Shown here: piece by piece, positions 1-64,000 of the stretch
Position numbering within the stretch: the stretch's first letter is position 1
How the letters are laid out: each line of letters begins with the position of its first letter
Source of the DNA: Bacteroidales bacterium
Lineage (GTDB): Bacteria > Bacteroidota > Bacteroidia > Bacteroidales > 4484-276
Length of the DNA stretch: 64,000 nucleotides
Assembly: GCA_035647615.1 (NCBI GenBank)
Contig: DASRND010000007.1
Span: 1-64,000, forward strand
Reading direction: 5' to 3'
Notes under the pieces: model-generated
The model's database searches: none
Seen by the model: only the letters and a program-made list of their open reading frames with translations
What the model was told of the DNA's origin: nothing
Program-made: the position numbers and the translations under genes

Positions 1-180
1 TTCCACATTTGCTTCATCACGTGCCAGCTCGCGATAAACTACTTTAATGGCTACCTTTTGCCCGGTTATGGCATTTTGCCCTGAGTACACCACACCCATC
101 CCACCATCTGCTATCCTCGATTGCGGATCGCGGGGATCGAATGAATAGGAGCCGTTTATACCTGTTAGAAGAATTTCCAT
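1..180 (-). CDS. Serine/threonine protein kinase, N-terminal fragment (runs off left edge)
   Basis: The reverse strand from the ATG at 180 reads 60 codons into the window edge without a stop. The translation shows a glycine-rich nucleotide loop (DGGMGVVYSG, near residues 27-36) followed by VAIKVV, whose lysine is the expected ATP-binding lysine of Hanks-type Ser/Thr kinases. Only the first part of the kinase N-lobe is visible. It starts one base past the stop of the FHA-RDD gene and lies downstream of it in the same direction, so it is probably the last or a late gene of an FHA/kinase operon. FHA domains bind phosphothreonine, which makes the neighbours plausible substrates or readers (inference). 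Confidence 0.85.
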   Translation of the reverse strand, partial: MEILLTGINGSYSFDPRDPQSRIADGGMGVVYSGQNAITGQKVAIKVVYRELARDEANVE

Positions 181-181
181 A

Positions 182-973
182 TTATTGTATTTTTACCACT
201 ATTGTACCTGCAATTTTATCGTGAAGTGCCTGATGTTTGGTATCACCTAACATTGTTAAAAAGCCAATCATTAGCAATGCTGATGACAAAAGGTATCCAA
301 AAAGCCTTGCCCATACTTGTCCCTTTGAAGGATAGGTTCGGGTTTTTTCGTCGAGGTAGATAATTCCCATCGCTTTTCTTCCAATGGTGTAGCCTTTCTT
401 TGAAATGGGGACTGCATAATACAGATGCGTGATGATTAAAAGCGCAACAATAAAAAGCAGTTGTCCAAAAATAATATAGCTATAATAGAGGTACGAACCC
501 ATTATAAATCTAAGCATTATCAGGATGGGAATAGAAATCAAACCCATTATTAAACCATCCAGTAAATACCCCACCAGCCTTTCCCCAAAGGAAGCATACT
601 GTGTAGTATCAAGTTGTTTTTTTAATGGTACGCTATTGTTGGGGTTTTCTTCAAAAGGTGCGTGTTTTACGATTTCTTCTTTTTTAAAAGCTGTCAATAC
701 ATTTTGAATACTTGGGTGCGTTAAGCGAAACTGCAGTCTTTTCCCAAGCATAATGCTGCTACTCAAGTCAACTTTTACCGCCTGATTAATCCTGTTGCCA
801 TTTATGAAAGTTCCGTTTGTCGAATTCAGGTCTTCAATATAAACCAGACCATTTTCAACGATTATCCGGCAGTGGGTGCTACTCACCGTATTGGTACTGT
901 CATTTATAATAATTGGGGTTTCACCCGTATTGCAGCTTGGGCTTCTGCCCACAATGAATACAAATTTTTTCAT
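182..973 (-). CDS. FHA domain plus RDD-family membrane protein
   Basis: This 263-residue protein has an N-terminal forkhead-associated domain (about residues 5-85). The conserved Gly-Arg-Ser, Ser-Ser-x-His and Asn-Ser-Thr-Asn-Gly positions (VGRSPSC, SSTHC, NSTNGTFING) that bind phosphothreonine are present. A linker follows, then a C-terminal RDD domain with three or four hydrophobic helices (about residues 125-260; motifs FGERLVGYLLDG, GYTIGRKAMGI, HDKIAGT). It should sit in the inner membrane with the FHA domain in the cytoplasm. It lies between a second FHA protein and the kinase, 7 bases after the former and 1 base before the latter, so co-transcription is likely. A role as a membrane-bound reader of kinase output is inferred. 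Confidence 0.85.
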   Translation of the reverse strand: MKKFVFIVGRSPSCNTGETPIIINDSTNTVSSTHCRIIVENGLVYIEDLNSTNGTFINGNRINQAVKVDLSSSIMLGKRLQFRLTHPSIQNVLTAFKKEEIVKHAPFEENPNNSVPLKKQLDTTQYASFGERLVGYLLDGLIMGLISIPILIMLRFIMGSYLYYSYIIFGQLLFIVALLIITHLYYAVPISKKGYTIGRKAMGIIYLDEKTRTYPSKGQVWARLFGYLLSSALLMIGFLTMLGDTKHQALHDKIAGTIVVKIQ

Positions 974-980
974 AAGATTT

Positions 981-1559
981 TTATAAATCAGTTACAGTGC
1001 CATCTTTAATATCTTTATCGTAAGCAGGATAATCATAGGGAGAGGATCTTTTGTGAGGGTCGTGCAGTTCCTTTACAATATTACTTAGGCCCTGAAGAGT
1101 TTTTAGCTTAAGCGTAACCTTATCGATGATGATTAACAACAGTTCGTAATCACCAATTTTAATAATGTCTCTGTCGTTTAATTCCCGGGGTTGGTATTCA
1201 ATGTCCTCTTTATTTACGAATACTCCATTTGTTGAGTTTTCATCCTTGATGACAAACATCAATCTGTTGTCATTTTTACTTCTTCGCACATTCAACAAGG
1301 CATGTCTGTCTGATACAGTAGGTAATTTGAGAATTATATTATTATCGGCAAACTTGCCAATTAAGTTTCGGCCTTCCCTGATGAGCCAGTATTCACCAGG
1401 CTCTGATGTAGTGTAGGAAACCAAAAAGCCCACAAGGTTTCGCTCTTCGATCTTTTCAGGGTTCCTATCTGATCCGGAAATTTGCGTGTACTTGCCAGCT
1501 TTTTCAGGATTTTTCTCAAACGAATTGTAATCGTTATCAATAATTGTTTTATTTGCCAT
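981..1559 (-). CDS. FHA domain-containing protein
   Basis: This is a 192-residue soluble protein with one FHA domain (about residues 52-146). It has the typical pattern: a Gly before the first strand (EGRNLIGK), a Ser-Asp-Arg-His pair (SDRHALLNV) and DENSTNGVFVN. No signal peptide or membrane segment is visible. The first 45 residues are polar and probably disordered, and the last 45 are charged. The domain is expected to bind phosphothreonine peptides produced by the adjacent kinase. It lies 17 bases after the secreted protein gene and 7 bases before the FHA-RDD gene in a tight minus-strand run. Confidence 0.85.
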   Translation of the reverse strand: MANKTIIDNDYNSFEKNPEKAGKYTQISGSDRNPEKIEERNLVGFLVSYTTSEPGEYWLIREGRNLIGKFADNNIILKLPTVSDRHALLNVRRSKNDNRLMFVIKDENSTNGVFVNKEDIEYQPRELNDRDIIKIGDYELLLIIIDKVTLKLKTLQGLSNIVKELHDPHKRSSPYDYPAYDKDIKDGTVTDL

Positions 1560-1576
1560 TTGTTATTCTTTTTAAA

Positions 1577-2104
1577 TTAAAACATTATAGGATTTACTTT
1601 GGGATTAAATGCTGGATAAATTGGATGGTTAGTCATTCTTTTCCCATTAAAATAAAATACGGTTTCATTAAAGTTATGGATTTTGTTGGAACAAATGTAT
1701 GCAAAAATTCCCTCACAGTTTAATACTAAACCCCAGCCCTGACCTTCAATATAACCAAAGTTCACATTTAGGTATCCTGGTAGGCCAACACCTAATACAT
1801 TTGTTAGGTGTGGCGTGGTTTGTTTTATGATATCAAAAATTAGCTTCAAGCTATTAACACGGGAAATTATTTCTGTCACAATTTGTTCTTCTGACAGATA
1901 TTGAATATTAACAATCCTTGAAATATCAGTGTAACGAGGAATTGATTGCACTAGCCTATATTTAGGATAGGAGTTATTACCTTTAAATTCAAGTTGTGTT
2001 GCATAGATCAATATTTTATCATTTTCGATACGGGCGAAAGTATTTTGACACATGCTTTGATGAACAATGCCAAACAAAAGAACAATAAGCAATTTTACTT
2101 TCAT
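1577..2104 (-). CDS. Secreted hypothetical protein
   Basis: This 175-residue protein begins with a signal peptide (short basic start, LLIVLLFGIVH, then cleavage near MCQ-N at about residue 20), so it is exported. The rest is a mix of short hydrophobic strands with Trp/Gly near GYIEGQGWGLVLNC, and three cysteines in the mature part. I recognise no family. It lies 19 bases after the caspase-fold gene and 17 bases before the FHA gene, so it seems to belong to the same operon and may be a partner or target of the peptidase (inference). Base composition is A+T rich like its neighbours. Confidence 0.7.
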   Translation of the reverse strand: MKVKLLIVLLFGIVHQSMCQNTFARIENDKILIYATQLEFKGNNSYPKYRLVQSIPRYTDISRIVNIQYLSEEQIVTEIISRVNSLKLIFDIIKQTTPHLTNVLGVGLPGYLNVNFGYIEGQGWGLVLNCEGIFAYICSNKIHNFNETVFYFNGKRMTNHPIYPAFNPKVNPIMF

Positions 2105-2123
2105 AACCTTAGTATTTAATTAG

Positions 2124-3350
2124 TTAATAATACACAACACCAACATTATCCCATTTCCTTCGATAATTATTCCATTCCCAAATTTTCCCATAATAATCCA
2201 CACCAAAAACATTGGTATGAAAGCTATTCACCGGATTAATTAGGTCCCACTGAAAAGTTTGTGCTTGCATTGTTATTGCACGGTATCCTGCGATGAACAT
2301 ACCTCCATCGAATGGATTATATTTCACAATGTAGTTATCCGACATTAGAAAAAGCACGTCATTATTTTTGAACATTATAATTCGCGCAACCGGGAATTGG
2401 TAAATACGATATGGATTATTGGATACGAAATTGTTTGGCTGATTAGCAAAGGCACCACTATTGGTGGTAATGACATCCTGCCAATTTCTTGATGGATGAG
2501 AGTTATTTCTTTTAATGATCTCAATTTGAAACTGCGGAGTTTGCTTTTTATAATTTAGTTGGGTAACACTAATGGTTCTTTCTTTTGTTTTTTCAAGTAA
2601 ATCATTCCAATCAGCATAATTTGAAATGCTTGTTAACTCTTTGTGAATTTCCAGAAAAGAATTAGTGAAGTAGCCTCCATATCTACTGGATACTCCGGAG
2701 GTTTGACCAGGCTCACTTGAAGAAACAATGATAAAACCAGATGATTGCTCATATAATTCCTTGAATCTCTCTGAATTCCTGACCGAAAAATTTAATGAAG
2801 CGATACCATTTACTTCAATGTCAGATGGACTTAAAACACTAAGCTCACCATTGCAGCAATCCACTATGAGAATGGTTAATCTCGCTCCTTTCGCTTTTAA
2901 TTCATTGGCTATTTTACTGAGTGAAATGCTACGCAGATAGGTATCGTCAAAGCCTTCAATATGATAACCCATAAACAAGGTAGGCCATTTATCTGATTGA
3001 TCCCGGTACCTGAATCCATGCCCGTTATAGTAAAATAAGATGACGTCATTTTCATTACAGTTAAGATCACCAATCGTTTTTTGTAAGTTTTCACTTTTAA
3101 AATTTGTTCCGGTTAATTCGTAAACTTTTCTTCTAACGGAAGTGTTTTTTTCAATAGCTCCAATTTCAGACATCATAGCATCAATCGACAACCGCGTTCC
3201 TTCTCTGATTACTGAATTTTGTTCATTTGTTGCCCCTGCAATAATGCAATGCAATGTTTGAGCGGATGTTTGTTTTGAAATTAAAAACATAATTAATAAC
3301 GAGCTGATCAAGAGCATTGACCATTTAGGAAGATTGTTTCTATTTTTCAT
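2124..3350 (-). CDS. Secreted caspase-family (peptidase C14 fold) protein
   Basis: This 408-residue protein has a signal peptide (about residues 1-30, ending TSAQ). A caspase-like domain spans about 31-240. The catalytic dyad is visible: His111 in YYNGHGF and Cys166 in LIVDCCNGE, matching the HG and D-x-C motifs of metacaspases and paracaspases. The C-terminal 130 residues look like short repeated beta strands rich in Trp/Tyr and may be a sensor or substrate-binding part; I do not recognise it. Bacterial caspase homologues cut after Arg/Lys or Asp, but specificity cannot be read here. Export to the periplasm or surface is unusual for death-type caspases. It is probably the first large gene of the run through 3350-1, and a 53-codon ORF overlaps its start. 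Confidence 0.85.
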   Translation of the reverse strand: MKNRNNLPKWSMLLISSLLIMFLISKQTSAQTLHCIIAGATNEQNSVIREGTRLSIDAMMSEIGAIEKNTSVRRKVYELTGTNFKSENLQKTIGDLNCNENDVILFYYNGHGFRYRDQSDKWPTLFMGYHIEGFDDTYLRSISLSKIANELKAKGARLTILIVDCCNGELSVLSPSDIEVNGIASLNFSVRNSERFKELYEQSSGFIIVSSSEPGQTSGVSSRYGGYFTNSFLEIHKELTSISNYADWNDLLEKTKERTISVTQLNYKKQTPQFQIEIIKRNNSHPSRNWQDVITTNSGAFANQPNNFVSNNPYRIYQFPVARIIMFKNNDVLFLMSDNYIVKYNPFDGGMFIAGYRAITMQAQTFQWDLINPVNSFHTNVFGVDYYGKIWEWNNYRRKWDNVGVVYY

Positions 3351-3501
3351 CTGTATGTTTTTTGCTATTATGGTCGATGATTAATTTTAGCGCCTCATTC
3401 TGCCCCTCCGTCACCCTGATGATTTTTTCGATTTCATCGGTGAGCTTTTTGCCGGCAGGTTTCGGTTTGGGATGAGGCTTCGTTTGTGGGTGTTTTTGCA
3501 T
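3340..3501 (-). CDS. Small basic hypothetical protein (53 aa) overlapping the caspase gene start
   Basis: The reverse strand has an ATG at 3501 and a TAG at 3340-3342, encoding 53 residues. The N-terminus is rich in His, Lys and Pro (MQKHPQTKPHPKPKPAGKK), followed by a likely amphipathic helix (LTDEIEKIIRVTEG). Its last codons overlap the ATG of the caspase-fold gene by 11 bases in another frame, an arrangement that often goes with translational coupling. There are no known motifs. It is shorter than most annotation cut-offs. The overlap and the absence of another gene here make it plausible, but there is no family evidence. Confidence 0.5.
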   Translation of the reverse strand: MQKHPQTKPHPKPKPAGKKLTDEIEKIIRVTEGQNEALKLIIDHNSKKHTDEK

Positions 3502-3691
3502 TGTGAAAAATATTTCGGCAATATTACGCCGGGCAAGTACCGTTTTGCAAATTTTCGACCTCCACTTTTTCTGTACTATCCCAAATTACCACCTCGATTA
3601 AATCTGTACTGTTTGGCGTAGCGGACAGCATAATAATGAGTTAGCTCTGTATTTTGGTTTTTGGGGAAATTCAAGTGTTTGCCTGGCAACA

Positions 3692-3771
3692 TTTACCCCG
3701 TGAATAGCTCGTGGGCTGTGTAAAAGCTTTCGGGGATTTAGGTTTTTGCCGGGAGGAATTCACGGGGTGAA
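3692..3771. repeat. Spaced inverted repeat upstream of the toxin-antitoxin pair
   Basis: The 14-base arms 3692-3705 (TTTACCCCGTGAAT) and 3758-3771 (ATTCACGGGGTGAA) match at 13 of 14 positions when one is reverse-complemented. The spacer is 52 bases. The arms lie 60-140 bases ahead of the antitoxin start. They could be an operator pair or ends of a small degraded element; no protein is encoded between them. Confidence 0.6.
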
Positions 3772-3811
3772 TTAATGCTGGGTCGGCCAATGTTAGCTGA
3801 ATAAAAAAAAT

Positions 3812-3819
3812 TACTTTTG
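3812..3819 (+). promoter_or_regulatory. Bacteroidota-type -7 element (TACTTTTG) for the toxin-antitoxin operon
   Basis: TACTTTTG fits the TAnnTTTG consensus and lies 11 bases before the first ATG of the antitoxin at 3831, so the leader would be only a few bases. A second in-frame ATG at 3837 would give a slightly longer leader. The -33 box is weak. Confidence 0.5.
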
Positions 3820-3830
3820 TAAAAATCATT

Positions 3831-4040
3831 ATGGATATGATAATTGAAAAAACAAATAAGGAAATTGTTTTCAGGCTGCCACTTGATACCAATATCGATG
3901 CATTACAGAATTTGAAAGATTGGCTGGATTACCTGGAAATAACCCAAAAATCGAAAGCAAGGCAAAAGGATGTTGATGGGCTTGTTGATGAAATTAAGAA
4001 AGGCCGCTGGAAGCGACGGAAATCAGATTTGGTGAAATGA
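3831..4040 (+). CDS. Antitoxin-like protein of a PIN-domain toxin-antitoxin pair
   Basis: This 69-residue protein starts with a strand-rich segment (IIEKTNKEIVFRLP) followed by two predicted helices and a basic tail ending GRWKRRKSDLVK. Its size, charge and position directly ahead of a PIN-domain gene fit a type II antitoxin, with the C-terminal region expected to bind the toxin. The stop codon overlaps the start of the next gene (ATGA at 4037-4040), which implies coupled translation. I cannot place it in a named antitoxin family; the call rests mainly on context. Confidence 0.7.
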   Translation: MDMIIEKTNKEIVFRLPLDTNIDALQNLKDWLDYLEITQKSKARQKDVDGLVDEIKKGRWKRRKSDLVK

Positions 4041-4483
4041 AAATTGTTGTCGATACCAATATCGTTTTCAGTGCAGTTTTAAACACCAACAGTCGTATTG
4101 CGAACATACTTCTTCAATCAGAGAGGTTTTTACATTTTTACTCGACTGATTTACTACTTGCCGAAATTTCAGAACATAAACAAAAGCTTCAAAATTTATC
4201 AGGTTTATCAAAAGAGGATTTAGATAAATCGATTGCACTTATTACCAGAAAAATTCGATTTATTGATGCCAGGTTAATTCCTAACGACATCTTTAATTCA
4301 ACTGAAGAGCTTCTTAAAGATATTGATTCGGATGATGTTGAATTTGTTGCTTTAACAGATCATATTGGAGGGAAACTGTGGAGTGGAGATAAAACGCTAC
4401 AACGAAAATTAGCAAGGAAAAATTGGGAGAAATTTATTTCTTTGGCCGAATTGTCAGTGCTCATAAGAAAGCCCTATGAGTAG
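4037..4483 (+). CDS. PIN-domain ribonuclease, putative type II toxin
   Basis: This 148-residue protein has the acidic pattern of PIN nucleases. VVDTNIVFS at residues 4-12 gives the first Asp, AEISEHK near 45 the Glu, DIDSDDVEFVAL near 96-107 the central Asp cluster, and WSGDKTLQRKL near 115-125 the last Asp. These residues coordinate Mg2+ for single-strand RNA cleavage. It overlaps the antitoxin gene by four bases. The length and the Asp-Ser-Asp-Asp motif fit the PIN_2-like toxin group. The pair is A+T rich, next to other accessory genes, and could have been acquired by transfer. RNA targets cannot be predicted. Confidence 0.85.
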   Translation: MKIVVDTNIVFSAVLNTNSRIANILLQSERFLHFYSTDLLLAEISEHKQKLQNLSGLSKEDLDKSIALITRKIRFIDARLIPNDIFNSTEELLKDIDSDDVEFVALTDHIGGKLWSGDKTLQRKLARKNWEKFISLAELSVLIRKPYE

Positions 4484-4498
4484 CCATTAAGATTGTGT

Positions 4499-6547
4499 TT
4501 ATAGCCGATTTAAAAACACGGTCAGGTTTTCGTCTTTGTCGATGTCGAGTTTTTTGCGGATGCGCGAACGGGCGGTGTCCACACTCTCGGGGCGCACCAT
4601 GGTGATGGCGGCAATTTCTTTGCTGCTCATGTTGAGCTTGAGCATGGCGCAAACCTTTCGTTCGGCGGGTGTAAGGTCGGGGAATTGGGCATCGAGGGTG
4701 TTGTAAAACGATTCGTGAACCTGTGCAAAGCGGTATTCAAATTCGCGCCAACTGGTTTCGTCGAGGTTTTGTTTCAGCTCCGAAATAATTTCACGCACCA
4801 GCTCCATGTTCGACTGCTTAAAGTTGGCGCTGCTTCGCTGCAGGGATTTGGCTACTTTGTTTATCACCAGATTCTTGGTATAGATATTACTGACGTTGCA
4901 AATCAGTTCGCGGTTTTTTAGTTCCAAATCCTGACGGAGATTTTCGGCTTCTTTGGTGAGCAGGGCCTCTTTTTGCCGTTTGGTTTTGATGATGAACACG
5001 ATGAGTAAGACCAGCAAAACGGTTACAATTACGCCTACGATGGTGGCAGTTTTTATCTGCCGCTGCTTTTGTCCGATTACCAACTCCTGATCTTCGATTT
5101 GCTCCGTTTTTTTATCTACTTCATAGCGGATTTGAATCTCTTCGATGGCATCCGATTTTTCACGGTCGAAAATGCTGTCCTTTATCATGGCATACTTTAC
5201 ATAATAATCGTAAGCCTTTTTCAAATCTTTGTTTTCAAGATACATCTCCGAAAGAACCTTGTATCCTTCCAGGATGCTTTGCTTGCTTTGTACCTGGCGC
5301 GCATGTTCCAGGCCTTCGAGAAAATGTTGTTTGGCCGGCAGCGGCTTTTTCAGCGAAAGCTCAATTTTTCCCAGGCTGTAAAGTGCCATGCTGAAATCGC
5401 TCCAGTTTTGCAGGGATTTATACTTTTCGGCAGCAACCTGTGTCAGCAAATAGGCCGAATCAGTATTCTTTAAGGCAAAATAAATGTTTCCGAGATTTAA
5501 TTCCGAGTTGGCTACATCACGAACAGAAGCAGCCGAGCCTTCTTCGGTTTTAATTTGATAGGAATGAAGGGCATAATAATAAGCCGAATCGAGTTGTTTC
5601 ATATGCAGATAAACCTCAGCAATATTGTTGTAGGAGTAAGCGATTCCTAAATAATTCTCCTTGAGATTGGATGTTCCTGCTTCTTTAGCTATCCGTATAT
5701 GTTTTTGCCGGATCGCAAGAGCTATCCGATGGAATTGAAGTGCTCTTTGAAAATCCCCTGATTGAATGTAAATATTCCCGATCAACTCGTTGCAGTTCCA
5801 GGTATTTGGCCGATTGCTGATCTTTTCCCAATAACTCAGCGATTTGATAATAAAATCAACCGCTTGATGATAATTCCCCAAGTAAAGTTGGGTAAGCCCA
5901 ATATGATACAACGAAATGGCAGCGTCCCGCTCAAAGCCATTCAACTGGTTAATCTGCAAGGCCTGATAGTAGTATTTAAGCGCGTCCAGAAATTGATTTC
6001 TGGTTAAATCATTCTGCCCCATTCTATCCAGGACCAAAGCCTTTCCCAATTCGCAGTTGGTTTTGGTAAAAACAGAAAGTGCCTTGTTTTGATAATATTC
6101 CGAGCTATCGAAATTATTCAGGTTCAAATATTCCCTACCGATAAAGCTATAGGCAAATCCAATCTGCCTGGGGTATTTCTTATCTCGCAATTCATCAATA
6201 ATTTTTTTGTATCGCGCAATAGACCGCTGAGGTGATGCCTTTATTCTAATGGATTCAAAACTATTTTTAAGATCAAAATTCAAATTCAAATCTTCCGCTA
6301 GTTCGGCAGCTTCATAAAAGAAACAAAATGCCGCCACTGAATCCACCACATTAAGTCCACGAACCAAAGCCTGCAAAATAAGCACCCGCTCTTTTACTTC
6401 AGCCGTTTCGAGCTGCCGGTACAAACTATCGGGAGCAAGCCGGGCTTCCGCCTTTATCGGCAGATGCATGATTGTGATTAATAAAATTGCCACAATCCTG
6501 ATGAACCAACTCCGATAAATCTGACTATGGAAAATAATTCTCTCCAT
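4499..6547 (-). CDS. Membrane-anchored TPR protein with LuxR-type HTH output
   Basis: Starting at the ATG at 6547 gives 682 residues with a clear signal peptide or anchor (SWFIRIVAILLITIMHL). An upstream in-frame start at 6661 would add 38 residues that spoil the signal, so I prefer 6547. Residues about 90-460 form tetratricopeptide repeats (patterns such as GNIYIQSGDFQRALQFH and YNNIAEVYLHMKQLDSAYYY). A transmembrane helix follows near 500-520 (IVGVIVTVLLVLLIVFII), then a coiled coil. The C-terminus is a LuxR/GerE-type helix-turn-helix (LTPAERKVCAMLKLNMSSKEIAA, then ARSRIRKKL). Bacteroidota have many such periplasmic-TPR, cytoplasmic-HTH regulators. The signal and target genes are unknown; the divergent dipeptidase gene is one candidate. 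Confidence 0.88.
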   Translation of the reverse strand: MERIIFHSQIYRSWFIRIVAILLITIMHLPIKAEARLAPDSLYRQLETAEVKERVLILQALVRGLNVVDSVAAFCFFYEAAELAEDLNLNFDLKNSFESIRIKASPQRSIARYKKIIDELRDKKYPRQIGFAYSFIGREYLNLNNFDSSEYYQNKALSVFTKTNCELGKALVLDRMGQNDLTRNQFLDALKYYYQALQINQLNGFERDAAISLYHIGLTQLYLGNYHQAVDFIIKSLSYWEKISNRPNTWNCNELIGNIYIQSGDFQRALQFHRIALAIRQKHIRIAKEAGTSNLKENYLGIAYSYNNIAEVYLHMKQLDSAYYYALHSYQIKTEEGSAASVRDVANSELNLGNIYFALKNTDSAYLLTQVAAEKYKSLQNWSDFSMALYSLGKIELSLKKPLPAKQHFLEGLEHARQVQSKQSILEGYKVLSEMYLENKDLKKAYDYYVKYAMIKDSIFDREKSDAIEEIQIRYEVDKKTEQIEDQELVIGQKQRQIKTATIVGVIVTVLLVLLIVFIIKTKRQKEALLTKEAENLRQDLELKNRELICNVSNIYTKNLVINKVAKSLQRSSANFKQSNMELVREIISELKQNLDETSWREFEYRFAQVHESFYNTLDAQFPDLTPAERKVCAMLKLNMSSKEIAAITMVRPESVDTARSRIRKKLDIDKDENLTVFLNRL

Positions 6548-6673
6548 TCTACTGGGATTTTTTTGATTAATTGCCTCCCAAAAATACAAATTCTCTTCAA
6601 TATGAAGCGCAATCTGCACACCAGAATTTGTTTCCATCGATCTGAGCCACCCGCCAGCCACAAAAAAAGTTGC

Positions 6674-6681
6674 TACTTTTG
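6674..6681 (+). promoter_or_regulatory. -7 element (TACTTTTG) for the dipeptidase gene
   Basis: TACTTTTG matches the TAnnTTTG consensus and ends 24 bases before the ATG at 6706. It lies in the divergent region between the TPR regulator and the dipeptidase. Confidence 0.5.
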
Positions 6682-6705
6682 GCGATGTTTTTCAAATAGT
6701 TTTTA

Positions 6706-7956
6706 ATGATAAAATCAATGATAAATTCCAGAAAGACGAGCTTGCTGGTGATGGTTGCCGGTGCGATGATGCTGCTGATGAGCAGTTGCAACCAGCCTGC
6801 TGCCAATACCGATCAAATGTCTGATGCAGTGAAAGTGCAGGCACAGATTTTTACGGTCGATTCGCACACCGACACGCCTTTATGGCTTTTGCGCGGCGAC
6901 TACGATCTGAGCCAGCGCCACGATGCCACAACGCACGGCAGCAAAGTAGATTTGCCACGCATGACCGAAGGCGGCTTGGATGCAGTGTTTTTTGCCGTTT
7001 TTCTTGGGCAGGAGGCACGCACGCCCGAAGGAAACCAACATGCTATCGACCTCGCCATCCGCATCTTCGACTCGATTGATGCACATTTGCAACGGGTACC
7101 GGAGTTGGCCGCTATTGCCACTTCACCCGATGAGGCGCTGCGGCTGAAAAATGAAGGTGAAAAAGCTATCTTTCTCGGCATCGAAAACGGCTATGCCATC
7201 GGCAACGACCTGGCACAGATTGGTAATTTCTACAACCGTGGCGCACGCTACATTACGTTGTGCCACACCCGAAATAATGACATTTGCGATTCATCCACCG
7301 ACAGCACAGAGCACCACGGTCTAAGCGACTTTGGCCGCCAGGTGGTGAGCGAGATGAACCGGCAGGGAATGATGATTGACGTGTCGCACATTTCCGACAG
7401 CAGTTTCTACGATGTGCTCCAGGTTTCGTTGCAGCCGGTGATTGCGTCGCACTCTTCGGCCCGCGCCATCTGCGATCATCCGCGCAATATGTCGGACGAT
7501 ATGCTGCTGAAGCTGGCAAAAAATGGCGGCGTGGCACAGGTGTGTATTCTCAGCGACTATGTGAAGACCATGCCGCCAAACGCACAACGCGACTCTGCGC
7601 AAAGCGCCTTACGCGAAAAATACAACAACTTCGACGGCCTTAGCGAAGAACTGATGATTCAGGCCCGCAGCGAGTGGCACGCCGTCAATAAGAATTTTCC
7701 GCCCAACCTGGCCACACTTTCCGACTATGCGGACCATATCGATCATGTTGTGAGCGTGGCCGGCATCGACCACGTGGGCATCGGCACCGACTTCGATGGC
7801 GGAGGCGGTGTTACGGGCTGCTTCGACGCTTCAGAGATGCACAACATCACCGCCGAACTGCTGCGACGCGGATATTCGGCAGAGGAAATCGAAAAGATAT
7901 GGGGCGGCAATCTGATGCGTGTGATGCGGCAAGTGCAGGCTGCGCGGGCAGTATGA
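6706..7956 (+). CDS. Membrane dipeptidase (peptidase family M19), lipoprotein
   Basis: This 416-residue zinc dipeptidase would hydrolyse dipeptides, including D-amino-acid dipeptides, outside the inner membrane. It has a lipoprotein signal (MMLLMSSC, lipid-bearing Cys at 28). Metal-binding landmarks are visible: His54 and Asp56 in VDSHTDTP, the Glu in FLGIENGY, the His residues in DVSHISD and ASHSSARA, and the Asp in GIGTDFDG. Length fits the bacterial M19 family. It is followed by thyA after 46 bases on the same strand, and may be co-transcribed with it. The base composition is clearly more G+C rich than the upstream accessory block. Confidence 0.92.
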   Translation: MIKSMINSRKTSLLVMVAGAMMLLMSSCNQPAANTDQMSDAVKVQAQIFTVDSHTDTPLWLLRGDYDLSQRHDATTHGSKVDLPRMTEGGLDAVFFAVFLGQEARTPEGNQHAIDLAIRIFDSIDAHLQRVPELAAIATSPDEALRLKNEGEKAIFLGIENGYAIGNDLAQIGNFYNRGARYITLCHTRNNDICDSSTDSTEHHGLSDFGRQVVSEMNRQGMMIDVSHISDSSFYDVLQVSLQPVIASHSSARAICDHPRNMSDDMLLKLAKNGGVAQVCILSDYVKTMPPNAQRDSAQSALREKYNNFDGLSEELMIQARSEWHAVNKNFPPNLATLSDYADHIDHVVSVAGIDHVGIGTDFDGGGGVTGCFDASEMHNITAELLRRGYSAEEIEKIWGGNLMRVMRQVQAARAV

Positions 7957-8002
7957 TCGTGCCGGAACAAATTCGAAAAAACAATAAAAACCTAATCACC
8001 CG

Positions 8003-8797
8003 ATGAAACAATATCTCGATTTGCTCGACCACATCCTCACCAACGGCACGAGAAAAGATGACCGCACCGGAACAGGAACGCTGAGCGTTTTTGGCTATCA
8101 GATGCGTTTCGATCTGTCGGAGGGCTTTCCGCTGGTTACCACCAAAAAGCTGCACCTGCGCTCGATTATTTATGAGCTGCTGTGGTTTCTGCGCGGCGAC
8201 ACCAACATCCGCTACCTCAACGATAACCGCGTGACAATTTGGGATGAATGGGCCGACGCGAATGGCGACTTGGGTCACATTTACGGTTACCAGTGGCGAA
8301 GCTGGCCTACGCCCGACGGCGCTTCGATCGATCAGATTGCTGGCGTCATCGAATCCATTAAAACCAATCCCAAGTCGCGCCGCCATTTGGTAAGTGCATG
8401 GAATGTTGGCGACCTGAACAATATGGCGCTGCCGCCCTGCCACATCCTGTTTCAGTTTTATGTGGCCAACGGAGCGCTTTCGTGCCAGATGTATCAACGG
8501 AGCGCCGATGTATTTCTGGGCGTGCCTTTCAACATCGCATCTTACGCACTGCTGCTAACGATGATGGCGCAGGTAACCGGACTCAAACCCGGCACTTTTG
8601 TTCACACCTTCGGCGACGCGCATATTTATCTCAACCACATCGATCAGGCAAAGCTGCAACTGACGCGCACGCCACATCCGCTGCCGAAATTAGAACTCAA
8701 CCAAAACATCACCAGTATTTTCGATTTCAATTATGAAGATATTCATTTGAAAGATTACACGGCACACCCGCACATTAAAGCTGATATTTCGGTATAG
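8003..8797 (+). CDS. thyA: Thymidylate synthase
   Basis: ThyA converts dUMP to dTMP with methylenetetrahydrofolate as carbon donor and reductant. The protein is 264 residues, the same length as the E. coli enzyme. The nucleophile is Cys146 in [11 protein letters not shown], and the RRHLVSAWN and [15 protein letters not shown] motifs are complete. It is separated by about 220 bases from folA, which regenerates the tetrahydrofolate it oxidises, so the two form a functional pair in dTMP synthesis in the cytoplasm. The intervening DNA holds a dispersed repeat. Confidence 0.98.
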
Positions 8798-8811
8798 TCT
8801 GGGAAGGACAA

Positions 8812-8930
8812 ATTATAAATTCCAATTTCCAAAATTTCAAATGACAAATAAAACTCAAATCACAATTTTCAAATAACCAGGATGTTTTGATATTTTGTAT
8901 TTTGATTCTTGGAATTTATTTGTGATTGTT
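8812..8930. repeat. Dispersed AT-rich intergenic repeat between thyA and folA
   Basis: The stretch contains reverse-complementary pieces such as AAATTCCAA near 8819 and TTGGAATTT near 8914, plus repeated CAAAT/ATTTG words, so it can fold back on itself. This style of sequence (aattccaa, caaataa) is common between genes in Bacteroidota. No ORF or promoter consensus stands out inside it. Confidence 0.5.
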
Positions 8931-9016
8931 TACTCCGACTAATGGCGGATGTTTTATTGTAGTTTGTAATTTATTGAAAAAGCCATCAATAATTAGTTTT
9001 TAAAAATTTAGCATTT

Positions 9017-9502
9017 ATGATTTCGATTATCGTAGCAATAGCAAAAAATAACGCCATCGGCAAGGACAACCAATTGCTGTGGCACATCTCCGAAGATTTG
9101 AAACGCTTCAAGCGTCTTACCTCCGGCCACAAAGTGATCATGGGACGAAACACTTTGCTCTCGCTGCCCCGCTATCCGTTGCCCAACCGTACCAACATCG
9201 TCATTACTGACCAGGAGAATGAAAATTTCGACGGATGCCGGATGGTGTATTCCATCACCGAAGCAGCTGCCTTGTGCAGCGCAGAGGAAGAATGTTTTGT
9301 GATGGGTGGCGCCTCCATTTACCAACAATTTATGCCATTAGCCAAAAAACTCTACATCACAAAAGTGGACAAAGATTATGACGGCGATACTTTTTTCCCA
9401 ACTATCGACCCGAAAGTGTGGGAGCTCACGGAGGAGTCGGAGCCGGTAAAAATGGACGACGGCAGTTTTAGCTATCGTTTCCAGACCTGGCTGCGGAGGT
9501 AA
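9017..9502 (+). CDS. folA: Dihydrofolate reductase
   Basis: This 161-residue enzyme reduces dihydrofolate to tetrahydrofolate with NADPH. Family landmarks are present: IAKNNAIGKDNQLLWHI with the catalytic acid Glu26 in WHISEDLK, the NADPH-binding KVIMGRNT and FVMGGASIY segments, and a C-terminal strand with Asp-Gly-Asp-Thr-Phe-Phe-Pro. It works with thyA just upstream. The 242 bases that follow up to the topoisomerase gene contain no ORF and no feature I can name with confidence. Confidence 0.97.
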   Translation: MISIIVAIAKNNAIGKDNQLLWHISEDLKRFKRLTSGHKVIMGRNTLLSLPRYPLPNRTNIVITDQENENFDGCRMVYSITEAAALCSAEEECFVMGGASIYQQFMPLAKKLYITKVDKDYDGDTFFPTIDPKVWELTEESEPVKMDDGSFSYRFQTWLRR

Positions 9503-9744
9503 ATTTGTATTTTAAAACAACAACCATTTCAAGCTTTCGAAATTTGTACTCTGGAATTTGTTTGTCATGTAGAATTTGTATGTTGAGTATTATTTTCGGG
9601 AAAACCCGACCTTTAAGAGCAGGCACAAATCCGCCTTTTCACCGCTACTGGTAATAAATCGTTAATAAAAAAATAGGCGTTATCTCGTTCAGAATGCTTC
9701 AATTTGCAGGTTTGAACACAAAAAACTAAAAAGTAAAGCGCTGA

Positions 9745-12537
9745 ATGCGCAACGTGCATCGAATGGAATCAGATCAAAATCACAACGAACATCAGGAAGA
9801 ACCGCAACTTCCCGTTGACACTGGCCACGACGCCGGCATCGGGAGCGAAAGCACCTACAAGACCATTGCGCTGGAGGGTATGTACCAGAGCTGGTTTTTG
9901 GATTACGCTTCGTACGTAATTCTGGAGCGTGCTGTGCCTGATGTGCTGGATGGTTTGAAACCGGTGCATCGCCGCATACTACACGCCATGCGCGAGATGG
10001 ACGATGGCCGTTACAACAAAGTGGCTAACATCATTGGGCAAACCATGAAGTACCACCCGCACGGCGACGCCTCTATTGGCGACGCGCTGGTGCAGCTCGG
10101 TCAGAAGGAGCTGCTCATCGACACACAGGGAAACTGGGGCAATACCCTCACCGGCGACAGCGCCGCAGCGCCTCGCTACATCGAAGCACGCCTGTCGAAA
10201 TTTGCTCTTGAAGTAGTTTTTAATCCCAAAACCACCGAGTGGCGAGACGCGTATGACGGGCGCAACAAAGAGCCTGTGATGCTACCAGTAAAATTTCCGC
10301 TGCTGCTGGCTCAGGGTGTCGAAGGTATTGCCGTAGGTCTCGCCTCTAAAATTGTCCCACACAACTTCAACGAACTCATCGAAGCTTCCATCCGGCATTT
10401 GCAAGGCAAAGATTTTGAAATCTTCCCCGACTTCCTCACCGGTGGCATGGCCGACTTTTCGAAATACAACAACGGACTGCGTGGCGGCAAAATAAGGATA
10501 CGCGCTAAAATTCAACAAACCGACAAGAAAGCGCTCACCATCACCGAGATTCCTTTTGGCACCACTACCACCAGCCTCATCGAGTCGATAATTTCGGCCA
10601 ACGATAAGGGTAAGATTAAAATCAAAAAAATCGACGACAACACCTCCGACCAGGTGGAGATACAGATACAACTAGTGCCAGGCGTTTCGCCCGACCAAAC
10701 CATCGACGCACTCTATGCCTTCACCAACTGTGAAATGTCGGTTTCGCCCAACTCCTGCGTGATCTATCAGGGCAAACCCCATTTTATGGGCGTGAAGGAG
10801 ATTCTACAAATTTCGACCAACGACACCTTGCGCCTGTTACGCAGGGAGCTCGAGATACAACGCGAGGAGCTGGAAGAACAGTGGCACTTTGCCTCACTCG
10901 AAAAGATTTTTATCCAGGAGCGCATCTATCGCGACATCGAGGAATGTGAGACCTGGGAAGCCGTCATCATAGCAATCGACCTCGGGTTGACGCCATTTAA
11001 AAAACTATTTAAACGCGCCATCACCCGCGACGACATCATCCGCCTGACGGAGATAAAAATAAAACGCATCTCCAAATACAATGCTTTTAAGGCCGATGAG
11101 CAGATTCGCGATATCGAAACCAACCTGGAAGAGGTGCAAAATCATCTGGACAACCTCATCGATTATGCCATCAATTACTTTAGGCAGATACGCAAGAAAT
11201 ATGGCAAAGACCGCGACCGGCGCACCGAAATCCGCAGCTTTGATACCATAGAAGCTACTATGGTGGCTGTGGCCAATGCCAAGCTCTATTTCAACCGCGA
11301 AGAGGGTTTTGCCGGAATCGGGCTTAAGAAAGATGAATTTATCTGCGATTGCTCCGACATCGACGACATCATCTTTTTCCGCGACGACGGTACTTTTATG
11401 GTTACACGTGCAAGTGAGAAATTTTTTACCGGCAAAAACGTGATCCACATCGACGTCTTCAAACGCAACGACGACCGCACCATCTACAACATGATATACC
11501 GCGACGGGCGTGGCGGCACCAATTACGTGAAACGTTTTGCAGTGATGGGCGTAACCCGTGACAAAGATTACAACCTCACGCGCGGCACCGATGGCACCCG
11601 TGTGTTATACTTCTCAGCCAACCCCAATGGCGAGGCCGAAATAGTGGGCATCAACCTGCGCCCCAAACCACGTTTGAAGATCACCACCTTCGACTACGAC
11701 TTCAGCGAGCTGGCCATCAAAGGACGCGGATCGAAGGGCAACATACTTAGCAAACACTTCATCCGTAAAATCGTACAAAAAGAAGAAGGAATCTCCACCC
11801 TGGGCGCCATAGACGTTTGGTTCGACCCCAGCGTGAAGCGACTAAACAACGATGAGCGCGGCAACTTTGTGGATGCCTTTGAGGGCGACAACAAAATACT
11901 TACTCTGATGCAATCGGGCGACTACCGACTCACCGGCTATGACCTCTCGACCCATTTTGATGAAGATTTGCTTCACCTCGCAAAATACGACCCCGACACC
12001 ATCATCACGGCGGTGTACCTTGACGGTAGCCAGAACCTGTGGTATATCAAGCGCTTTAAGGTAGAGGAAACAGATAAAAAAACGCGGTTTATCACAGAGC
12101 ATCCTGAGTCAAAACTTATTACCGTTACCACCGATCAGCGCCCTGTGCTACAAGTGGTGATGGATGAAAAGAAGAATGAAAAAGAGGAAGAAGACCTGTT
12201 TATTGCCGCCGATAATTTTATAGGCGAGAAAAGCTACAAAGCCAAAGGCAAACGCCTGACCAATCTGGCTGTGAAAAAAGTGAAATGGCTGGAGCCGTTG
12301 CCTGCTTACAAAAAGCCTGAAGAGCCTGAAATGCCGGAAGAAGAGGTGCCGGAAGAAGAAATCATTACGCCTGACAAGATTGACAAAACCAAAGTGAAAT
12401 CCGAAAAAGCGGAGAGCACTCCCACCCCACCGTCGCCATCACCACGAAAAACTTCTGGAAAAACAAAACAGGATCAGCAGCAAGAGGGCAAAGAAAAAGA
12501 TATGGGAGACAAGACGCAGATGTCGCTGTTTGATTAA
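9745..12537 (+). CDS. parC: DNA topoisomerase IV / gyrase-type subunit A
   Basis: This 930-residue type IIA topoisomerase subunit A cuts and rejoins duplex DNA for decatenation and supercoil removal. The catalytic tyrosine is Tyr145 in APRYIEARLS, and the DGLKPVHRRIL and YHPHGDAS motifs of the breakage-reunion domain are intact. A coiled coil follows (about 440-500), then a C-terminal beta-pinwheel-like region and an acidic, proline-rich tail. The last residues QMSLFD resemble a sliding-clamp-binding motif. A second ATG at 9763 is an alternative start. The extended N-terminus and tail fit the Bacteroidota topoisomerase IV A group. The matching parE is not in the window. Confidence 0.92.
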   Translation: MRNVHRMESDQNHNEHQEEPQLPVDTGHDAGIGSESTYKTIALEGMYQSWFLDYASYVILERAVPDVLDGLKPVHRRILHAMREMDDGRYNKVANIIGQTMKYHPHGDASIGDALVQLGQKELLIDTQGNWGNTLTGDSAAAPRYIEARLSKFALEVVFNPKTTEWRDAYDGRNKEPVMLPVKFPLLLAQGVEGIAVGLASKIVPHNFNELIEASIRHLQGKDFEIFPDFLTGGMADFSKYNNGLRGGKIRIRAKIQQTDKKALTITEIPFGTTTTSLIESIISANDKGKIKIKKIDDNTSDQVEIQIQLVPGVSPDQTIDALYAFTNCEMSVSPNSCVIYQGKPHFMGVKEILQISTNDTLRLLRRELEIQREELEEQWHFASLEKIFIQERIYRDIEECETWEAVIIAIDLGLTPFKKLFKRAITRDDIIRLTEIKIKRISKYNAFKADEQIRDIETNLEEVQNHLDNLIDYAINYFRQIRKKYGKDRDRRTEIRSFDTIEATMVAVANAKLYFNREEGFAGIGLKKDEFICDCSDIDDIIFFRDDGTFMVTRASEKFFTGKNVIHIDVFKRNDDRTIYNMIYRDGRGGTNYVKRFAVMGVTRDKDYNLTRGTDGTRVLYFSANPNGEAEIVGINLRPKPRLKITTFDYDFSELAIKGRGSKGNILSKHFIRKIVQKEEGISTLGAIDVWFDPSVKRLNNDERGNFVDAFEGDNKILTLMQSGDYRLTGYDLSTHFDEDLLHLAKYDPDTIITAVYLDGSQNLWYIKRFKVEETDKKTRFITEHPESKLITVTTDQRPVLQVVMDEKKNEKEEEDLFIAADNFIGEKSYKAKGKRLTNLAVKKVKWLEPLPAYKKPEEPEMPEEEVPEEEIITPDKIDKTKVKSEKAESTPTPPSPSPRKTSGKTKQDQQQEGKEKDMGDKTQMSLFD

Positions 12538-12562
12538 TCTGATAAAAGTTTGAATCACTTTT

Positions 12563-12596
12563 GTACTAATTCATCAATTGACTGATGAATTGGTAC
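12563..12596. repeat. Hairpin between topoisomerase IV A and the ATPase module
   Basis: The arms 12563-12576 (GTACTAATTCATCA) and 12583-12596 (TGATGAATTGGTAC) pair at 13 of 14 positions around a 6-base loop. No T-run follows on the plus strand, so it is not a classical intrinsic terminator. It lies between convergently transcribed genes and may still slow or process both transcripts. Confidence 0.6.
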
Positions 12597-12656
12597 AAGA
12601 AATTTCTAGAGTATTAATGAACAGGCAACATTCCAATCTTCTATCACTCCGCAAAG

Positions 12657-13646
12657 TCACTCCCTGCTACCTTCCGTGTAATCAAGCAATCTGCTTTTTA
12701 AAAAAGAAGGTATTTTACCTTCCGATTGCAAATCTTTAAGGATCGTATTCAGATCATCGAGTATGATTGAGGCCGTCTGATGTTTCTCTGTCTTACTATA
12801 AGAGAATGTGTGAATATTGCTTGTGCTTTTTACGTTGATATTTCCTTCATTATCAAAAAACCTTGCTGAACTTCCTAAATTAATGTGTTTATAGTTGGTA
12901 AAAATATGTCGATCGTGTTCCTTTTTTCCTTGAAATAGAATAGTTCCCACAATTGTTTTTGACCCAAAGATTTTCCTGGCCTCCTCTCGAATTTTTGATA
13001 ATTCATTAATATCCTTATCATCCTCAATTGTTGTAAATATCCATAGGCTGTTAATGACTTTGTATTTTGACTTTATTGCCGATAGCAACCCAAATAAATT
13101 TTTGTCGAGGGGATGTGTGTTATCACCCCTGATAATAAAAGGATCAGAAATAATAATCTCTGTGACTGGCAGATCGGGCAATATTTGGTTCCAGGACTCG
13201 AATAGTTTTACACTGCTGTTTTTATCAATACTTCCATCTTTATCAACACGAAATTTTGGCTCACTTTTAAACTCTTCGAAAACCGTTTTATAGTTATCTT
13301 TAAATCCAATCAGACACTTAATCTCATTTTCAAATTGTTGCCTTTGTATCTCATCTTCAACATCAATAAAAACAAGCTGATACGGGTTATTTTCATTTAT
13401 CTGTTGTTTAGTGAAATTCCCTGGCCGGCTAGCAATTTTTGTATTTCCCCTGCCCACAAGAAGCATCGATAAAAGATTGTTCAAATCCAAATCCGGTTTA
13501 CCGTAAACTCTTACATCGCTTTCACTTCTAAGAAAATCAATAAAATCTCGTGAGTTATTAATGACATCTTCATTGAAAACCTGGTAGGCATTCATGAAAA
13601 TCTCCTTGTCGATATGTGTTAGCATGCTAATTGAGTTTTTGGGCAT
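12657..13646 (-). CDS. Hypothetical protein with PLD-like HDR motif, partner of the AAA ATPase
   Basis: This 329-residue protein matches no family I can name. Residues 163-171 (EIIISDPFI) and 243-260 (EHDRHIFTNY then LGSS) resemble the strand and the His-Asp-Arg, Gly-Ser-Ser elements of phospholipase-D-like nuclease folds, in a reduced form. It starts 20 bases inside the end of the ATPase gene; an alternative ATG at 13625, two bases after the ATPase stop, is equally good and trims seven residues. The overlap and shared A+T-rich composition make the two genes one unit. A nuclease-like effector role is inferred from context only; a plain regulator or adaptor is possible. Confidence 0.65.
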   Translation of the reverse strand: MPKNSISMLTHIDKEIFMNAYQVFNEDVINNSRDFIDFLRSESDVRVYGKPDLDLNNLLSMLLVGRGNTKIASRPGNFTKQQINENNPYQLVFIDVEDEIQRQQFENEIKCLIGFKDNYKTVFEEFKSEPKFRVDKDGSIDKNSSVKLFESWNQILPDLPVTEIIISDPFIIRGDNTHPLDKNLFGLLSAIKSKYKVINSLWIFTTIEDDKDINELSKIREEARKIFGSKTIVGTILFQGKKEHDRHIFTNYKHINLGSSARFFDNEGNINVKSTSNIHTFSYSKTEKHQTASIILDDLNTILKDLQSEGKIPSFLKSRLLDYTEGSRE

Positions 13647-15483
13647 TAAGAATGTCGGCGGTCAGGTTTGCGGTTTCATCATAAAACCCGGTACCAAATC
13701 CTTTCTTAAGAATTCCATCTTTTCGCATCGGGATTTTGTAGCATTTTTCTGCCTGCTCATTATCATTAAAATAAAGAATGTTAATTGCATCGGCATCAAA
13801 TTTATCCCTTGCTACCAACAATTGGAGTTTCTGAATCAGATAAACGCTGTGGGTTTCGATAATAAATTTCAATGGCTGATTCTCAGCTTCTTTTTCTTTG
13901 GTTTGTTTTTTATAAAAACCAATACAAAAGATGAAATAATCCGCCAGCCTGGCCTGCCACGATGGATGCAAAAAGGTTTCAGGTTCCTCGATGAGTATGG
14001 TCTTTTGAATTACTTTTTCAGGCTTTTTACCCATTAACCTTGGGAGTTTCTCTTTTTCAACTTTTTCTTTTGCTGAAAGAAATAAAATTGAAGCAACATT
14101 CAAGACGATTCCAATAATGTGTGCAGCCCCCTTGCCAAGGTCAGCAATATTCACCATTTTGTTATTCGAATCTGCAAGGTATTGTTTTTTAACCTCATCA
14201 AAACTTGACAGAATCCAATGTTGAAAATTGGTTTGTGGTAGAAAAATCAGACGCTTATTATCTCCTTCGTTTTCATTTTCCCTTCTTTTTTCTTCTAATT
14301 CCTTTCCTTTCTCTTCAATTGCCCGATTTACACTTGGCATGAACATCAATTCGAAATATGAATTTTGGTGTTGCTCTATATTTATGATGCCATCAATCCC
14401 AAAAATTTGCAGGCTGTCGTAAATGAATTCCATAAAAGAAGAATCCTCTTGCAGATCGAAAACCGTACGCAAATAATCATTCACAGGACTAATTTCTATT
14501 AAATGATTACTGAAATGCTGATACGCTACATGGATGATGTTTCTTCCGCGAAAAACCTTCAGACCTTCATTAATTTCAAATATCACCCCTCCAATCACAT
14601 CTTTAACAAAATCAGCGAATCCTGTATTTTCATACAGGTCTAAATATTTTTGCTCATCTTTTGTGTCAGTATCCCAAAATAATGCATGGCGAATTTCAAA
14701 ACCTCCAAGATTATAATATCTATCCTGAACAATTTCATCTACATACTCCCGAAATTTTATGTGTGAGAAATCATAGTCGGGAAAGGAAAAAAATTCTTCT
14801 TCGAAACATTCAGCCCACCAATTGTTCTTTTTGGTTTTTATTTTATTCAGTTGATCAAACACACCCGAATAATCGTGGTCTGTAATTTTATCGATATATG
14901 TTTCGAGAAGCGGGACATTCACTTTGAGCAAAATTAAGCTTGAATCCGCATGCTCCAATGGTGATTTATAGGGATATTCGTATTCCCTGTATTCTTCCAG
15001 ATATGCTTTATCAATGTCAAATTCGATATTGGCTTCATTAACCTCAAATAAAGGTTTATTGTAAATTCCAAAAAATACTTCATCGCTATCATTGATTATT
15101 TCTATCTCTGAAAACACCGCCATCCCTTTACGTTTTTCATAGCCATTGTCTTTACCGTTTCTAAAAGTAAAGAGCAGCTTGAAAGGAGTCTCAATTTTTC
15201 CAATTGTGATGAAAAAGCCAATTTTAAAGTTGTCACTTTTGGATTCCCAATTTACTAGATCAGCAAATTCTCCAAAATTCCCTTTGCTTCCCATCAGATC
15301 AATCATAGGGAAATCTCCTTTTTCAAACCCTTTGGAAAACAAATGAATGGCCTTGATAATCGTGCTTTTCCCGGAATTGTTTGCGCCGGTGTAAATGTTG
15401 AGTTCGTTAAAATCAAAGGTGTGCTGCCCTTTGAAGGTTTTAAAATTTTCAAGAATCAGGCTGTCGAGCTGGTAATTTTTCAT
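13627..15483 (-). CDS. AAA/OLD-type ABC-class ATPase (putative defence ATPase)
   Basis: This 618-residue ATPase has Walker A at 33-41 (GANNSGKST) directly after an N-terminal DSLILENFKTF strand, as in RecF/SMC-like AAA_15 and AAA_21 proteins. Walker B is at about 498-502 (LIEEPETFLHP), and a switch histidine lies in FIIETHS near 541-546. The middle 300 residues are divergent and carry charged, helical stretches. No TOPRIM nuclease is visible, so it is not a full OLD or GajA protein. It is followed by an overlapping gene with a PLD-like motif. ATPase plus small effector is a common antiphage arrangement (Septu- or PARIS-like in layout, not in sequence). Function is inferred. Confidence 0.82.
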   Translation of the reverse strand: MKNYQLDSLILENFKTFKGQHTFDFNELNIYTGANNSGKSTIIKAIHLFSKGFEKGDFPMIDLMGSKGNFGEFADLVNWESKSDNFKIGFFITIGKIETPFKLLFTFRNGKDNGYEKRKGMAVFSEIEIINDSDEVFFGIYNKPLFEVNEANIEFDIDKAYLEEYREYEYPYKSPLEHADSSLILLKVNVPLLETYIDKITDHDYSGVFDQLNKIKTKKNNWWAECFEEEFFSFPDYDFSHIKFREYVDEIVQDRYYNLGGFEIRHALFWDTDTKDEQKYLDLYENTGFADFVKDVIGGVIFEINEGLKVFRGRNIIHVAYQHFSNHLIEISPVNDYLRTVFDLQEDSSFMEFIYDSLQIFGIDGIINIEQHQNSYFELMFMPSVNRAIEEKGKELEEKRRENENEGDNKRLIFLPQTNFQHWILSSFDEVKKQYLADSNNKMVNIADLGKGAAHIIGIVLNVASILFLSAKEKVEKEKLPRLMGKKPEKVIQKTILIEEPETFLHPSWQARLADYFIFCIGFYKKQTKEKEAENQPLKFIIETHSVYLIQKLQLLVARDKFDADAINILYFNDNEQAEKCYKIPMRKDGILKKGFGTGFYDETANLTADILNAQKLN

Positions 15484-15509
15484 AATTCACGTTGTTGCTT
15501 TGGTTGAAG

Positions 15510-15517
15510 CAAAAATA
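15510..15517 (-). promoter_or_regulatory. -7 element for the ATPase module (minus strand TATTTTTG)
   Basis: Read on the minus strand, TATTTTTG matches TAnnTTTG and lies 26 bases before the ATPase ATG at 15483. It is part of a short divergent promoter region shared with the flavodiiron gene. Confidence 0.5.
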
Positions 15518-15578
15518 CAACTTTCGACTTAACCTCTGATAATGCGTGATAGTGTTGGTTTTTGTTCGGATTAAAATT

Positions 15579-15608
15579 TTTGGCATCCTTTTTAACTTGC
15601 TATTTTTG
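15579..15608 (+). promoter_or_regulatory. Promoter for the flavodiiron gene: -33 TTTG and -7 TATTTTTG
   Basis: TTTG at 15579-15582 and TATTTTTG at 15601-15608 are separated by 18 bases, close to the Bacteroidota -33/-7 spacing. The ATG follows at 15644, giving a leader of about 30 bases. Confidence 0.6.
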
Positions 15609-15643
15609 CAGTATAAACTTTTGATAAACGACAAACTAAAAAT

Positions 15644-16876
15644 ATGAAAAACGAAATTATCAACCTTACCCCCGACGTGAAATGGATTGGCGTGAAAGAC
15701 CCTGACCTGGCGACTTTCGACGTGGTGATGGAAACCAAATACGGCACTACTTACAACAGCTACTTTATAGATGCCGACAAGAAAACGATTGTAGAAGCTA
15801 CTAAAGAAAATTTCTGGGATGAGTATCTGGCCAAGATCCAGGAGGTGTGCAACCCTGCCGACCTGCAGTACATCATCGTAAACCACAGCGAACCCGATCA
15901 CTCAGGCAACCTTAAAAACCTGCTAAACATTGCTACCAACGCCACGGTGGTAGGCACCGGCAACGCCATCCGCTACCTGCGCGACCTGATGGGAATGGAT
16001 TTTAAAAACCTCGCGGTGAGAGACGGCGACACACTCGACCTCGGCAACAAGACGCTGCGTTTTATCAGCGCGCCCAACCTGCACTGGCCCGACACCATGT
16101 TCACGTGGCTCGAAGAAGACAAGGTGCTTTTCACCTGCGACTGCTTTGGCGCTCACTATAGCAGCAAGCATCATTTCGACGACGAGATCACCGACCGCTC
16201 GGCTTACGAAGAATCGTTCAAATATTATTTCGATGTCATCCTGGCTCCTTACAGCAAGTTTATGCTCAAAGCCATCGACAAAATCAAGGAGCTGCCCATC
16301 AGCATGATTGCCACAGGTCATGGCCCGATTCTGCGTAGCGACTGGAAGAAAAAGGTGGAGCTTTCGCGCCAATATGCCGAAGAAGCTATGAAGAAACCAG
16401 CCAGACCAGTCGTCTTCATTCCGTACGTAAGCGCTTATCAAAAAACCGGGAAGGTGGCCAATCTGCTCGCGGAGGGTGTGCGCCAGGCCGGCGACATCGA
16501 GGCGCACGTGCTCGACATCGAGCTGGCGCCGCTGGGCGAAGTAGATCAGAACATCGCGCACGCCTCGGCTTACCTCATCGGCTCGCCCACCATCAACAAA
16601 AACATTCTGCTGCCTATCTACAAATGCTTTGCGCTGATCAACCCCATCCGCGACAAAGGCAAACCTGCTGCCGGATTTGGTTCCTTCGGCTGGAGCGGCG
16701 AGGCTAAAAAGATCATCCGTACCAACCTGGAAAATTTGAATCTTTCGGTTTTTGATGAAGAGATGTTTGTAAAGTTTACTCCCAACCAGGAAGACAGCGA
16801 ACGGGCAGTGGCTTTTGGAAAAGCATTTGGAGAAACTGTACTGGCGCAAAACGACAAGACAGCCGATAAGGAATAG
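15644..16876 (+). CDS. fprA: Flavodiiron protein (A-type flavoprotein, FprA-like)
   Basis: This 410-residue protein has an N-terminal metallo-beta-lactamase-like di-iron domain (about 1-250) and a C-terminal flavodoxin domain (about 255-400). Di-iron ligands are recognisable in NHSEPDHSGN (His-x-Glu-x-Asp-His near residues 80-85), APNLHWPDT, TCDCFGAH and ATGHGPI. Members of the family reduce O2 to water or NO to N2O using electrons from rubredoxin or a flavoprotein, protecting anaerobes. No rubredoxin gene is adjacent. It has its own promoter and is divergent from the ATPase module. Whether O2 or NO is the main substrate cannot be read from sequence. Confidence 0.93.
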   Translation: MKNEIINLTPDVKWIGVKDPDLATFDVVMETKYGTTYNSYFIDADKKTIVEATKENFWDEYLAKIQEVCNPADLQYIIVNHSEPDHSGNLKNLLNIATNATVVGTGNAIRYLRDLMGMDFKNLAVRDGDTLDLGNKTLRFISAPNLHWPDTMFTWLEEDKVLFTCDCFGAHYSSKHHFDDEITDRSAYEESFKYYFDVILAPYSKFMLKAIDKIKELPISMIATGHGPILRSDWKKKVELSRQYAEEAMKKPARPVVFIPYVSAYQKTGKVANLLAEGVRQAGDIEAHVLDIELAPLGEVDQNIAHASAYLIGSPTINKNILLPIYKCFALINPIRDKGKPAAGFGSFGWSGEAKKIIRTNLENLNLSVFDEEMFVKFTPNQEDSERAVAFGKAFGETVLAQNDKTADKE

Positions 16877-17059
16877 AGATAAAGATTATTGAAAACCACT
16901 CGCTTTCGCTAAATTAATGAACGCGAACGAAGCCTTGGATACCACCCAAATGATTTCGGATAACTTTGGAAAGAGCAAAAGGGGCGGTCGGGCGCTACAA
17001 TAAAGATTTCGAAAAACCCGTTGATTGGCTGGGTAATATTTTGTTTTCATATGTTTAGG

Positions 17060-17113
17060 GTGGCTAAGTCGATCACAGGTTTTTAAACCTTTTAGGCTTA
17101 GCCACTGTTTTTT
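17060..17113 (+). terminator. Hairpin with T-rich tail between fprA and the lipoprotein gene
   Basis: The arms 17060-17068 (GTGGCTAAG) and 17097-17105 (CTTAGCCAC) are perfectly complementary, with a smaller inner stem (AGGTTT/AAACCT). TGTTTTTTAG follows. It fits an intrinsic terminator for fprA about 185 bases upstream, but it ends only 9 bases before the next gene's likely TTG start, so an attenuator role is also possible. Confidence 0.6.
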
Positions 17114-17121
17114 AGCAGATA

Positions 17122-17991
17122 TTGCGAAAATTAATTACATACATCATCACATTGAACCATCGATTCACTTTCCTGCTGCTGATAATATTCTCGCTTACGC
17201 TGATGTCGGCGTGCAACGTCGAACGCAAGCTGGCCAACGATTTCCTTAATCACCGCGATAGCCTGAGTGTGATGATCATTGAGCCGGGTTTTCTTTTTAA
17301 AACCAACCTGAAGGAACCTGCGATAGAGGGCTTTGATGCGCTAAGCGCTGAGGCGCAGCAGCAGATTCTTTACGACAGCAGCCTTTTCCTGCAACACATC
17401 ACCGACAGTGTCTTCATCCAATACTACATCACCAGCCTGGTGCAAACGCTGGAGGGATATGGCATCAAAACCATGAGCCAGCATCAGCTACCAGATTTTC
17501 TTACTACACATGGACACGCCTGGCAGGTGACTCTGGTTCAGCTGGAACTAGAAGAAAGCCTGATGCCGTATCGTGAACAGGAGGTTTTTGATGATTCGGT
17601 AGTTTATTTTGAAGATTTTGAATTGCAAAAGGCCAGCCTCAACAGTTGGTTTGAAATTGTAAAAGTGAACAATCACCAGGAAACTTCTGAAGTGCTTTAT
17701 GCAAGTCACTACTTTACGGATGAACTGGAGGGGCGCTTCGCTGAGAATATTTTCACCGGTGAGGTTACCTTCCGTTACAACCTGCTTCCACTGGAGATGG
17801 ACGACATTTACACGCTGGCTTCAGAGACAGGAGCCACTTACGCCGGCTATATTTTTGATTACCTGATGAATTATTACATCCTGAAAAATCTCCCAACCGA
17901 CCAAACGCTACGCTCCCTGATTCACTACGATCACGACAGCAGGATGCTTTCCCCGGCAGGCAACCAGCGCTTTATTTTTCTGGATGAATAG
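17122..17991 (+). CDS. Hypothetical lipoprotein, TTG start
   Basis: This 289-residue protein has an N-terminal hydrophobic stretch (FTFLLLIIFSLTL) and a lipobox MSAC, so it should be a lipoprotein of the inner or outer membrane. No in-frame ATG lies ahead of the signal and an in-frame TAG is at 17113-17115, which makes TTG at 17122 (or a second TTG at 17152) the start. The mature part is mixed alpha/beta with repeated acidic patches; I do not recognise the family. It is followed after 143 bases by an EF-G gene with its own promoter, so the two need not be linked. Confidence 0.75.
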   Translation: MRKLITYIITLNHRFTFLLLIIFSLTLMSACNVERKLANDFLNHRDSLSVMIIEPGFLFKTNLKEPAIEGFDALSAEAQQQILYDSSLFLQHITDSVFIQYYITSLVQTLEGYGIKTMSQHQLPDFLTTHGHAWQVTLVQLELEESLMPYREQEVFDDSVVYFEDFELQKASLNSWFEIVKVNNHQETSEVLYASHYFTDELEGRFAENIFTGEVTFRYNLLPLEMDDIYTLASETGATYAGYIFDYLMNYYILKNLPTDQTLRSLIHYDHDSRMLSPAGNQRFIFLDE

Positions 17992-18046
17992 CTTTACTTT
18001 TTCAATGATTACATAATCTTAACATCAACGGCTTATTATTAAAAAC

Positions 18047-18054
18047 TACTTTTG
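18047..18054 (+). promoter_or_regulatory. -7 element (TACTTTTG) for the EF-G gene
   Basis: TACTTTTG matches TAnnTTTG and lies 80 bases before the ATG at 18135. The implied leader of about 75 bases is A+T rich with no clear structure. Confidence 0.55.
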
Positions 18055-18134
18055 CCGCCATTTTTAGGCTAAAGTTTGATTTATTTGATTCATAGCCTCT
18101 TAATGACATTTTACCTGATAATTATTAAAACATC

Positions 18135-20213
18135 ATGACATTATCTAAACTGAGAAATATCGGTATCGCAGCTCACATCGATGCCGGCAAAACCACCGTC
18201 ACTGAACGCATCCTTTTTTTTACGGGCGCCACCCGCAAGCTCGGCGAAACACACGACGGGCAAGCCACCATGGACTTTATGAAGCAAGAGCAGGAGCGAG
18301 GAATCACTATCGCTTCGGCGGCCATCTCGTGCCACTGGAAAGACTCTAACATCAACATCATCGACACGCCGGGACACGTGGATTTCACCATTGAGGTGGA
18401 ACGCTCGCTGCGCGTCATCGACGGCATGGTAGCGGTCTTTTGCGCCGTAGGTGGTGTAGAGCCGCAAAGCGAAACGGTGTGGAACCAGGCCGACCGCTAC
18501 CGCGTGCCCCGCATTGCTTTTATTAATAAAATGGATCGTACCGGTGCCGACTTTTTTGAAGTAGCGAAACAGATGAACGAATTTCTGGATGCCAACGCAG
18601 TGCCTTTTCAGTTGCCTATGGGAAGTGAAGAAGATTTTACCGGACTCATCGATGTCATCCGCCAGAAAGCATATATTTTTGAAGAATCAAAACGGCACGA
18701 GACCGAAATCCCTGCAGAATACGTTGAAGCAGCGCGCGATGCACGTACCCTGCTGATAGAAAAAGTTGCCGACTTCGACGCAGAAGTCACCGAACTATAC
18801 CTTGAGGAGAAGGAAATACCCGACGAGTTGCTGCAAAGAGCAGCCCGTACCGCCACTCTCAAGCTGGTGATAACACCTGTATTTACCGGTGCAGCATACA
18901 AAAATAAAGGCATTCAGCTGTTACTCGACGCCGTAATTGACTATCTGCCCTCACCCCTCGATGTGGGTGCTGTAATAGGAATGGATGTGGACGATCACAC
19001 CAAATCGCATACACGCGCTCCGTCGGCCAAGGAGTCTTTCTCAGCACTGGCATTCAAACTGATCAACGACCCTTATGTGGGACAACAAACATTTGTACGC
19101 GTTTTCTCAGGTCGCCTCGAAAGCGGCATGCAGATACTCAACTCTACCAAAGGCAAAAATGAACGCATCGGCAGGATTTTGAAAATTCGCGCCAAAGACC
19201 GCGAAGAGGTGTCTTACGCCGGACCCGGCGAAATTGTTGCATTGGTCGGACTTAAACTCACCAAAACCGGCGACACGCTTTGCGACAAAGACGCACCCCT
19301 GCTGCTCGAATCGATACACGTGCCACCTTCGGTGATAGAACTGAAAGTAACTCCTGAAAAACGCAAAGACCAAAGCAAACTGGGCGAAGCACTGGCCAAA
19401 CTCTCCAACGAAGACCCGTCGTTTCACGCCCGCTACGACGACGAAACCGAGGAAACGATAATTTCGGGCATGGGCGAGCTGCACCTCGAAATTATCGTTG
19501 ACCGTATAAAAGATGAATTTAGCATCCCGGTTGTGGTTGGTGAACCATCGGTAGCATATCGCGAAACCATTACTACCGAAACGGTGAGCAACTACAAACA
19601 CGCTAAGCAAACAGGTGGCAGAGGACAATTTGCCCACATCGTTATCCGTCTGGAACCCAACAAAGACAAAGGTTACGAATTTATTGATTACATCAAAGGC
19701 GGTGTGATTCCGGGCGAATATATTCCTTCTGTCAACAAAGGTATCCGCAAAATACTGGGCAGAGGCGTATTGGCCGGCTATCCGGTGATAGATGTAAAGG
19801 TGGTGCTGCTCGACGGCAGCTTCCATCCTGTGGATTCGTCGGATATGGCTTTCCAGACTTGCGCAGCCATCGCTTTCCGCAATGGTTTTATGAAAGCCGA
19901 TCCTGTTCTACTCGAGCCAGTGATGCATGTAGAAGTGAACGTTCCCGACGACTATATCGGCAACGTGGTGGGCGACCTCAACAAACGTCGTGGCAAAATA
20001 GAGTCGATGCGCCGCCACCGCAAAGGATCGCAGAAACTTACCGGCACCGTGCCACTGATGGAGATGTTTGGCTATGCCACTACTTTGCGCAACATCTCAA
20101 GCGGACGTGCCAACTACTCGATGGAATTTTCGAGATATGTGCCGGTGACAAAGGCTATTCAGGAAGAAATTCTGGAGAAAATAGCTGAAAAGAAAAGGCT
20201 GGAAAACGCATAG
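18135..20213 (+). CDS. fusA: Elongation factor G (stand-alone copy, EF-G2-like)
   Basis: This 692-residue translational GTPase catalyses ribosome translocation or assists recycling. GTP-binding motifs are complete: AHIDAGKTT (G1), RGITI (G2), DTPGHVD (G3) and NKMD (G4). Domains II to V are present, including the [15 protein letters not shown] region. It is not next to rpsL, rpsG or tuf, so it is outside the usual str operon. The [16 protein letters not shown] segment and the short G-domain insert recall the second EF-G of some bacteria and mitochondrial EF-G. Whether it is the only copy or a paralogue cannot be told from this window. A strong hairpin terminator follows. Confidence 0.93.
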
Positions 20214-20239
20214 CATTTGCGACAAGCACATATTATTAA

Positions 20240-20306
20240 GGAGCCAGAAAAGAGTTTTGGATGTTTTTATGATCATCCAAAATTCCAACTCCGGCTCTTT
20301 TTTTTT
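20240..20306 (+). terminator. Intrinsic terminator after the EF-G gene
   Basis: GGAGCCAGAAAAGAG from 20240 pairs with CTCCGGCTC at 20289-20297 through a long imperfect stem that also uses TTTTGGATG/CATCCAAAA. A run of nine T follows. It lies 27 bases after the fusA stop. Confidence 0.8.
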
Positions 20307-20337
20307 AATACTTTGTGTGAAAAATTCAAATACAATC

Positions 20338-20448
20338 TGCAAATTCGCGGACAGTAAAACCATCCACTAATTCACACGAATTAAACTGATTAACACGAAT
20401 TAAAAAATTAGCGGAAATTCGCCTAATTGGCGAAAATTCGTGGACAGT
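20338..20448. repeat. Dispersed 'cacgaatta' intergenic repeat
   Basis: The segment has repeated ACACGAATTAA words (near 20374 and 20393) and CGCGGACAG/CGTGGACAG ends near 20346 and 20439, with GCGAAAATTCG and CGGAAATTCG in between. This wording is typical of a widespread non-coding repeat in environmental Bacteroidota genomes. It lies directly ahead of the mobA promoter. Confidence 0.55.
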
Positions 20449-20454
20449 TTCAAT

Positions 20455-20462
20455 TAGTTTTG
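20455..20462 (+). promoter_or_regulatory. -7 element (TAGTTTTG) for mobA
   Basis: TAGTTTTG matches TAnnTTTG and ends 10 bases before the ATG at 20473, so the mRNA would be nearly leaderless. The element begins 7 bases after the end of the dispersed repeat. Confidence 0.45.
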
Positions 20463-20472
20463 CGCAAAGATT

Positions 20473-21681
20473 ATGATCTGGAAAAAGGAAATAACGGGCA
20501 TCGTGCTGGCGGGCGGCAAAAGCAGCCGCATGGGTCAGGAGAAAGGTTTGGCTGAGTTTGACGGCAAACCCATGATCGCTTATGCGCTTGAAGCACTTGC
20601 CCCTTTGTGCACCGAAATCCTCATCAGCAGCAACAGCAATGCCTACAATCATCTGGGTTATCGCGTTGTACCCGACATTATCGCTAACAGCGGACCGATG
20701 GGTGGCATCTATAGCTGTATGTTGCAAAGCCAGTTAGAAAAGAAAAAGTCCTTACCACAGAGGCACAAAGACACGGAGAAAAGTAAAGAATGGTTTTTTG
20801 TGCTTTCGTGCGATACACCACGCATTGGTTCAGAAATCGTGGCGCACATTATTTCCCTTTCGGAGGATGCCGACATAACCGTACCATGGCATGGCGAGGA
20901 ACATTACGAACCATTGTGTGCGGTTTACAGCAGTCGCCTTATTCCACTCATGGAATCTTATATCCGGGCGGGAAATTTTAAAATCCCCGAACTGATCATC
21001 CAGGTGAATGCACATAGGATCCCGGTTCCAGACGATCCAGTGCTGAAAGAAACCGATTTTTATAATGTAAATACTCGTGAAGAGCTACACGAACTTGGGA
21101 AGCTAATGTCCAACAGTGAACCAGCGGCTCCGAAAATATCAATACCAAATTTGCCTCAGGTTCTGATGATTGCCGGAACAGGTCGCAACGTTGGCAAAAC
21201 AACATTGGCCTGCCGGCTGATAACACAAACGGCAAAAGATTTTGCGGTGACAGCCATCAAAATATCGCCGCACATGCACCAGCAGGAACAACCCGGCGAA
21301 GTGCTGGCTGAAACCATGGATTATCTTTTGCTGCGAGAACGTGGCCATAACTCGTCTAAGGATAGCGGCCGGATGCTGGCAGCCGGCGCCACCGAAGTAT
21401 ATTATCTGCAGTTGCGCCAGCGGCATCTTACCAATGAATTTCTGAAATTCCTGCAACACCTGCCTCCCCATCAGCCCGTCATTATCGAATCGGGGGCTTT
21501 ACTTCAGATAGCGCAGCCGGGATTATTTGTACTTATTAAAAATAAAAATGGCCCGGCAGAAAAGCCCGGCCTCGACAGTTTGGGTTACCCACCCGATGTG
21601 GTGGTAAATTTTGAAGATGGCGAATTTGATTTTGATACCAGCAGGATCAGGTTTAATAGTGAAAAATGGATGATCAAATAA
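20473..21681 (+). CDS. mobA: Molybdenum cofactor guanylyltransferase (MobA) fused to a MobB-like P-loop domain
   Basis: This is a 402-residue fusion. The N-terminal half (about 5-210) is a nucleotidyltransferase with LAGGKSSRMGQEKG, SGPMGGIYS and CDTPRIGSE, as in MobA, which attaches GMP to molybdopterin. The C-terminal half (about 232-400) begins with IAGTGRNVGKTTLACRL, a P-loop as in MobB-like or dethiobiotin-synthetase-like GTPases. Separate MobA and MobB are usual, so the fused form is notable. Residues about 95-105 (PQRHKDTEK) come from a dispersed DNA repeat inserted in frame. No other cofactor gene is close by. The start ATG follows a short leader. The exact role of the P-loop half is inferred. 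Confidence 0.85.
   Translation: MIWKKEITGIVLAGGKSSRMGQEKGLAEFDGKPMIAYALEALAPLCTEILISSNSNAYNHLGYRVVPDIIANSGPMGGIYSCMLQSQLEKKKSLPQRHKDTEKSKEWFFVLSCDTPRIGSEIVAHIISLSEDADITVPWHGEEHYEPLCAVYSSRLIPLMESYIRAGNFKIPELIIQVNAHRIPVPDDPVLKETDFYNVNTREELHELGKLMSNSEPAAPKISIPNLPQVLMIAGTGRNVGKTTLACRLITQTAKDFAVTAIKISPHMHQQEQPGEVLAETMDYLLLRERGHNSSKDSGRMLAAGATEVYYLQLRQRHLTNEFLKFLQHLPPHQPVIIESGALLQIAQPGLFVLIKNKNGPAEKPGLDSLGYPPDVVVNFEDGEFDFDTSRIRFNSEKWMIK
20754..20781. repeat. Dispersed 'ccacagaggcacaaag' repeat inside mobA
   Basis: This 28-base stretch begins ACCACAGAGGCACAAAG and closely resembles a repeat found between genes of many bacteria (variants of accacagagacacaaagacac). Here it is translated in frame as part of a polar loop between MobA strands. 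Confidence 0.5.
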
Positions 21682-21725
21682 TAATTGGTCTGTATTAAAA
21701 AGTTATCCTCTGAATGGCAGTAGCT

Positions 21726-22049
21726 TCAGAACAAATTCCCTCTAAATGGAGATTGTTTTCCATAGAATTTATGTATGTCGAAGTAATAACGAATGGTGTC
21801 TCCCTCACTGTTTTTTACCTCAATAACATCATAAGGTTTCTTTTTGTCAAAAATCAGCATTTGCATCTGTAGCTCACAATTGGAACATACCTTCCTCACA
21901 TATTCATATTCTTCGGAAATGCTCTTAACGATGATTGCTTTTTCGACAGAACTTCCGTCTCGGATAATACCTGCGGTGCTTTTAGATGACGAACAAGATG
22001 CTCCAACCACAAAGAGCATCATTATTCCCAATTTCATTGCATTTTTCAT
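21726..22049 (-). CDS. Small hypothetical lipoprotein
   Basis: This 107-residue protein has a lipoprotein signal (MMLFVVGASC, Cys at about 19) followed by a serine-rich stretch. The mature part has a Cys-x-x-Cys (VCSNCEL) and beta-strand-like segments ending FYGKQSPFRGNLF. I know no family for it. It is convergent with mobA, with a 44-base gap, and lies downstream of the fucosidase gene in the same direction. A+T-rich composition suggests accessory origin. Confidence 0.7.
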   Translation of the reverse strand: MKNAMKLGIMMLFVVGASCSSSKSTAGIIRDGSSVEKAIIVKSISEEYEYVRKVCSNCELQMQMLIFDKKKPYDVIEVKNSEGDTIRYYFDIHKFYGKQSPFRGNLF

Positions 22050-22113
22050 TTAGCTCAATTTTGAAATACCCGCAAATTAGCCATTTATTTCTTGTGGTTT
22101 CGGCAACGCTCTG

Positions 22114-22134
22114 TTTCGACTTCGCTCAACCACC
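22114..22134. repeat. Single copy of the GGTTGAGC-GAAGTCGAAA dispersed repeat
   Basis: TTTCGACTTCGCTCAACCACC is the reverse complement of a unit of the same family as the triple repeat at 24255-24323 (GGCTGAGC-N5-GAAGCC). It lies between the small lipoprotein and the fucosidase gene. Confidence 0.5.
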
Positions 22135-22160
22135 GGGATTTCGACCTTTATCGGAAACCG

Positions 22161-23630
22161 TTATTCATTTTCTGAAGATTTGAATAATCCAAATTTGGAT
22201 ATGGCAATCGTATTATTTGCTCTAAGTATGCGCAATCTAACCTGTGATGTCTTTACAGCGGGAATTCGGATGAGCCTTTTATAACCAATAGTTGTACCCT
22301 GAAAAACTGATTGCCAACTATTATTATCCATTATTTCTATTTCAAACGCACTGATTCTTTGTCCAAACTTAATAGGTTCCTGGATGATTATTCTATCGAA
22401 TTGCTTTTCTTCGGAGAGTTGAATGATGAGGTCGGAAGACAATACAGAATCATCGGTTGCCCAATAGGTATCAGCGTTATCATTTAAGATATTTTCGGGA
22501 GCAAATTTTTTATGATTTAACCGATAGTTTCCGGCAATTACATAAGCGCCCGCTGTTAAATCCACTGCAAAGGTTTCATCGAGAGTTTTCCTAAACTCTT
22601 GCAATGCCTTTATATCATTTTCATGAATGAGACCTCTTTTATCAGGCGGAAGATTGAGGAGCAACAGAGCATTTCTCCCGACAGATTTATAGTAAATGTC
22701 GATTAATTCCTGTGGCGTTTTTACTAGGCTGTCTTGCGCCTCATGATAGAACCATCCGGGCCTTATAGAGACATCGCATTGCCCCACAACCCAGTCTTTC
22801 CCAAAAGGATCACCCGTATTCAGGTACTTGGTCTTCGAAGTTCCAACCGCCACGCTATCCCGGTTTATTGACGACCAAAAGGTAGCACCCGCAAACCCTT
22901 TTTCGTTGCCAATCCAATGCACATCAGGGCCTGCATCCGAAAATATTTTTATGCCGGGCTGCAACGCTTTTACGAACGAAAAAATCCCTGCCCAGTTATA
23001 ATAGGTTTCGCTATCAATTTTGCGGGTTTCGTTGGCGCCGCCATAATAACCATCGCCGCCATTCGCACCATCAAACCAAATCTCATTGATCTCGCCATAT
23101 TGCGTGAGCAGCTCCCGAAGCTGATTCCGATAATATTCGAGATATTCCGGCCGGCCGTAATCTTTCGAATTCCGATCCCATGGCGACAGGTACAGCCCCA
23201 CCTTTAAGCCATGTTTACGGCAGGCGTCGGCAAATTCCGCTACAATATCTCCTTGGCCATTTTTGTACGGACTGTTTTTGATGCTATGCTCGGTGTAACG
23301 GCTGGGCCACAGGCAAAACCCATCGTGATGCTTTGCAGTAAGTATCAACTCCTGCATCCCTGCCGACTTTGCAGTTATTACCCATTGCTCCACATCCAAC
23401 TCACTCGGATTGAATAGTTCAGGGCGCTCATCACCAAATCCCCATTCTTTATCAGTAAATGTGTTGACAGAAAAATGAATAAATCCGATCAACTCCATTT
23501 GCTGATAGGCTATTAATTTTTCTGACGGCACAACCGGGTTTGGACTAATGTCGGGAGGTGTTTCATTGCAGCCAAACAAGGCTACCAGAGCAAATAGGAA
23601 AGCAATTGTTTTGAAATGGGGAGTTTTCAT
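22161..23630 (-). CDS. Alpha-L-fucosidase (GH29) with C-terminal F5/8-type C (discoidin) domain, lipoprotein
   Basis: This 489-residue glycoside hydrolase has a lipoprotein signal (LVALFGC). The GH29 catalytic barrel (about 40-345) contains HFSVNTFTDKEWG, TAKHHDGFCLWPS, LYLSPWDR and EIWFDGANG, where the Asp is the expected nucleophile. LLLNLPPDKRG marks the end of the barrel. A discoidin-like carbohydrate-binding domain (about 365-485) follows. It would remove terminal alpha-L-fucose from glycans at the cell surface or in the periplasm. No SusC/SusD pair or other glycosidases are adjacent, so it is not part of a visible polysaccharide utilisation locus. Confidence 0.93.
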   Translation of the reverse strand: MKTPHFKTIAFLFALVALFGCNETPPDISPNPVVPSEKLIAYQQMELIGFIHFSVNTFTDKEWGFGDERPELFNPSELDVEQWVITAKSAGMQELILTAKHHDGFCLWPSRYTEHSIKNSPYKNGQGDIVAEFADACRKHGLKVGLYLSPWDRNSKDYGRPEYLEYYRNQLRELLTQYGEINEIWFDGANGGDGYYGGANETRKIDSETYYNWAGIFSFVKALQPGIKIFSDAGPDVHWIGNEKGFAGATFWSSINRDSVAVGTSKTKYLNTGDPFGKDWVVGQCDVSIRPGWFYHEAQDSLVKTPQELIDIYYKSVGRNALLLLNLPPDKRGLIHENDIKALQEFRKTLDETFAVDLTAGAYVIAGNYRLNHKKFAPENILNDNADTYWATDDSVLSSDLIIQLSEEKQFDRIIIQEPIKFGQRISAFEIEIMDNNSWQSVFQGTTIGYKRLIRIPAVKTSQVRLRILRANNTIAISKFGLFKSSENE

Positions 23631-23716
23631 AGGATATCGTTTACTAAGAATTTGTCATTATGCAAGGGGCTTTATCTCGCAAACCTCTCTCTTTTCGAGG
23701 CTCGTCTGCGTTCATC

Positions 23717-24221
23717 ATTGTCAGAATTAGGATTTTTAGGATTTGGTGATTTTAGGATTGTTTTGATAGTCTTTGTTGTCTGGGTGATTTACATTGTAAA
23801 CTCTTTTAAATTCCATACTTTTTGAACCAAAATTTATGAGCAATCCAATGGGTAAATTATATGCCTGGCAGTAGTTCATTGCTTGCGCTAAATGCACATC
23901 TTCTAGTTTTATCACCGCCTTCAATTCAAGCATGATGATATCTTCTACGAAAAAGTCAACCCTGCGCGTTCCGATGTCAATTCCTTCATAATAAATGTTC
24001 ATTGTCATTTCACGCTGAAATCTTAATCCTTGATTCCCCATTTCTATAGCTAAAGCGCGTTGGTAAATAACTTCTTGAAACCCATTGCCTAAAGTGCTAT
24101 GAACTTTCATTGCGCAACCAATGATTTTATGTGTTAACTCTTCATGTTTCATCTGTTTATCTTTTCATTGATAGATTTCATCCTATTATCTTTTAATCAT
24201 AAAAATCCTAATTCCGACAGT
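23717..24221. mobile_element. Inverted-repeat-bounded cassette carrying the GxxExxY gene
   Basis: The 26-base ends 23717-23742 and 24196-24221 match at 23 of 26 positions when one is reversed (core GAATTAGGATTTTTA on one side, TAAAAATCCTAATTC on the other). They enclose one gene of 417 bases. There is no transposase, so the cassette would have to be moved by an enzyme encoded elsewhere, if it moves at all. Target-site duplications were not obvious. Confidence 0.5.
23736..24152 (-). CDS. GxxExxY family protein
   Basis: This 138-residue protein carries the family signature LGNGFQEVIYQRAL at residues 21-34 (Gly-x-x-Glu-x-x-Tyr), followed by RVDFFVEDIIMLELKAV, where Asp and Glu-x-Lys recall a PD-(D/E)xK nuclease core. 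The biochemical role is unknown; the nuclease relationship is an inference from the motif pattern. The gene is enclosed by inverted repeats that overlap its 3' end, and it is unlike its neighbours in context. Such genes often occur as many copies in Bacteroidota and Planctomycetota genomes. Confidence 0.85.
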   Translation of the reverse strand: MKHEELTHKIIGCAMKVHSTLGNGFQEVIYQRALAIEMGNQGLRFQREMTMNIYYEGIDIGTRRVDFFVEDIIMLELKAVIKLEDVHLAQAMNYCQAYNLPIGLLINFGSKSMEFKRVYNVNHPDNKDYQNNPKITKS

Positions 24222-24254
24222 GTTTGTGGCATCAGATACTTTACAAATGATTGA

Positions 24255-24323
24255 GGTGGCTGAGCTTGCCGAAGCCCGGCGGCTGAGCTTGTCGAAGCCT
24301 GCTGGCTGAGCGTAGTCGAAGCC
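24255..24323. repeat. Three tandem 23-base units ending at the tex stop codon
   Basis: The units 24255-24277, 24278-24300 and 24301-24323 share GGCTGAGC, five variable bases, then GAAGCC. The array stops exactly one base before the tex stop codon at 24324. The same unit appears singly at 22114-22134. Confidence 0.75.
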
Positions 24324-26483
24324 TCACCACGCATATTTAGGCTGCTCCACGCCAGCCATTGTAAACTGGATGCGCTTGCGGGCTTTGTCCACGCTTTCTA
24401 CTTTTACTTTTACGCGCTGGTTGAGGCGCACGTGGTCGGCGGGATCGTGGACGAAGGTGTCGGCGATTTTGCTTTTGTGCACCAGCCCGTCCTGATGAAC
24501 TCCTACATCCACAAAGGCGCCAAAGGCCGTGATGTTGGTCACCAGCCCGTTGAGCACCATGCCGGGCTTCAGGTCATTGAGTGAATTGATGCCTTCGGTA
24601 AACTGATAAACGCCAAATTTCTCGCGCGGGTCGCGGCCAGGTTTGGCCAGCTCCTCCATAATGTCCTTCAGCGTTGGCAGCCCCGCACTTTCAGTGATAA
24701 ACTCATGAATATCTATCTGCTTTCGCAGCGTATCATCCTCGATCAGCGCGCCGATGGTTACCTTTAGCTTTTTCGCCATCTTAGCCACAATGTGATAGCT
24801 CTCAGGATGCACGGCACTATGGTCGAGCGGGTTTTCGCTTTCGCGGATGCGTAGAAATCCCGCCGCCTGTTCAAAGGATTTTGGCCCGAAACGCTTCACC
24901 TTTTTGAGGCTTTCGCGTGAAGCAAAGGCGCCATTTTCGTTGCGATGTTCGATGATGTTTTGTGCCAGCGCCGGGCCGATTCCCGCCACGTTGGCAAGCA
25001 GTTGCGGACTGGCGGTGTTCACCTCCACTCCTACCGCATTCACACAACTGGCCACCGTATCTTCCAGGCTTCCGGCAAGCAGCGTTTGGTTTACGTCGTG
25101 CTGGTACTGCCCCACGCCAATGGAGCGCGGATCGATTTTGACGAGTTCGGCCAGCGGATCCATCAGCCGGCGCCCGATGGAGACGGCGCCACGAACAGTG
25201 ACGTCGTAATTGGGAAACTCCTCGCGTGCCACCGCCGACGCCGAATATACCGAAGCGCCACTTTCGTTGACCATCACAGCGATTACTTCGCGGTTGAAGC
25301 GCAGATATTTCACCATCCGCTCCGTTTCGCGCCCGGCAGTGCCGTTGCCAATAGCGATAGCATCAATTTTATACGCAGCCACCAGATGTTCAATTTTGTT
25401 GATGGATTGTTTTACCTCACTTTGTGGCGGATGCGGATAGATGGTCTCGTTGTGTAGCAACTTTCCCTGTGCGTCGAGGCACACGAGTTTGCATCCGGAG
25501 CGGAAACCCGGATCGATGGCCAACACATTTTTCTGTCCCAGCGGCGGTGCCATCAGCAACTGCCGCACGTTGTCGGCAAAAACGCGGATGGATTCGCGGT
25601 CGGCGCGTTCTTTGGCCTGATTGCGATATTCAGTTTCTAACGAAGGCTGCAAGAGCCGTTTGTACGAATCTTTTAGCGCAAGCTGCACCTGAGCGGCAGC
25701 CTCCGAAGAATTTTTGATAAGACGCTTTTTTAAAATCTCAACGGCAACTTCTTCGGGCGGTGCTACTTCCACACGGAGCAAGCCTTCGTTTCCACCGCGA
25801 AACATGGCCAGCACCCGGTGCGATGGGGCGCGATGCAGCGACTCCGAAAATTCGAAATAGTTGCTGTAATTACCGGCAAATTCCTCTTTATCTTTGATCA
25901 CCCTTGAGCTTATGGTGGCCTGCGTGGCAAACAGTCGCCGCAGCCGTTGGCGCACGCCGGCGTTCTCGTTGGTCCATTCAGCGATGATGTCGCGCGCGCC
26001 GCTCAGAGCATCATCGGTGGTAGGAACATCTTTGGCAGCATCGACATATTTTTTGGCTACAGCCACAACATCGCCGGCATTTTGCGCTATGACGATTTTG
26101 GCGAGCGGCTCCAATCCGCGTTCCCGCGCTATCATGGCGCGCGTGCGGCGCTTGGGACGATAGGGCAGATAAATATCTTCAAGCTCGGCCAGCGACTCCG
26201 CCTCTTCGATCTGGCGGCGCAGCTCGTCGGTGAGCAAGTCGTTTTCGGTGAGCGTACCGAGAATGCTCGCCCGGCGTTTGTCGATCTCGTCGAGTTTATT
26301 TTTACGGTCGCGGATTGCGGCAAGCTGCACCTCGTCGAGGCCACCGGTGGCTTCTTTGCGGTAACGCGCCACAAAAGGAATGGTGTCGCCCTGGGCAAAA
26401 AGCAGCAGCGTGCTCTTCACCTGATTTTCGCTAATTCCCAACTCTTCGGCGATAAGCCGCACATGACGGTTTTCAGAATCCAT
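24324..26483 (-). CDS. tex: Tex-like transcription accessory protein (S1 RNA-binding)
   Basis: This 719-residue protein is a full-length Tex/YhgF homologue. It has an N-terminal helical region, a YqgF/RuvC-like fold (LAIDPGFRSGCKLVCLD near 320-336), helix-hairpin-helix motifs (NVAGIGPALAQNIIEHRN near 495-512) and a C-terminal S1 domain (GMVLNGLVTNITAFGAFVDVGV). Tex binds nucleic acid and RNA polymerase-associated complexes and affects transcription and stress tolerance. It is followed by the 23-base repeat array, and its upstream region holds another dispersed repeat. Confidence 0.95.
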   Translation of the reverse strand: MDSENRHVRLIAEELGISENQVKSTLLLFAQGDTIPFVARYRKEATGGLDEVQLAAIRDRKNKLDEIDKRRASILGTLTENDLLTDELRRQIEEAESLAELEDIYLPYRPKRRTRAMIARERGLEPLAKIVIAQNAGDVVAVAKKYVDAAKDVPTTDDALSGARDIIAEWTNENAGVRQRLRRLFATQATISSRVIKDKEEFAGNYSNYFEFSESLHRAPSHRVLAMFRGGNEGLLRVEVAPPEEVAVEILKKRLIKNSSEAAAQVQLALKDSYKRLLQPSLETEYRNQAKERADRESIRVFADNVRQLLMAPPLGQKNVLAIDPGFRSGCKLVCLDAQGKLLHNETIYPHPPQSEVKQSINKIEHLVAAYKIDAIAIGNGTAGRETERMVKYLRFNREVIAVMVNESGASVYSASAVAREEFPNYDVTVRGAVSIGRRLMDPLAELVKIDPRSIGVGQYQHDVNQTLLAGSLEDTVASCVNAVGVEVNTASPQLLANVAGIGPALAQNIIEHRNENGAFASRESLKKVKRFGPKSFEQAAGFLRIRESENPLDHSAVHPESYHIVAKMAKKLKVTIGALIEDDTLRKQIDIHEFITESAGLPTLKDIMEELAKPGRDPREKFGVYQFTEGINSLNDLKPGMVLNGLVTNITAFGAFVDVGVHQDGLVHKSKIADTFVHDPADHVRLNQRVKVKVESVDKARKRIQFTMAGVEQPKYAW

Positions 26484-26509
26484 ATTTTAGAATGTTTTTA
26501 TAATTATCC

Positions 26510-26583
26510 GGGGCTAAAGCCCCATGAAACTTTGTGTCTTTTTATCCCCCGACCTGAAGCCCGGGGTTAGTAATCCCCGCACC
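26510..26583. repeat. Dispersed 'ggggctaaagcccc' repeat upstream of tex
   Basis: GGGGCTAAAGCCCC (26510-26523) is a small hairpin. A related CCCCCGACCTGAAGCCCGG and a GGGGTTAGTAATCCCC element follow within 60 bases. The pattern matches a widespread non-coding repeat in Bacteroidota. It fills most of the space between tex and the helicase gene. Confidence 0.6.
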
Positions 26584-26610
26584 GGATAGCACCCAAATTA
26601 ATCCTAATAA

Positions 26611-29600
26611 TCACACCTTTTCAATTTTCAAATCAGCATGTTCATCCGATGGCAGATATACCAGGTAGCGCTCCACGTCGGTCATTCCCATGGCCTGAAG
26701 CGCTGCGGCATAGGTTTCCATCTGCTTGTGATGCATCTGGTTTTCCTTTCCGGTTTTGTAATCGATAACTGCCGCACCGGTTGCAAGCTTCACTACGCGG
26801 TCGGGTCGCAAAACATTGCCATCGGGCAAAAGGATGTCGCGTTCGGTCATCACCTCTGCGCCGGGAGCAAAAAATGGCGCCAGTGTGGAGTGGCTCACAA
26901 GCTGATCCAAATCTTTGGCAACAGCCTCCTTTTCGGCAGCAGCCAAAAACCCCTGCATGGCAGCCTGCTCAATCGCGCCGCGGATATCGGCAGAAGTGTT
27001 GATCTGCGACAAGAGATGGTGCATCATAATGCCGCGGTCACGACGCCGGTCGGGAGCAGCGCCTTCCCAAAATTCCGGCGCACGGTAACGAATACTCAGC
27101 TTTTCGCTCCAGCGTCCGGCATGCAATTGTTCACTAGCTTTCTCATCATGTTCCAGCGTTTTTTCTTCTGATTTTAAATCTTCAGAAACATCTGCACCGA
27201 AATGGTAATGCAACTTTTCTGCATCCCACAATTCTTTTGACTCGAGGTATTGATAAAAAATGTCAGCACCATCCAAAAATTTCTCTGAAATACTCCAGGC
27301 GTCGTCCTTTTTCTCATTGGCTTTACTTTCCATCATTACCACAAGCCGCTCTACCGGACGCGTCATGGCAACGTAAAGAACATTGAGCGCGTCAAGCATC
27401 GACTTGCCGCATTCAGCTTCGTTGAGCGCTGACTGGCTGCTAGCTTTTAATATATCGCCCGTTTTAACCAATGCCACCGGCAATGGGGTATCCTGCTGAA
27501 ACTGCGGATCGATCCACAGGAACTCACCACTATTTTTCGATTTGATATTGGCATAGGGCAGGATCACCACCGGAAACTGCAAGCCCTTTGCTTTGTGAAT
27601 GGTCATCACCGTGACCGCCTGCATGGTTTCGGGCACCACGATGGATTCTTTCTGGCATTCCTCATCCCAAAAGCGCAAAAAGTCGGGGATGCCTTCGGGA
27701 TTGGTAGCGGTGTATTTGATGACGATATCGATAAAAAACCGGACAAAGTCGTTGCGACCGCCTTCCGACAATTCAAAAACACGAATTACCTCGTGCACCA
27801 GATCGGTCAGGCTCAGACTGGCCAGCCTGTCAAAATCACAATCATATCCGAAAACCTCGTACAGCAAGGCCGAAAGAGTAAGTCCATCCGGGTTTTTGGT
27901 ATTAATATCAATGCTCAAATTCAGAAGCTGATGCAAATCCACAACCTTTTCGGGAGAGCGACTAAAGAGGAAAACGAGCATTTCGCCGATGTTGATCTTG
28001 TTGGTTTTATCATTAATAAACCGAAGAAGCGCAATGATAAAACTCACTTCCGGGCTTGAGATAAGCAACAGCGCCTCGCTCGTAACCACGCTGATGCCGT
28101 TGTAGGTGAGATGCTGCGCAATGTTGCTTGCCTGATCATTTTGTCGAGTCAGAATGGCAATCTGTCCGGGCTGGAATGTATGAAGCTGCTTTTGTACCTG
28201 CTCCATAATGGCATCCATCCATTGCTGCTGTTTGTCACCCTTGGTTTCGGTTTCGGTATCTGTTTCGGTTTCTGCATCAGTTTGTTTTTTTTCAAATTTT
28301 AAAAAATGGATGTCGACAGTGCCGCCGGTTTTCTTTTCGTCCACCTTTTGCGGACTGCAATCGTAGATGGTTTGCAAATTTTCAGGCACCAATTGTTTGG
28401 CAAATTCAAAAAAATCATTGTTAAATTCCACCACTTCCCGAAACGAGCGGTAGTTGGTACCAAGCTCCAGCTCTTTGCAATGGTGTCGCAACAGGTTTTC
28501 GCGCTGCTGCATTATCGGATCTCCGTCGTGGTGCATCAACGCCGGCAACGCTGCAAACTGCTCTACATCGCCATTCCGGAAACGGTAAATGGCTTGTTTG
28601 CCATCGCCAACAATCATGTTGAAATGATTGCTTGCCAGCGAATTTTCGAGGAGCGGCAGCATGTTATGCCACTGCAACACCGAGGTGTCCTGAAATTCGT
28701 CAATAAGAAAGTGGCGGTATTTTTCGCCGATACGCTCATAAATAAACGGCACCGGCTCGCGCTGCACGATGGTGGCGATGCGCTTGTTGAACTCGGAGAT
28801 GTGCACGATGTTCTCGTTGTCACGGAAGTCCTGCATCACCTTTTCGATTTCATTCAGCAGCGCCATTTCATAAATATGCGTTAGGACGAGCTTGTGCAAA
28901 TTATAAGCCAGCAACAGATTCTGAATGGTGTCAGAAGTTAAATGAAGCAAATCTTCCAGTTCGGATTGCAGATTTTCGATGATCACGCGCTTGTCAGACG
29001 GACATTTACCAGAATACCATTTTTGATTGTCCAGCATATTCTGAACAAATTTATTAGGCTCAGGTTTGCTAAAATCCCCGTTAGCAATTCGTTCAAAGTA
29101 TGAATAAACGCCAGTTCCACCCCGGTACATCATCTCGCCGGTGATGCCATTTTGCGAAAGCAGTTTCATTGCATCTGAAGCCGGGACTTTTATTTTGGTT
29201 TCGATACTTGCGCAATGTTTCGACAGCTGCTGTTGGATTAGCTTAAAGTCGTTGATGGAGAGGTGCCGTAGCTTATCGGCAGCCAGTTGGCTGTCTTCGC
29301 GCAGCATGATTTTACCAAATTTGAAAATCTCATTTTCGATATTCCAGCTTTTCTCATCCTCCATTTTTGTTTTAATAAAACTTACCAACAGAGTGGTGAG
29401 TTCGGCCTCCACGCCGGCCTTGCTCAGCAAGGCGTCGACACTTTTGCGCAGGAGATTTTCGGCACTAAGCTCCACCTCAAAACCGGCGGGCAACTTTAGT
29501 TCGCGCGCAAAGCTACGCACGATGCTATTCACAAAGCTGTCGATGGTGCCGATGGCGAAATTGGAATAATCGTGCAGGATGTTGCCCAACACCAGTTGTG

Positions 29601-29883
29601 CCCGCGCCTGCACAGCCGCTGCATCGCCCTGAAGTAAATCGCAATAATGCGCCGACAATCCCGCAAGCATTCCCCGGTCTTTGTCGTCGGCAACGTCGTA
29701 GGCCATCAGCGCCAGATATTGCAGGATACGATCTTTCATCTCCCCGGCGGCTTTGTTGGTGAAGGTAATGGCCAGGATATGCCGGTAGTCCTCCGGTTGC
29801 TGCATCACCAGGTTCAGGTATTCTTTCACCAGCGTGTAGGTTTTGCCCGATCCGGCCGAAGATTTATAAATGGTAAAACTCAT
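26611..29883 (-). CDS. addA: AddA/RecB-like UvrD-family helicase with C-terminal nuclease domain
   Basis: This 1090-residue protein has UvrD-type helicase motifs: AGSGKTYTLVKEYL (Walker A, near residue 10-23), FTNKAAGEMKDRI, IDEFQDTSVLQW (near 390-401), GDGKQAIYRFRNG, and VMTIHKAKGLQFPVV (near 775). The C-terminus has a RecB-type nuclease signature (LRPDRVV, AAVIDYKTGK, QMETYAAAL). It would process double-strand ends for recombination with an AddB partner, which is not adjacent. Residues about 535-552 are a Thr-Glu-rich linker encoded by an imperfect hexanucleotide repeat. The start at 29883 is supported by the Walker A position. Confidence 0.9.
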   Translation of the reverse strand: MSFTIYKSSAGSGKTYTLVKEYLNLVMQQPEDYRHILAITFTNKAAGEMKDRILQYLALMAYDVADDKDRGMLAGLSAHYCDLLQGDAAAVQARAQLVLGNILHDYSNFAIGTIDSFVNSIVRSFARELKLPAGFEVELSAENLLRKSVDALLSKAGVEAELTTLLVSFIKTKMEDEKSWNIENEIFKFGKIMLREDSQLAADKLRHLSINDFKLIQQQLSKHCASIETKIKVPASDAMKLLSQNGITGEMMYRGGTGVYSYFERIANGDFSKPEPNKFVQNMLDNQKWYSGKCPSDKRVIIENLQSELEDLLHLTSDTIQNLLLAYNLHKLVLTHIYEMALLNEIEKVMQDFRDNENIVHISEFNKRIATIVQREPVPFIYERIGEKYRHFLIDEFQDTSVLQWHNMLPLLENSLASNHFNMIVGDGKQAIYRFRNGDVEQFAALPALMHHDGDPIMQQRENLLRHHCKELELGTNYRSFREVVEFNNDFFEFAKQLVPENLQTIYDCSPQKVDEKKTGGTVDIHFLKFEKKQTDAETETDTETETKGDKQQQWMDAIMEQVQKQLHTFQPGQIAILTRQNDQASNIAQHLTYNGISVVTSEALLLISSPEVSFIIALLRFINDKTNKINIGEMLVFLFSRSPEKVVDLHQLLNLSIDINTKNPDGLTLSALLYEVFGYDCDFDRLASLSLTDLVHEVIRVFELSEGGRNDFVRFFIDIVIKYTATNPEGIPDFLRFWDEECQKESIVVPETMQAVTVMTIHKAKGLQFPVVILPYANIKSKNSGEFLWIDPQFQQDTPLPVALVKTGDILKASSQSALNEAECGKSMLDALNVLYVAMTRPVERLVVMMESKANEKKDDAWSISEKFLDGADIFYQYLESKELWDAEKLHYHFGADVSEDLKSEEKTLEHDEKASEQLHAGRWSEKLSIRYRAPEFWEGAAPDRRRDRGIMMHHLLSQINTSADIRGAIEQAAMQGFLAAAEKEAVAKDLDQLVSHSTLAPFFAPGAEVMTERDILLPDGNVLRPDRVVKLATGAAVIDYKTGKENQMHHKQMETYAAALQAMGMTDVERYLVYLPSDEHADLKIEKV

Positions 29884-29904
29884 CGCATTGTTTTTTTATT
29901 TGAT

Positions 29905-30010
29905 TACATTTTTAGGCGCACGGCTGTGCGCTTCTATATACCAAATGTAATTCGGATTGCATTTCCAGACGCACGGCCGTGCGCCTCTACATACCAAACG
30001 CAATTCGAAT
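29905..30010. repeat. Two tandem 53-base units with GCACGGC(C/T)GTGCG hairpins
   Basis: Two copies with a 53-base period each contain CGCACGGC-GTGCGC followed by CTAYATACCAAA and a GCAATTCG/GTAATTCG end. The copies are about 80 percent alike by eye. The hairpin resembles a dispersed repeat (gacgcacggccgtgcg) common in Bacteroidota. It lies between the helicase gene and the T9SS cargo gene. Confidence 0.75.
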
Positions 30011-30042
30011 ATCTAACTTCCACCCTCTCACCTCTTTCTTCC

Positions 30043-31131
30043 CTACTGAACTATCAATTTCTCTGTCAGTAATTTCTCAGATGTAGTGAGCCTGAGCAAA
30101 TAGATGCCAGGCTTTAGCCGATTGTTAAACGAAACATCAGAGATCCCCGCCGGCAATCTGCCATTGAATATTTCGGCAACACGTTTGCCCGAAAGATCGA
30201 AAATTGTCATCGAAACCACATCGGGGCGATCGAGATGCACAGTGGCGGTGGACTCAGCGGCCATTGGGTTAGGAGCTACCGAAAGACGCGTTTCAAACGC
30301 AACCGGCTGCTTTATGCCTACGGTACTGCCGGTTATCGAGTCGAGCCATGCAACCGTAATGAGCGGCCCTTCGATGGTAGCCTGCAACAAAGGCTCACCG
30401 TGTCCGGTGCCAAGCCATTTGTATTCCACATAGTTGCGGGTGATGGCGGTGCCAAACTGCAACGAGTCTACATAAATGCTGTCGACTTCCTTGACAGTGG
30501 AACGCAGCCGCAGCACATCGTAAGTGCCGTACGAGGTGGTGAGCGAGCCCCAGCCGTCAACCACATTCACGCGCTTTCGGTCGATGTTGATGTAGCCGAG
30601 ATTTGGCAAACCAAAGCCTACTCCCGAAACACTCGAATCGGCATGACCGTAGTTGAGCGGAAATTTATACAATACATCGGCATTATCAAATTTAAGCGGC
30701 ACCGGAATGCTGTTGAGAGTAAGAGCAAAGCCCACATCAGTATAGGAGCTTGAAGTATTTTTAAAAAACCGGTAAGGGTCAGTCAGCGAAACGCCGACGA
30801 GGGTGTCGAGATTGATCCCGGTATATTTCTGTGCAAGGTTGGCCGCGTTGGTGTAAAAGAAGACGAGCTGGTAAAGAATTGGCACGGAACTCACGCTCAC
30901 GAATGTGTCGACAGTTTGGAACACCGGCTGAAATTCGGAAAAATCCCAGACATATCCGGCGCCGGTAGCTTCAAAGTCGACGCCGCTGATGTCGACGCTG
31001 TTGCTCTTGCGCAGCGTGTCGCCGGCTATGGGCATGTCGCTGCTTTTGATGGTAATTTGTGCATAAGCCGGAATCATCATCCCCATGGCCAGCAGCATCA
31101 ATAAAAAGTGTCGTTTGATAAATAGTTTCAT
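30043..31131 (-). CDS. Secreted protein with type IX secretion C-terminal sorting domain
   Basis: This 362-residue protein has a signal peptide (LLMLLAMGMMIPAYAQ). The final 80 residues form a type A T9SS sorting domain: VAPNPMAAESTATVHL, then ISVFDLSGK-type MTIFDLSGKRVAE, and the end GIYLLRLTTSEKLLTEKLIV. It is therefore exported by Sec and then moved to the surface by the gliding/Por machinery. The central part is beta-rich and I do not recognise a catalytic motif. It stands alone between repeats and the divergent tamB gene. Confidence 0.88.
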   Translation of the reverse strand: MKLFIKRHFLLMLLAMGMMIPAYAQITIKSSDMPIAGDTLRKSNSVDISGVDFEATGAGYVWDFSEFQPVFQTVDTFVSVSSVPILYQLVFFYTNAANLAQKYTGINLDTLVGVSLTDPYRFFKNTSSSYTDVGFALTLNSIPVPLKFDNADVLYKFPLNYGHADSSVSGVGFGLPNLGYINIDRKRVNVVDGWGSLTTSYGTYDVLRLRSTVKEVDSIYVDSLQFGTAITRNYVEYKWLGTGHGEPLLQATIEGPLITVAWLDSITGSTVGIKQPVAFETRLSVAPNPMAAESTATVHLDRPDVVSMTIFDLSGKRVAEIFNGRLPAGISDVSFNNRLKPGIYLLRLTTSEKLLTEKLIVQ

Positions 31132-31490
31132 AATGATGAGGTTTTGTAAAAATGAAAAAATGAATCTCTAAAATGATTGGCGAATTTACGCAAAACCTGC
31201 GAGGCTCCGCCGATAATTTTACGTTATGGTTTGCAATACTATGAAATGGTTTTGACGCACAACCAGTTGAAAAAGATTACTCACGGCAGTGTTTTTGGCC
31301 GCCTGACGCATCAGATTGAAAGAGGCTGCTGTGGAAAGGGAATAAAACGTACTGAAGTAAAAAACCCGGAAAGTATAGATAGCACGCTACTATCTCATAG
31401 CATCAACGGGCGGCACTTGACTTTCTTCGGTTAGGGATTTCCACCACACCAACAATTTTTTATTACCCCTGCACACCCGAAACAAAATCA
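31132..31490. other. Intergenic region between the T9SS protein and tamB genes
   Basis: About 360 bases without a convincing gene. An 85-codon open frame (TTG start at 31177) has no recognisable features. No hairpin with a T-run, repeat or riboswitch stands out. The tamB promoter element lies at its right end. Confidence 0.5.
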
Positions 31491-31498
31491 TAATTTTG
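31491..31498 (+). promoter_or_regulatory. -7 element (TAATTTTG) ahead of tamB
   Basis: TAATTTTG matches TAnnTTTG. Transcription would start near 31504, next to an ATG at 31503-31505, which bears on the tamB start problem. Confidence 0.5.
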
Positions 31499-31639
31499 CA
31501 AAATGACGTTATATTATGATTTTCAACGTGAACGGCTTTTGCATATCAACCGGCATCAACAAAAAACTCTATTGATATTCTAAAAAAGATTTTCCATAGC
31601 ATCATCTACCTGATTGCTTTTGTAGTTTCACTGCAACTG

Positions 31640-34600
31640 GTGGTTTTTCTTTTGCTACGCAACCCGGAGGTGCAGACGCTGGCATCGCGTTTTACCGCAG
31701 CCTTCCTGACGCAGAAGACCGGCACCACCATCAGCATTGATGGTATTCAGGTGGAACTTACAGGAACGCTGCACCTTACGGGATTGGTGATAGAAGATGA
31801 GCACGGCAATGAAATGATTGTTGCCGACGAGCTATCGGTAGCCCTTTCGGGGATAAGTCGCGCTAAGCGGACATTACGTGTACGCAGCCTACATCTTACC
31901 GGCGCAGAATTTTTCTTGCGCCGCTACTCTGCCGACGACCTTAACAACTTAGGCTATTTCATGCGGCATTTCACAAATCCCAACGCCGACACGCTACAGG
32001 ATAAGCCACCGCCACAGCCCTGGACGCTTTTGGTAAACGACTTACAGATACGCAATGCGCATTTTATTTACGAAGATGCCGATGCTAAAGTTGCCAGCCG
32101 CGGCATCGACTATAACGATATGGAGCTGCTCGATATGGATTTGCTCGCTGCTTCGGTAATCATCGACCACGACACCATCAGCACCAGAATTCAAAATCTG
32201 ACTTTCGTCGAAAAAAGCGGCTTTGAACTCAAGGAGTTCTCCGGCATTGTACGCTATAGTCCTGTCGGACTTTCGGTTAATAATCTGTTGCTGATTACCA
32301 ACAACTCCAACGTAAAGCTCGACCTGGCATTTGCCTATCCCAGCCTGGGTTCTTTTAAGAATTTTATTGAAGAAGTGCATTTCGACGGCACCTTTGGTAA
32401 ATCGAAGCTCGATATGAGCGACATCGGGTACTTTGCCGAAACTATGTTTTCGATGACCAACACCATCGGAATCGAAGGCAGCGTGAAGGGCACGGTGAGC
32501 AACATCCGCGGAAGCGATCTCGACGTCACCTACGGCACCGACACCCGCTTTGTTGGCTCGGTGCAAATGAACGGCCTGCCCGACTTCTACGAAACCTTCA
32601 TTAATACCAATATAAAAACCCTTACCACGCGCACACGCGACATCCGTTCTTTTGGATTGCCCGGCGAGGCGCCGCCCATACAAGTGCCCGACCTGCTGAT
32701 GAAAATGGGGCTGGTGAAGGTATCGGGGAAATTTACCGGCTTCTACAACGATTTTGTAGCTAAAGCGGTGGTGCAAAGCCGGCTTGGGGGCCTCAGGACC
32801 AATCTTGTAATGAAGACCAGCCAACAAAACGCTGTGACTTACCAGGGAAATCTGGTAGCCAGCAACCTGGACATTGGCACACTGCTCGACGCGGAGGAGA
32901 ATCTCGGGAAGACAAGCTTTACGCTTGATGTGGATGGGGAAGGGTTCAGCCGCGACGCGCTGCGCATCAACACCAAAGGGATCATTCAGTCGCTGCAATT
33001 TCATGATTATGATTATAACAACATCGCCATCGACGCCAGCCTGGATGCATTAATTTTTAAAGGTCGCGCAGCAGTCGACGATCAAAACCTCGGCTTTGTC
33101 TTCGACGGGCTTATCGATTTTAATGACGAAATACCACGTTTTGATTTTAAAGCGCGCATCGACCACGCCGACCTTAACGCGCTGCATTTTTCATCCCGCG
33201 ACAGCGTCAGCATCCTGAGTACCGCAATAGATGCCGACATGCGCGCCACCAGCATCGACGACATCAGCGGAACCCTGGCAATAACCAATACTTCCTATAT
33301 CGAAGGCAGTAAAGAATACAAGCTAAAAAAATTGCAAGTGGTTGCCTGGCAAGCCGGCGATGGACTTTCGGGCATCAGCCTGGCTTCCGATTACATCGAC
33401 GCACGACTGGAGGGTTATTACAAATTGAGCACTCTATCGGAAACTATCGGGAATTACACCCGGCAATACAGTCCGGTCCTGGCTGCAAAACTACCCTGGC
33501 AGCAACCGCCAGGAGAGGAGCAGCAATATCTTACTTTTAATATAGAACTGAAAAACACCGACGCCCTTACCGATCTTTTCGTTCCTGCGCTCAAACTTGC
33601 CCCACAGACAATAATAGAAGGCACAGCCAATCTTACGGAAGAAAAAGTAAAACTTCGCGGACACGCCGACTGGATAAAATACACCACCCTTACCGCTTAC
33701 GACTGGAACCTTGAGACCAGCAGCAGTGTAGATGCTTTTGAGCTTACCACAGGTTTCGACAGATTGATGCTTAAAGACCTCAGCATTTCCGATACTGCTG
33801 GCTACGGTATCGACAGCCTGCAAATTACTACCCGCCTGGCGCGCGATACCATTCAGTTTGAGCTGCTGTGGAACGACCTGGACAATACCAACAGAAACAC
33901 CGGACAAGTAGGCGGCTACGTGCATCTGGACAGCACCCGGATAATTGCCGCACTCACGAATGTGAATATGACCATCGACAGCGCTCTCTGGAGCATCCGG
34001 CCAGGCAACAGGATAGCGGCTGATACCAGCGGTATCGTTTTCGACAACCTCAACTTATACAGCGACACAAGCTGGGTAAGCATTTCCGGTGGCATCACTT
34101 CGCAACCTGACGATAGCCTGCATCTGGCTTTTGCATCACTCGACATTTCGGAGCTCGACCAGCTCATTCGCGGCGACATGATTGACGTGAACGCCATCCT
34201 CAGTGGTAAGGTGACGCTGGTAAACCTGATGAAAGAACCTAATTTCCTGGCCGACATCACTCTGGAAGATTTATTTTTTAATGGTGAGGATCTCGGTATG
34301 ATGAAACTGAAAACAACATGGAACGATGCTGCCCAACGGCTCAGAGTTGACACACGCATCCTGCGCAGTGGCAACCTTGGCGTAAGTGAAGTGGTAGGCA
34401 TCACCGGTGACTATTTCCCGACCGGCACCCGTGAGAATTTCGATCTCGACGTGAAGCTCAACAACCTGGGCATCCAAATTGTCAATCCTTTTATCAGTGA
34501 TTATGCTGTGATCGATCAGGCCAGCCTGGCCAGTGGCGCTCTGCACATCAGCGGAAGCTATAACAAACCGGTGGCCACCGGAACCGTCAAGCTCATGCGT

Positions 34601-36079
34601 ACGCAGTTTTTGATTAAATATCTCAACTCACTCTACTCGATAGCCGGCTCTGCGGAGATAGCAAAAAATAGCATCAACGTGAGCAACCTGGTTCTTTACG
34701 ATACCCAGCAGCATTCGGCTGACCTCTCGGGGAACATCACGCATGATTATTTTAAAAACTTCCGGCTCGCCATCTACATCGATCTCCAAAATCTGCGCGC
34801 CCTCAACACATCGGCACGCGATAATGAAATATTTTACGGCACAGCCGTCGCCACCGGAAAAGTAGCTATTACCGGACCCTTCGACGACATACTGATGGGC
34901 ATCAACGCGAGCACCAACAAAGGTACCCGCGTCATTATTCCTATCAACACCGGACTGAGCGTTTCGGAAAACGACTTTATTATTTTTATAAATGATACCG
35001 ACACCATCCACAAAGAAGCCGATAATTATAACCTAAATGTCAAGGGTTTCACCATGAATATGGAGCTTGACGTAACACCCGAGGCTGAAATAGAAATTTA
35101 TCTGCCCGACAACATGGGCAACATCAAAGGCAGGGGCAATGGCGACATCGGCATGGGCATAACACCGCGCGGCGATTTTACCATCAACGGCGACTACATC
35201 ATCAGCGAGGGCAGCTTTTTCTTTAACTTCGAAAACCTCATCGGTCGAAACCTGAAGATACGCAGCGGCAGCAAGATTTCGTGGACCGGCGATCCTTTGG
35301 ACGCTACCGTGGACATCACCGCTACCTATACCGTGAAGACCAACCTGGCGGGACTGCGCCTTCAAACCGACTCGACGGCGTTGCGCAATACCCGCGTGGA
35401 AGTGCAAAGCAATATCCACCTGATGAACGCACTTTTTAATCCCGACATCCGCTTCTCGATCGACTTTACCAACGTCACCGACGATACCAAAGAGATCATC
35501 TTCGCTGCCCTCGACACCACCGATCAGTCGGCAATGAGCCAGCAAATCATCTCGCTGCTGGTACTGGGCAGCTTTAGTTATACTACTGCGGGTCCAAACA
35601 TCGGTGCAACGGGCTTTAAGCTGCTAAGCAACCAGCTCAGCGATTGGCTTTCGAAGATCAGCAAGGATTTCGACATCGGCATCAACTACCAGCCAGGTAG
35701 CGAACTTAGCGAAGAAGAACTGGAGGTGGCGCTGCGGACACAGCTCTTCAACGACCGCCTTTCGATAGACGGAAACTTTGGCGTGCGCGGCACCAAACGC
35801 GAACAAAATACCAGCAACGTGGTGGGCGACATCAACGTAGAATACAAAATTACCAACGACGGACGGTTTCGCATTAAAGCCTTCAACCGCACGAACGACA
35901 TCAGTTTCCTCGAAGACAACGCCCCCTACACCCAGGGCGTGGGGATATTTTTCCGTAAGGAATTTGATGGTTTTAACGATCTTTTCGGCATCCGCTCCAG
36001 GAACAATCCCAAACAAACCCAACAGAAACCAGGAAACGACGCGGCGACGAAAAATGAGGAACCACAGGAGGGAAAATAA
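31640..36079 (+). CDS. tamB: TamB-like translocation and assembly module protein (DUF490)
   Basis: At least 1479 residues of repeated beta-strand periodicity, with the conserved DUF490/TamB C-terminus (ITPRGDFTINGDYIISEGSF, LQTDSTALRNTRVEV, QQIISLLVLGSFSY). The family spans the periplasm and helps outer-membrane protein or lipid transport. The first canonical start in frame is GTG at 31640, but the frame is open back to 31532. Codons 31571-31657 encode a better membrane anchor (LKKIFHSIIYLIAFVVSL), so the true start is likely upstream without an ATG, or a base is missing in an A-run at 31561-31566. It is followed by tsaD after 56 bases. Confidence 0.9.
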   Translation: MVFLLLRNPEVQTLASRFTAAFLTQKTGTTISIDGIQVELTGTLHLTGLVIEDEHGNEMIVADELSVALSGISRAKRTLRVRSLHLTGAEFFLRRYSADDLNNLGYFMRHFTNPNADTLQDKPPPQPWTLLVNDLQIRNAHFIYEDADAKVASRGIDYNDMELLDMDLLAASVIIDHDTISTRIQNLTFVEKSGFELKEFSGIVRYSPVGLSVNNLLLITNNSNVKLDLAFAYPSLGSFKNFIEEVHFDGTFGKSKLDMSDIGYFAETMFSMTNTIGIEGSVKGTVSNIRGSDLDVTYGTDTRFVGSVQMNGLPDFYETFINTNIKTLTTRTRDIRSFGLPGEAPPIQVPDLLMKMGLVKVSGKFTGFYNDFVAKAVVQSRLGGLRTNLVMKTSQQNAVTYQGNLVASNLDIGTLLDAEENLGKTSFTLDVDGEGFSRDALRINTKGIIQSLQFHDYDYNNIAIDASLDALIFKGRAAVDDQNLGFVFDGLIDFNDEIPRFDFKARIDHADLNALHFSSRDSVSILSTAIDADMRATSIDDISGTLAITNTSYIEGSKEYKLKKLQVVAWQAGDGLSGISLASDYIDARLEGYYKLSTLSETIGNYTRQYSPVLAAKLPWQQPPGEEQQYLTFNIELKNTDALTDLFVPALKLAPQTIIEGTANLTEEKVKLRGHADWIKYTTLTAYDWNLETSSSVDAFELTTGFDRLMLKDLSISDTAGYGIDSLQITTRLARDTIQFELLWNDLDNTNRNTGQVGGYVHLDSTRIIAALTNVNMTIDSALWSIRPGNRIAADTSGIVFDNLNLYSDTSWVSISGGITSQPDDSLHLAFASLDISELDQLIRGDMIDVNAILSGKVTLVNLMKEPNFLADITLEDLFFNGEDLGMMKLKTTWNDAAQRLRVDTRILRSGNLGVSEVVGITGDYFPTGTRENFDLDVKLNNLGIQIVNPFISDYAVIDQASLASGALHISGSYNKPVATGTVKLMRTQFLIKYLNSLYSIAGSAEIAKNSINVSNLVLYDTQQHSADLSGNITHDYFKNFRLAIYIDLQNLRALNTSARDNEIFYGTAVATGKVAITGPFDDILMGINASTNKGTRVIIPINTGLSVSENDFIIFINDTDTIHKEADNYNLNVKGFTMNMELDVTPEAEIEIYLPDNMGNIKGRGNGDIGMGITPRGDFTINGDYIISEGSFFFNFENLIGRNLKIRSGSKISWTGDPLDATVDITATYTVKTNLAGLRLQTDSTALRNTRVEVQSNIHLMNALFNPDIRFSIDFTNVTDDTKEIIFAALDTTDQSAMSQQIISLLVLGSFSYTTAGPNIGATGFKLLSNQLSDWLSKISKDFDIGINYQPGSELSEEELEVALRTQLFNDRLSIDGNFGVRGTKREQNTSNVVGDINVEYKITNDGRFRIKAFNRTNDISFLEDNAPYTQGVGIFFRKEFDGFNDLFGIRSRNNPKQTQQKPGNDAATKNEEPQEGK

Positions 36080-36135
36080 ACTATGTCACTCAGCTTTGCG
36101 TTACCACAAGTCAAAGATTCAAATTTAAAACTTTC

Positions 36136-37155
36136 ATGACTTACATCCTCGGCATCGAATCATCGTGCGACGACACCTCGGCGGCAGTGCTGGCCGACAC
36201 CACCATGCTCTCCAATGTTACGGCCAATCAGGAAGTACATCGCAAATACGGCGGCGTGGTGCCGGAGTTGGCTTCGCGTGCACACCAGCAAAACATCGTG
36301 CCGGTGATACACGAGGCTTTGCAAATAGCAGGCATCCGCAAAAATCAACTGCACGCGGTGGCGTTTACACGCGGGCCAGGTCTGCTGGGCTCGTTGCTGG
36401 TGGGCACTTCTTTTGCCAAGGCTTTTGCGCTGGGGCTTGACCTGCCACTCATCGAAGCCGACCACATGCAGGCACATATTCTGGCGCATTTTATCCAGAT
36501 GCCGGGAGAAAATAAAAAGGTACCCCAGTTTCCGTTTTTGTGCCTCACCGTTTCGGGTGGACACACGCAAATCGTGCTGGTAAAGGATTATTTTGAGATG
36601 GAGATTGTAGGACAAACCATCGACGATGCGGCGGGCGAAACTTTTGATAAAGCAGCTAAAATCATGTCGCTGCCCTATCCCGGCGGTCCCGTCATCGACA
36701 AACTTGCTGCTGCCGGCGATCCCAAAAAATTCCCATTTCCACACCCACAAGCCAAAGGATTCGATTATAGTTTCAGCGGACTGAAGACCTCTTTTTTGTA
36801 TTTTCTGCGCGACAGCCTCAAGGTCAATCCTAATTTTATTAATGAAAATAAGGAAGATCTCAGCGCCTCACTGCAGAAGACCATCATCAGCATACTGATG
36901 CACAAGCTTACGCTGGCAGCCAAAAGTTATGGGATCAACCAGATAGCCATTGCCGGTGGCGTTTCGGCTAACTCGGCACTGCGCCACGCCATGCAGCAGG
37001 CACAAACCGAAAAAGGCTGGGAAACCTTTGTCCCACCCTTTTCATTCACCACCGATAACGCGGCCATGATTGCCATTTCGGGATATTTTAAATATTTAAA
37101 AAAGGATTTTACTGCACACAGCGCAGCTCCGTACACAAGGGGTGGGATTGAATGA
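36136..37155 (+). CDS. tsaD: tRNA N6-adenosine threonylcarbamoyltransferase
   Basis: This 339-residue ASKHA-fold protein transfers the threonylcarbamoyl group to A37 of ANN-decoding tRNAs as the catalytic subunit of the TsaB-TsaD-TsaE system. Landmarks: ILGIESSCDDTSAAVL at the N-terminus, the metal-binding His110 and His114 in DHMQAHILAH, LTVSGGHTQIVLV, and SFTTDNAAMIAI near the C-terminus. The start ATG lies 56 bases after tamB, and the tamB-tsaD association is known in Bacteroidota. Length and motifs are complete, so it should be active. Confidence 0.97.
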   Translation: MTYILGIESSCDDTSAAVLADTTMLSNVTANQEVHRKYGGVVPELASRAHQQNIVPVIHEALQIAGIRKNQLHAVAFTRGPGLLGSLLVGTSFAKAFALGLDLPLIEADHMQAHILAHFIQMPGENKKVPQFPFLCLTVSGGHTQIVLVKDYFEMEIVGQTIDDAAGETFDKAAKIMSLPYPGGPVIDKLAAAGDPKKFPFPHPQAKGFDYSFSGLKTSFLYFLRDSLKVNPNFINENKEDLSASLQKTIISILMHKLTLAAKSYGINQIAIAGGVSANSALRHAMQQAQTEKGWETFVPPFSFTTDNAAMIAISGYFKYLKKDFTAHSAAPYTRGGIE

Positions 37156-37219
37156 GAGTTTTGGTAGAAGGAGAAAGAACCCTCAAGCGCCTTGCTTTAT
37201 TAAATAGGAAAACCGGTTT

Positions 37220-37417
37220 TTAAGGAATTCCTTTAATCAAATCCTGAATTTCATTATCGGAAACATCATTCGTTTCACTCTATAGCTCATCTACAAACTC
37301 TTTAGCAGACCTGGTTTTTAATTTGCCTTGTTCAACCAACTACAGTTCCCTAAGTCCTTGGCGAATATTCTCTTTGATCTCCTTTGTTGAAGGTTCTTGA
37401 TATTTACGTTCTACCAC
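37220..37417 (-). pseudogene. Decayed antitoxin-like gene with two in-frame TAG codons
   Basis: The minus strand from GTG at 37417 to TAA at 37220 gives 65 codons in one frame, interrupted by TAG at codons 26 and 46. The pieces read EPSTKEIKENIRQGLREL, LVEQGKLKTRSAKEFVDEL and SETNDVSDNEIQDLIKGIP. The helical, charged pattern (IKENIRQGLREL-x-LVEQGKLK-x-RSAKEFVDEL) resembles small antitoxins that pair with RelE-type toxins. No toxin gene is beside it. Other genes here (thyA, fusA) end normally with TAG, so amber recoding is unlikely. Confidence 0.6.
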
Positions 37418-37469
37418 AATTCCTAAGTGTTTTTTTTGAGCACTTTATTTAAAGTTATTGTACAAAATT

Positions 37470-37529
37470 AAAAAAAAAAGAGCTATCGACGATCCGTGGT
37501 AAGGTTTACGCACAGGCCATCGATAGCTC
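37470..37529 (-). terminator. Intrinsic terminator of the hydrogenase operon
   Basis: On the minus strand GAGCTATCGA (37529-37520) pairs with TCGATAGCTC (37489-37480) over a 30-base loop, followed by ten T (37479-37470). It lies about 70 bases after the hydC stop. Confidence 0.85.
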
Positions 37530-37597
37530 CGAAGTGATTTATTAACAAAAACTATAACTATGAAACAAAGCTTAAAAAGACAAAAGCAGCTGATTTA

Positions 37598-38083
37598 TTA
37601 ATCAGGGAACTCTTTAAGTATGTTTTTTACATCGTCGGGAGCAATGCGCCCGAAGGTTCTGTCGCCAATCTGAGCCACCGGCGCCAAACCACAGGCACCA
37701 ACACAGCGCAGACAAGTAAGCGAAAATTTACCGTCGGGTGTCGATTCACCTACTTTGATACCCAGCTCTTTTTTGAACTCATCGAGCACTTTCTCGGCGC
37801 CGCGCACATAGCAGGCCGTGCCCATGCAAACGGAAATGGGATGTCTGCCGCGTGGTATCATCGTGAAGAACGAATAAAACGTTACCACTCCATAAACTTT
37901 AGCCAACGAAATCTTGAGCTGGTTGCTCACCACCTCCTGCACCTCGGCAGGAAGGTATCCAAACTCACCCTGTACTCTGTGAAGCACGTTTACAAGATCG
38001 CGTGGATTATTGTTGAACGAATCGCATATCTCGATGATCTTTGCGACGTCCGTTTCTTTCAATTTTACTTTTATTGATGACAT
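37598..38083 (-). CDS. hydC: NuoE-like [2Fe-2S] subunit of trimeric [FeFe] hydrogenase
   Basis: This 161-residue thioredoxin-fold protein has the four cluster cysteines in CMGTACYVRG (near residues 86-91) and CLRCVGACGLAPV (near 127-135). NuoE/HydC subunits carry one [2Fe-2S] cluster and pass electrons between HydB and the rest. It is the last gene of the run (small ferredoxin-like gene, hydB, hydA, hydC), 68 bases after hydA, and is followed by a strong terminator. In the HydABC type, NADH and reduced ferredoxin jointly supply electrons to make H2, or the reverse. Confidence 0.95.
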   Translation of the reverse strand: MSSIKVKLKETDVAKIIEICDSFNNNPRDLVNVLHRVQGEFGYLPAEVQEVVSNQLKISLAKVYGVVTFYSFFTMIPRGRHPISVCMGTACYVRGAEKVLDEFKKELGIKVGESTPDGKFSLTCLRCVGACGLAPVAQIGDRTFGRIAPDDVKNILKEFPD

Positions 38084-38151
38084 ATTTCAAAAGATATTTA
38101 CGTCAGAATTTTTTAATCAAACTATTTCCTTAATGATTTAGCCTTACCGGA

Positions 38152-39924
38152 TTACTCCTCGATAAATATTTCTTTTTTGCGGTCGAAATAATGTGTGTGG
38201 AGCAAATGGTGCGATTTTTCGCTGAGCGGTTTACCCAAGAAATCTTCGTAGAGTTTCAGGATGTATGGGTTCTCGTGCGATTTGCGCAGTACTTTTCCGG
38301 CGTCTTCGGCATAGATTGCTTTTAGTCGCGCTTTAAGGATACTGCTGTCGCCGTGGATGTAAGGCTGTCCGCCACCGCCGATACAGCCGCCGGGGCATGC
38401 CATAATCTCGATGGCGTGATAAGTGTTATTGCCTGCTTTGATGTCTTCGAGCAATTTACGCGCGTTGCCCAGTCCGTGGGCTATTCCGATATTGATAGGT
38501 AATCCGTCAAAATCGACTGTTGCCGAACGGATACCCTCCAGACCACGAAGCTGTTTAAAATCAACACTCTCAAGGGTCTTGCCGGTATGCACCTCATATG
38601 CGGTACGCACAGCAGCTTCGATTACACCACCGGTAGCGCCGAAGATAACACCAGCACCGGTAGATTCACCTAATGGAGTATCGAACTCACTGTCGGGCAG
38701 TTCTGTAAATTCGATGTTGGCACGTTTGATAAGATGTGCCAGCTCTCGTGTAGAAATAGAGTAGTCGACGTCGGGATTCCCGTCAGTTTGAAACTCCTCA
38801 CGGGTACACTCGTACTTCTTAGCCACACAGGGCATGATGGAAACCACGATGAGTTTTTCGCGATCTACTTTAATTTTATTAGCGAAATAAGTTTTGGCTA
38901 TTGCACCAAACATCTGCTGTGGTGAGCGTGCTGTTGAAGGAATTTCCTTCATCTCCGGGAAGTTGTGTTCAAAAAACTTGACCCAGGCCGGGCAGCATGA
39001 AGTGAGGATAGGCAACTTCACGTCGGGATCACCCTGCAGGTGCAGGTTAAGACGTTGAAGCAGCTCGGAGCCTTCTTCCATAATGGTAAGGTCGGCAGCA
39101 AAATCTGTATCAAATACATAATCAAATCCCAACTCACGAAGTGCGGTAGTCATTTTTCCGGTAACGAGGGTTCCCGGCTCCAAGCCGAACTCTTCGCCAA
39201 GCGCTGCACGCACTGCAGGAGCGGTTTGTACCACCACCACTTTGTCAGGATTGGACAGGTCGTTAATCAATTGGTTAGAATGGTCTACTTCTGTCAGGGC
39301 GCCGGTAGGACATACGTTTATACATTGTCCGCAATAGGTACACACGCTGTGGTCGAGGTTCATCTCGAAAGCGGGAGCTACCACCGACTGGAAACCGCGG
39401 TTTACAGCCGAAAGAACACCAACAGTCTGCACATCGTTACACATTACTTCGCAGCGACGGCACATGATGCATTTATCCATGTCGCGGATGATGGAGGGCG
39501 AAGTGTCTTCACGATAAGTGCTTTTAACACCAATAAAAGGAACATCGCGAATGCCAAGTCTAATAGCCAGATCCTGCAGCTCGCAATTGCCCGACTTGGC
39601 GCAAACCAGACAGTCGAACGGGTGGTCGCTGAGGATAAGCTGAACTACTGTTCTACGAGCGTTCAAAACACGCATCGAATGCGTATTTACTACCATGCCA
39701 GACATACATTGGGTAACGCATGAGGGAGCCAGGTTTCGGCGTCCTTCAACTTCTACAACACACACTCGGCAGCCGCCCGGTTTGTTTTCAATATTCATGT
39801 CGGGCATGCTAAGATAGCACAAGGTGGGGATGTGAATACCTATACTTTTAGCAGCATCCAGAATAGTGGTGCCTTTTTTAACTTCTACAGTTTTTTTATC
39901 TATGGTCAGACGAATCATTTCCAT
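38152..39924 (-). CDS. hydA: [FeFe] hydrogenase catalytic subunit
   Basis: This 590-residue iron-only hydrogenase has the three H-cluster motifs intact: TSCCPAW (308-314), MPCVAKKYE (364-372) and MACPGGC (508-514). The N-terminal electron relay consists of a plant-type [2Fe-2S] domain (Cys36, 52, 55, 69), a His101/Cys105/108/114 cluster, and two [4Fe-4S] sites (Cys152-162 and Cys195-205). This modular layout and its place between hydB and hydC identify the electron-bifurcating or confurcating trimeric type. Maturation genes (hydE, hydF, hydG) are not in the window. Cytoplasmic location is expected as no export signal is present. Confidence 0.97.
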   Translation of the reverse strand: MEMIRLTIDKKTVEVKKGTTILDAAKSIGIHIPTLCYLSMPDMNIENKPGGCRVCVVEVEGRRNLAPSCVTQCMSGMVVNTHSMRVLNARRTVVQLILSDHPFDCLVCAKSGNCELQDLAIRLGIRDVPFIGVKSTYREDTSPSIIRDMDKCIMCRRCEVMCNDVQTVGVLSAVNRGFQSVVAPAFEMNLDHSVCTYCGQCINVCPTGALTEVDHSNQLINDLSNPDKVVVVQTAPAVRAALGEEFGLEPGTLVTGKMTTALRELGFDYVFDTDFAADLTIMEEGSELLQRLNLHLQGDPDVKLPILTSCCPAWVKFFEHNFPEMKEIPSTARSPQQMFGAIAKTYFANKIKVDREKLIVVSIMPCVAKKYECTREEFQTDGNPDVDYSISTRELAHLIKRANIEFTELPDSEFDTPLGESTGAGVIFGATGGVIEAAVRTAYEVHTGKTLESVDFKQLRGLEGIRSATVDFDGLPINIGIAHGLGNARKLLEDIKAGNNTYHAIEIMACPGGCIGGGGQPYIHGDSSILKARLKAIYAEDAGKVLRKSHENPYILKLYEDFLGKPLSEKSHHLLHTHYFDRKKEIFIEE

Positions 39925-39948
39925 TATAATGCTTTTTTAATAGTTGGA

Positions 39949-41745
39949 TTAAACAATTTCGATAGCATTGAATTTACATTTCTCCATGCAGATTCCGCAC
40001 TTAATGCAGGTGCTTTGATCGATTTCATGCACCTGTTTGCGTTCGCCCGAAATGCAGTTAACCGGGCAGTTGCGGGCACAGGCAGTACATCCCACACAAT
40101 TGTCGGGTATGATTACGTAACGCATCAGCGACTTACAGGCGCCGGCACGGCATTTATGATCTACCACGTGCTCTACGTATTCGTCCCAGAAGTTGTTCAG
40201 TGTAGAAAGTACCGGGTTAGGTGCAGTTTGACCTAAACCACAAAGGGAAGTATCTTTGATAACGTTGCTCAAATTTTTCAGATTCTCCAGCGTCTCCATG
40301 GTTGCTTTCCCGGAGGTGACGGTTTCGAGCATTTCGTGTAAGCGTTTGTTGCCAATGCGGCATGGGCTACACTTACCACATGACTCTTCTACTGTAAATT
40401 CCAGATAAAACTTAGCCATCGAAACCATACAGTCATCTTCGTCCACTACGATCATACCACCTGATCCCATCATGGAGCCAGCTTCTACCAGCGTTTCGTA
40501 TTCGATAGGCATATCCAAGTGCTTTTTCGTTAAACATCCACCCGAAGGGCCACCGGTTTGTACAGCTTTAAATTCTTTGCCGTCTTTGATGCCACCGCCA
40601 ATTTCAAAAATTACTTCGCGCAGGGTAGTTCCCATGGGTACTTCTATCAGTCCCACGTTATTGATTTTACCCGCCAGAGCAAATACTTTGGTTCCTTTTG
40701 AACCCTTAGTGCCAATACTTGTAAACCATTCGGCGCCTTTGTTGATAATAATTGGGATGTTGGCAAAGGTTTCGACGTTGTTAACGTTGGTGGGTTTTCC
40801 CAAATAACCTTCCACCGATGGGAACGGAGGTTTAAAGGTAGGTTCGCCACGGCCGCCTTCCATCGAACTGATAAGTGCAGTTTCTTCGCCGCATACAAAA
40901 GCACCGGCGCCATAACGCAGCTCTACATGGAAATCAAAATCGGTATCGAAAATTCTCTTACCCAGCAGCCCGTATTCCATGGCCTGATCGATAGCAATCT
41001 TCAGACGTTTGATGGCCAGTGGATATTCGGCGCGTATGTAAATAAGACCTTTGTTTGCGCCAATAGCGTAGCCGCAAATGGCCATAGCTTCGAGCACTGC
41101 ATGTGGGTCGCCTTCCAGAATGGAGCGATCCATAAATGCGCCCGGGTCACCTTCGTCAGCATTACAAACAACATATTTCTGGTCGCCTGCGCTCTTGCGG
41201 GTTATATCCCACTTGAGGCCGGTAGGGAAACCAGCACCGCCACGACCGCGTAACTCTGATTTTTTTATGATGTCGATAACAGCTTCGGGTTTCATCTCTG
41301 TGAGGCATTTGCCCAAGGCTTCGTAGCCATCGCGCGCCAAATATTCTTCGATATTTTCGGGGTTAATAAAACCACAGTTGCGCAAAGCAATACGAATTTG
41401 TTTGCGGTAGAAACCCATGTGCCTACTATCGGGGACATGCTCTTTGTTTTCAGGATCAGTGTAAAGCAGGCGTTCTACCTTACGTCCTTTCAAAACATGC
41501 TCCTCCACGATTTCGCGAGCATCATCAGGTGTTACCTGTGTATAAAAAGTGTTGTCGGGATGCACTTTCACAATCGGTCCTTTTTCACAAAAGCCGAAGC
41601 ATCCTGTTCTTACCACCTTAGCTTCATTTTCAAGTCCGTGAGCTTTGAGTTCACGTATAAGCGCTGTTTCTATCAACTCGCTTTCGGAAGCCCGGCAGCC
41701 TGTACCGCCGCATACCAGCAGTTGCATTTTCAGTTGTTGTGCCAT
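39949..41745 (-). CDS. hydB: NuoF-like FMN/NADH-binding subunit of trimeric [FeFe] hydrogenase
   Basis: This 598-residue protein begins with a thioredoxin-like [2Fe-2S] domain (CGGTGCRASES, TGCFGFCEKGP; about 1-90). A NuoF core with SELRGRGGAGFPTGLKW and NADEGDPGAFMDR (NADH and FMN sites, about 165-210) follows, then ESCGKCSPCRIGNKRL for a [4Fe-4S] cluster. A C-terminal two-cluster ferredoxin domain (CVGCTACARNCP and CIKCGICMEKC) ends the protein. This is the full HydB architecture of bifurcating hydrogenases. It is flanked by hydA (24 bases) and the small ferredoxin-like gene (17 bases). Confidence 0.97.
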   Translation of the reverse strand: MAQQLKMQLLVCGGTGCRASESELIETALIRELKAHGLENEAKVVRTGCFGFCEKGPIVKVHPDNTFYTQVTPDDAREIVEEHVLKGRKVERLLYTDPENKEHVPDSRHMGFYRKQIRIALRNCGFINPENIEEYLARDGYEALGKCLTEMKPEAVIDIIKKSELRGRGGAGFPTGLKWDITRKSAGDQKYVVCNADEGDPGAFMDRSILEGDPHAVLEAMAICGYAIGANKGLIYIRAEYPLAIKRLKIAIDQAMEYGLLGKRIFDTDFDFHVELRYGAGAFVCGEETALISSMEGGRGEPTFKPPFPSVEGYLGKPTNVNNVETFANIPIIINKGAEWFTSIGTKGSKGTKVFALAGKINNVGLIEVPMGTTLREVIFEIGGGIKDGKEFKAVQTGGPSGGCLTKKHLDMPIEYETLVEAGSMMGSGGMIVVDEDDCMVSMAKFYLEFTVEESCGKCSPCRIGNKRLHEMLETVTSGKATMETLENLKNLSNVIKDTSLCGLGQTAPNPVLSTLNNFWDEYVEHVVDHKCRAGACKSLMRYVIIPDNCVGCTACARNCPVNCISGERKQVHEIDQSTCIKCGICMEKCKFNAIEIV

Positions 41746-41762
41746 ATCTTGCTTGTTACTTT

Positions 41763-42155
41763 TTAGTCAATAGATTCATAATTCACCGGGATAATACCTT
41801 CGACGAGTTCACCATTTTTGATGAATTTCTCAATGATTTCGTCGGCACGTTTTGTATCCACGTATCCAAAAACGATTGGCTCTTCGCCAGGTCTTGTCAC
41901 TTCAATTGTGGGCTCAGCATAGCAATAGCCCATGTCGCCGGTTTGTGTTACCACAGCATCGATTCCGCGTTTGTCGAGTTCTACGATGAGAAAATCCATA
42001 ATGCCCTTGGCTCCGGAGGCAATGCCACTTGTAGCCATGCCCACCTTGATCTGAACGTACTTCTCAGGATCGGCGCTTTTTTCGCGTAGGTTGAGCTGCT
42101 TCTGCTGCTCTTCCCTCATCTTACGCAACTCGGCTAAATTTTTAATTTTTGCCAT
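41763..42155 (-). CDS. Ferredoxin-like (thioredoxin-fold) small protein of the hydrogenase operon, cluster cysteines missing
   Basis: This 130-residue protein belongs to the small [2Fe-2S] ferredoxin-like proteins often encoded ahead of hydB. It has a helical N-terminus and the GMATSGIASGAKGIMDFL and GYCYAEPTIEV segments. Where relatives show a Cys in the first motif and Cys-Met-Gly-x-Cys in the second, this protein has Ser43 and Asp74, leaving only Cys78. It therefore probably binds no normal [2Fe-2S] cluster. It is the first gene of the hydrogenase operon, with a promoter about 95 bases upstream. A structural or assembly role is possible. Confidence 0.85.
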   Translation of the reverse strand: MAKIKNLAELRKMREEQQKQLNLREKSADPEKYVQIKVGMATSGIASGAKGIMDFLIVELDKRGIDAVVTQTGDMGYCYAEPTIEVTRPGEEPIVFGYVDTKRADEIIEKFIKNGELVEGIIPVNYESID

Positions 42156-42251
42156 TTTTCTTTAGTTGTTTGTTCGGTTAATTTATCTCGAAAAATTACT
42201 ATATCGTTTTCTTACAGTTATTTACCCTTAAGTGAAACTCTGAGACCGGTG

Positions 42252-42290
42252 CAAAATTATGACGAAAGTTCATAATAAAAAACGTTTTTT
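42252..42290 (-). promoter_or_regulatory. Promoter of the hydrogenase operon with an overlapping 14-base palindrome
   Basis: On the minus strand TAATTTTG (42259-42252) matches the -7 consensus, about 97 bases before the first gene's ATG. The perfect palindrome AAAAAACGTTTTTT (42277-42290) lies where a -33 box would be, so it could be a repressor or activator site (inference). The rest of the interval 42291-42474 shows no gene; CCTGCTGGCAGG near 42430 is a short palindrome. Confidence 0.5.
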
Positions 42291-42474
42291 CGTGAACAAG
42301 CTAACAGTGTTACTAGATTAACATTACCCAATCTAACTTTTCCAATTACAGGCTCTTGCACCACGTTATTTATCAACGAGATAGCCAAAGTCAGAAGGTT
42401 CATTTTGCAGCTTGTACAAATCCTTACAGCCTGCTGGCAGGTATGGTATTGTCAGAAGCAAGGAACATCAGAAC

Positions 42475-43218
42475 TCATCTTGTAAGATCCAAAATTGCAT
42501 TTACAAAAGTCAGCGGATGAACCGGATTTCCCGGGATGTACAAATCGACGGGATATTTATCCAAAAACGTCCGATTTATGGCCGGGCTTCCGGCAAAAAT
42601 TCCACCGCTGATTGCATCAACACCAACAAGAACAACTATTTTTGGTGAAGGAATAGCATCGTAACAAATCTGTAAAGCTTCAGCCATATTTTCGGAAACA
42701 GGGCCTGTAATTACAACTCCATCGGCATGACGAGGCGATGCTACGAACTCGATTCCATAGCGACCCATATCGAAGTTTGCGTTTCCACTGGCTCCCAATT
42801 CATATTCGCACGAATTATCGCCCCCTGCCGACACTTGTCGCATTTTTATCGATCTTGAAAATGTATTTCTTACCTCTTTTCTGGTTTTATCTTTCTCAAA
42901 AATTATAGGATTTCGATCGCCTTCTTTGATAATTAAGTTTTCGCGCACATTGGATGACGTTAAATAATCCTGGGTGAATTTTATTTTTTCGGGAAAAGCA
43001 AAAGCACATTCGCCGCAAAAAGCACATTTCCCCATGTCGATCCTCACGGGATTGGCTAAAATTGCCTGCAAAGGACAAACATTTACCAGTGCCTGCTCAT
43101 CGACTTTGGCATTGGAAATTTCTGGCCGGCCTCTGAAGGGTGCTCTAAGTTTAACATTTCTCAGATCCGGAATGTACTGTCTCCCGTTGTGGAGCATTAC
43201 TTTAAATTCGTTTATCAT
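42475..43218 (-). CDS. NuoB/HyfI-like small subunit with N-terminal ferredoxin site; proximal-cluster cysteines lost
   Basis: This 247-residue protein joins a ferredoxin-like N-terminus (about 1-80) to a NuoB/HycG-like domain (about 120-245). One [4Fe-4S] site seems intact: Cys48 (VNVCP) with Cys65, 68 and 71 (CAFCGEC). In the NuoB part, ungapped comparison with group 4 hydrogenase small subunits (remembered HycG pattern CNGCE, YGACG, PGCPP) gives DNSCE (Asp134, Cys137), VGVDA (Asp201) and PGNPV (Asn231). Three of four proximal-cluster ligands are gone. Surrounding motifs such as VASPRHAD and YIPG are kept, so this is a folded family member, not random decay. It is the last gene of the operon. 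Confidence 0.9.
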   Translation of the reverse strand: MINEFKVMLHNGRQYIPDLRNVKLRAPFRGRPEISNAKVDEQALVNVCPLQAILANPVRIDMGKCAFCGECAFAFPEKIKFTQDYLTSSNVRENLIIKEGDRNPIIFEKDKTRKEVRNTFSRSIKMRQVSAGGDNSCEYELGASGNANFDMGRYGIEFVASPRHADGVVITGPVSENMAEALQICYDAIPSPKIVVLVGVDAISGGIFAGSPAINRTFLDKYPVDLYIPGNPVHPLTFVNAILDLTR

Positions 43219-43228
43219 TGCTCAAATT

Positions 43229-44752
43229 TTATAAGTCGTGACCGCAATAACTTAAATTATAACTTTTGTTGTTGATTGGAAAATCGGAGATTTCGGTATT
43301 TCTCAACGACAACTCCAAAGCTTTCCAGTTGTGCATCGAAGGGTCTTTTATTTTGTAATGCATCAACTCGCCATTTTCGTCTGTAATAGCACAATGGCAA
43401 ACTTCGCCCCGCCATGCTTCGTTGACGGAAATTGCCAGCTTACCGGGTTTCAACGGTAATTGATAATCCGGCTTTTCTGTTTTCGAGGCGTCAAATTGGT
43501 AATTACTCATCAAATTCCGTATCCAGGCAATAGCGGTTGCTATCTCTTTTCTCTTTAATAAAAATCGCGAAAAAACATCGCCGTTATCGACGACAATCAT
43601 TTCGTAAGGGAATTTTTCCATTGCCCGGTTTGGATGCGTAATTCTGATGTCTCTTTTAATCTCCGTCATCCGCGCCGACAGTCCGACAGCCCCAATTAAA
43701 CGGGCTTGCTGTGGGGTTACCTTTCCAACAAAATCGAAACGGTTCTGAATGCTCGGCAAGCGATAGGTTACGTTTGCCATTTCGTCAAACTGCTTTTCAT
43801 ATTTTAATAACATTTCGAGCAGTTCTTTTTTTAACTCTTCGGTAAAAGGAAAATTTGTTCCGCCCACCCGCACCAGACTTTTACCCAAACGATTGCCGCA
43901 CCAGAATTGTGTATAATTGATAATGGCTGTTCGCAAAATCCCGAAAACATTGGCACCAAGATGATACGCCGCATCGATGCACAACGCAGCAATATCGCCG
44001 GTATGAATGGCTATTCGTTCCAATTCCATTGCCAACGCACGTTCTATATGTGTTTGTTCGGCAACCTGCTTCCCGGCAAGCGCTTCCATTGTTTGCGCAA
44101 ACGTTGTAGTGTGTCCGATCACTGTATCGCCAGCAATGTTTTCAGCTAAAATGTTTCGTTGCAAATTTTGCTTTTTATCCAAAAAAAGCTGTTCGATGCC
44201 GCGATGCTGCCAGCCTAATTGTATTTCGAGATGCAAAACATTTTCACCGTTGCAGATAAACCGAAAATGTCCAGGCTCAATGATTCCGGCATGGATAGGC
44301 CCGACACCAACTTCGTGCAGCTCTTCGCTTTTGATAGAATAAAACGGATAATCGTTGACTTGCAATTTCTTATCGGCACGATCGTGAGCGAAGCGGACAG
44401 GCTTTGGCCAGGGATGATTTAAAAACTCAACACCAAAATTCTCGTGAATTTCACGCTCAAAAATATGCAGCGCAAAAATCTTTTCGCTTAAAGCGTGTAA
44501 TGTTTGTTTTTCGGTTGCTTTCAGAAAATGGGAAAGGATAATTATGTCGTGATTTTCATCATCGGCAATGGCCATAATAAAGTGAAGCCCACTCTCTTTT
44601 TTATAGGCAAAATAAGTAAGGCAATGGTTTTCTTCCTCTTCAAATATTTTTAAAACAAGCTCTGAAAATTCATCGTAGGAAAAATTGGGAATCTCCGCCA
44701 CGTTGACAGACTGATTGTTTTTTATTCGTAGGGTATTTTGTAATTCAATCAT
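43229..44752 (-). CDS. HyfG/HycE-like large subunit (NuoC-NuoD fusion) without NiFe ligands
   Basis: This 507-residue protein has a NuoC-like N-terminus (about 1-125, HIFEREIHENFGV) and a NuoD/HycE-like domain (GPIHAGIIEPGHFRF onward). In active group 4 hydrogenases the nickel is held by a Cys-Gly-Ile-Cys motif and a C-terminal Asp-Pro-Cys-x-x-Cys. Here the first reads IAGDT (Ala207, Thr210) and the second reads YNLSYCG (Ser501, Gly504, with an offset Cys503). It therefore cannot bind a normal NiFe site. This places it with energy-converting-hydrogenase-related (Ehr) proteins. Genes on both sides are within 11 bases. Confidence 0.92.
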   Translation of the reverse strand: MIELQNTLRIKNNQSVNVAEIPNFSYDEFSELVLKIFEEEENHCLTYFAYKKESGLHFIMAIADDENHDIIILSHFLKATEKQTLHALSEKIFALHIFEREIHENFGVEFLNHPWPKPVRFAHDRADKKLQVNDYPFYSIKSEELHEVGVGPIHAGIIEPGHFRFICNGENVLHLEIQLGWQHRGIEQLFLDKKQNLQRNILAENIAGDTVIGHTTTFAQTMEALAGKQVAEQTHIERALAMELERIAIHTGDIAALCIDAAYHLGANVFGILRTAIINYTQFWCGNRLGKSLVRVGGTNFPFTEELKKELLEMLLKYEKQFDEMANVTYRLPSIQNRFDFVGKVTPQQARLIGAVGLSARMTEIKRDIRITHPNRAMEKFPYEMIVVDNGDVFSRFLLKRKEIATAIAWIRNLMSNYQFDASKTEKPDYQLPLKPGKLAISVNEAWRGEVCHCAITDENGELMHYKIKDPSMHNWKALELSLRNTEISDFPINNKSYNLSYCGHDL

Positions 44753-44763
44753 GGCTTTACTAA

Positions 44764-46185
44764 TTATAAAATGGCAAGGGCGTTATTAATCAAATCGGTG
44801 AAAAACAAGGGTGGATTTACCCCCAGATAAATAACCAGCCCGAAAAGAACAAACTGTGAAATAGTTTCGTAAGGATTCACCTTTATCGACTCCCGATCGA
44901 CAAGATTGTCGGTTTCGCCATACAAAAGATGAAAGGCGTTTTTACTAAAAGTATAAATGATAACCGTTAACAGGATCAGAACAAAAACCGCGATGTAATA
45001 ATGCCCGTGAACAAACATGGCTTTAAAAACCAAAAACTCGCTAACGAACAGACCGGAGGGTGGAATTGCCAGAATTGAAACAATTCCCAAAATCATTGAC
45101 AAACCGCCAATCGGGTTCTTCTTAAAATAACCGGCAACATCTTTTATCCAATACGAATTGAAAAACTGATGTACCTGCCCGATTTGGTAAAACAATCCTG
45201 CCTTTGCAAACGAGTGAAATACGATGTGCAGCACGGCAGCATAATAGCCTATTCCGCCAATTCCCAACCCCAGAGCAACAAGCCCCATATGCTCCAGGCT
45301 TGAAAAAGCAAACATCCGTTTATAATGTTTGATTCTTAAAAGCTGAATAGCCGACATAAACACCGAAATAACGCCGGCAATAAGCAATACATTCTGTGCC
45401 CATTGCAGCACATCTGTTTGAGCAAGAATGGTAAAAATCCTGAAAATACCCAGGAAACCGACATTCATCAACGTAGTCGAAATAAAAGCACTGATCGGTG
45501 GCGGGGCAACAGTATGCGCGTCCACGGCAACGGTGTACAAGGGGAATATCCCCATTTTTGCACTAAAGCCTGTTAGGACTAAAAGAAAGGCCATTTTAAG
45601 CCAGACGGTATTCATGGTTTGTGTGGCATTCAACAAACGGGTCAAGCTCAAATCGGTAATGCCGATGCTACTTGCCGTGATGCTAAGGAATAATATCCCG
45701 ATAAAAGCCAGGGCGACACCTACCGACGATACAAATAAATATTTCCAGGCAGCTTCCAAAGCTTCCTTGGTTCGTTCGTGAAAAATCAAAATAGAGACGA
45801 ACAGCGTGGTGGTTTCGATGCTAATCCACAATACAGCAATGTTATCAGCAAAATAAGCGCTCAACATAGCCGTGATCAGCATAATTAATGAGGCGTAATA
45901 TCCGGCTTCCTGTGCTGCCGAAAAATGATGTCGTTGTAAATATAAAACACTGTGGTAGAAAGTTGCAACGCTCAAAATACCTAAAACAAAAGCCAGCAAA
46001 ACGCCCAGGCTATCAAATTTAAAATACAAAGAACTGGTTTCTTCGAGGTGCAGGTAGGCGTATCCGGTGATCATCAAAACAGAAAACAAAAACAGGGAGG
46101 AGATCACTTTTGTGTAACGAGCGTTTTTAACCAGAAAAATGCTCAGGCTGATGGCAATTGACAGAATGATAAATGTAAAAAACAT
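44764..46185 (-). CDS. hyfF: HyfF/NuoN-like antiporter-type membrane subunit
   Basis: This 473-residue protein has about 14 hydrophobic helices and belongs to the Mrp/NuoL-M-N proton-pumping family. Pump residues are visible: Glu in LWISIETTTLFVSIL, Lys in GFSAKMGIFPLYTVAVDAH, Lys in LRIKHYKRMFAFSSLEHMG and Lys in HSFAKAGLFYQIG. It would form a half-channel for H+ or Na+ in the inner membrane. It lies 4 bases after the HyfE-like gene and 11 before the large subunit. The symbol follows hydrogenase-4 naming; the complex itself lacks a hydrogenase site. Confidence 0.9.
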   Translation of the reverse strand: MFFTFIILSIAISLSIFLVKNARYTKVISSLFLFSVLMITGYAYLHLEETSSLYFKFDSLGVLLAFVLGILSVATFYHSVLYLQRHHFSAAQEAGYYASLIMLITAMLSAYFADNIAVLWISIETTTLFVSILIFHERTKEALEAAWKYLFVSSVGVALAFIGILFLSITASSIGITDLSLTRLLNATQTMNTVWLKMAFLLVLTGFSAKMGIFPLYTVAVDAHTVAPPPISAFISTTLMNVGFLGIFRIFTILAQTDVLQWAQNVLLIAGVISVFMSAIQLLRIKHYKRMFAFSSLEHMGLVALGLGIGGIGYYAAVLHIVFHSFAKAGLFYQIGQVHQFFNSYWIKDVAGYFKKNPIGGLSMILGIVSILAIPPSGLFVSEFLVFKAMFVHGHYYIAVFVLILLTVIIYTFSKNAFHLLYGETDNLVDRESIKVNPYETISQFVLFGLVIYLGVNPPLFFTDLINNALAIL

Positions 46186-46189
46186 AGTC

Positions 46190-46819
46190 TTAATCTTTTA
46201 GTCTGGATAGTTGATCGATTCGGGTACTTTCGAAGGTATCGCCAATGCGGTTGATAAAAACACCTAATACCAACACACCCATGAGCACGTCGAGTAATAT
46301 TGCCAAATTCACCATCATCGGCATTTCGCTACCAACCGCCAGTGAGAGCAGAAATATCCCATTTTCGATGATGAGATAACCAACGACGTGTGAAAAGATA
46401 TTTTTGTGTATAATGATGAAATAAATACCAAACAAAACAGATGCGAAGGAAACCGTAAAGTACCGGGTGTGAATGTGGTCGCTGTTTAAATTGTTGCTTA
46501 TTAAAAAACTAACCACCAAACTAATTACCACCACTATGATCGAATAAAAAACCGGAACCGACACTTCTTGTGTTCGTTTCAGATTATTGCGTTTTCGCAC
46601 TTTGTTGATGAACCAGGGTACTATGATCGACTTTACCAAAATGGTTTCAGTAAGAATGAAGATAAAATCGAATAATTCAATTTCATTTAAACTGAAAAAT
46701 ACAATCGCAAACAGAATGATTCCTTGAATTACCAGCAGCCACACAAATTTTTTTACCCGCTCCGAAAGAGCGAAATAAATTAAGGTAACTGCGTAAAGAA
46801 TAATAAATAAATAGGCCAT
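46190..46819 (-). CDS. hyfE: HyfE-like membrane subunit (NuoK-related)
   Basis: This 209-residue protein has six or seven hydrophobic helices, with the NuoK-like part in the second half (IIENGIFLLSLAVG carrying a conserved Glu, then MVNLAILLDVLMGVLVLGVF). The family lines the proton path between the peripheral arm and antiporter subunits of group 4 complexes. One base separates it from the HyfC-like gene and four bases from the HyfF-like gene, so all are on one transcript. Confidence 0.88.
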   Translation of the reverse strand: MAYLFIILYAVTLIYFALSERVKKFVWLLVIQGIILFAIVFFSLNEIELFDFIFILTETILVKSIIVPWFINKVRKRNNLKRTQEVSVPVFYSIIVVVISLVVSFLISNNLNSDHIHTRYFTVSFASVLFGIYFIIIHKNIFSHVVGYLIIENGIFLLSLAVGSEMPMMVNLAILLDVLMGVLVLGVFINRIGDTFESTRIDQLSRLKD

Positions 46820-46820
46820 T

Positions 46821-47735
46821 TTAGTTCAATATTATTTTTTGCGTCATGATTAAAGCAGTGAGAAATACCACAACCGAGATGGCTGAGAGCATGAGAATCC
46901 ATTGCGGATTTTTTTCCATTTTGTTTCTTGCCCTAAAAGCCTCTAACATCCCCACCGCAACAGAATAAGCAAACTGAATTCCGAAAAAGGCAAGAATTTG
47001 CCAATGGATTGCCCACGAACCTTTAATGATAAAATTAGAGATTAATCCTCCGAAAATTGCAAATTTCAGCCACGATGCCATGTGTATCAATGCCAGGTCG
47101 AAACCACTATTATCGAGAACCATTACTTCGTGAACCATCGTCAGCTCCAGGTGGGTTTTGGGATCGTCGACCGGCATTCTCGAGTTTTCAACCATTGCTA
47201 TAAATACCAAAACATAAATAGAAGCGACGCCGATGATGTAAGAAAGGTTGCTGCCAACATTAAAATTTAAAAATAAATCGTGGAAGGAAATATTATTGGT
47301 AAACAACGCCACCGACCCAATCAGAATGAAGAATGCAGGCTCTACCAACATGGAATACAAAGACTCACGATTGGCTCCCATTCCTTCAAAGCCGCTGCCG
47401 GTGTCCATTGCTGCCGCAATCATCATAAATTTTCCAATCCCCAATAAATAGGCAAAAAACACAAAATCGCCTTCAAAGGATAAAATAGATTTGAACGAAC
47501 CGACTGGAATAAATAACGTGGCCACCAACGCAGAGGAAAAATAGATTAAAGGTGCAATTTTGAAAATAACACTCGTTGTGCGACTGTAAATAGCTCCTTT
47601 TTTGAACAACCGGATTACATCATAAACCGGCTGAAGAATCGGAGGCATTTTCCGGGCAGCAATTTTGGCCTTTACCCTCACGATAATCCCTACAAAAAAC
47701 AACGAAGAGATCAGTATCAATAGCAGACTAACCAT
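46821..47735 (-). CDS. hyfC: HyfC/NuoH-like membrane subunit
   Basis: This 304-residue protein has eight predicted membrane helices and the NuoH/HycD signature. PVYDVIRLFKKGAI lies near residues 38-51, and VENSRMPVDDPKTHLELTMVHE near 185-206 has acidic residues typical of the quinone-site loop in NuoH and its relatives. It anchors the peripheral arm in the membrane and links it to the pump subunits. Its start lies one base after the HyfB-like stop. Confidence 0.9.
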   Translation of the reverse strand: MVSLLLILISSLFFVGIIVRVKAKIAARKMPPILQPVYDVIRLFKKGAIYSRTTSVIFKIAPLIYFSSALVATLFIPVGSFKSILSFEGDFVFFAYLLGIGKFMMIAAAMDTGSGFEGMGANRESLYSMLVEPAFFILIGSVALFTNNISFHDLFLNFNVGSNLSYIIGVASIYVLVFIAMVENSRMPVDDPKTHLELTMVHEVMVLDNSGFDLALIHMASWLKFAIFGGLISNFIIKGSWAIHWQILAFFGIQFAYSVAVGMLEAFRARNKMEKNPQWILMLSAISVVVFLTALIMTQKIILN

Positions 47736-47736
47736 C

Positions 47737-49719
47737 TTAGATCAAATTAAAAAAGTTGAGTAAAAAAATAAGGGCTAAAAACACGAGAGCATACAGCAAA
47801 TAGTGTTGGATTTTACCCGTTTGGAAAACAGCAATTTTCTCCATCCAGACCAATAACTTATTTCCGGGTCTGGTTATTAAATTGTCTTCGAAAACATCGC
47901 TGGAACGGGTCTTAAATTCCCGGTTCTGAGGGAATATTTCAGCTTCATCAAAATCTTTAAAATCATTTTTAACATTTACAACTTTTGATGTTAACTGCAC
48001 AAAATTGTCGGCGTAAGATGCTGCTGTGTATTGATGCAAAGCTGGATTGGCTCCTGAATACGCGCAGCCCCATGTAGCATTTTGTTTTACAATTTGCTGC
48101 TTTTGCTGCCAGGCTCTTAACAGCCATAATGAACCAATAAGTATTATAAAAATGCCGGAAGACAAACTAATGTAATTCAACGTTGGAATTATGCGCTGAA
48201 GGGCAAGAGTATCGGCTGAAAACAAGACGACTACCTGAGAGATCAGACGCGTAAAAATGACAGGAATAAAACCAATGACTATTATAAAAAAACCAATCAA
48301 AAAATCAGGAATCAACATCTGTTTCCCAACCTCGGTGGCATGTTCCACTTTGGATGACCGGGCTGTTCCGAGAAAAATAACGCTGAACACTTTGGTAAAA
48401 CAAAACACAGCCAAACCGCCAATAATAGCCAATCCGATAAAACTGAACATGAGTACAATGTCGATGTATAAAGTTGCCGAACGAAGCGATTTAAAAATTC
48501 CGGAATAAATTAAGAACTCGGAAATAAAGCCGTTAAACGGGGGCAACCCACTAATTGCCAATGCTCCGAGGAGAAAGAACAAGGCGGTTTTAGGCATTTT
48601 TTTAATTAAACCTCCAAGCTGCTCAATGTTTCGTGTGTGGGTTTGTTTGTAAACCGAGCCAACGGCATAAAAAAGTAATGACTTGAAAAGAGAGTGGTTT
48701 AGGATGTGTAAAATTCCGCCGCCAAAACCAAGAACGGCAAGCACCGGCATGCTTTCGGCAATTCCGATAACACCCAAACCTATCCCTATGCCGATAATCC
48801 CAATGTTCTCGATACTGCTATAGGCCAATATTTTTTTTGAGTCCTTCTGAACAATGGCCAGCGAAATGCCCGTTAAACCGGTTATCAGCGAAACAATCAG
48901 AATAAATAAACCAATATTAAGCAAATCGTGAGGGATATACAACAACACGCGAAGGATGCCGTAGATGCCCATTTTGATCATCACGCCACTCATTACCCCC
49001 GAAACGTGCGAAGGTGCAGCCGGGTGTGCATGGGGCAACCAGGAATGTAACGGGATAAATCCGGCCTTAATTCCGAACCCGACAAAAAACAGTATAAAAA
49101 GCCAAAACGGATTATGTGATGCAAAATAAACCGACAGACCGTCGAAACTAAGTTCTGCGTTTGTCTGCACATAGGCGACAATAAATGCAACCATCAGAAA
49201 GACAACCCCCACATGCATTTGTATCAGATAATTAATGCCAATTTTTATGGTTTCCTTTTTTTCTGATTCAAAAATTACAAGGAAAAATGAGGAGAGCGAC
49301 ATAATTTCCCAAATCATCAAAAAAGCAATGGCATCGCGGACAATTACAACCAAAAGCATTGAAATGTGAAGCCATAAAAAATTAAAGAAATGCCAGCCCA
49401 TCTCCGCTTTACTTTTTGTATTGAAATAGGGTTGTAAATAGCCTTTGGCGTAAATAATACCGGTAAGTACCGTAAAATTTATGACCAGCATAAAGAAGGC
49501 GGATAGTTGGTCTATTTTGATGAATAGGGTGTTTCCCAAAAACGGGGTAAATGGCAGCGTTAACGTGGATGAGAATGCTAAAACGTTAATGAGCCAGATG
49601 CTTGAAATAGTAATAATTGCAAGATGCAATGCCAAACCAAAATAATACTGATACTTTTTTGGAAGCAGAAACAAAACAAATGTAAGGAGTATCGCAATTT
49701 TAAATAAAACAATTGTCAT
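47737..49719 (-). CDS. hyfB: HyfB/NuoL-like antiporter-type membrane subunit
   Basis: This 660-residue protein has about 16 membrane helices and is the first gene of the Ehr-like operon. Pump residues are conserved: Glu in LMIWEIMSLSSFF, Lys in FGIKAGFIPLHSWLPHAHPA, Lys in HILNHSLFKSLLFYA and Glu in PFNGFISEFLIY. The C-terminal extension includes TWGCAYSGANPALHQYTAASY, a hallmark of the HyfB group, and a final membrane helix. With intact pump residues, ion translocation is likely even though the redox sites of the peripheral subunits have changed. Confidence 0.93.
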   Translation of the reverse strand: MTIVLFKIAILLTFVLFLLPKKYQYYFGLALHLAIITISSIWLINVLAFSSTLTLPFTPFLGNTLFIKIDQLSAFFMLVINFTVLTGIIYAKGYLQPYFNTKSKAEMGWHFFNFLWLHISMLLVVIVRDAIAFLMIWEIMSLSSFFLVIFESEKKETIKIGINYLIQMHVGVVFLMVAFIVAYVQTNAELSFDGLSVYFASHNPFWLFILFFVGFGIKAGFIPLHSWLPHAHPAAPSHVSGVMSGVMIKMGIYGILRVLLYIPHDLLNIGLFILIVSLITGLTGISLAIVQKDSKKILAYSSIENIGIIGIGIGLGVIGIAESMPVLAVLGFGGGILHILNHSLFKSLLFYAVGSVYKQTHTRNIEQLGGLIKKMPKTALFFLLGALAISGLPPFNGFISEFLIYSGIFKSLRSATLYIDIVLMFSFIGLAIIGGLAVFCFTKVFSVIFLGTARSSKVEHATEVGKQMLIPDFLIGFFIIVIGFIPVIFTRLISQVVVLFSADTLALQRIIPTLNYISLSSGIFIILIGSLWLLRAWQQKQQIVKQNATWGCAYSGANPALHQYTAASYADNFVQLTSKVVNVKNDFKDFDEAEIFPQNREFKTRSSDVFEDNLITRPGNKLLVWMEKIAVFQTGKIQHYLLYALVFLALIFLLNFFNLI

Positions 49720-49755
49720 CGTAGTTCATTTTGATAAAGAAGATTTTGATGGCTC

Positions 49756-49763
49756 CAAAATTA
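49756..49763 (-). promoter_or_regulatory. -7 element (minus strand TAATTTTG) for the Ehr-like operon
   Basis: The minus strand reads TAATTTTG about 37 bases before the hyfB-like ATG at 49719. The 230 bases up to the ndh stop hold no convincing gene. A short inverted repeat TTTCTTC/GAAGAAA lies near 49799-49819. Confidence 0.5.
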
Positions 49764-49996
49764 GAACCTATTTCCTTAAGAAAATCAACAAGCCCGTTTC
49801 TTTCTTCTGAAACGAAGAAAAAAACGGACCTCAGTGCTGTTGTATATTATAAGAAAATTATTAGCCGGGAATGGGCTATCAGTGCCATACATGCGGCCAT
49901 TATCGTCATCGCGACTCTCTGACTTTGACGAGAAATTATGACAGAATTACGATTGGGAAAAGGAAAGGTTATGTAAACCGGATGCACATTGAATAC

Positions 49997-51289
49997 TTAT
50001 CCGGCCTGGTTTTTTCCGGAAGAACATGGTTCATCAGATTGTGTGAGGATCAATCGAAGCGACGAGTTTTTGGTGACGTACACCCAGGCCCAGTCGATGA
50101 AGATGATTATTTTGCTGCGCACATTCAGGATGAGCATCAGATGCAGAAACATCCATACAAACCAGGCAAAATATCCTTTGAAGCTGGTAAATGGGAAATC
50201 GACCACTGCCTTGTTTCGGCCAATGGTTGCCATGGAACCAAGGTCCTTGTATTCGTAATCCACCGGTACCTTTCCCCTACCCAACCTCTTAAGATTTTTT
50301 GCTAAATTCTTACCCTGGTTTATCGCCACATTGGCCACCTGAGGATGCCCCTTTGGGTACTTGGGTGTTTCCATGTAGGCAATGTCGCCAATGGCAAAAA
50401 CATTTTCACTTCCTGCCATTTGATTTATTCGATTTACAATGATACGGTTTCCGTGCGTGATGCTGCTTGCAGGCAAGCCCTCAAGCTGGTTGGCTATAAC
50501 TCCGGCGGTCCATATCACGGTTTTCGTAAGTATTTTGCTGCCATTGTTCAGGGTAAGGATATCGCCATCATAATCGGTTACAAATGTTTCGGTAAGCAGC
50601 CTCACGCCCATACCCTCAAGGTATTTTTGTGAAGCATGACGTGCCTTCCCGCTCATATTGTTCAGGGTATGCCTGGTACCCTCTACTAACGTGATATTGA
50701 ATTTTGAGAAATCGATGCGGGGATAATCTTTTGGGAGGATGTTTTTTCTGATTTCGGCAAAAGCGCCTGCCAGCTCCACTCCGGTAGGCCCGGCACCTAC
50801 AATCACGAGGTTTCGCAATGCCTCCTTATTCTCCTCTTTTGCTGAAGCAATCTTTTCGAAGGTTTGCAAAATGTGGTTACGGATTTTTATGGCATCGTAG
50901 GTGCTTTTTAAAGTATGAGAATGACGGCAAATTTTATCATTCCCAAAAAAATTGGTCTTACAGCCTATGCCAATCACCAGATAATCATAGTTGAAATCGC
51001 CAATGGTGGTGCGTATTTTATTTTCTTCGGGAAAAACGTGGGTCACTTCTGCCAACCTGATCACCACATTGGTTTTGTTTTTAAAAACATAGCGGAGAGG
51101 GAAAGAGATATTAGCCGGTTCAATTTGCGAAGTGGCCACCTGGTAAAACAATGGCTGAAACTGATGATGGTTTATTTTGTCGATCAGCAACACATCGAAC
51201 AAATTTTTATCCAACTGCCTTGTTATCGGAATGCCGGCAAACCCGCCACCCACAACTATTACCTTCTTTTTTTTTCTCTCCTTTTTCAT
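49997..51289 (-). CDS. ndh: Type II NADH dehydrogenase (NDH-2-like)
   Basis: This 430-residue flavoprotein would oxidise NADH and reduce a quinone without pumping ions. It has two Rossmann motifs: VIVVGGGFAGIPITRQL (FAD, near residues 9-25) and VIVGAGPTGVELAGAF (NADH, near 162-177). NVFAIGDIAYM is the second FAD contact, and a C-terminal amphipathic or membrane segment (YFAWFVWMFLHLMLIL) attaches it to the inner membrane. The presence of NDH-2 suggests a quinone-based respiratory chain in addition to fermentation. It lies 40 bases after the DUF488 gene. Confidence 0.93.
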   Translation of the reverse strand: MKKERKKKKVIVVGGGFAGIPITRQLDKNLFDVLLIDKINHHQFQPLFYQVATSQIEPANISFPLRYVFKNKTNVVIRLAEVTHVFPEENKIRTTIGDFNYDYLVIGIGCKTNFFGNDKICRHSHTLKSTYDAIKIRNHILQTFEKIASAKEENKEALRNLVIVGAGPTGVELAGAFAEIRKNILPKDYPRIDFSKFNITLVEGTRHTLNNMSGKARHASQKYLEGMGVRLLTETFVTDYDGDILTLNNGSKILTKTVIWTAGVIANQLEGLPASSITHGNRIIVNRINQMAGSENVFAIGDIAYMETPKYPKGHPQVANVAINQGKNLAKNLKRLGRGKVPVDYEYKDLGSMATIGRNKAVVDFPFTSFKGYFAWFVWMFLHLMLILNVRSKIIIFIDWAWVYVTKNSSLRLILTQSDEPCSSGKNQAG

Positions 51290-51328
51290 ACCTTGCTCCT
51301 ATTTTTAATAATGAAATAGCCGGTATTA

Positions 51329-51679
51329 TCAACTTTCCAACAGCACCTCTTTCAACACAACGGCTTGGTTTATTTTGTGGTCTTTGGCCGCATACAAAAG
51401 GCAAAGCGTTTTATTTTTCGCCTTTTCACGCAAATTGTCCAGGGCCTCTTTTTTATCTTTTAGCTCTTCGCGATAGCGACGGGCAAATTCATCAAACCGC
51501 TCCTCTTTGTGGTCGAACCATTTTCTCAGTTCGGTGGATGGAGCAAGTTCTTTGTCCCACTCATCGAGCTTTGCAACTTCTTTGGAAACGCCACGGGGCC
51601 AAAGCCTGTCAACTAAAACCCGGTAGCCATCATCTGCAGAAGGATCGTCGTAAATCCGTTTTAATTTTATTTCTTTCAT
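51329..51679 (-). CDS. DUF488 family protein
   Basis: This 116-residue protein shows the DUF488 pattern IKLKRIYDDPSADDGYRVLVDRLWPRG at the N-terminus and LLYAAKDHKINQAVVL near the end. It is soluble, with no signal peptide. The family's biochemical role is unknown, though it is often near stress or thiol genes. Here it sits between pgl and ndh. A longer DUF488 protein of a different subgroup is encoded at 57306-57869. Confidence 0.88.
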   Translation of the reverse strand: MKEIKLKRIYDDPSADDGYRVLVDRLWPRGVSKEVAKLDEWDKELAPSTELRKWFDHKEERFDEFARRYREELKDKKEALDNLREKAKNKTLCLLYAAKDHKINQAVVLKEVLLES

Positions 51680-51743
51680 GGGTTTGGTTTTTTGTATTAA
51701 TCATTCTACTTATCCCATTCTAAAAATTTCGTTTTCATGCGGC

Positions 51744-52490
51744 TTAAAGCGAAGGCAACAGTGCGGCTGCCTTTTTATCGACAAACCAAATTAGGTTTCC
51801 ATCTTCCGGATGGATCATCTGTGCAGGAAATTTCTCCGGTTGACGCGGGTCAATCAAAACGGTTTTTAAAATTTCTGCTTTTTTTTCTCCCTCAACAAGA
51901 AAAACAATGTTGTGTGCTTTGTTAATTAAAGAGGGCGTCATGGTGATGCGAAACATTTGTTGCTCCGATACATAGAGCTCTTGTACCAGCCGAGTGTTTT
52001 CGAAAATAACATCGGTTTCGGGAAATAATGACGCCGTGTGGCCATCTGCGCCCAGACCCAGAAAAATAAGATCGAAACGCGGCGACTCTTTTCCATAGAA
52101 TTTTGTAATGATGTCTGCATATTTCTTTGCAGCCTCGTCCGGTTCTAAATCAACAGGAATGGGATTAATATTTATTGCCGGAATATCAATGTGATCCAAC
52201 AATAAAGCCCTGGCCTTGGTGGCATTATTTCGTTTATCATCCGATGGTACAAAACGCTCGTCACCCCAAAAGACAAAGGTTTTGTTCCAGGAAATTTGAT
52301 CCCGGTAAGGTGGCTTTGCCAAAAGAGCAAACAGGTTTTCGGGGGTAGTTCCTCCCGATAAGGAGATCACAAATTTTCCGCGGCTTTCGATGGCTTGTTT
52401 CGAAATTTTAATCATCAAATCCGCTGCTGCCTTTGCCAATGCAGCTGAATTCTGAAAAACGCTTATGCTATTTTGCTGATTCAATTTCAT
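51744..52490 (-). CDS. pgl: 6-phosphogluconolactonase
   Basis: This protein hydrolyses 6-phosphogluconolactone to 6-phosphogluconate, the second step of the oxidative pentose-phosphate pathway. Starting at ATG 52490 gives 248 residues; a longer frame from 52529 adds 13 residues of doubtful value. Motifs: [13 protein letters not shown] near 42-54, [10 protein letters not shown] and [14 protein letters not shown]. It overlaps the end of zwf by 23 bases, which fits coupled translation. Confidence 0.94.
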
Positions 52491-53997
52491 TTTTTCCAAA
52501 GGGTATTGTGAGCCAATTGTGCCCGTCAACAGCTATCAATGCGTGTGCATCCTGAGGTCCGTGTGATCCGGCATCGTAAGTTGGGAAATTAGGAGAGGTG
52601 TTTGCTTTCCATGCATCCAGCACTGGCATAAGTATTGCCCATGCCGCTTCTACCTGGTCAGCACGCATAAAAAGCGTTGCATCTCCCCGGAATACATCGA
52701 GCAGCAAGGTTTCATAAGCTTCGGGCGTTCCGCCTGTGTAGGTGTCGTGGTAATTAAACAACATGTGAACGGGGTTGAGAAGCATTTTAAGTCCGGGTTG
52801 TTTTGCCTGAAAGCTTAACTGTATTCCCATGTGCGGCTGGATATTAAGGATAAGCTTGTTGGATTGCCAGTTTTCGATAGCTTCAACCGGGAAGGAATGA
52901 TGTGGCACCGGTTTAAATTGAATAGTGATTACGGAAATGGTCTCATTCATCCGTTTCCCGGTACGAACATAAAAAGGCACTCCCTGCCAGCGCCAGTTAT
53001 CGACATGAAATTTCACCGCTGCAAAAGTTTCTACATTGGATGTTGGTGCCACATCAGGCTCCTCCCGGTAACCCTTTACTTGTTTACCTTTTATCCATCC
53101 ACTACCATATTGGCCTCTTACGGCATTTTTGTGTACCTCTTCCGGTTTTAATTTTCTCACCGCATTCAATACATCGACCTTTTTATTACGGATTTCGTTT
53201 GCTTCAAAAGTGATGGGTGGTTCCATGGCGATAAGACACATTAGCTGGAGCAAATGATTTTGAATCATATCGCGAAGTGCGCCGGCAGTCTCATAATAAT
53301 TTCCACGGTGTTCGACGCCCAATTCTTCTGAAACAGTGATCTGAACATGATCGATGTAATTCCGATTCCAGATCGGCTCAAATAATGCATTGGCAAAACG
53401 AAATGCCAGAATATTTTGCACGGTTTCTTTGCCCAGATAGTGATCGATACGATAAATCTGGGATTCGTCAAAATGGGTATGCAACAAGGTATTAAGACTA
53501 ATAGCACCCTCCAGATCGTGCCCGAAAGGCTTTTCTATAACAATGCGGCTTTTCTGCTTATTATCACAAAGCTCCGACGATCCTATATTCATCGAAATTT
53601 CTTCGAATGCATTTGGCGGAACAGCAAGATAATAGACTGTGTTGGCGGAGGCATTCCATTTTTTTTCGAGAGCTTTTATCTGTTTGCTTATGGCAGAATA
53701 GGTAGATGTAGCATCAAACTCCCCTTGCAGATAGGTGAGGTAGTTACTAAAAACATCCCATTGATCTTTTTTTGCTTTTCCCCGTCGCGAAAACTTATCT
53801 ACGCCTTCATGCAAATGTTTTACAAATTCCGGGTCTGTGTATTTACGACGACTTACCCCGATGACTGCAAACTCTTCGGGAATCCATTTATCCAGCCAGA
53901 GATTATAAATGGCGGGAATCAGTTTGCGCCAGGTCAAATCTCCTGTGGCGCCAAGTATTACAATGATGGTGGGGCCTATTTTTGTTCCGGTTTCCAT
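52468..53997 (-). CDS. zwf: Glucose-6-phosphate dehydrogenase
   Basis: The enzyme oxidises glucose 6-phosphate and makes NADPH (or NADH). From ATG 53997, one base after the gnd stop, the protein is 509 residues; a longer frame to 54069 lies inside gnd and is unlikely. Landmarks: [17 protein letters not shown] (nucleotide site), [13 protein letters not shown] (catalytic region) and VRTGKRMNE. It is third in tal-gnd-zwf-pgl. Confidence 0.97.
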
Positions 53998-53998
53998 G

Positions 53999-55417
53999 TT
54001 ATCTCTTTTGGTTCCATTGTGTGTGAAAAATTCCGTCTCTGTCATTTCGCTCGTAAGTATGAGCACCAAAATTATCGCGCTGTGCCTGTATTAAATTGGC
54101 AGGAAGCCATCTACTCCTGTAGCTGTCGAAATAGGCCAAAGCGACCATCATTGCAGGAACCGGAATCCCTGATCCCGCAGCTGTCTGGATAACTTTTCGA
54201 ATATCTATTTGCGATTGCGTTAGTTTTCTTGAAAACGCATCGCTCAGCATAAGATTCGACAGATCCGGCTGTTTCAGAAACGCAGAACGGATGTCTTCCA
54301 ATAAGGCAGCACGGATGATACAACCACCTCTCCAGATAGCAGCAATATCTTCTAATTTCAAATCATATTTATACTTTTTAGATGCTACCTGCAACAGCTG
54401 CATTCCCTGCGCATAAACTGTGATGATTGAAAAATAGAGTGCCTGCTCCATCCGTTTCAGCAGATCGTTTTTATCTCCGGCGAATTTCGTTATAGAACCT
54501 TCCAGATGTTGATGTGCAGCTTCACGTTCTTTTTTATAAGTTGATAAATTTCGCATGGAAACGGCAATATCAATGACAGGAATAGGTACTTGCAAACTCA
54601 TAGCATCTTCAGAAGTCCAGGCGCCCGTGCCCTTTTGTTTTGCACTGTCGAGGATCTTGTCAATGATCCGGCTGTCGGTAAGGTCATCTTTTTGGGTAAA
54701 AATATCTGCGGTTATTTCGATAAGATAGGACTGCAATTCCCCCTCGTTCCATTTTGAAAAAATAGCGTGTAGCTCATCATTATTCATACCTGCACATTCC
54801 TTCAGCAGGTGATAAACTTCGGCAATGAGTTGCATCAATCCATACTCAATTCCGTTGTGCACCATTTTTACATAGTGTCCGGCGGAGCCTGGCCCCAGCC
54901 ATGTTACACAAGGTTCATTATTCACTTTGGCAGAAACAGCTTCCAGCATTTCAGCCACACGCTCATACACTTTCTTCGGTCCACCCGGCATAATGCTTGG
55001 CCCTTGGCGTGCGCCCAGCTCTCCTCCTGAAACGCCAACGCCCATAAAATGAATGCCTGATTCCTGCAATTGCTCACTCCTTCTGTTGGTATCCGTAAAG
55101 TGAGAATTACCGCAATCCATCAGCAAATCATTTTCCGACAAAAAAGGTTTTAATTCACTGATGACATCGTCCACAATTTTTCCGGCAGGCACAAGCATCA
55201 AGATTATTTTAGGCGTCTTTAGCGCACCGAGAAATTCATTCAGGTCGGAGGTGGCGGCCACATTTTCGGTGCCGGCGTCTTTTTTAAGTGTTTCTGCTTG
55301 TGAACTATCTTTATCATAACCTATCACGGTGTATCCATGATCGCTCATGTTGTAAACAAGATTGCGCCCCATGGTGCCAAGGCCAATCATTCCGTAGTCG
55401 AATTTTGTCTCTTTCAT
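53999..55417 (-). CDS. gnd: 6-phosphogluconate dehydrogenase (decarboxylating)
   Basis: This 472-residue enzyme converts 6-phosphogluconate to ribulose 5-phosphate, CO2 and NADPH. Visible are the nucleotide-binding [13 protein letters not shown] (near 12-24), the substrate motif [16 protein letters not shown], the catalytic lysine in [13 protein letters not shown], and the C-terminal tail FHTQWNQKR. The length matches the long family type. It is followed by zwf after one base and preceded by tal (86 bases). Confidence 0.97.
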
Positions 55418-55503
55418 ATTTATTATTCTGTTTAATCCAGATTATTATTTTCCAGAATGAGCTAAAACGAACAATCAAGCGATCACTTATTCTGAGTTTA
55501 ATG

Positions 55504-56655
55504 CTATTTGGCAGATTGGATATCTCCCAGCATTTTCAATCTTTTATCTGCCAGGTTACTGATCAATTCATCAAAAGATTCGATAAATTTTTGGATGCCT
55601 TCGACTTCTAACTGCTGTGTTACAAGTGAGATATCAATACCCACTTTTTTTAGTTCACCAAACAAAGCATTGGCCTGGTCAAGATCCTCCTCAATGGCAT
55701 CTTTTTTCAGGATTCCATGGTCGGCAAAAGCTGTAATGGTTTTGTCGGGCAAAGTATTTATCGTGTTTTCACCAATCAGCGGATCAACGTAGCGGAGATC
55801 ATTGTACTTAGGATCTTTGTTGCTGGTGCTTGCCCACAAAGGCCGTTGCACATGAGCGCCCTTTTCTTCCAGTTTTTTCCAATCCGCACCGCTGAATATT
55901 TCTTTGAACCGTTGGTAGCACAGACGTGCTGTGGCAATTCCCGCCTTGCCTGATAATTGGAGGCTTTGGCTGGTGTTTTTATCTTCTCCGGCCTTATTAA
56001 TATGCTGATCGAGCAGCTGGTCGGTGAGTACGTCAATCCTGCTGATAAAAACACTTGCTACGGAAATAATATGATTGATCGGTTTACCTTCTGCAACTCT
56101 TCGTGTAATGGCATTGATGTAGGCCTGCGCCACCGCAACGTAACTCTCAATCGAAAAAAGAAGCGTTACGTTGATGTTGATACCTTCGTAAAGCATTTGC
56201 TCAATGGCCGGAACGCCCTCCTTTGTTCCCGGAATTTTGATAAGGCAGTTTTTCTTACCAACCTCATCATATAGCCTGCGGGCTTCCTTAATCGTACCTT
56301 CCGTATCCCGGGCAAGATTGGGCAGAACTTCAAGGCTTACAAAGCCATCGGTGCCGCCTGATTTTTCATACACCGGAAAGAGGATATCGCAGGCATCCTG
56401 TACATCTTTTATGGTAAGTGCATCATAGATTTGCAAAGGGTTTTTGCCCTCATTTACCAATTTGGCAATCTGGTCGTCATAATCTGAACCACCTGTAATG
56501 GCCTTGTTGAAAATGCTTGGGTTTGAAGTTATTCCTCTCAGTCCCTGCTCCTCCACTCTTTTCTTTAATTCGCCAGAGGTAATTTTCCCCCGCGTTAAAT
56601 TATCAAGCCAATAACTCTGGCCATACTTTAATAATTCGATTAGTCTGTTCATCAT
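55504..56655 (-). CDS. tal: Transaldolase (long, mycobacterial/plant-like type)
   Basis: Transaldolase moves a dihydroxyacetone unit between sugar phosphates in the non-oxidative pentose-phosphate branch. The 383-residue length and motifs GITSNPSIFNKAI and the Schiff-base lysine in CLIKIPGTKEG fit the longer transaldolase type rather than the 215-residue FSA type. It is the first gene of tal-gnd-zwf-pgl. The two Met codons at the start allow 56655 or 56652. Confidence 0.95.
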   Translation of the reverse strand: MMNRLIELLKYGQSYWLDNLTRGKITSGELKKRVEEQGLRGITSNPSIFNKAITGGSDYDDQIAKLVNEGKNPLQIYDALTIKDVQDACDILFPVYEKSGGTDGFVSLEVLPNLARDTEGTIKEARRLYDEVGKKNCLIKIPGTKEGVPAIEQMLYEGININVTLLFSIESYVAVAQAYINAITRRVAEGKPINHIISVASVFISRIDVLTDQLLDQHINKAGEDKNTSQSLQLSGKAGIATARLCYQRFKEIFSGADWKKLEEKGAHVQRPLWASTSNKDPKYNDLRYVDPLIGENTINTLPDKTITAFADHGILKKDAIEEDLDQANALFGELKKVGIDISLVTQQLEVEGIQKFIESFDELISNLADKRLKMLGDIQSAK

Positions 56656-56832
56656 AAATATTTTTGCTGGTTATTAATCTTTTCTAAATTTCCCTTGCAT
56701 CGCTGCGAAAGTAGAGCTTTCGCACTTTGTATTATCATGCGGTTCAGATTTTCGCTACGGAATAATCGTTTGTCGTTGTCTTCGAACTATCAACATCTGC
56801 GTACTATTTATTTTGTGTAAAACACAACGCTT

Positions 56833-57288
56833 TTACGGCTCAGGATGATAGCTCCCCGGAACCGTGCGGAAACCAATGGCCAACCGATTCCAGCCGTTTA
56901 TGGCGACAATGGCCATCGTGAGGGCAATGATTTCCTTCTCGTCGAAATATTTGCGGGTTGCTTCGTAAAGTTCATCCGGCACATCATTTTCCGAAATCAA
57001 TGTCAGTGCCTCCATCCAGGCCAGGGCAGCCCGCTCGCGATTGGTGTAAAAGGATGTTTCGCGCCAGGCACTCAGCGCGAAAAGGCGCTGCTCGGTTTCG
57101 CCTGCCTTGCGTGCATCTTTGGTGTGCATGTCGAGGCAGTAGGCGCACCCGTTAATTTGCGACGCCCTGGTTTTTACCAATTCGTAAAGCGTACGTTCAA
57201 GCCCCGAACCGTGCACATATTTTTCGAGTTCGAGCATACCTTTGATAGCCTCGGGTGCTTGTTCTGAGTATTTTATTCGTGGTTTCAT
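56833..57288 (-). CDS. Carboxymuconolactone decarboxylase / AhpD-like protein
   Basis: This 151-residue helical protein carries Cys-Ala-Tyr-Cys-x3-His (GCAYCLDMHTKDARKAGE, near residues 51-68), the redox or proton-relay site of AhpD-like peroxidase-system proteins. It is soluble and probably oligomeric. It lies 17 bases after the DUF488 gene and about 180 bases before tal. Peroxide-linked function is inferred from the motif. Confidence 0.9.
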   Translation of the reverse strand: MKPRIKYSEQAPEAIKGMLELEKYVHGSGLERTLYELVKTRASQINGCAYCLDMHTKDARKAGETEQRLFALSAWRETSFYTNRERAALAWMEALTLISENDVPDELYEATRKYFDEKEIIALTMAIVAINGWNRLAIGFRTVPGSYHPEP

Positions 57289-57305
57289 CTTATTGGTTTT
57301 TATCC

Positions 57306-57869
57306 TTAATCGGCTATGTTTTCGTTGCTGGTTTCAGGAACATAAGTCAGCTTCCCGGCCACAATTCTTGCGGGCTGCGTGTAGGGATGCTCTTCGACTT
57401 TGCCCACGCCCATAATGTGCATCACGTTCCAGCCTTCTGCTTTCAGGCAATCGGAAATCATAGAGCGATGGCAGCGCCACCAAACAGCTTCGGAACAAAA
57501 GTAGGCGGTGCGCTGCGTCAGAGCTATTTGCTTCAGCTCTTCTATTCCTTCGCGAAAAGCGTTAGTTTCCATATAATCGGCATAGCCGCGGAAGGCCTGA
57601 TTCCGCCAGGTAGTATTTTTAGAGTCGAGATGTACTTTCCTTCTACCGCCAAGATTTTTTATATGGATGTATCGAAAGCCGGCTTGCGGCAAGGAAACTC
57701 CAAGCGCTTCTTTATTAAAATGTGGAAACTTGCGCGAACCGGGAAAACTCCTGACGTCGGCCACCACTTCAATCTGAAAGGATTTGAGCATGCCAATAAA
57801 TTCCTCCAGGCTATGAATGGAATGCCCGATGGTCCAAATCTTTCTATTTTGTTTTTCCTGACTCATCAC
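57306..57869 (-). CDS. DUF488 domain-containing protein
   Basis: This 187-residue protein begins IWTIGHSIHSLEEFIGML, with VADVRSFPGSRKFPHFN next and CSEAVWWRCHRSMISDCL near 130-147, the standard DUF488 layout with conserved His, Arg and Cys residues. The biochemical role is unknown. Its start overlaps the stop of the AhpD-like gene at 57866 (ATGA), so the two are translated together. Confidence 0.9.
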   Translation of the reverse strand: MMSQEKQNRKIWTIGHSIHSLEEFIGMLKSFQIEVVADVRSFPGSRKFPHFNKEALGVSLPQAGFRYIHIKNLGGRRKVHLDSKNTTWRNQAFRGYADYMETNAFREGIEELKQIALTQRTAYFCSEAVWWRCHRSMISDCLKAEGWNVMHIMGVGKVEEHPYTQPARIVAGKLTYVPETSNENIAD

Positions 57870-58192
57870 TCCATTTCATTCAGGGCAAGGGCTGAGTGAG
57901 CAAAAGCTCCACCCGAGCGCATTTCGGCAGCTACCCAAATTGCTTCCATTATTTCCTGATTGCTTGCCCCTTTTCGCATGGCCGTCCTGGTGTGCGAGCG
58001 GATGCAATACGGACATTGTGTGACGTGCGCCACGGCAACGGCAATCAATTGTTTTGTTTTTTCGGGCAGCGCTCCTTCTTTGAAAACCGTTTTGCTGAAA
58101 TTTGCCCAGGCTTCCATTATTTCAGGAGCCAATGCCGACCTTTTGTCAGCGAGCTCTTTGGTTGATTTTGGATACAAATCTTCGCTTTTCAT
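57866..58192 (-). CDS. Carboxymuconolactone decarboxylase / AhpD-like protein (short)
   Basis: This 108-residue helical protein has CPYCIRSHTRTAMRKGAS (near residues 57-74), the Cys-x-x-Cys-x3-His site of the AhpD-like family. The C-terminus has EAIWVAAEMRSGGAFAHS. It overlaps the DUF488 gene by four bases and follows the zinc-ribbon gene by 30 bases. It is a different subgroup from the one at 56833-57288. Confidence 0.92.
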   Translation of the reverse strand: MKSEDLYPKSTKELADKRSALAPEIMEAWANFSKTVFKEGALPEKTKQLIAVAVAHVTQCPYCIRSHTRTAMRKGASNQEIMEAIWVAAEMRSGGAFAHSALALNEME

Positions 58193-58222
58193 GGTGTTGG
58201 TTTTTAATGATAAATGCTGGTT

Positions 58223-58495
58223 TTAATCGTGTTTCTTGCCACACGTTGGGCAAACCTCAACTTCGCCTTTTTTTAAACGAATGCCATCAATGTGCTCTTT
58301 GATAAACTTACGCACGAGCGTATATTTTTTCTGCTGATGCAACACATCAATTTGATCGTCTTCAAAAAGTTTGCGAATCTTTTGGTCATATTCCTGATAG
58401 CCCCAGCAAACAGGGCAAACGCCTTCAGGAGCCAGGTTTTCTGTTGCTTCTTTTGGCTTTTTATAAAAGTCGTGAAGTTGTTCAAAAAAGTCCAT
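58223..58495 (-). CDS. Small zinc-ribbon-like protein
   Basis: From ATG 58495 this 90-residue protein has CPVCWGYQEYD near the N-terminus and CPTCGKKHD at the C-terminus, two Cys-x-x-Cys knuckles that could hold one zinc. A TTG at 58516 would extend it by 7 residues, but that codon lies in the T-run of the preceding terminator. The middle is charged and helical. It lies 30 bases ahead of the AhpD-like gene. I do not know a named function. Confidence 0.8.
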   Translation of the reverse strand: MDFFEQLHDFYKKPKEATENLAPEGVCPVCWGYQEYDQKIRKLFEDDQIDVLHQQKKYTLVRKFIKEHIDGIRLKKGEVEVCPTCGKKHD

Positions 58496-58514
58496 AATCA
58501 GAATTTTTAAGTTC

Positions 58515-58557
58515 AAAAAAAAAGGATCAGGTCAAACAGCTATCTGAAACCTGATCC
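58515..58557 (-). terminator. Intrinsic terminator after osmC
   Basis: On the minus strand GGATCAGGT (58557-58549) pairs with ACCTGATCC (58532-58524), followed by nine T (58523-58515). It separates osmC from the zinc-ribbon gene downstream. Confidence 0.88.
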
Positions 58558-58589
58558 TCTTCTATTCCATCTTTTGCAATAAGCAGGAT

Positions 58590-59018
58590 TTACTTAACCA
58601 GGTTTGCTTCAGCCGAAATCTTGGCTGTACCGCCGGCATACAAGCGCGAAACCGGGCATTTTTCTTTGGTAATTGCAGCCAGTTTTTTCAGTTTGCTTTC
58701 GTCCAATCCCTGGCATTTTACTTTGCAATCCAGCTTGATTTCGGTAATGTGGGGGCCAGAGTCGTCTTTGGCAAGGGTTATCTGAGCCTTGGTCTCGATG
58801 CTCTCAGGATTCAGCCCTTCCTCGGTGAGCAGCAATGAAAGATACATGGAATAGCATCCGGCATGTGCCGCTCCAACAAGCTCTTCGGGATTGGTGCCTT
58901 TGGCTCCTTCAAAACGGGAGTTGAAAGTGTAGACGCCTTCGTAGCCGGTAAAACTCATTGTTCCACGACCCTCTTTGATCGTTCCTTTCCATTGTGCGTG
59001 TGCATTTGATGTTGACAT
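58590..59018 (-). CDS. osmC: OsmC/Ohr-family peroxiredoxin
   Basis: This 142-residue protein has the two catalytic cysteines of the OsmC fold: Cys in AHAGCYSMYLS near residue 55 and Cys in KEKCPVSRLYAGG near 120. The family reduces organic hydroperoxides. N-terminal WKGTIKEGRGTMSF and TNPEELVGAAHAG fit OsmC more than Ohr. It is 39 bases after acnA and is followed by its own terminator. Confidence 0.95.
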   Translation of the reverse strand: MSTSNAHAQWKGTIKEGRGTMSFTGYEGVYTFNSRFEGAKGTNPEELVGAAHAGCYSMYLSLLLTEEGLNPESIETKAQITLAKDDSGPHITEIKLDCKVKCQGLDESKLKKLAAITKEKCPVSRLYAGGTAKISAEANLVK

Positions 59019-59057
59019 AATAGTTTGATTTTAAATGGTTATTAATTGATGGATAAA

Positions 59058-61844
59058 TCATTTTTTATTTAAAAACTGCCGCAAAACATATTGTAGGATT
59101 CCGCCGTTGCGGTAATATTCAATTTCGATGTTGGAGTCGAGGCGGGCAATGGCCTGAAATTTAATCACGCCGCCCTTGTCGTTTTTGGCCATAATCTGTA
59201 GCACCTTGTGCGGTTTGAGATCGTTGGCAATGCCGGTTATTGTAAAAACTTCTTCACCGGTAATTCCCAGACTTTCTGCACTTTCTCCATTTTTATATTC
59301 AAGCGGCAACACACCCAACCCCACCAAATTGCTGCGGTGGATGCGTTCGTAGCTTTCGGCCAGCACACATTTTACGCCCAGCAGAAATGTTCCTTTTGCT
59401 GCCCAGTCGCGCGAGGAGCCGCTGCCATATTCCTTTCCGGCCAAAACCAGCAGCGGCGTCTGCTCCTCTTTGTATTTCAAAGAAGCATCATATACCAGCA
59501 TCTCTTTGCCCGTAGGCAAATGGCGTGTGAATCCACCTTCTTTTTCGGCCAGTTTATTTTTGATGCGCACGTTGGCAAATGTGCCGCGAACCATCACTTC
59601 ATCGTTGCCTCTGCGTGATCCATAAGAATTAAAATTCTTTTTTTCGACGCCCTTTTCCAACAGGTATTTCCCGGCTGCAGAATCTTCAGCAAAGGCGCCA
59701 GCGGGAGAAATGTGGTCGGTGGTTACGCTGTCGCCCAAAACCAGCAAAGCGCGTGCATTTTCAATGTTTTCGAGCGCCTCGGGATTTTCAGGAATGTTAT
59801 GAAAGAAAGGAATTTCTTTGATGTAGGTAGAGTTTTCGTCCCAATCATAAAGCTTTCCTGACGGCACTTCCAGATTTCTCCAGATTTCGTTGCCTTTGAA
59901 AATCTCACCGTAATTTTTAGCAAAATCGCCGGGCGACAAAACCTTGCTTAGTATTTCGTTGATCTCATCGTCGGAAGGCCAGATATCTTTCAAAAAAACC
60001 GGTTCCCGATTGGAGTCGTAGCTAATCGGCTCGTTGATCAGATCGATATCTACGCGGCCGGCAATGGCATAAGCCACTACCAGCATTGGCGACATCAAAA
60101 AATTCATTTTTACCTGTGGATGAATCCTTGCTTCAAAGTTTCTATTTCCGGAAAGGACGGACGTAACGATCAGGTTATTCTCATCAACAGCTTTGGCAAT
60201 GTCAGGCGTCAGCGGGCCGGAGTTCCCGATGCATGAGGTACAACCATAACCCACCAGATGAAACTGCAGCGCTTCGAGGTCTTTCATCAGGTCGGCCTTT
60301 TCGAGATAATCGGTCACCACCTTCGAGCCGGGGGCAAGCGAAGTTTTCACCCAAGGCTTTACGTCGATACCGTGCTCTCTGGCTTTGCGCGCTACCAATC
60401 CCGCGCCTATCATTACGAAAGGATTGGAAGTATTGGTGCAGGAGGTGATGGCTGCAATAGCCACTGCGCCATCCGAAAGCATAAACTTCTGCTGCCCTCT
60501 GGTGATCCAAACCGTTTTTAGGCCGTTGCTATCTTTCGTTTCTACTTCGGTGGGCATCTTTTTGTCAGATTTGGATACCGGCAAATCGCCACCTTCGCCA
60601 TCAAAACGGGTGATGGACTTCTCAATCTCACGGTCTTCCTGGGATATGTATTTCCGATCGAAAGATTTGTCCAGCAACTCAATGAATTTGCTTTTGAACT
60701 CCTTCAAGAGTATTTTATCCTGCGGCCGTTTAGGGCCGGCAACAGTAGGTTCGACTGTGCACATGTCCAGCTCCAAAACATCCGAATAGGTAATTTTATC
60801 TTCGTGTTCGCGCCACAGCATGTTGGTTTTGCAATAGCTTTCCACCAGCGCAATCTGCTCTTCCGAACGATTGCTTTTTCGCATGTATTCCAGCGTTTTA
60901 TCGTCGATGGGAAAATAGGTGATGGTGCTTCCAAATTCGGGCGACATATTGCCAATGGTGGCACGGTCAGGGACAGAAAGATTGTCCAGCCCCGGGCCGA
61001 AGACCTCAACGAACTTTCCTACTACACCAAGCTTACGAAGCATGTTGGCAATGGTCAGAACCAAATCGGTGGCCGTGGAACCCACCGGAAGTTTACCGGT
61101 AAGTTTCAGGCCGATCACCTCAGGCATTATAAAATAGAGCGGCTGGCCTAAAATGGCTGCTTCCGCTTCGATGCCGCCCACGCCCCATGCTACCACACCA
61201 ATGCCATTGACCATTGGCGTATGACTATCGGTTCCAACCAGCGTATCCGGAAAAACCTCCCCGTTTCGTTCGATAACGCCTTTGGAAAGATATTCGAGAT
61301 TTACCTGATGACAAATACCCATTCCGGGCGGCACCACGCTAAAATTATCAAACGAGTTTTGCGCCCATTTCAGAAACTGGTATCGCTCCTGATTGCGCCT
61401 GTATTCTTCGTTGATGTTGCGTTTGTAAGAATACCCGGTGCCAAAATAATCCACCTGAACCGAATGGTCTATCACCAGATCCACGGGAATGAGCGGGTTG
61501 ATAATGGTGGGGTCTTTGCCTTTCCGGGCTGCTTCGGCACGAAGCGCGGCAATATCAACCACGGCGGGAACACCTGTAAAATCCTGCATCAAAACGCGGG
61601 CAGGTTTAAACGGGATATCCTTGTCGGTGGCCTGCGGCTGCCAGTGCAAAATGGTTTCGATGTTTTCGCGCGTTACCGCAAAATCATCGTAATTACGCAA
61701 TGCATTTTCCAGCAAAATCCGGATGGAAAAGGGCAGCTTGCCGATATCGTAGCCTTGCTTTTGCAATTCGACGAGGCTGTAATAAGTATAACTCTTATCG
61801 CCGATTGTCAAAGGTTTCTTAATCTTAAAAATGTCCTTTCCCAT
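59058..61844 (-). CDS. acnA: Aconitate hydratase A
   Basis: This 928-residue enzyme interconverts citrate and isocitrate in the TCA cycle. The [4Fe-4S] ligands are in TSCTNTSNP and GYGCTSCIGNSGP. PDTLVGTDSHTPMVNG and the C-terminal swivel-domain motif GKEYGSGSSRDWAAKG confirm the AcnA/IRP group. Because its cluster is oxygen sensitive, its place next to osmC and AhpD-like genes is sensible, though operon linkage to osmC is inferred from a 39-base gap. Confidence 0.97.
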   Translation of the reverse strand: MGKDIFKIKKPLTIGDKSYTYYSLVELQKQGYDIGKLPFSIRILLENALRNYDDFAVTRENIETILHWQPQATDKDIPFKPARVLMQDFTGVPAVVDIAALRAEAARKGKDPTIINPLIPVDLVIDHSVQVDYFGTGYSYKRNINEEYRRNQERYQFLKWAQNSFDNFSVVPPGMGICHQVNLEYLSKGVIERNGEVFPDTLVGTDSHTPMVNGIGVVAWGVGGIEAEAAILGQPLYFIMPEVIGLKLTGKLPVGSTATDLVLTIANMLRKLGVVGKFVEVFGPGLDNLSVPDRATIGNMSPEFGSTITYFPIDDKTLEYMRKSNRSEEQIALVESYCKTNMLWREHEDKITYSDVLELDMCTVEPTVAGPKRPQDKILLKEFKSKFIELLDKSFDRKYISQEDREIEKSITRFDGEGGDLPVSKSDKKMPTEVETKDSNGLKTVWITRGQQKFMLSDGAVAIAAITSCTNTSNPFVMIGAGLVARKAREHGIDVKPWVKTSLAPGSKVVTDYLEKADLMKDLEALQFHLVGYGCTSCIGNSGPLTPDIAKAVDENNLIVTSVLSGNRNFEARIHPQVKMNFLMSPMLVVAYAIAGRVDIDLINEPISYDSNREPVFLKDIWPSDDEINEILSKVLSPGDFAKNYGEIFKGNEIWRNLEVPSGKLYDWDENSTYIKEIPFFHNIPENPEALENIENARALLVLGDSVTTDHISPAGAFAEDSAAGKYLLEKGVEKKNFNSYGSRRGNDEVMVRGTFANVRIKNKLAEKEGGFTRHLPTGKEMLVYDASLKYKEEQTPLLVLAGKEYGSGSSRDWAAKGTFLLGVKCVLAESYERIHRSNLVGLGVLPLEYKNGESAESLGITGEEVFTITGIANDLKPHKVLQIMAKNDKGGVIKFQAIARLDSNIEIEYYRNGGILQYVLRQFLNKK

Positions 61845-61905
61845 GTTGATTTTGTGTTTTGTATTAAGTTAATGTTTAATAAAGCTACTATTTGAGTGCG
61901 TTAAC

Positions 61906-62049
61906 AGATTCCTCCCTTTGGTCGGAATGACGAGGCGTTTGATACCCGGAGGATGTTGGAGTGGGTGCGGCTGCGCCGCACCCACTCCAACATCCTATTA
62001 CCTCAGAAACCTTGTCATTCTGAACGCAACGAAGTGAAGTGAGGAATCT
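61906..62049. repeat. MITE-like palindromic element with a 21-bp perfect stem
   Basis: The centre 61951-61971 and 61975-61995 forms a perfect 21-bp stem with a TGC loop. The outer ends AGATTCCTC (61906) and GAGGAATCT (62049) are inverted, and both carry GAATGAC/GTCATTC nearby. The total is about 144 bases. It resembles a composite of the widespread 'gtcattctgaacg...gaggaatct' repeat. No ORF is inside. Confidence 0.7.
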
Positions 62050-62085
62050 CTTCATTTATTTAGTACTGATTTCAAAAATCAATCC

Positions 62086-62757
62086 TTAAAACTCTTCTTT
62101 TACAATCAATTCTTTTTTGATACCCAGATTAGCCAACTGCTTTTCTACGATGTCCATCATAACCTCGGGGCCACACAGATAGATGTAGTCCTTGCGGTTT
62201 GAGATGTTTTTCTTCAAAAAGCCTTCTGAAATGTATCCTTTGGCGTAAACGCCCGCTTCCTCATCCGACAGAATATTGACAAAGTTTTTACCCAACATTT
62301 CTTCAAACTCGTCGCCATTGATGATATCCGATTTTCGTTTGTTAGCAAAAATGAGTTTGTTGTTTCCAATTTTATTTTTGGAACGGAGGTGCCTAAAGAT
62401 GGAGATAAAGGGCGTTACCCCTGCCCCTCCGGCAATGAATGTGCCTTCACCTTTATAATTAATTGTACCCCACGCTTCACTGATGATTAGTTCATCGTCG
62501 GGTTTCAGGCTGAGCAACTCGTTGGTTACACCTTTGTGATCGGGATAGGTTTTGATGGTAAATTCCAGATAATCGTCATCGGGAAGGCACGTAAATGTAA
62601 ATGGCCTTACTTCACCTTCCCAGCCCTCTTTGTTGATGGCTACCTCGGCAGCCTGCCCCGGAAGGAATGTGAAACCGGGAGGTTTTTCCAACACGATTTG
62701 CAACACATCATGCGTGACATGACCCACAGATTTTACTTTTAAAATGTACTTTTCCAT
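62086..62757 (-). CDS. FAD/NAD(P)-binding oxidoreductase (ferredoxin/flavodoxin reductase-like)
   Basis: This 223-residue protein has a ferredoxin-reductase fold: an FAD-binding barrel with EVRPFTFTC (near 49-57), then an NAD(P) domain with GGAGVTPFISIF and YLCGPEVMM. No [2Fe-2S] domain is fused. It should move electrons between NAD(P)H and a small carrier protein in the cytoplasm; the partner is unknown. It starts 5 bases after the stop of the DUF438 gene, so the two are co-transcribed. Confidence 0.9.
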   Translation of the reverse strand: MEKYILKVKSVGHVTHDVLQIVLEKPPGFTFLPGQAAEVAINKEGWEGEVRPFTFTCLPDDDYLEFTIKTYPDHKGVTNELLSLKPDDELIISEAWGTINYKGEGTFIAGGAGVTPFISIFRHLRSKNKIGNNKLIFANKRKSDIINGDEFEEMLGKNFVNILSDEEAGVYAKGYISEGFLKKNISNRKDYIYLCGPEVMMDIVEKQLANLGIKKELIVKEEF

Positions 62758-62762
62758 ATTAA

Positions 62763-64000
62763 TCAGGTTTTACGTTTTATTTCATCTTTGATCATCTGAA
62801 TCAAATTATCGACTTCAAATCCTCCAACCTGGCTGATCATGCTGAGACTTGCCACATGTTTCATGGTGTTGAAAATAATCGGATTGTTCAGCTTGTCGTA
62901 TTCGGGCGAAAGTGAAACAAGGAATTCCTTGATAAAAGGGTAGCGCTTGATGAGCGAACCCACGATAGTTTTCGGAGTTATTTCCAGCTTCTCTTCAGCT
63001 TGTGCCTCCGATATTTCTTTTATCACTTTTTTGTCGTAATCCTTGTCCCAGTTAAGCAACCGCTGGCTGCCGGTAAGGCTGCGAATGTGGGCAACCTCCT
63101 GCATCGACTCAAGGGTTCCGCGGTAGTTGCCCTCATCATCGCGCAAAGCGGTGAAAAGAATGTAAATGAACTTTTCGCCTTTATCAATCCAAAATTCAGC
63201 TTCATCCTGCTCGCCGCTTCTGAATGCTTTGATGACCGCCTCGACCATGTGCAGGCTCTCGCGCGGATGGCAGTTTTGAACCTTGCGACCAATGACTCCG
63301 GCGCTTCGAGGGAAAATCCTATGCTTGGTGTCGGTGTAAAACCTTACCTCGTCGTTTTCGTCCACAAACGACAAATCGACCTGCATGTGTTTGTAGATCA
63401 AATTTATCTGTTCCAAGGTTATCCGGCCGGTAGTTACATCGAGCATATCTCCTTTGCTGCCACCATTGCCTGCCACCCCGTGCTTTTCGAGTACTGCTTT
63501 CAAATCATCCAACAAAGTGCTGTCGACTGCGGGTGAATTTTTCCCTTGTCCGCGCTCCGTTTTCGTGGCGGTGCCTTTGTATGGCTTTGGCTTTTCAATG
63601 AGGCAATAACCAATTTCGTCGTCGCTGATGCGCATTTCTGCAAATTCTTCATCGGATAAAAGCTTGAGTGAAGTGGGATAAAGGACATCGCGCTCTTTGG
63701 ACAGAATGTCGCGCACCAAATGAATGACGTTAGGCTGAGCTTCAATAAACGATTGATCTTTGTCGGCCTGCAGCAATTCGTACGAATCTTTGATGGCATC
63801 GCGCACGCGGTCGTCGAAGGTCCACATGATTTTTGACGGTCGGTCGAATCCTTTGCGCTCCAGCGCCGAAAACAATTGGTGTTGTTTGCGGCTGAAGTGA
63901 GTGTTGATCTGGCTGAGCTGCGCATACAGTTCAAGCCATTCGTTTTTGATGAATTTGCCCTTAAGCTTTACTTCCATCTGGTGCACAACTTTCTTGATGG
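62763..64000 (-). CDS. DUF438/PAS domain protein (5' end beyond the window)
   Basis: More than 407 residues are visible and the frame stays open through 64000, so the start is outside; a GTG at 63986 is inside a conserved helical region and is unlikely to be the start. The order is a hemerythrin-like helical domain (HFSRKQHQLFSALERKG), a PAS-like DUF438 domain (about 190-310; LSFVDENDEVRFYTDTKHRIFPRS, GRKVQNCHP), then a C-terminal DUF1858-like helical domain. Such proteins may sense redox state or iron. It precedes a flavin reductase-like gene. Confidence 0.85.
   Translation of the reverse strand, partial: IKKVVHQMEVKLKGKFIKNEWLELYAQLSQINTHFSRKQHQLFSALERKGFDRPSKIMWTFDDRVRDAIKDSYELLQADKDQSFIEAQPNVIHLVRDILSKERDVLYPTSLKLLSDEEFAEMRISDDEIGYCLIEKPKPYKGTATKTERGQGKNSPAVDSTLLDDLKAVLEKHGVAGNGGSKGDMLDVTTGRITLEQINLIYKHMQVDLSFVDENDEVRFYTDTKHRIFPRSAGVIGRKVQNCHPRESLHMVEAVIKAFRSGEQDEAEFWIDKGEKFIYILFTALRDDEGNYRGTLESMQEVAHIRSLTGSQRLLNWDKDYDKKVIKEISEAQAEEKLEITPKTIVGSLIKRYPFIKEFLVSLSPEYDKLNNPIIFNTMKHVASLSMISQVGGFEVDNLIQMIKDEIKRKT

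Follow-up and report, generated by a model that had tools for sequence, protein, structure and literature searches.

Energy-converting hydrogenase-related (Ehr) complexes are defined in published accounts by their missing NiFe ligands, and their function has been left open (PMC6349859, PMC10284858, PMC7894505, PMC4378227). Examples include Geobacter GSU0739-0745 and the complexes of comammox Nitrospira and Margulisbacteria (PMC7894505, PMC10284858, PMC6349859). In the membrane-bound sulfane reductase (MBS) of Pyrococcus the proximal cluster is site-differentiated, held by three cysteines and catalytic, and it reduces polysulfide (PMC7684303). For DAB2, it has been proposed that a NuoL-like subunit uses PMF to drive CO2 hydration (PMC13144422). 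In complex I, it has long been asked how N2/quinone-cavity chemistry is coupled to distant proton pumping in the membrane.

Here we describe an Ehr-type operon located in a stretch of 64,000 nucleotides from a Bacteroidales bacterium, which is referred to as the window. We consider it to encode an Ehr-family, complex-I-like ion translocator whose driving event would be something other than N2-mediated electron transfer, a proposal for which we judge the chances to be evenly balanced.

Organisation and distribution of the operon

The six ORFs all lie on the minus strand at 42475-49719 and are transcribed in the order B, C, E, F, L and S with intergenic gaps of 1, 1, 4, 11 and 10 bases. Subunit identities were assigned from Pfam and NCBIfam profiles. 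The first gene encodes a HyfB-like antiporter subunit, which is NuoL/M-like with a C-terminal extension (47737..49719, 660 aa; Proton_antipo_M), and it is followed by a HyfC/NuoH-like subunit (46821..47735, 304 aa; NADHdh), a HyfE-like (NuoK/J-like) subunit (46190..46819, 209 aa; Oxidored_q2 / hydrogenase 4 membrane subunit) and a HyfF-like antiporter subunit (44764..46185, 473 aa; Proton_antipo_M). The last two genes encode the Ehr-type large subunit L, a HyfG/HycE-like fusion of NuoC and NuoD (43229..44752, 507 aa; Complex1_30kDa+49kDa), and the HyfI/NuoB-like small subunit S with an N-terminal half-ferredoxin (42475..43218, 247 aa; Oxidored_q6). The original prediction of six tightly packed Hyf-like genes with gaps of 1-11 bases agrees with these ORFs, gaps and profile matches. 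A promoter-like element of the Bacteroidota -7 type, TAATTTTG, was located by eye on the minus strand at 49756..49763, which is 36 bases 5' of the B start. Just upstream of the operon is a type II NADH dehydrogenase gene (NDH2_C; 49997-51289, minus strand), and no complex I was found in this genome.

The charged residues of the membrane subunits are retained. These are E138, K218, K249, K346 and E401 in HyfB and E124, K210, K328 and E383 in HyfF for the pump, E58, K63, E152 and D177 in the HyfE-like subunit, and the E-channel and loop charges of HyfC (D111, E117, E124, E132, E183, R186, D190, E197, E203, D208 and E265). The pump and E-channel residues were observed to be invariant or almost so in family alignments of 59-71 sequences, so that the Glu and Lys pump residues noted before in HyfB and HyfF are seen across the relatives as well.

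Scanning 84,980 genomes turned up 80 loci. Most are from Bacteroidota, and a small number carry the labels Delongbacteria, Planctomycetes, Scalindua or Gastranaerophilales; some of these phylum labels of MAGs may be wrong. The complex was present in 16 of 395 genomes, from 14 genera, in an even sample of the class. Other classes of the phylum and the Planctomycetota supplied further relatives; in the latter, some very long L frames in high-GC genomes are overlapping-frame artefacts of ORF calling. The six ORFs are intact in scores of species. Variations on the gene order were also noticed. Two Ehr-type complexes occur in tandem in L014, L016, L022 and L023; in the L022 and L023 tandems the first copy is N2-intact without a fused ferredoxin and the second is N2-less. 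Two HyfB genes, which give three antiporter-like subunits, are found in L027, L028, L039, L041, L044, L048, L141, L143, L149, L151 and L153, and L027 has two B-C-E-F sets with a single L and a single S. An ion-channel-like gene (Ion_trans, L037:17235-17918) overlaps the end of S in one locus.

The former NiFe and N2 sites

The large subunit was aligned by phmmer to HycE (7z0s), MbhL (6cfw) and Nqo4, together with a family alignment, and in these A207, T210, S501 and G504 occupy the NiFe ligand positions. The stretches A207-G-D-T210 and S501-Y-C-G504 stand in place of CxxC...CxxC, so that all four NiFe cysteines are gone. The first former NiFe motif (N205-H214, NIAGDTVIGH) is located at 44111..44140 on the minus strand and contains the invariant D209, and the second was found by family alignment to run with the C-terminal tail as NKSYNLSYCGHDL at 43232..43270 on the same strand. 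The group 4 [NiFe] hydrogenase ligand motifs RxCGxC and DPCxxC are absent from the window's L in the alignment. Across the N2-less group (79 homologues) the ligand positions were observed to be A (72), T (4), G (2) or C (1) at the first, T (74) or S (5) at the second, S (78) at the third and G (77) or A (1) at the fourth, with D209 present in 79/79 and Y502 in 78/78. Since the 79 homologues have like residues in an equal pattern, neither a sequencing error nor shifted cysteines can account for the loss of the NiFe ligands, and the four replacements named originally are borne out by the HycE and MbhL alignment as well. The L alignment, the subunit set and the tree, in which the window's L groups with other Ehr-type large subunits among the fetched relatives, agree on the earlier assignment to an Ehr-type complex without NiFe ligands.

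The same columns read RICGVC and ELCYSC in the NiFe-bearing relatives L095-L097, and the C-terminal tail is common to these and to the Ehr-type relatives. These three are Planctomycetota relatives (L095:9547-12033, L096:8841-11741 and L097:9053-11679) in which all four NiFe cysteines (RICGVC...ELCYSC) are combined with the Ehr-type C-terminal NKSF tail. They are probably genuine hydrogenases close to the Ehr root.

Alignment with MbhJ, HycG and NuoB shows that S is also without the ligands of the proximal cluster N2, which had been overlooked in the original prediction. In the aligned former N2 site (42526..42819, minus strand) D134, C137, D201 and N231 are found for CxxC...C...C, and an MBS-type proximal cluster on three cysteines is not present in the alignment of window-type S. 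The N2 ligand set is missing in all 72 window-type S sequences (mostly Bacteroidota), and each of the 72 has an acid at position 134 or 137. About one third of the sequences lack Cys137. Position 201 is Asp (Glu in two) and position 231 is Asn. In one clade (L027, L028, L030, L036, L037, L046 and close relatives) the Asp stands at 137 instead of 134, a shift that is one event on the tree. Fifteen further genomes were fetched only after the pattern had been written down, and the N2-less pattern with an acid, Asp/Glu and Asn fits all 14 of their readable S genes.

These replacements are conserved and not random, and an acid is always kept despite the shift from 134 to 137. Such conservation might be expected if N2 had been replaced by another metal centre (an Mg, Fe or Zn ion or an unusual cluster) on Asp134|137, Asp201 and Asn231, with electron transfer continuing through it. 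However, these are hard O-ligands, and Cys137 is missing from the third of sequences mentioned above. To our knowledge, hard O-ligands without a cysteine are unlike any known 4Fe-4S site, and we regard such a centre as quite improbable.

The N-terminus of S is half of an 8Fe ferredoxin. Motif 1 (VDEQALVNVCP) is without its first three cysteines and motif 2 (CAFCGEC) is intact, which, by the usual rule for 8Fe ferredoxins, presumably leaves one complete site in S that is equivalent to N6b of complex I. This single N6b-type [4Fe-4S] site (C48, C65, C68 and C71; 43006..43077, minus strand) is invariant in 74/74 sequences, and its invariance argues that some redox event still counts, a point against our proposal. 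HyfA, HyfD and HyfH had been described as missing from the operon; there are indeed no separate genes for them, but half of HyfH is fused to the N-terminus of S. The complex is therefore not simply missing HyfH, because one N6b-type cluster persists in the fused half-ferredoxin.

Predicted models of S and L, made as monomers, have the expected folds with pLDDT of 90.9 and 89.1, respectively. The best structural match of L is HycE (7z0s_E) and those of S are MbhJ and HycG, with residues 112-247 of the S model superimposing on HycG at Z 13.9 and 2.1 A over 135 residues. Low-confidence stretches of the L model are residues 151-157 (beta1-beta2 loop region) and 503-507 (C-terminus).

The loss of two catalytic centres could also be the mark of a degenerate or decaying operon without function. 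For the L gene, comparison of the window with the 93% identical L021 gave dN 0.04 and dS 0.58 (dN/dS about 0.07), and pN was low relative to pS elsewhere in the comparisons. The survival of all six ORFs across scores of species, the invariant pump and E-channel residues and purifying selection on the genes all argue against decay, and intact ORFs with low dN/dS rule out pseudogenes. We therefore hold a functionless operon to be extremely improbable.

Judged from their ligand motifs, the centres vanish in steps among living relatives, from NiFe, N6a, N6b and N2 to N6a, N6b and N2 and then to N6b only. The NiFe cysteines, N6a, N6b and N2 are all present in L095-L097. In L087-L091 and L093, as in most of the Planctomycetota relatives, NiFe is gone but N6a, N6b and N2 are kept. 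On another branch, L085, L086, L118, L080 and L081 have lost N6a and kept N6b and N2. The window clade has N6b only. The four N2 cysteines (CCCC) are kept in the Ehr-type relatives outside the window clade. In a quick unrooted tree of the fetched relatives, a single group with 100 SH-aLRT joins the N2-less rows to L084, which has all three clusters and no firm position within the group. A single loss of N2 followed by long retention would therefore be the simplest reading. The tree row L120 ('ICCC') was wrongly labelled as 'lost' and is a complex-I-like NuoB with adjacent cysteines.

Gene neighbours and the driving event

In the mechanism that we propose, the electron wire to the catalytic cavity would have been dismantled with the loss of NiFe, N2 and N6a, and the membrane pump and coupling charges would have been kept. 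Ion movement via HyfB, HyfF and the HyfC E-channel may then be tied to an event in the L/S cavity, either protonation or the binding of a ligand, and not to electron transfer from N2. The coupling cavity would be the old N2/NiFe region with Asp134|137, Asp201 and Asn231 of S and Asp209, Ser501 and Tyr502 of L. The remaining N6b-type cluster could be structural, or it could be a redox sensor that gates the transporter. A new cofactor at the Asp/Asn site, which may exist, would count against this mechanism. An ion pump or antiporter with some drive other than H2 chemistry had been suggested before; the exclusion of H2 chemistry stands, and the pump or antiporter role is still inferred.

The main rival to a non-redox mechanism would be a redox enzyme ending at N6b, one step past MBS. 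Electrons would pass from a ferredoxin, perhaps shared with HydABC, to the N6b-type cluster and then to a small substrate in the vacated N2 pocket. The four invariant N6b cysteines and the ferredoxin-like N-terminus of S are consistent with this, and there is a precedent in MBS, whose proximal cluster carries out the catalysis (PMC7684303). The genes of an [FeFe] hydrogenase (HydA of group A6, NuoF-like HydB, NuoE-like HydC and a 130-aa 2Fe-2S-like protein; 37598-42155, minus strand) are also located downstream of the Ehr operon after a 320-base gap. In L014 the complex likewise has HydA/HydB-like genes nearby, and in L008 it has a HydB-like gene. However, the pairing is not general among the relatives, and HydABC has its own promoter-like element TAATTTTG (42259-42252, minus strand, by eye), so that HydABC is ruled out as an obligatory partner. 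Furthermore, no terminal redox cofactor was recognisable in L or S. Going by complex I, the distance from N6b to the NiFe/quinone region without N2 would be about 20 A or more, and electron tunnelling over such a gap to the cavity would be slow. A redox pump of this kind is in our view doubtful.

The window's assembly (3.75 Mb, 95% complete) was also searched with profiles for other sources of these subunits. It has one PF00346 gene and one PF01058 gene, both of which are inside the Ehr operon, and no second complex-I-type large or small subunit was found in this 95% complete assembly. Therefore, neither a complex I nor a stand-in small subunit was found. A NADH module (NuoEFG) is absent from the Ehr operon, and the NuoE/F-like genes nearby are part of HydABC. 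An RnfC homologue well above the cut-off was observed (G000:C10:71626-72909), and the window's genome probably has an Rnf complex.

Neighbours of the operon in part of the family point elsewhere. A SulP gene directly follows the 3' end of S in several Cytophagia/Saprospiria loci; this arrangement was seen in L028, L029, L031, L032, L034, L054, L076, L077 and L150 and in the N2-intact sister L084. SulP is 5' of the operon in one family. SulP was found in 15 of 34 Ehr-bearing genomes, at about one copy each, and lies beside the Ehr operon in 8 of the 15. Five of these eight genomes are of one family, which leaves about four independent placements (L093 included) against roughly 0.1 expected for random positions, a rough figure calculated with 17 genes, a span of 24 kb and a genome size of about 4.2 Mb. 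The link between SulP and Ehr is recurrent but not general, because adjacency was 1/15 in the even class sample. DabA (PF10070) is rare, being found in 3/34 Ehr-bearing genomes, and is beside the complex in the Bacteroidota loci L027, L030, L036, L046 and L054 and in the NiFe-bearing L095, where DabAB is upstream. The neighbour clusters K7, K10-K16 and K27-K30 appear to be synteny among close relatives.

A gene for a SulP-STAS-EIIA2 fusion is inserted between EhrL and EhrS in one locus (L093:5940-8138). In addition, a regulator with HTH_17 and PTS_EIIA_2 domains often opens N2-intact Ehr operons and often overlaps the HyfB start (for example L087:1458-2129, L107:1266-1994, L105:15409-16185 and L118:3320-3988). 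An IPH motif was observed at the expected phospho-His place in some of these regulators (L099, L105-L107 and L118) and not in others, and the window clade is without such a regulator at the operon head. The EIIA-2 domain in the SulP of L093, together with the HTH/EIIA-2 regulators heading N2-intact Ehr operons, suggests that SulP, regulator and Ehr may be one module. The 223-aa gene of L118 was first matched as SulP and is actually the HTH and PTS EIIA-2 protein, and a SulP-carbonic anhydrase fusion suspected from length was unsupported by Pfam.

The neighbouring genes for SulP anion transporters and for CO2 hydration by DabAB hint at a role in inorganic-carbon transport, and a plausible job of the complex would be to energise or perform HCO3-/CO2 handling with SulP-type transporters. 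As a further rival, the complex would be driven by PMF as in DAB2 or cyanobacterial NDH-1MS, and proton flow through the antiporter subunits would drive CO2 hydration or bicarbonate uptake with SulP. The recurrent placements of SulP, its position beside S in a number of lineages, the N2-intact sister L084 among them, and the presence of so rare a gene as DabA beside the complex are in favour, and a NuoL-like subunit driving CO2 hydration is a precedent (PMC13144422). Against it, no invariant Zn-binding set was recognised in L or S, and SulP is missing from about half of the Ehr genomes; the low adjacency in the even sample weighs in the same direction. SulP proteins carry several anions, and the best PDB match of the SulP here, BicA, has a small margin over SLC26Dg that is not decisive for the substrate. 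The locus with DabAB upstream is a NiFe-bearing relative, and DabA was not found in the window's genome, in which the single SulP is on contig 3, away from the Ehr operon. A PMF-driven inorganic-carbon complex is unlikely in our estimation. The most far-reaching reading would be a complex-I-family pump without electron delivery to the cavity, in which the N2 site would have been rebuilt as a carboxylate site and the drive or gating would be non-redox, possibly tied to CO2/HCO3-; taken with all these parts, it falls a little short of an even chance.

Comparison with known systems

NiFe-less Ehr complexes were already known, and the loss of the N2 site, as read from the alignments, is new here. 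No report of an N2-less Ehr member or of an Ehr-SulP link was found in the open-access literature, and this silence is weak evidence of absence because only open-access papers were covered. With a clade that has coupling charges, E-channel and pumps but neither N2 nor the active site, the requirements of the pump can be told apart from those of redox chemistry. Because the metal site and its feeding cluster are lost and the pumping parts are intact, it is a natural test of the pump's need for electron flow, and the graded intermediates among living relatives add to its value for the coupling question. Testable handles for the Ehr family are provided by the acidic old-N2 site, the one cluster that is kept and the neighbouring SulP/DabAB genes.

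The complex resembles Ehr in that group-4-like L and S occur together with HyfB/C/E/F-type membrane subunits and NiFe ligands are absent, and it shares the C-terminal NKSxxLSY tail of L with the fetched N2-intact Ehr-type relatives. Those relatives have four N2 cysteines and most also have N6a, whereas the window-type clade has lost both; N2 retention was seen in the Ehr-type relatives here and is not part of the published Ehr definitions. As in MBS, the NiFe cysteines are lost (partly in MBS), the pump is retained and cluster chemistry at the proximal site is altered, but in window-type S the proximal cluster ligands are gone. The subunit plan and fold are those of group 4 [NiFe] hydrogenases (Hyf/Hyc, Ech and MBH), from which the complex differs in having no NiFe ligands, no N2 ligands and no separate HyfH, HyfA or HyfD. 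DAB2/MpsAB and NDH-1MS likewise have antiporter-like subunits, which serve CO2 uptake or, in DAB, work without conventional redox chemistry, and DabAB is an occasional neighbour of the Ehr complex in relatives, although unlike DAB there is no DabA in the window's operon or genome. The NuoH-type E-channel, the antiporter subunits and the NuoB/NuoCD folds are shared with respiratory complex I, which differs in its NADH module and in the N2 ligands of its small subunit. Unlike in the Mrp antiporter, the antiporter subunits here come with the peripheral subunits L and S.
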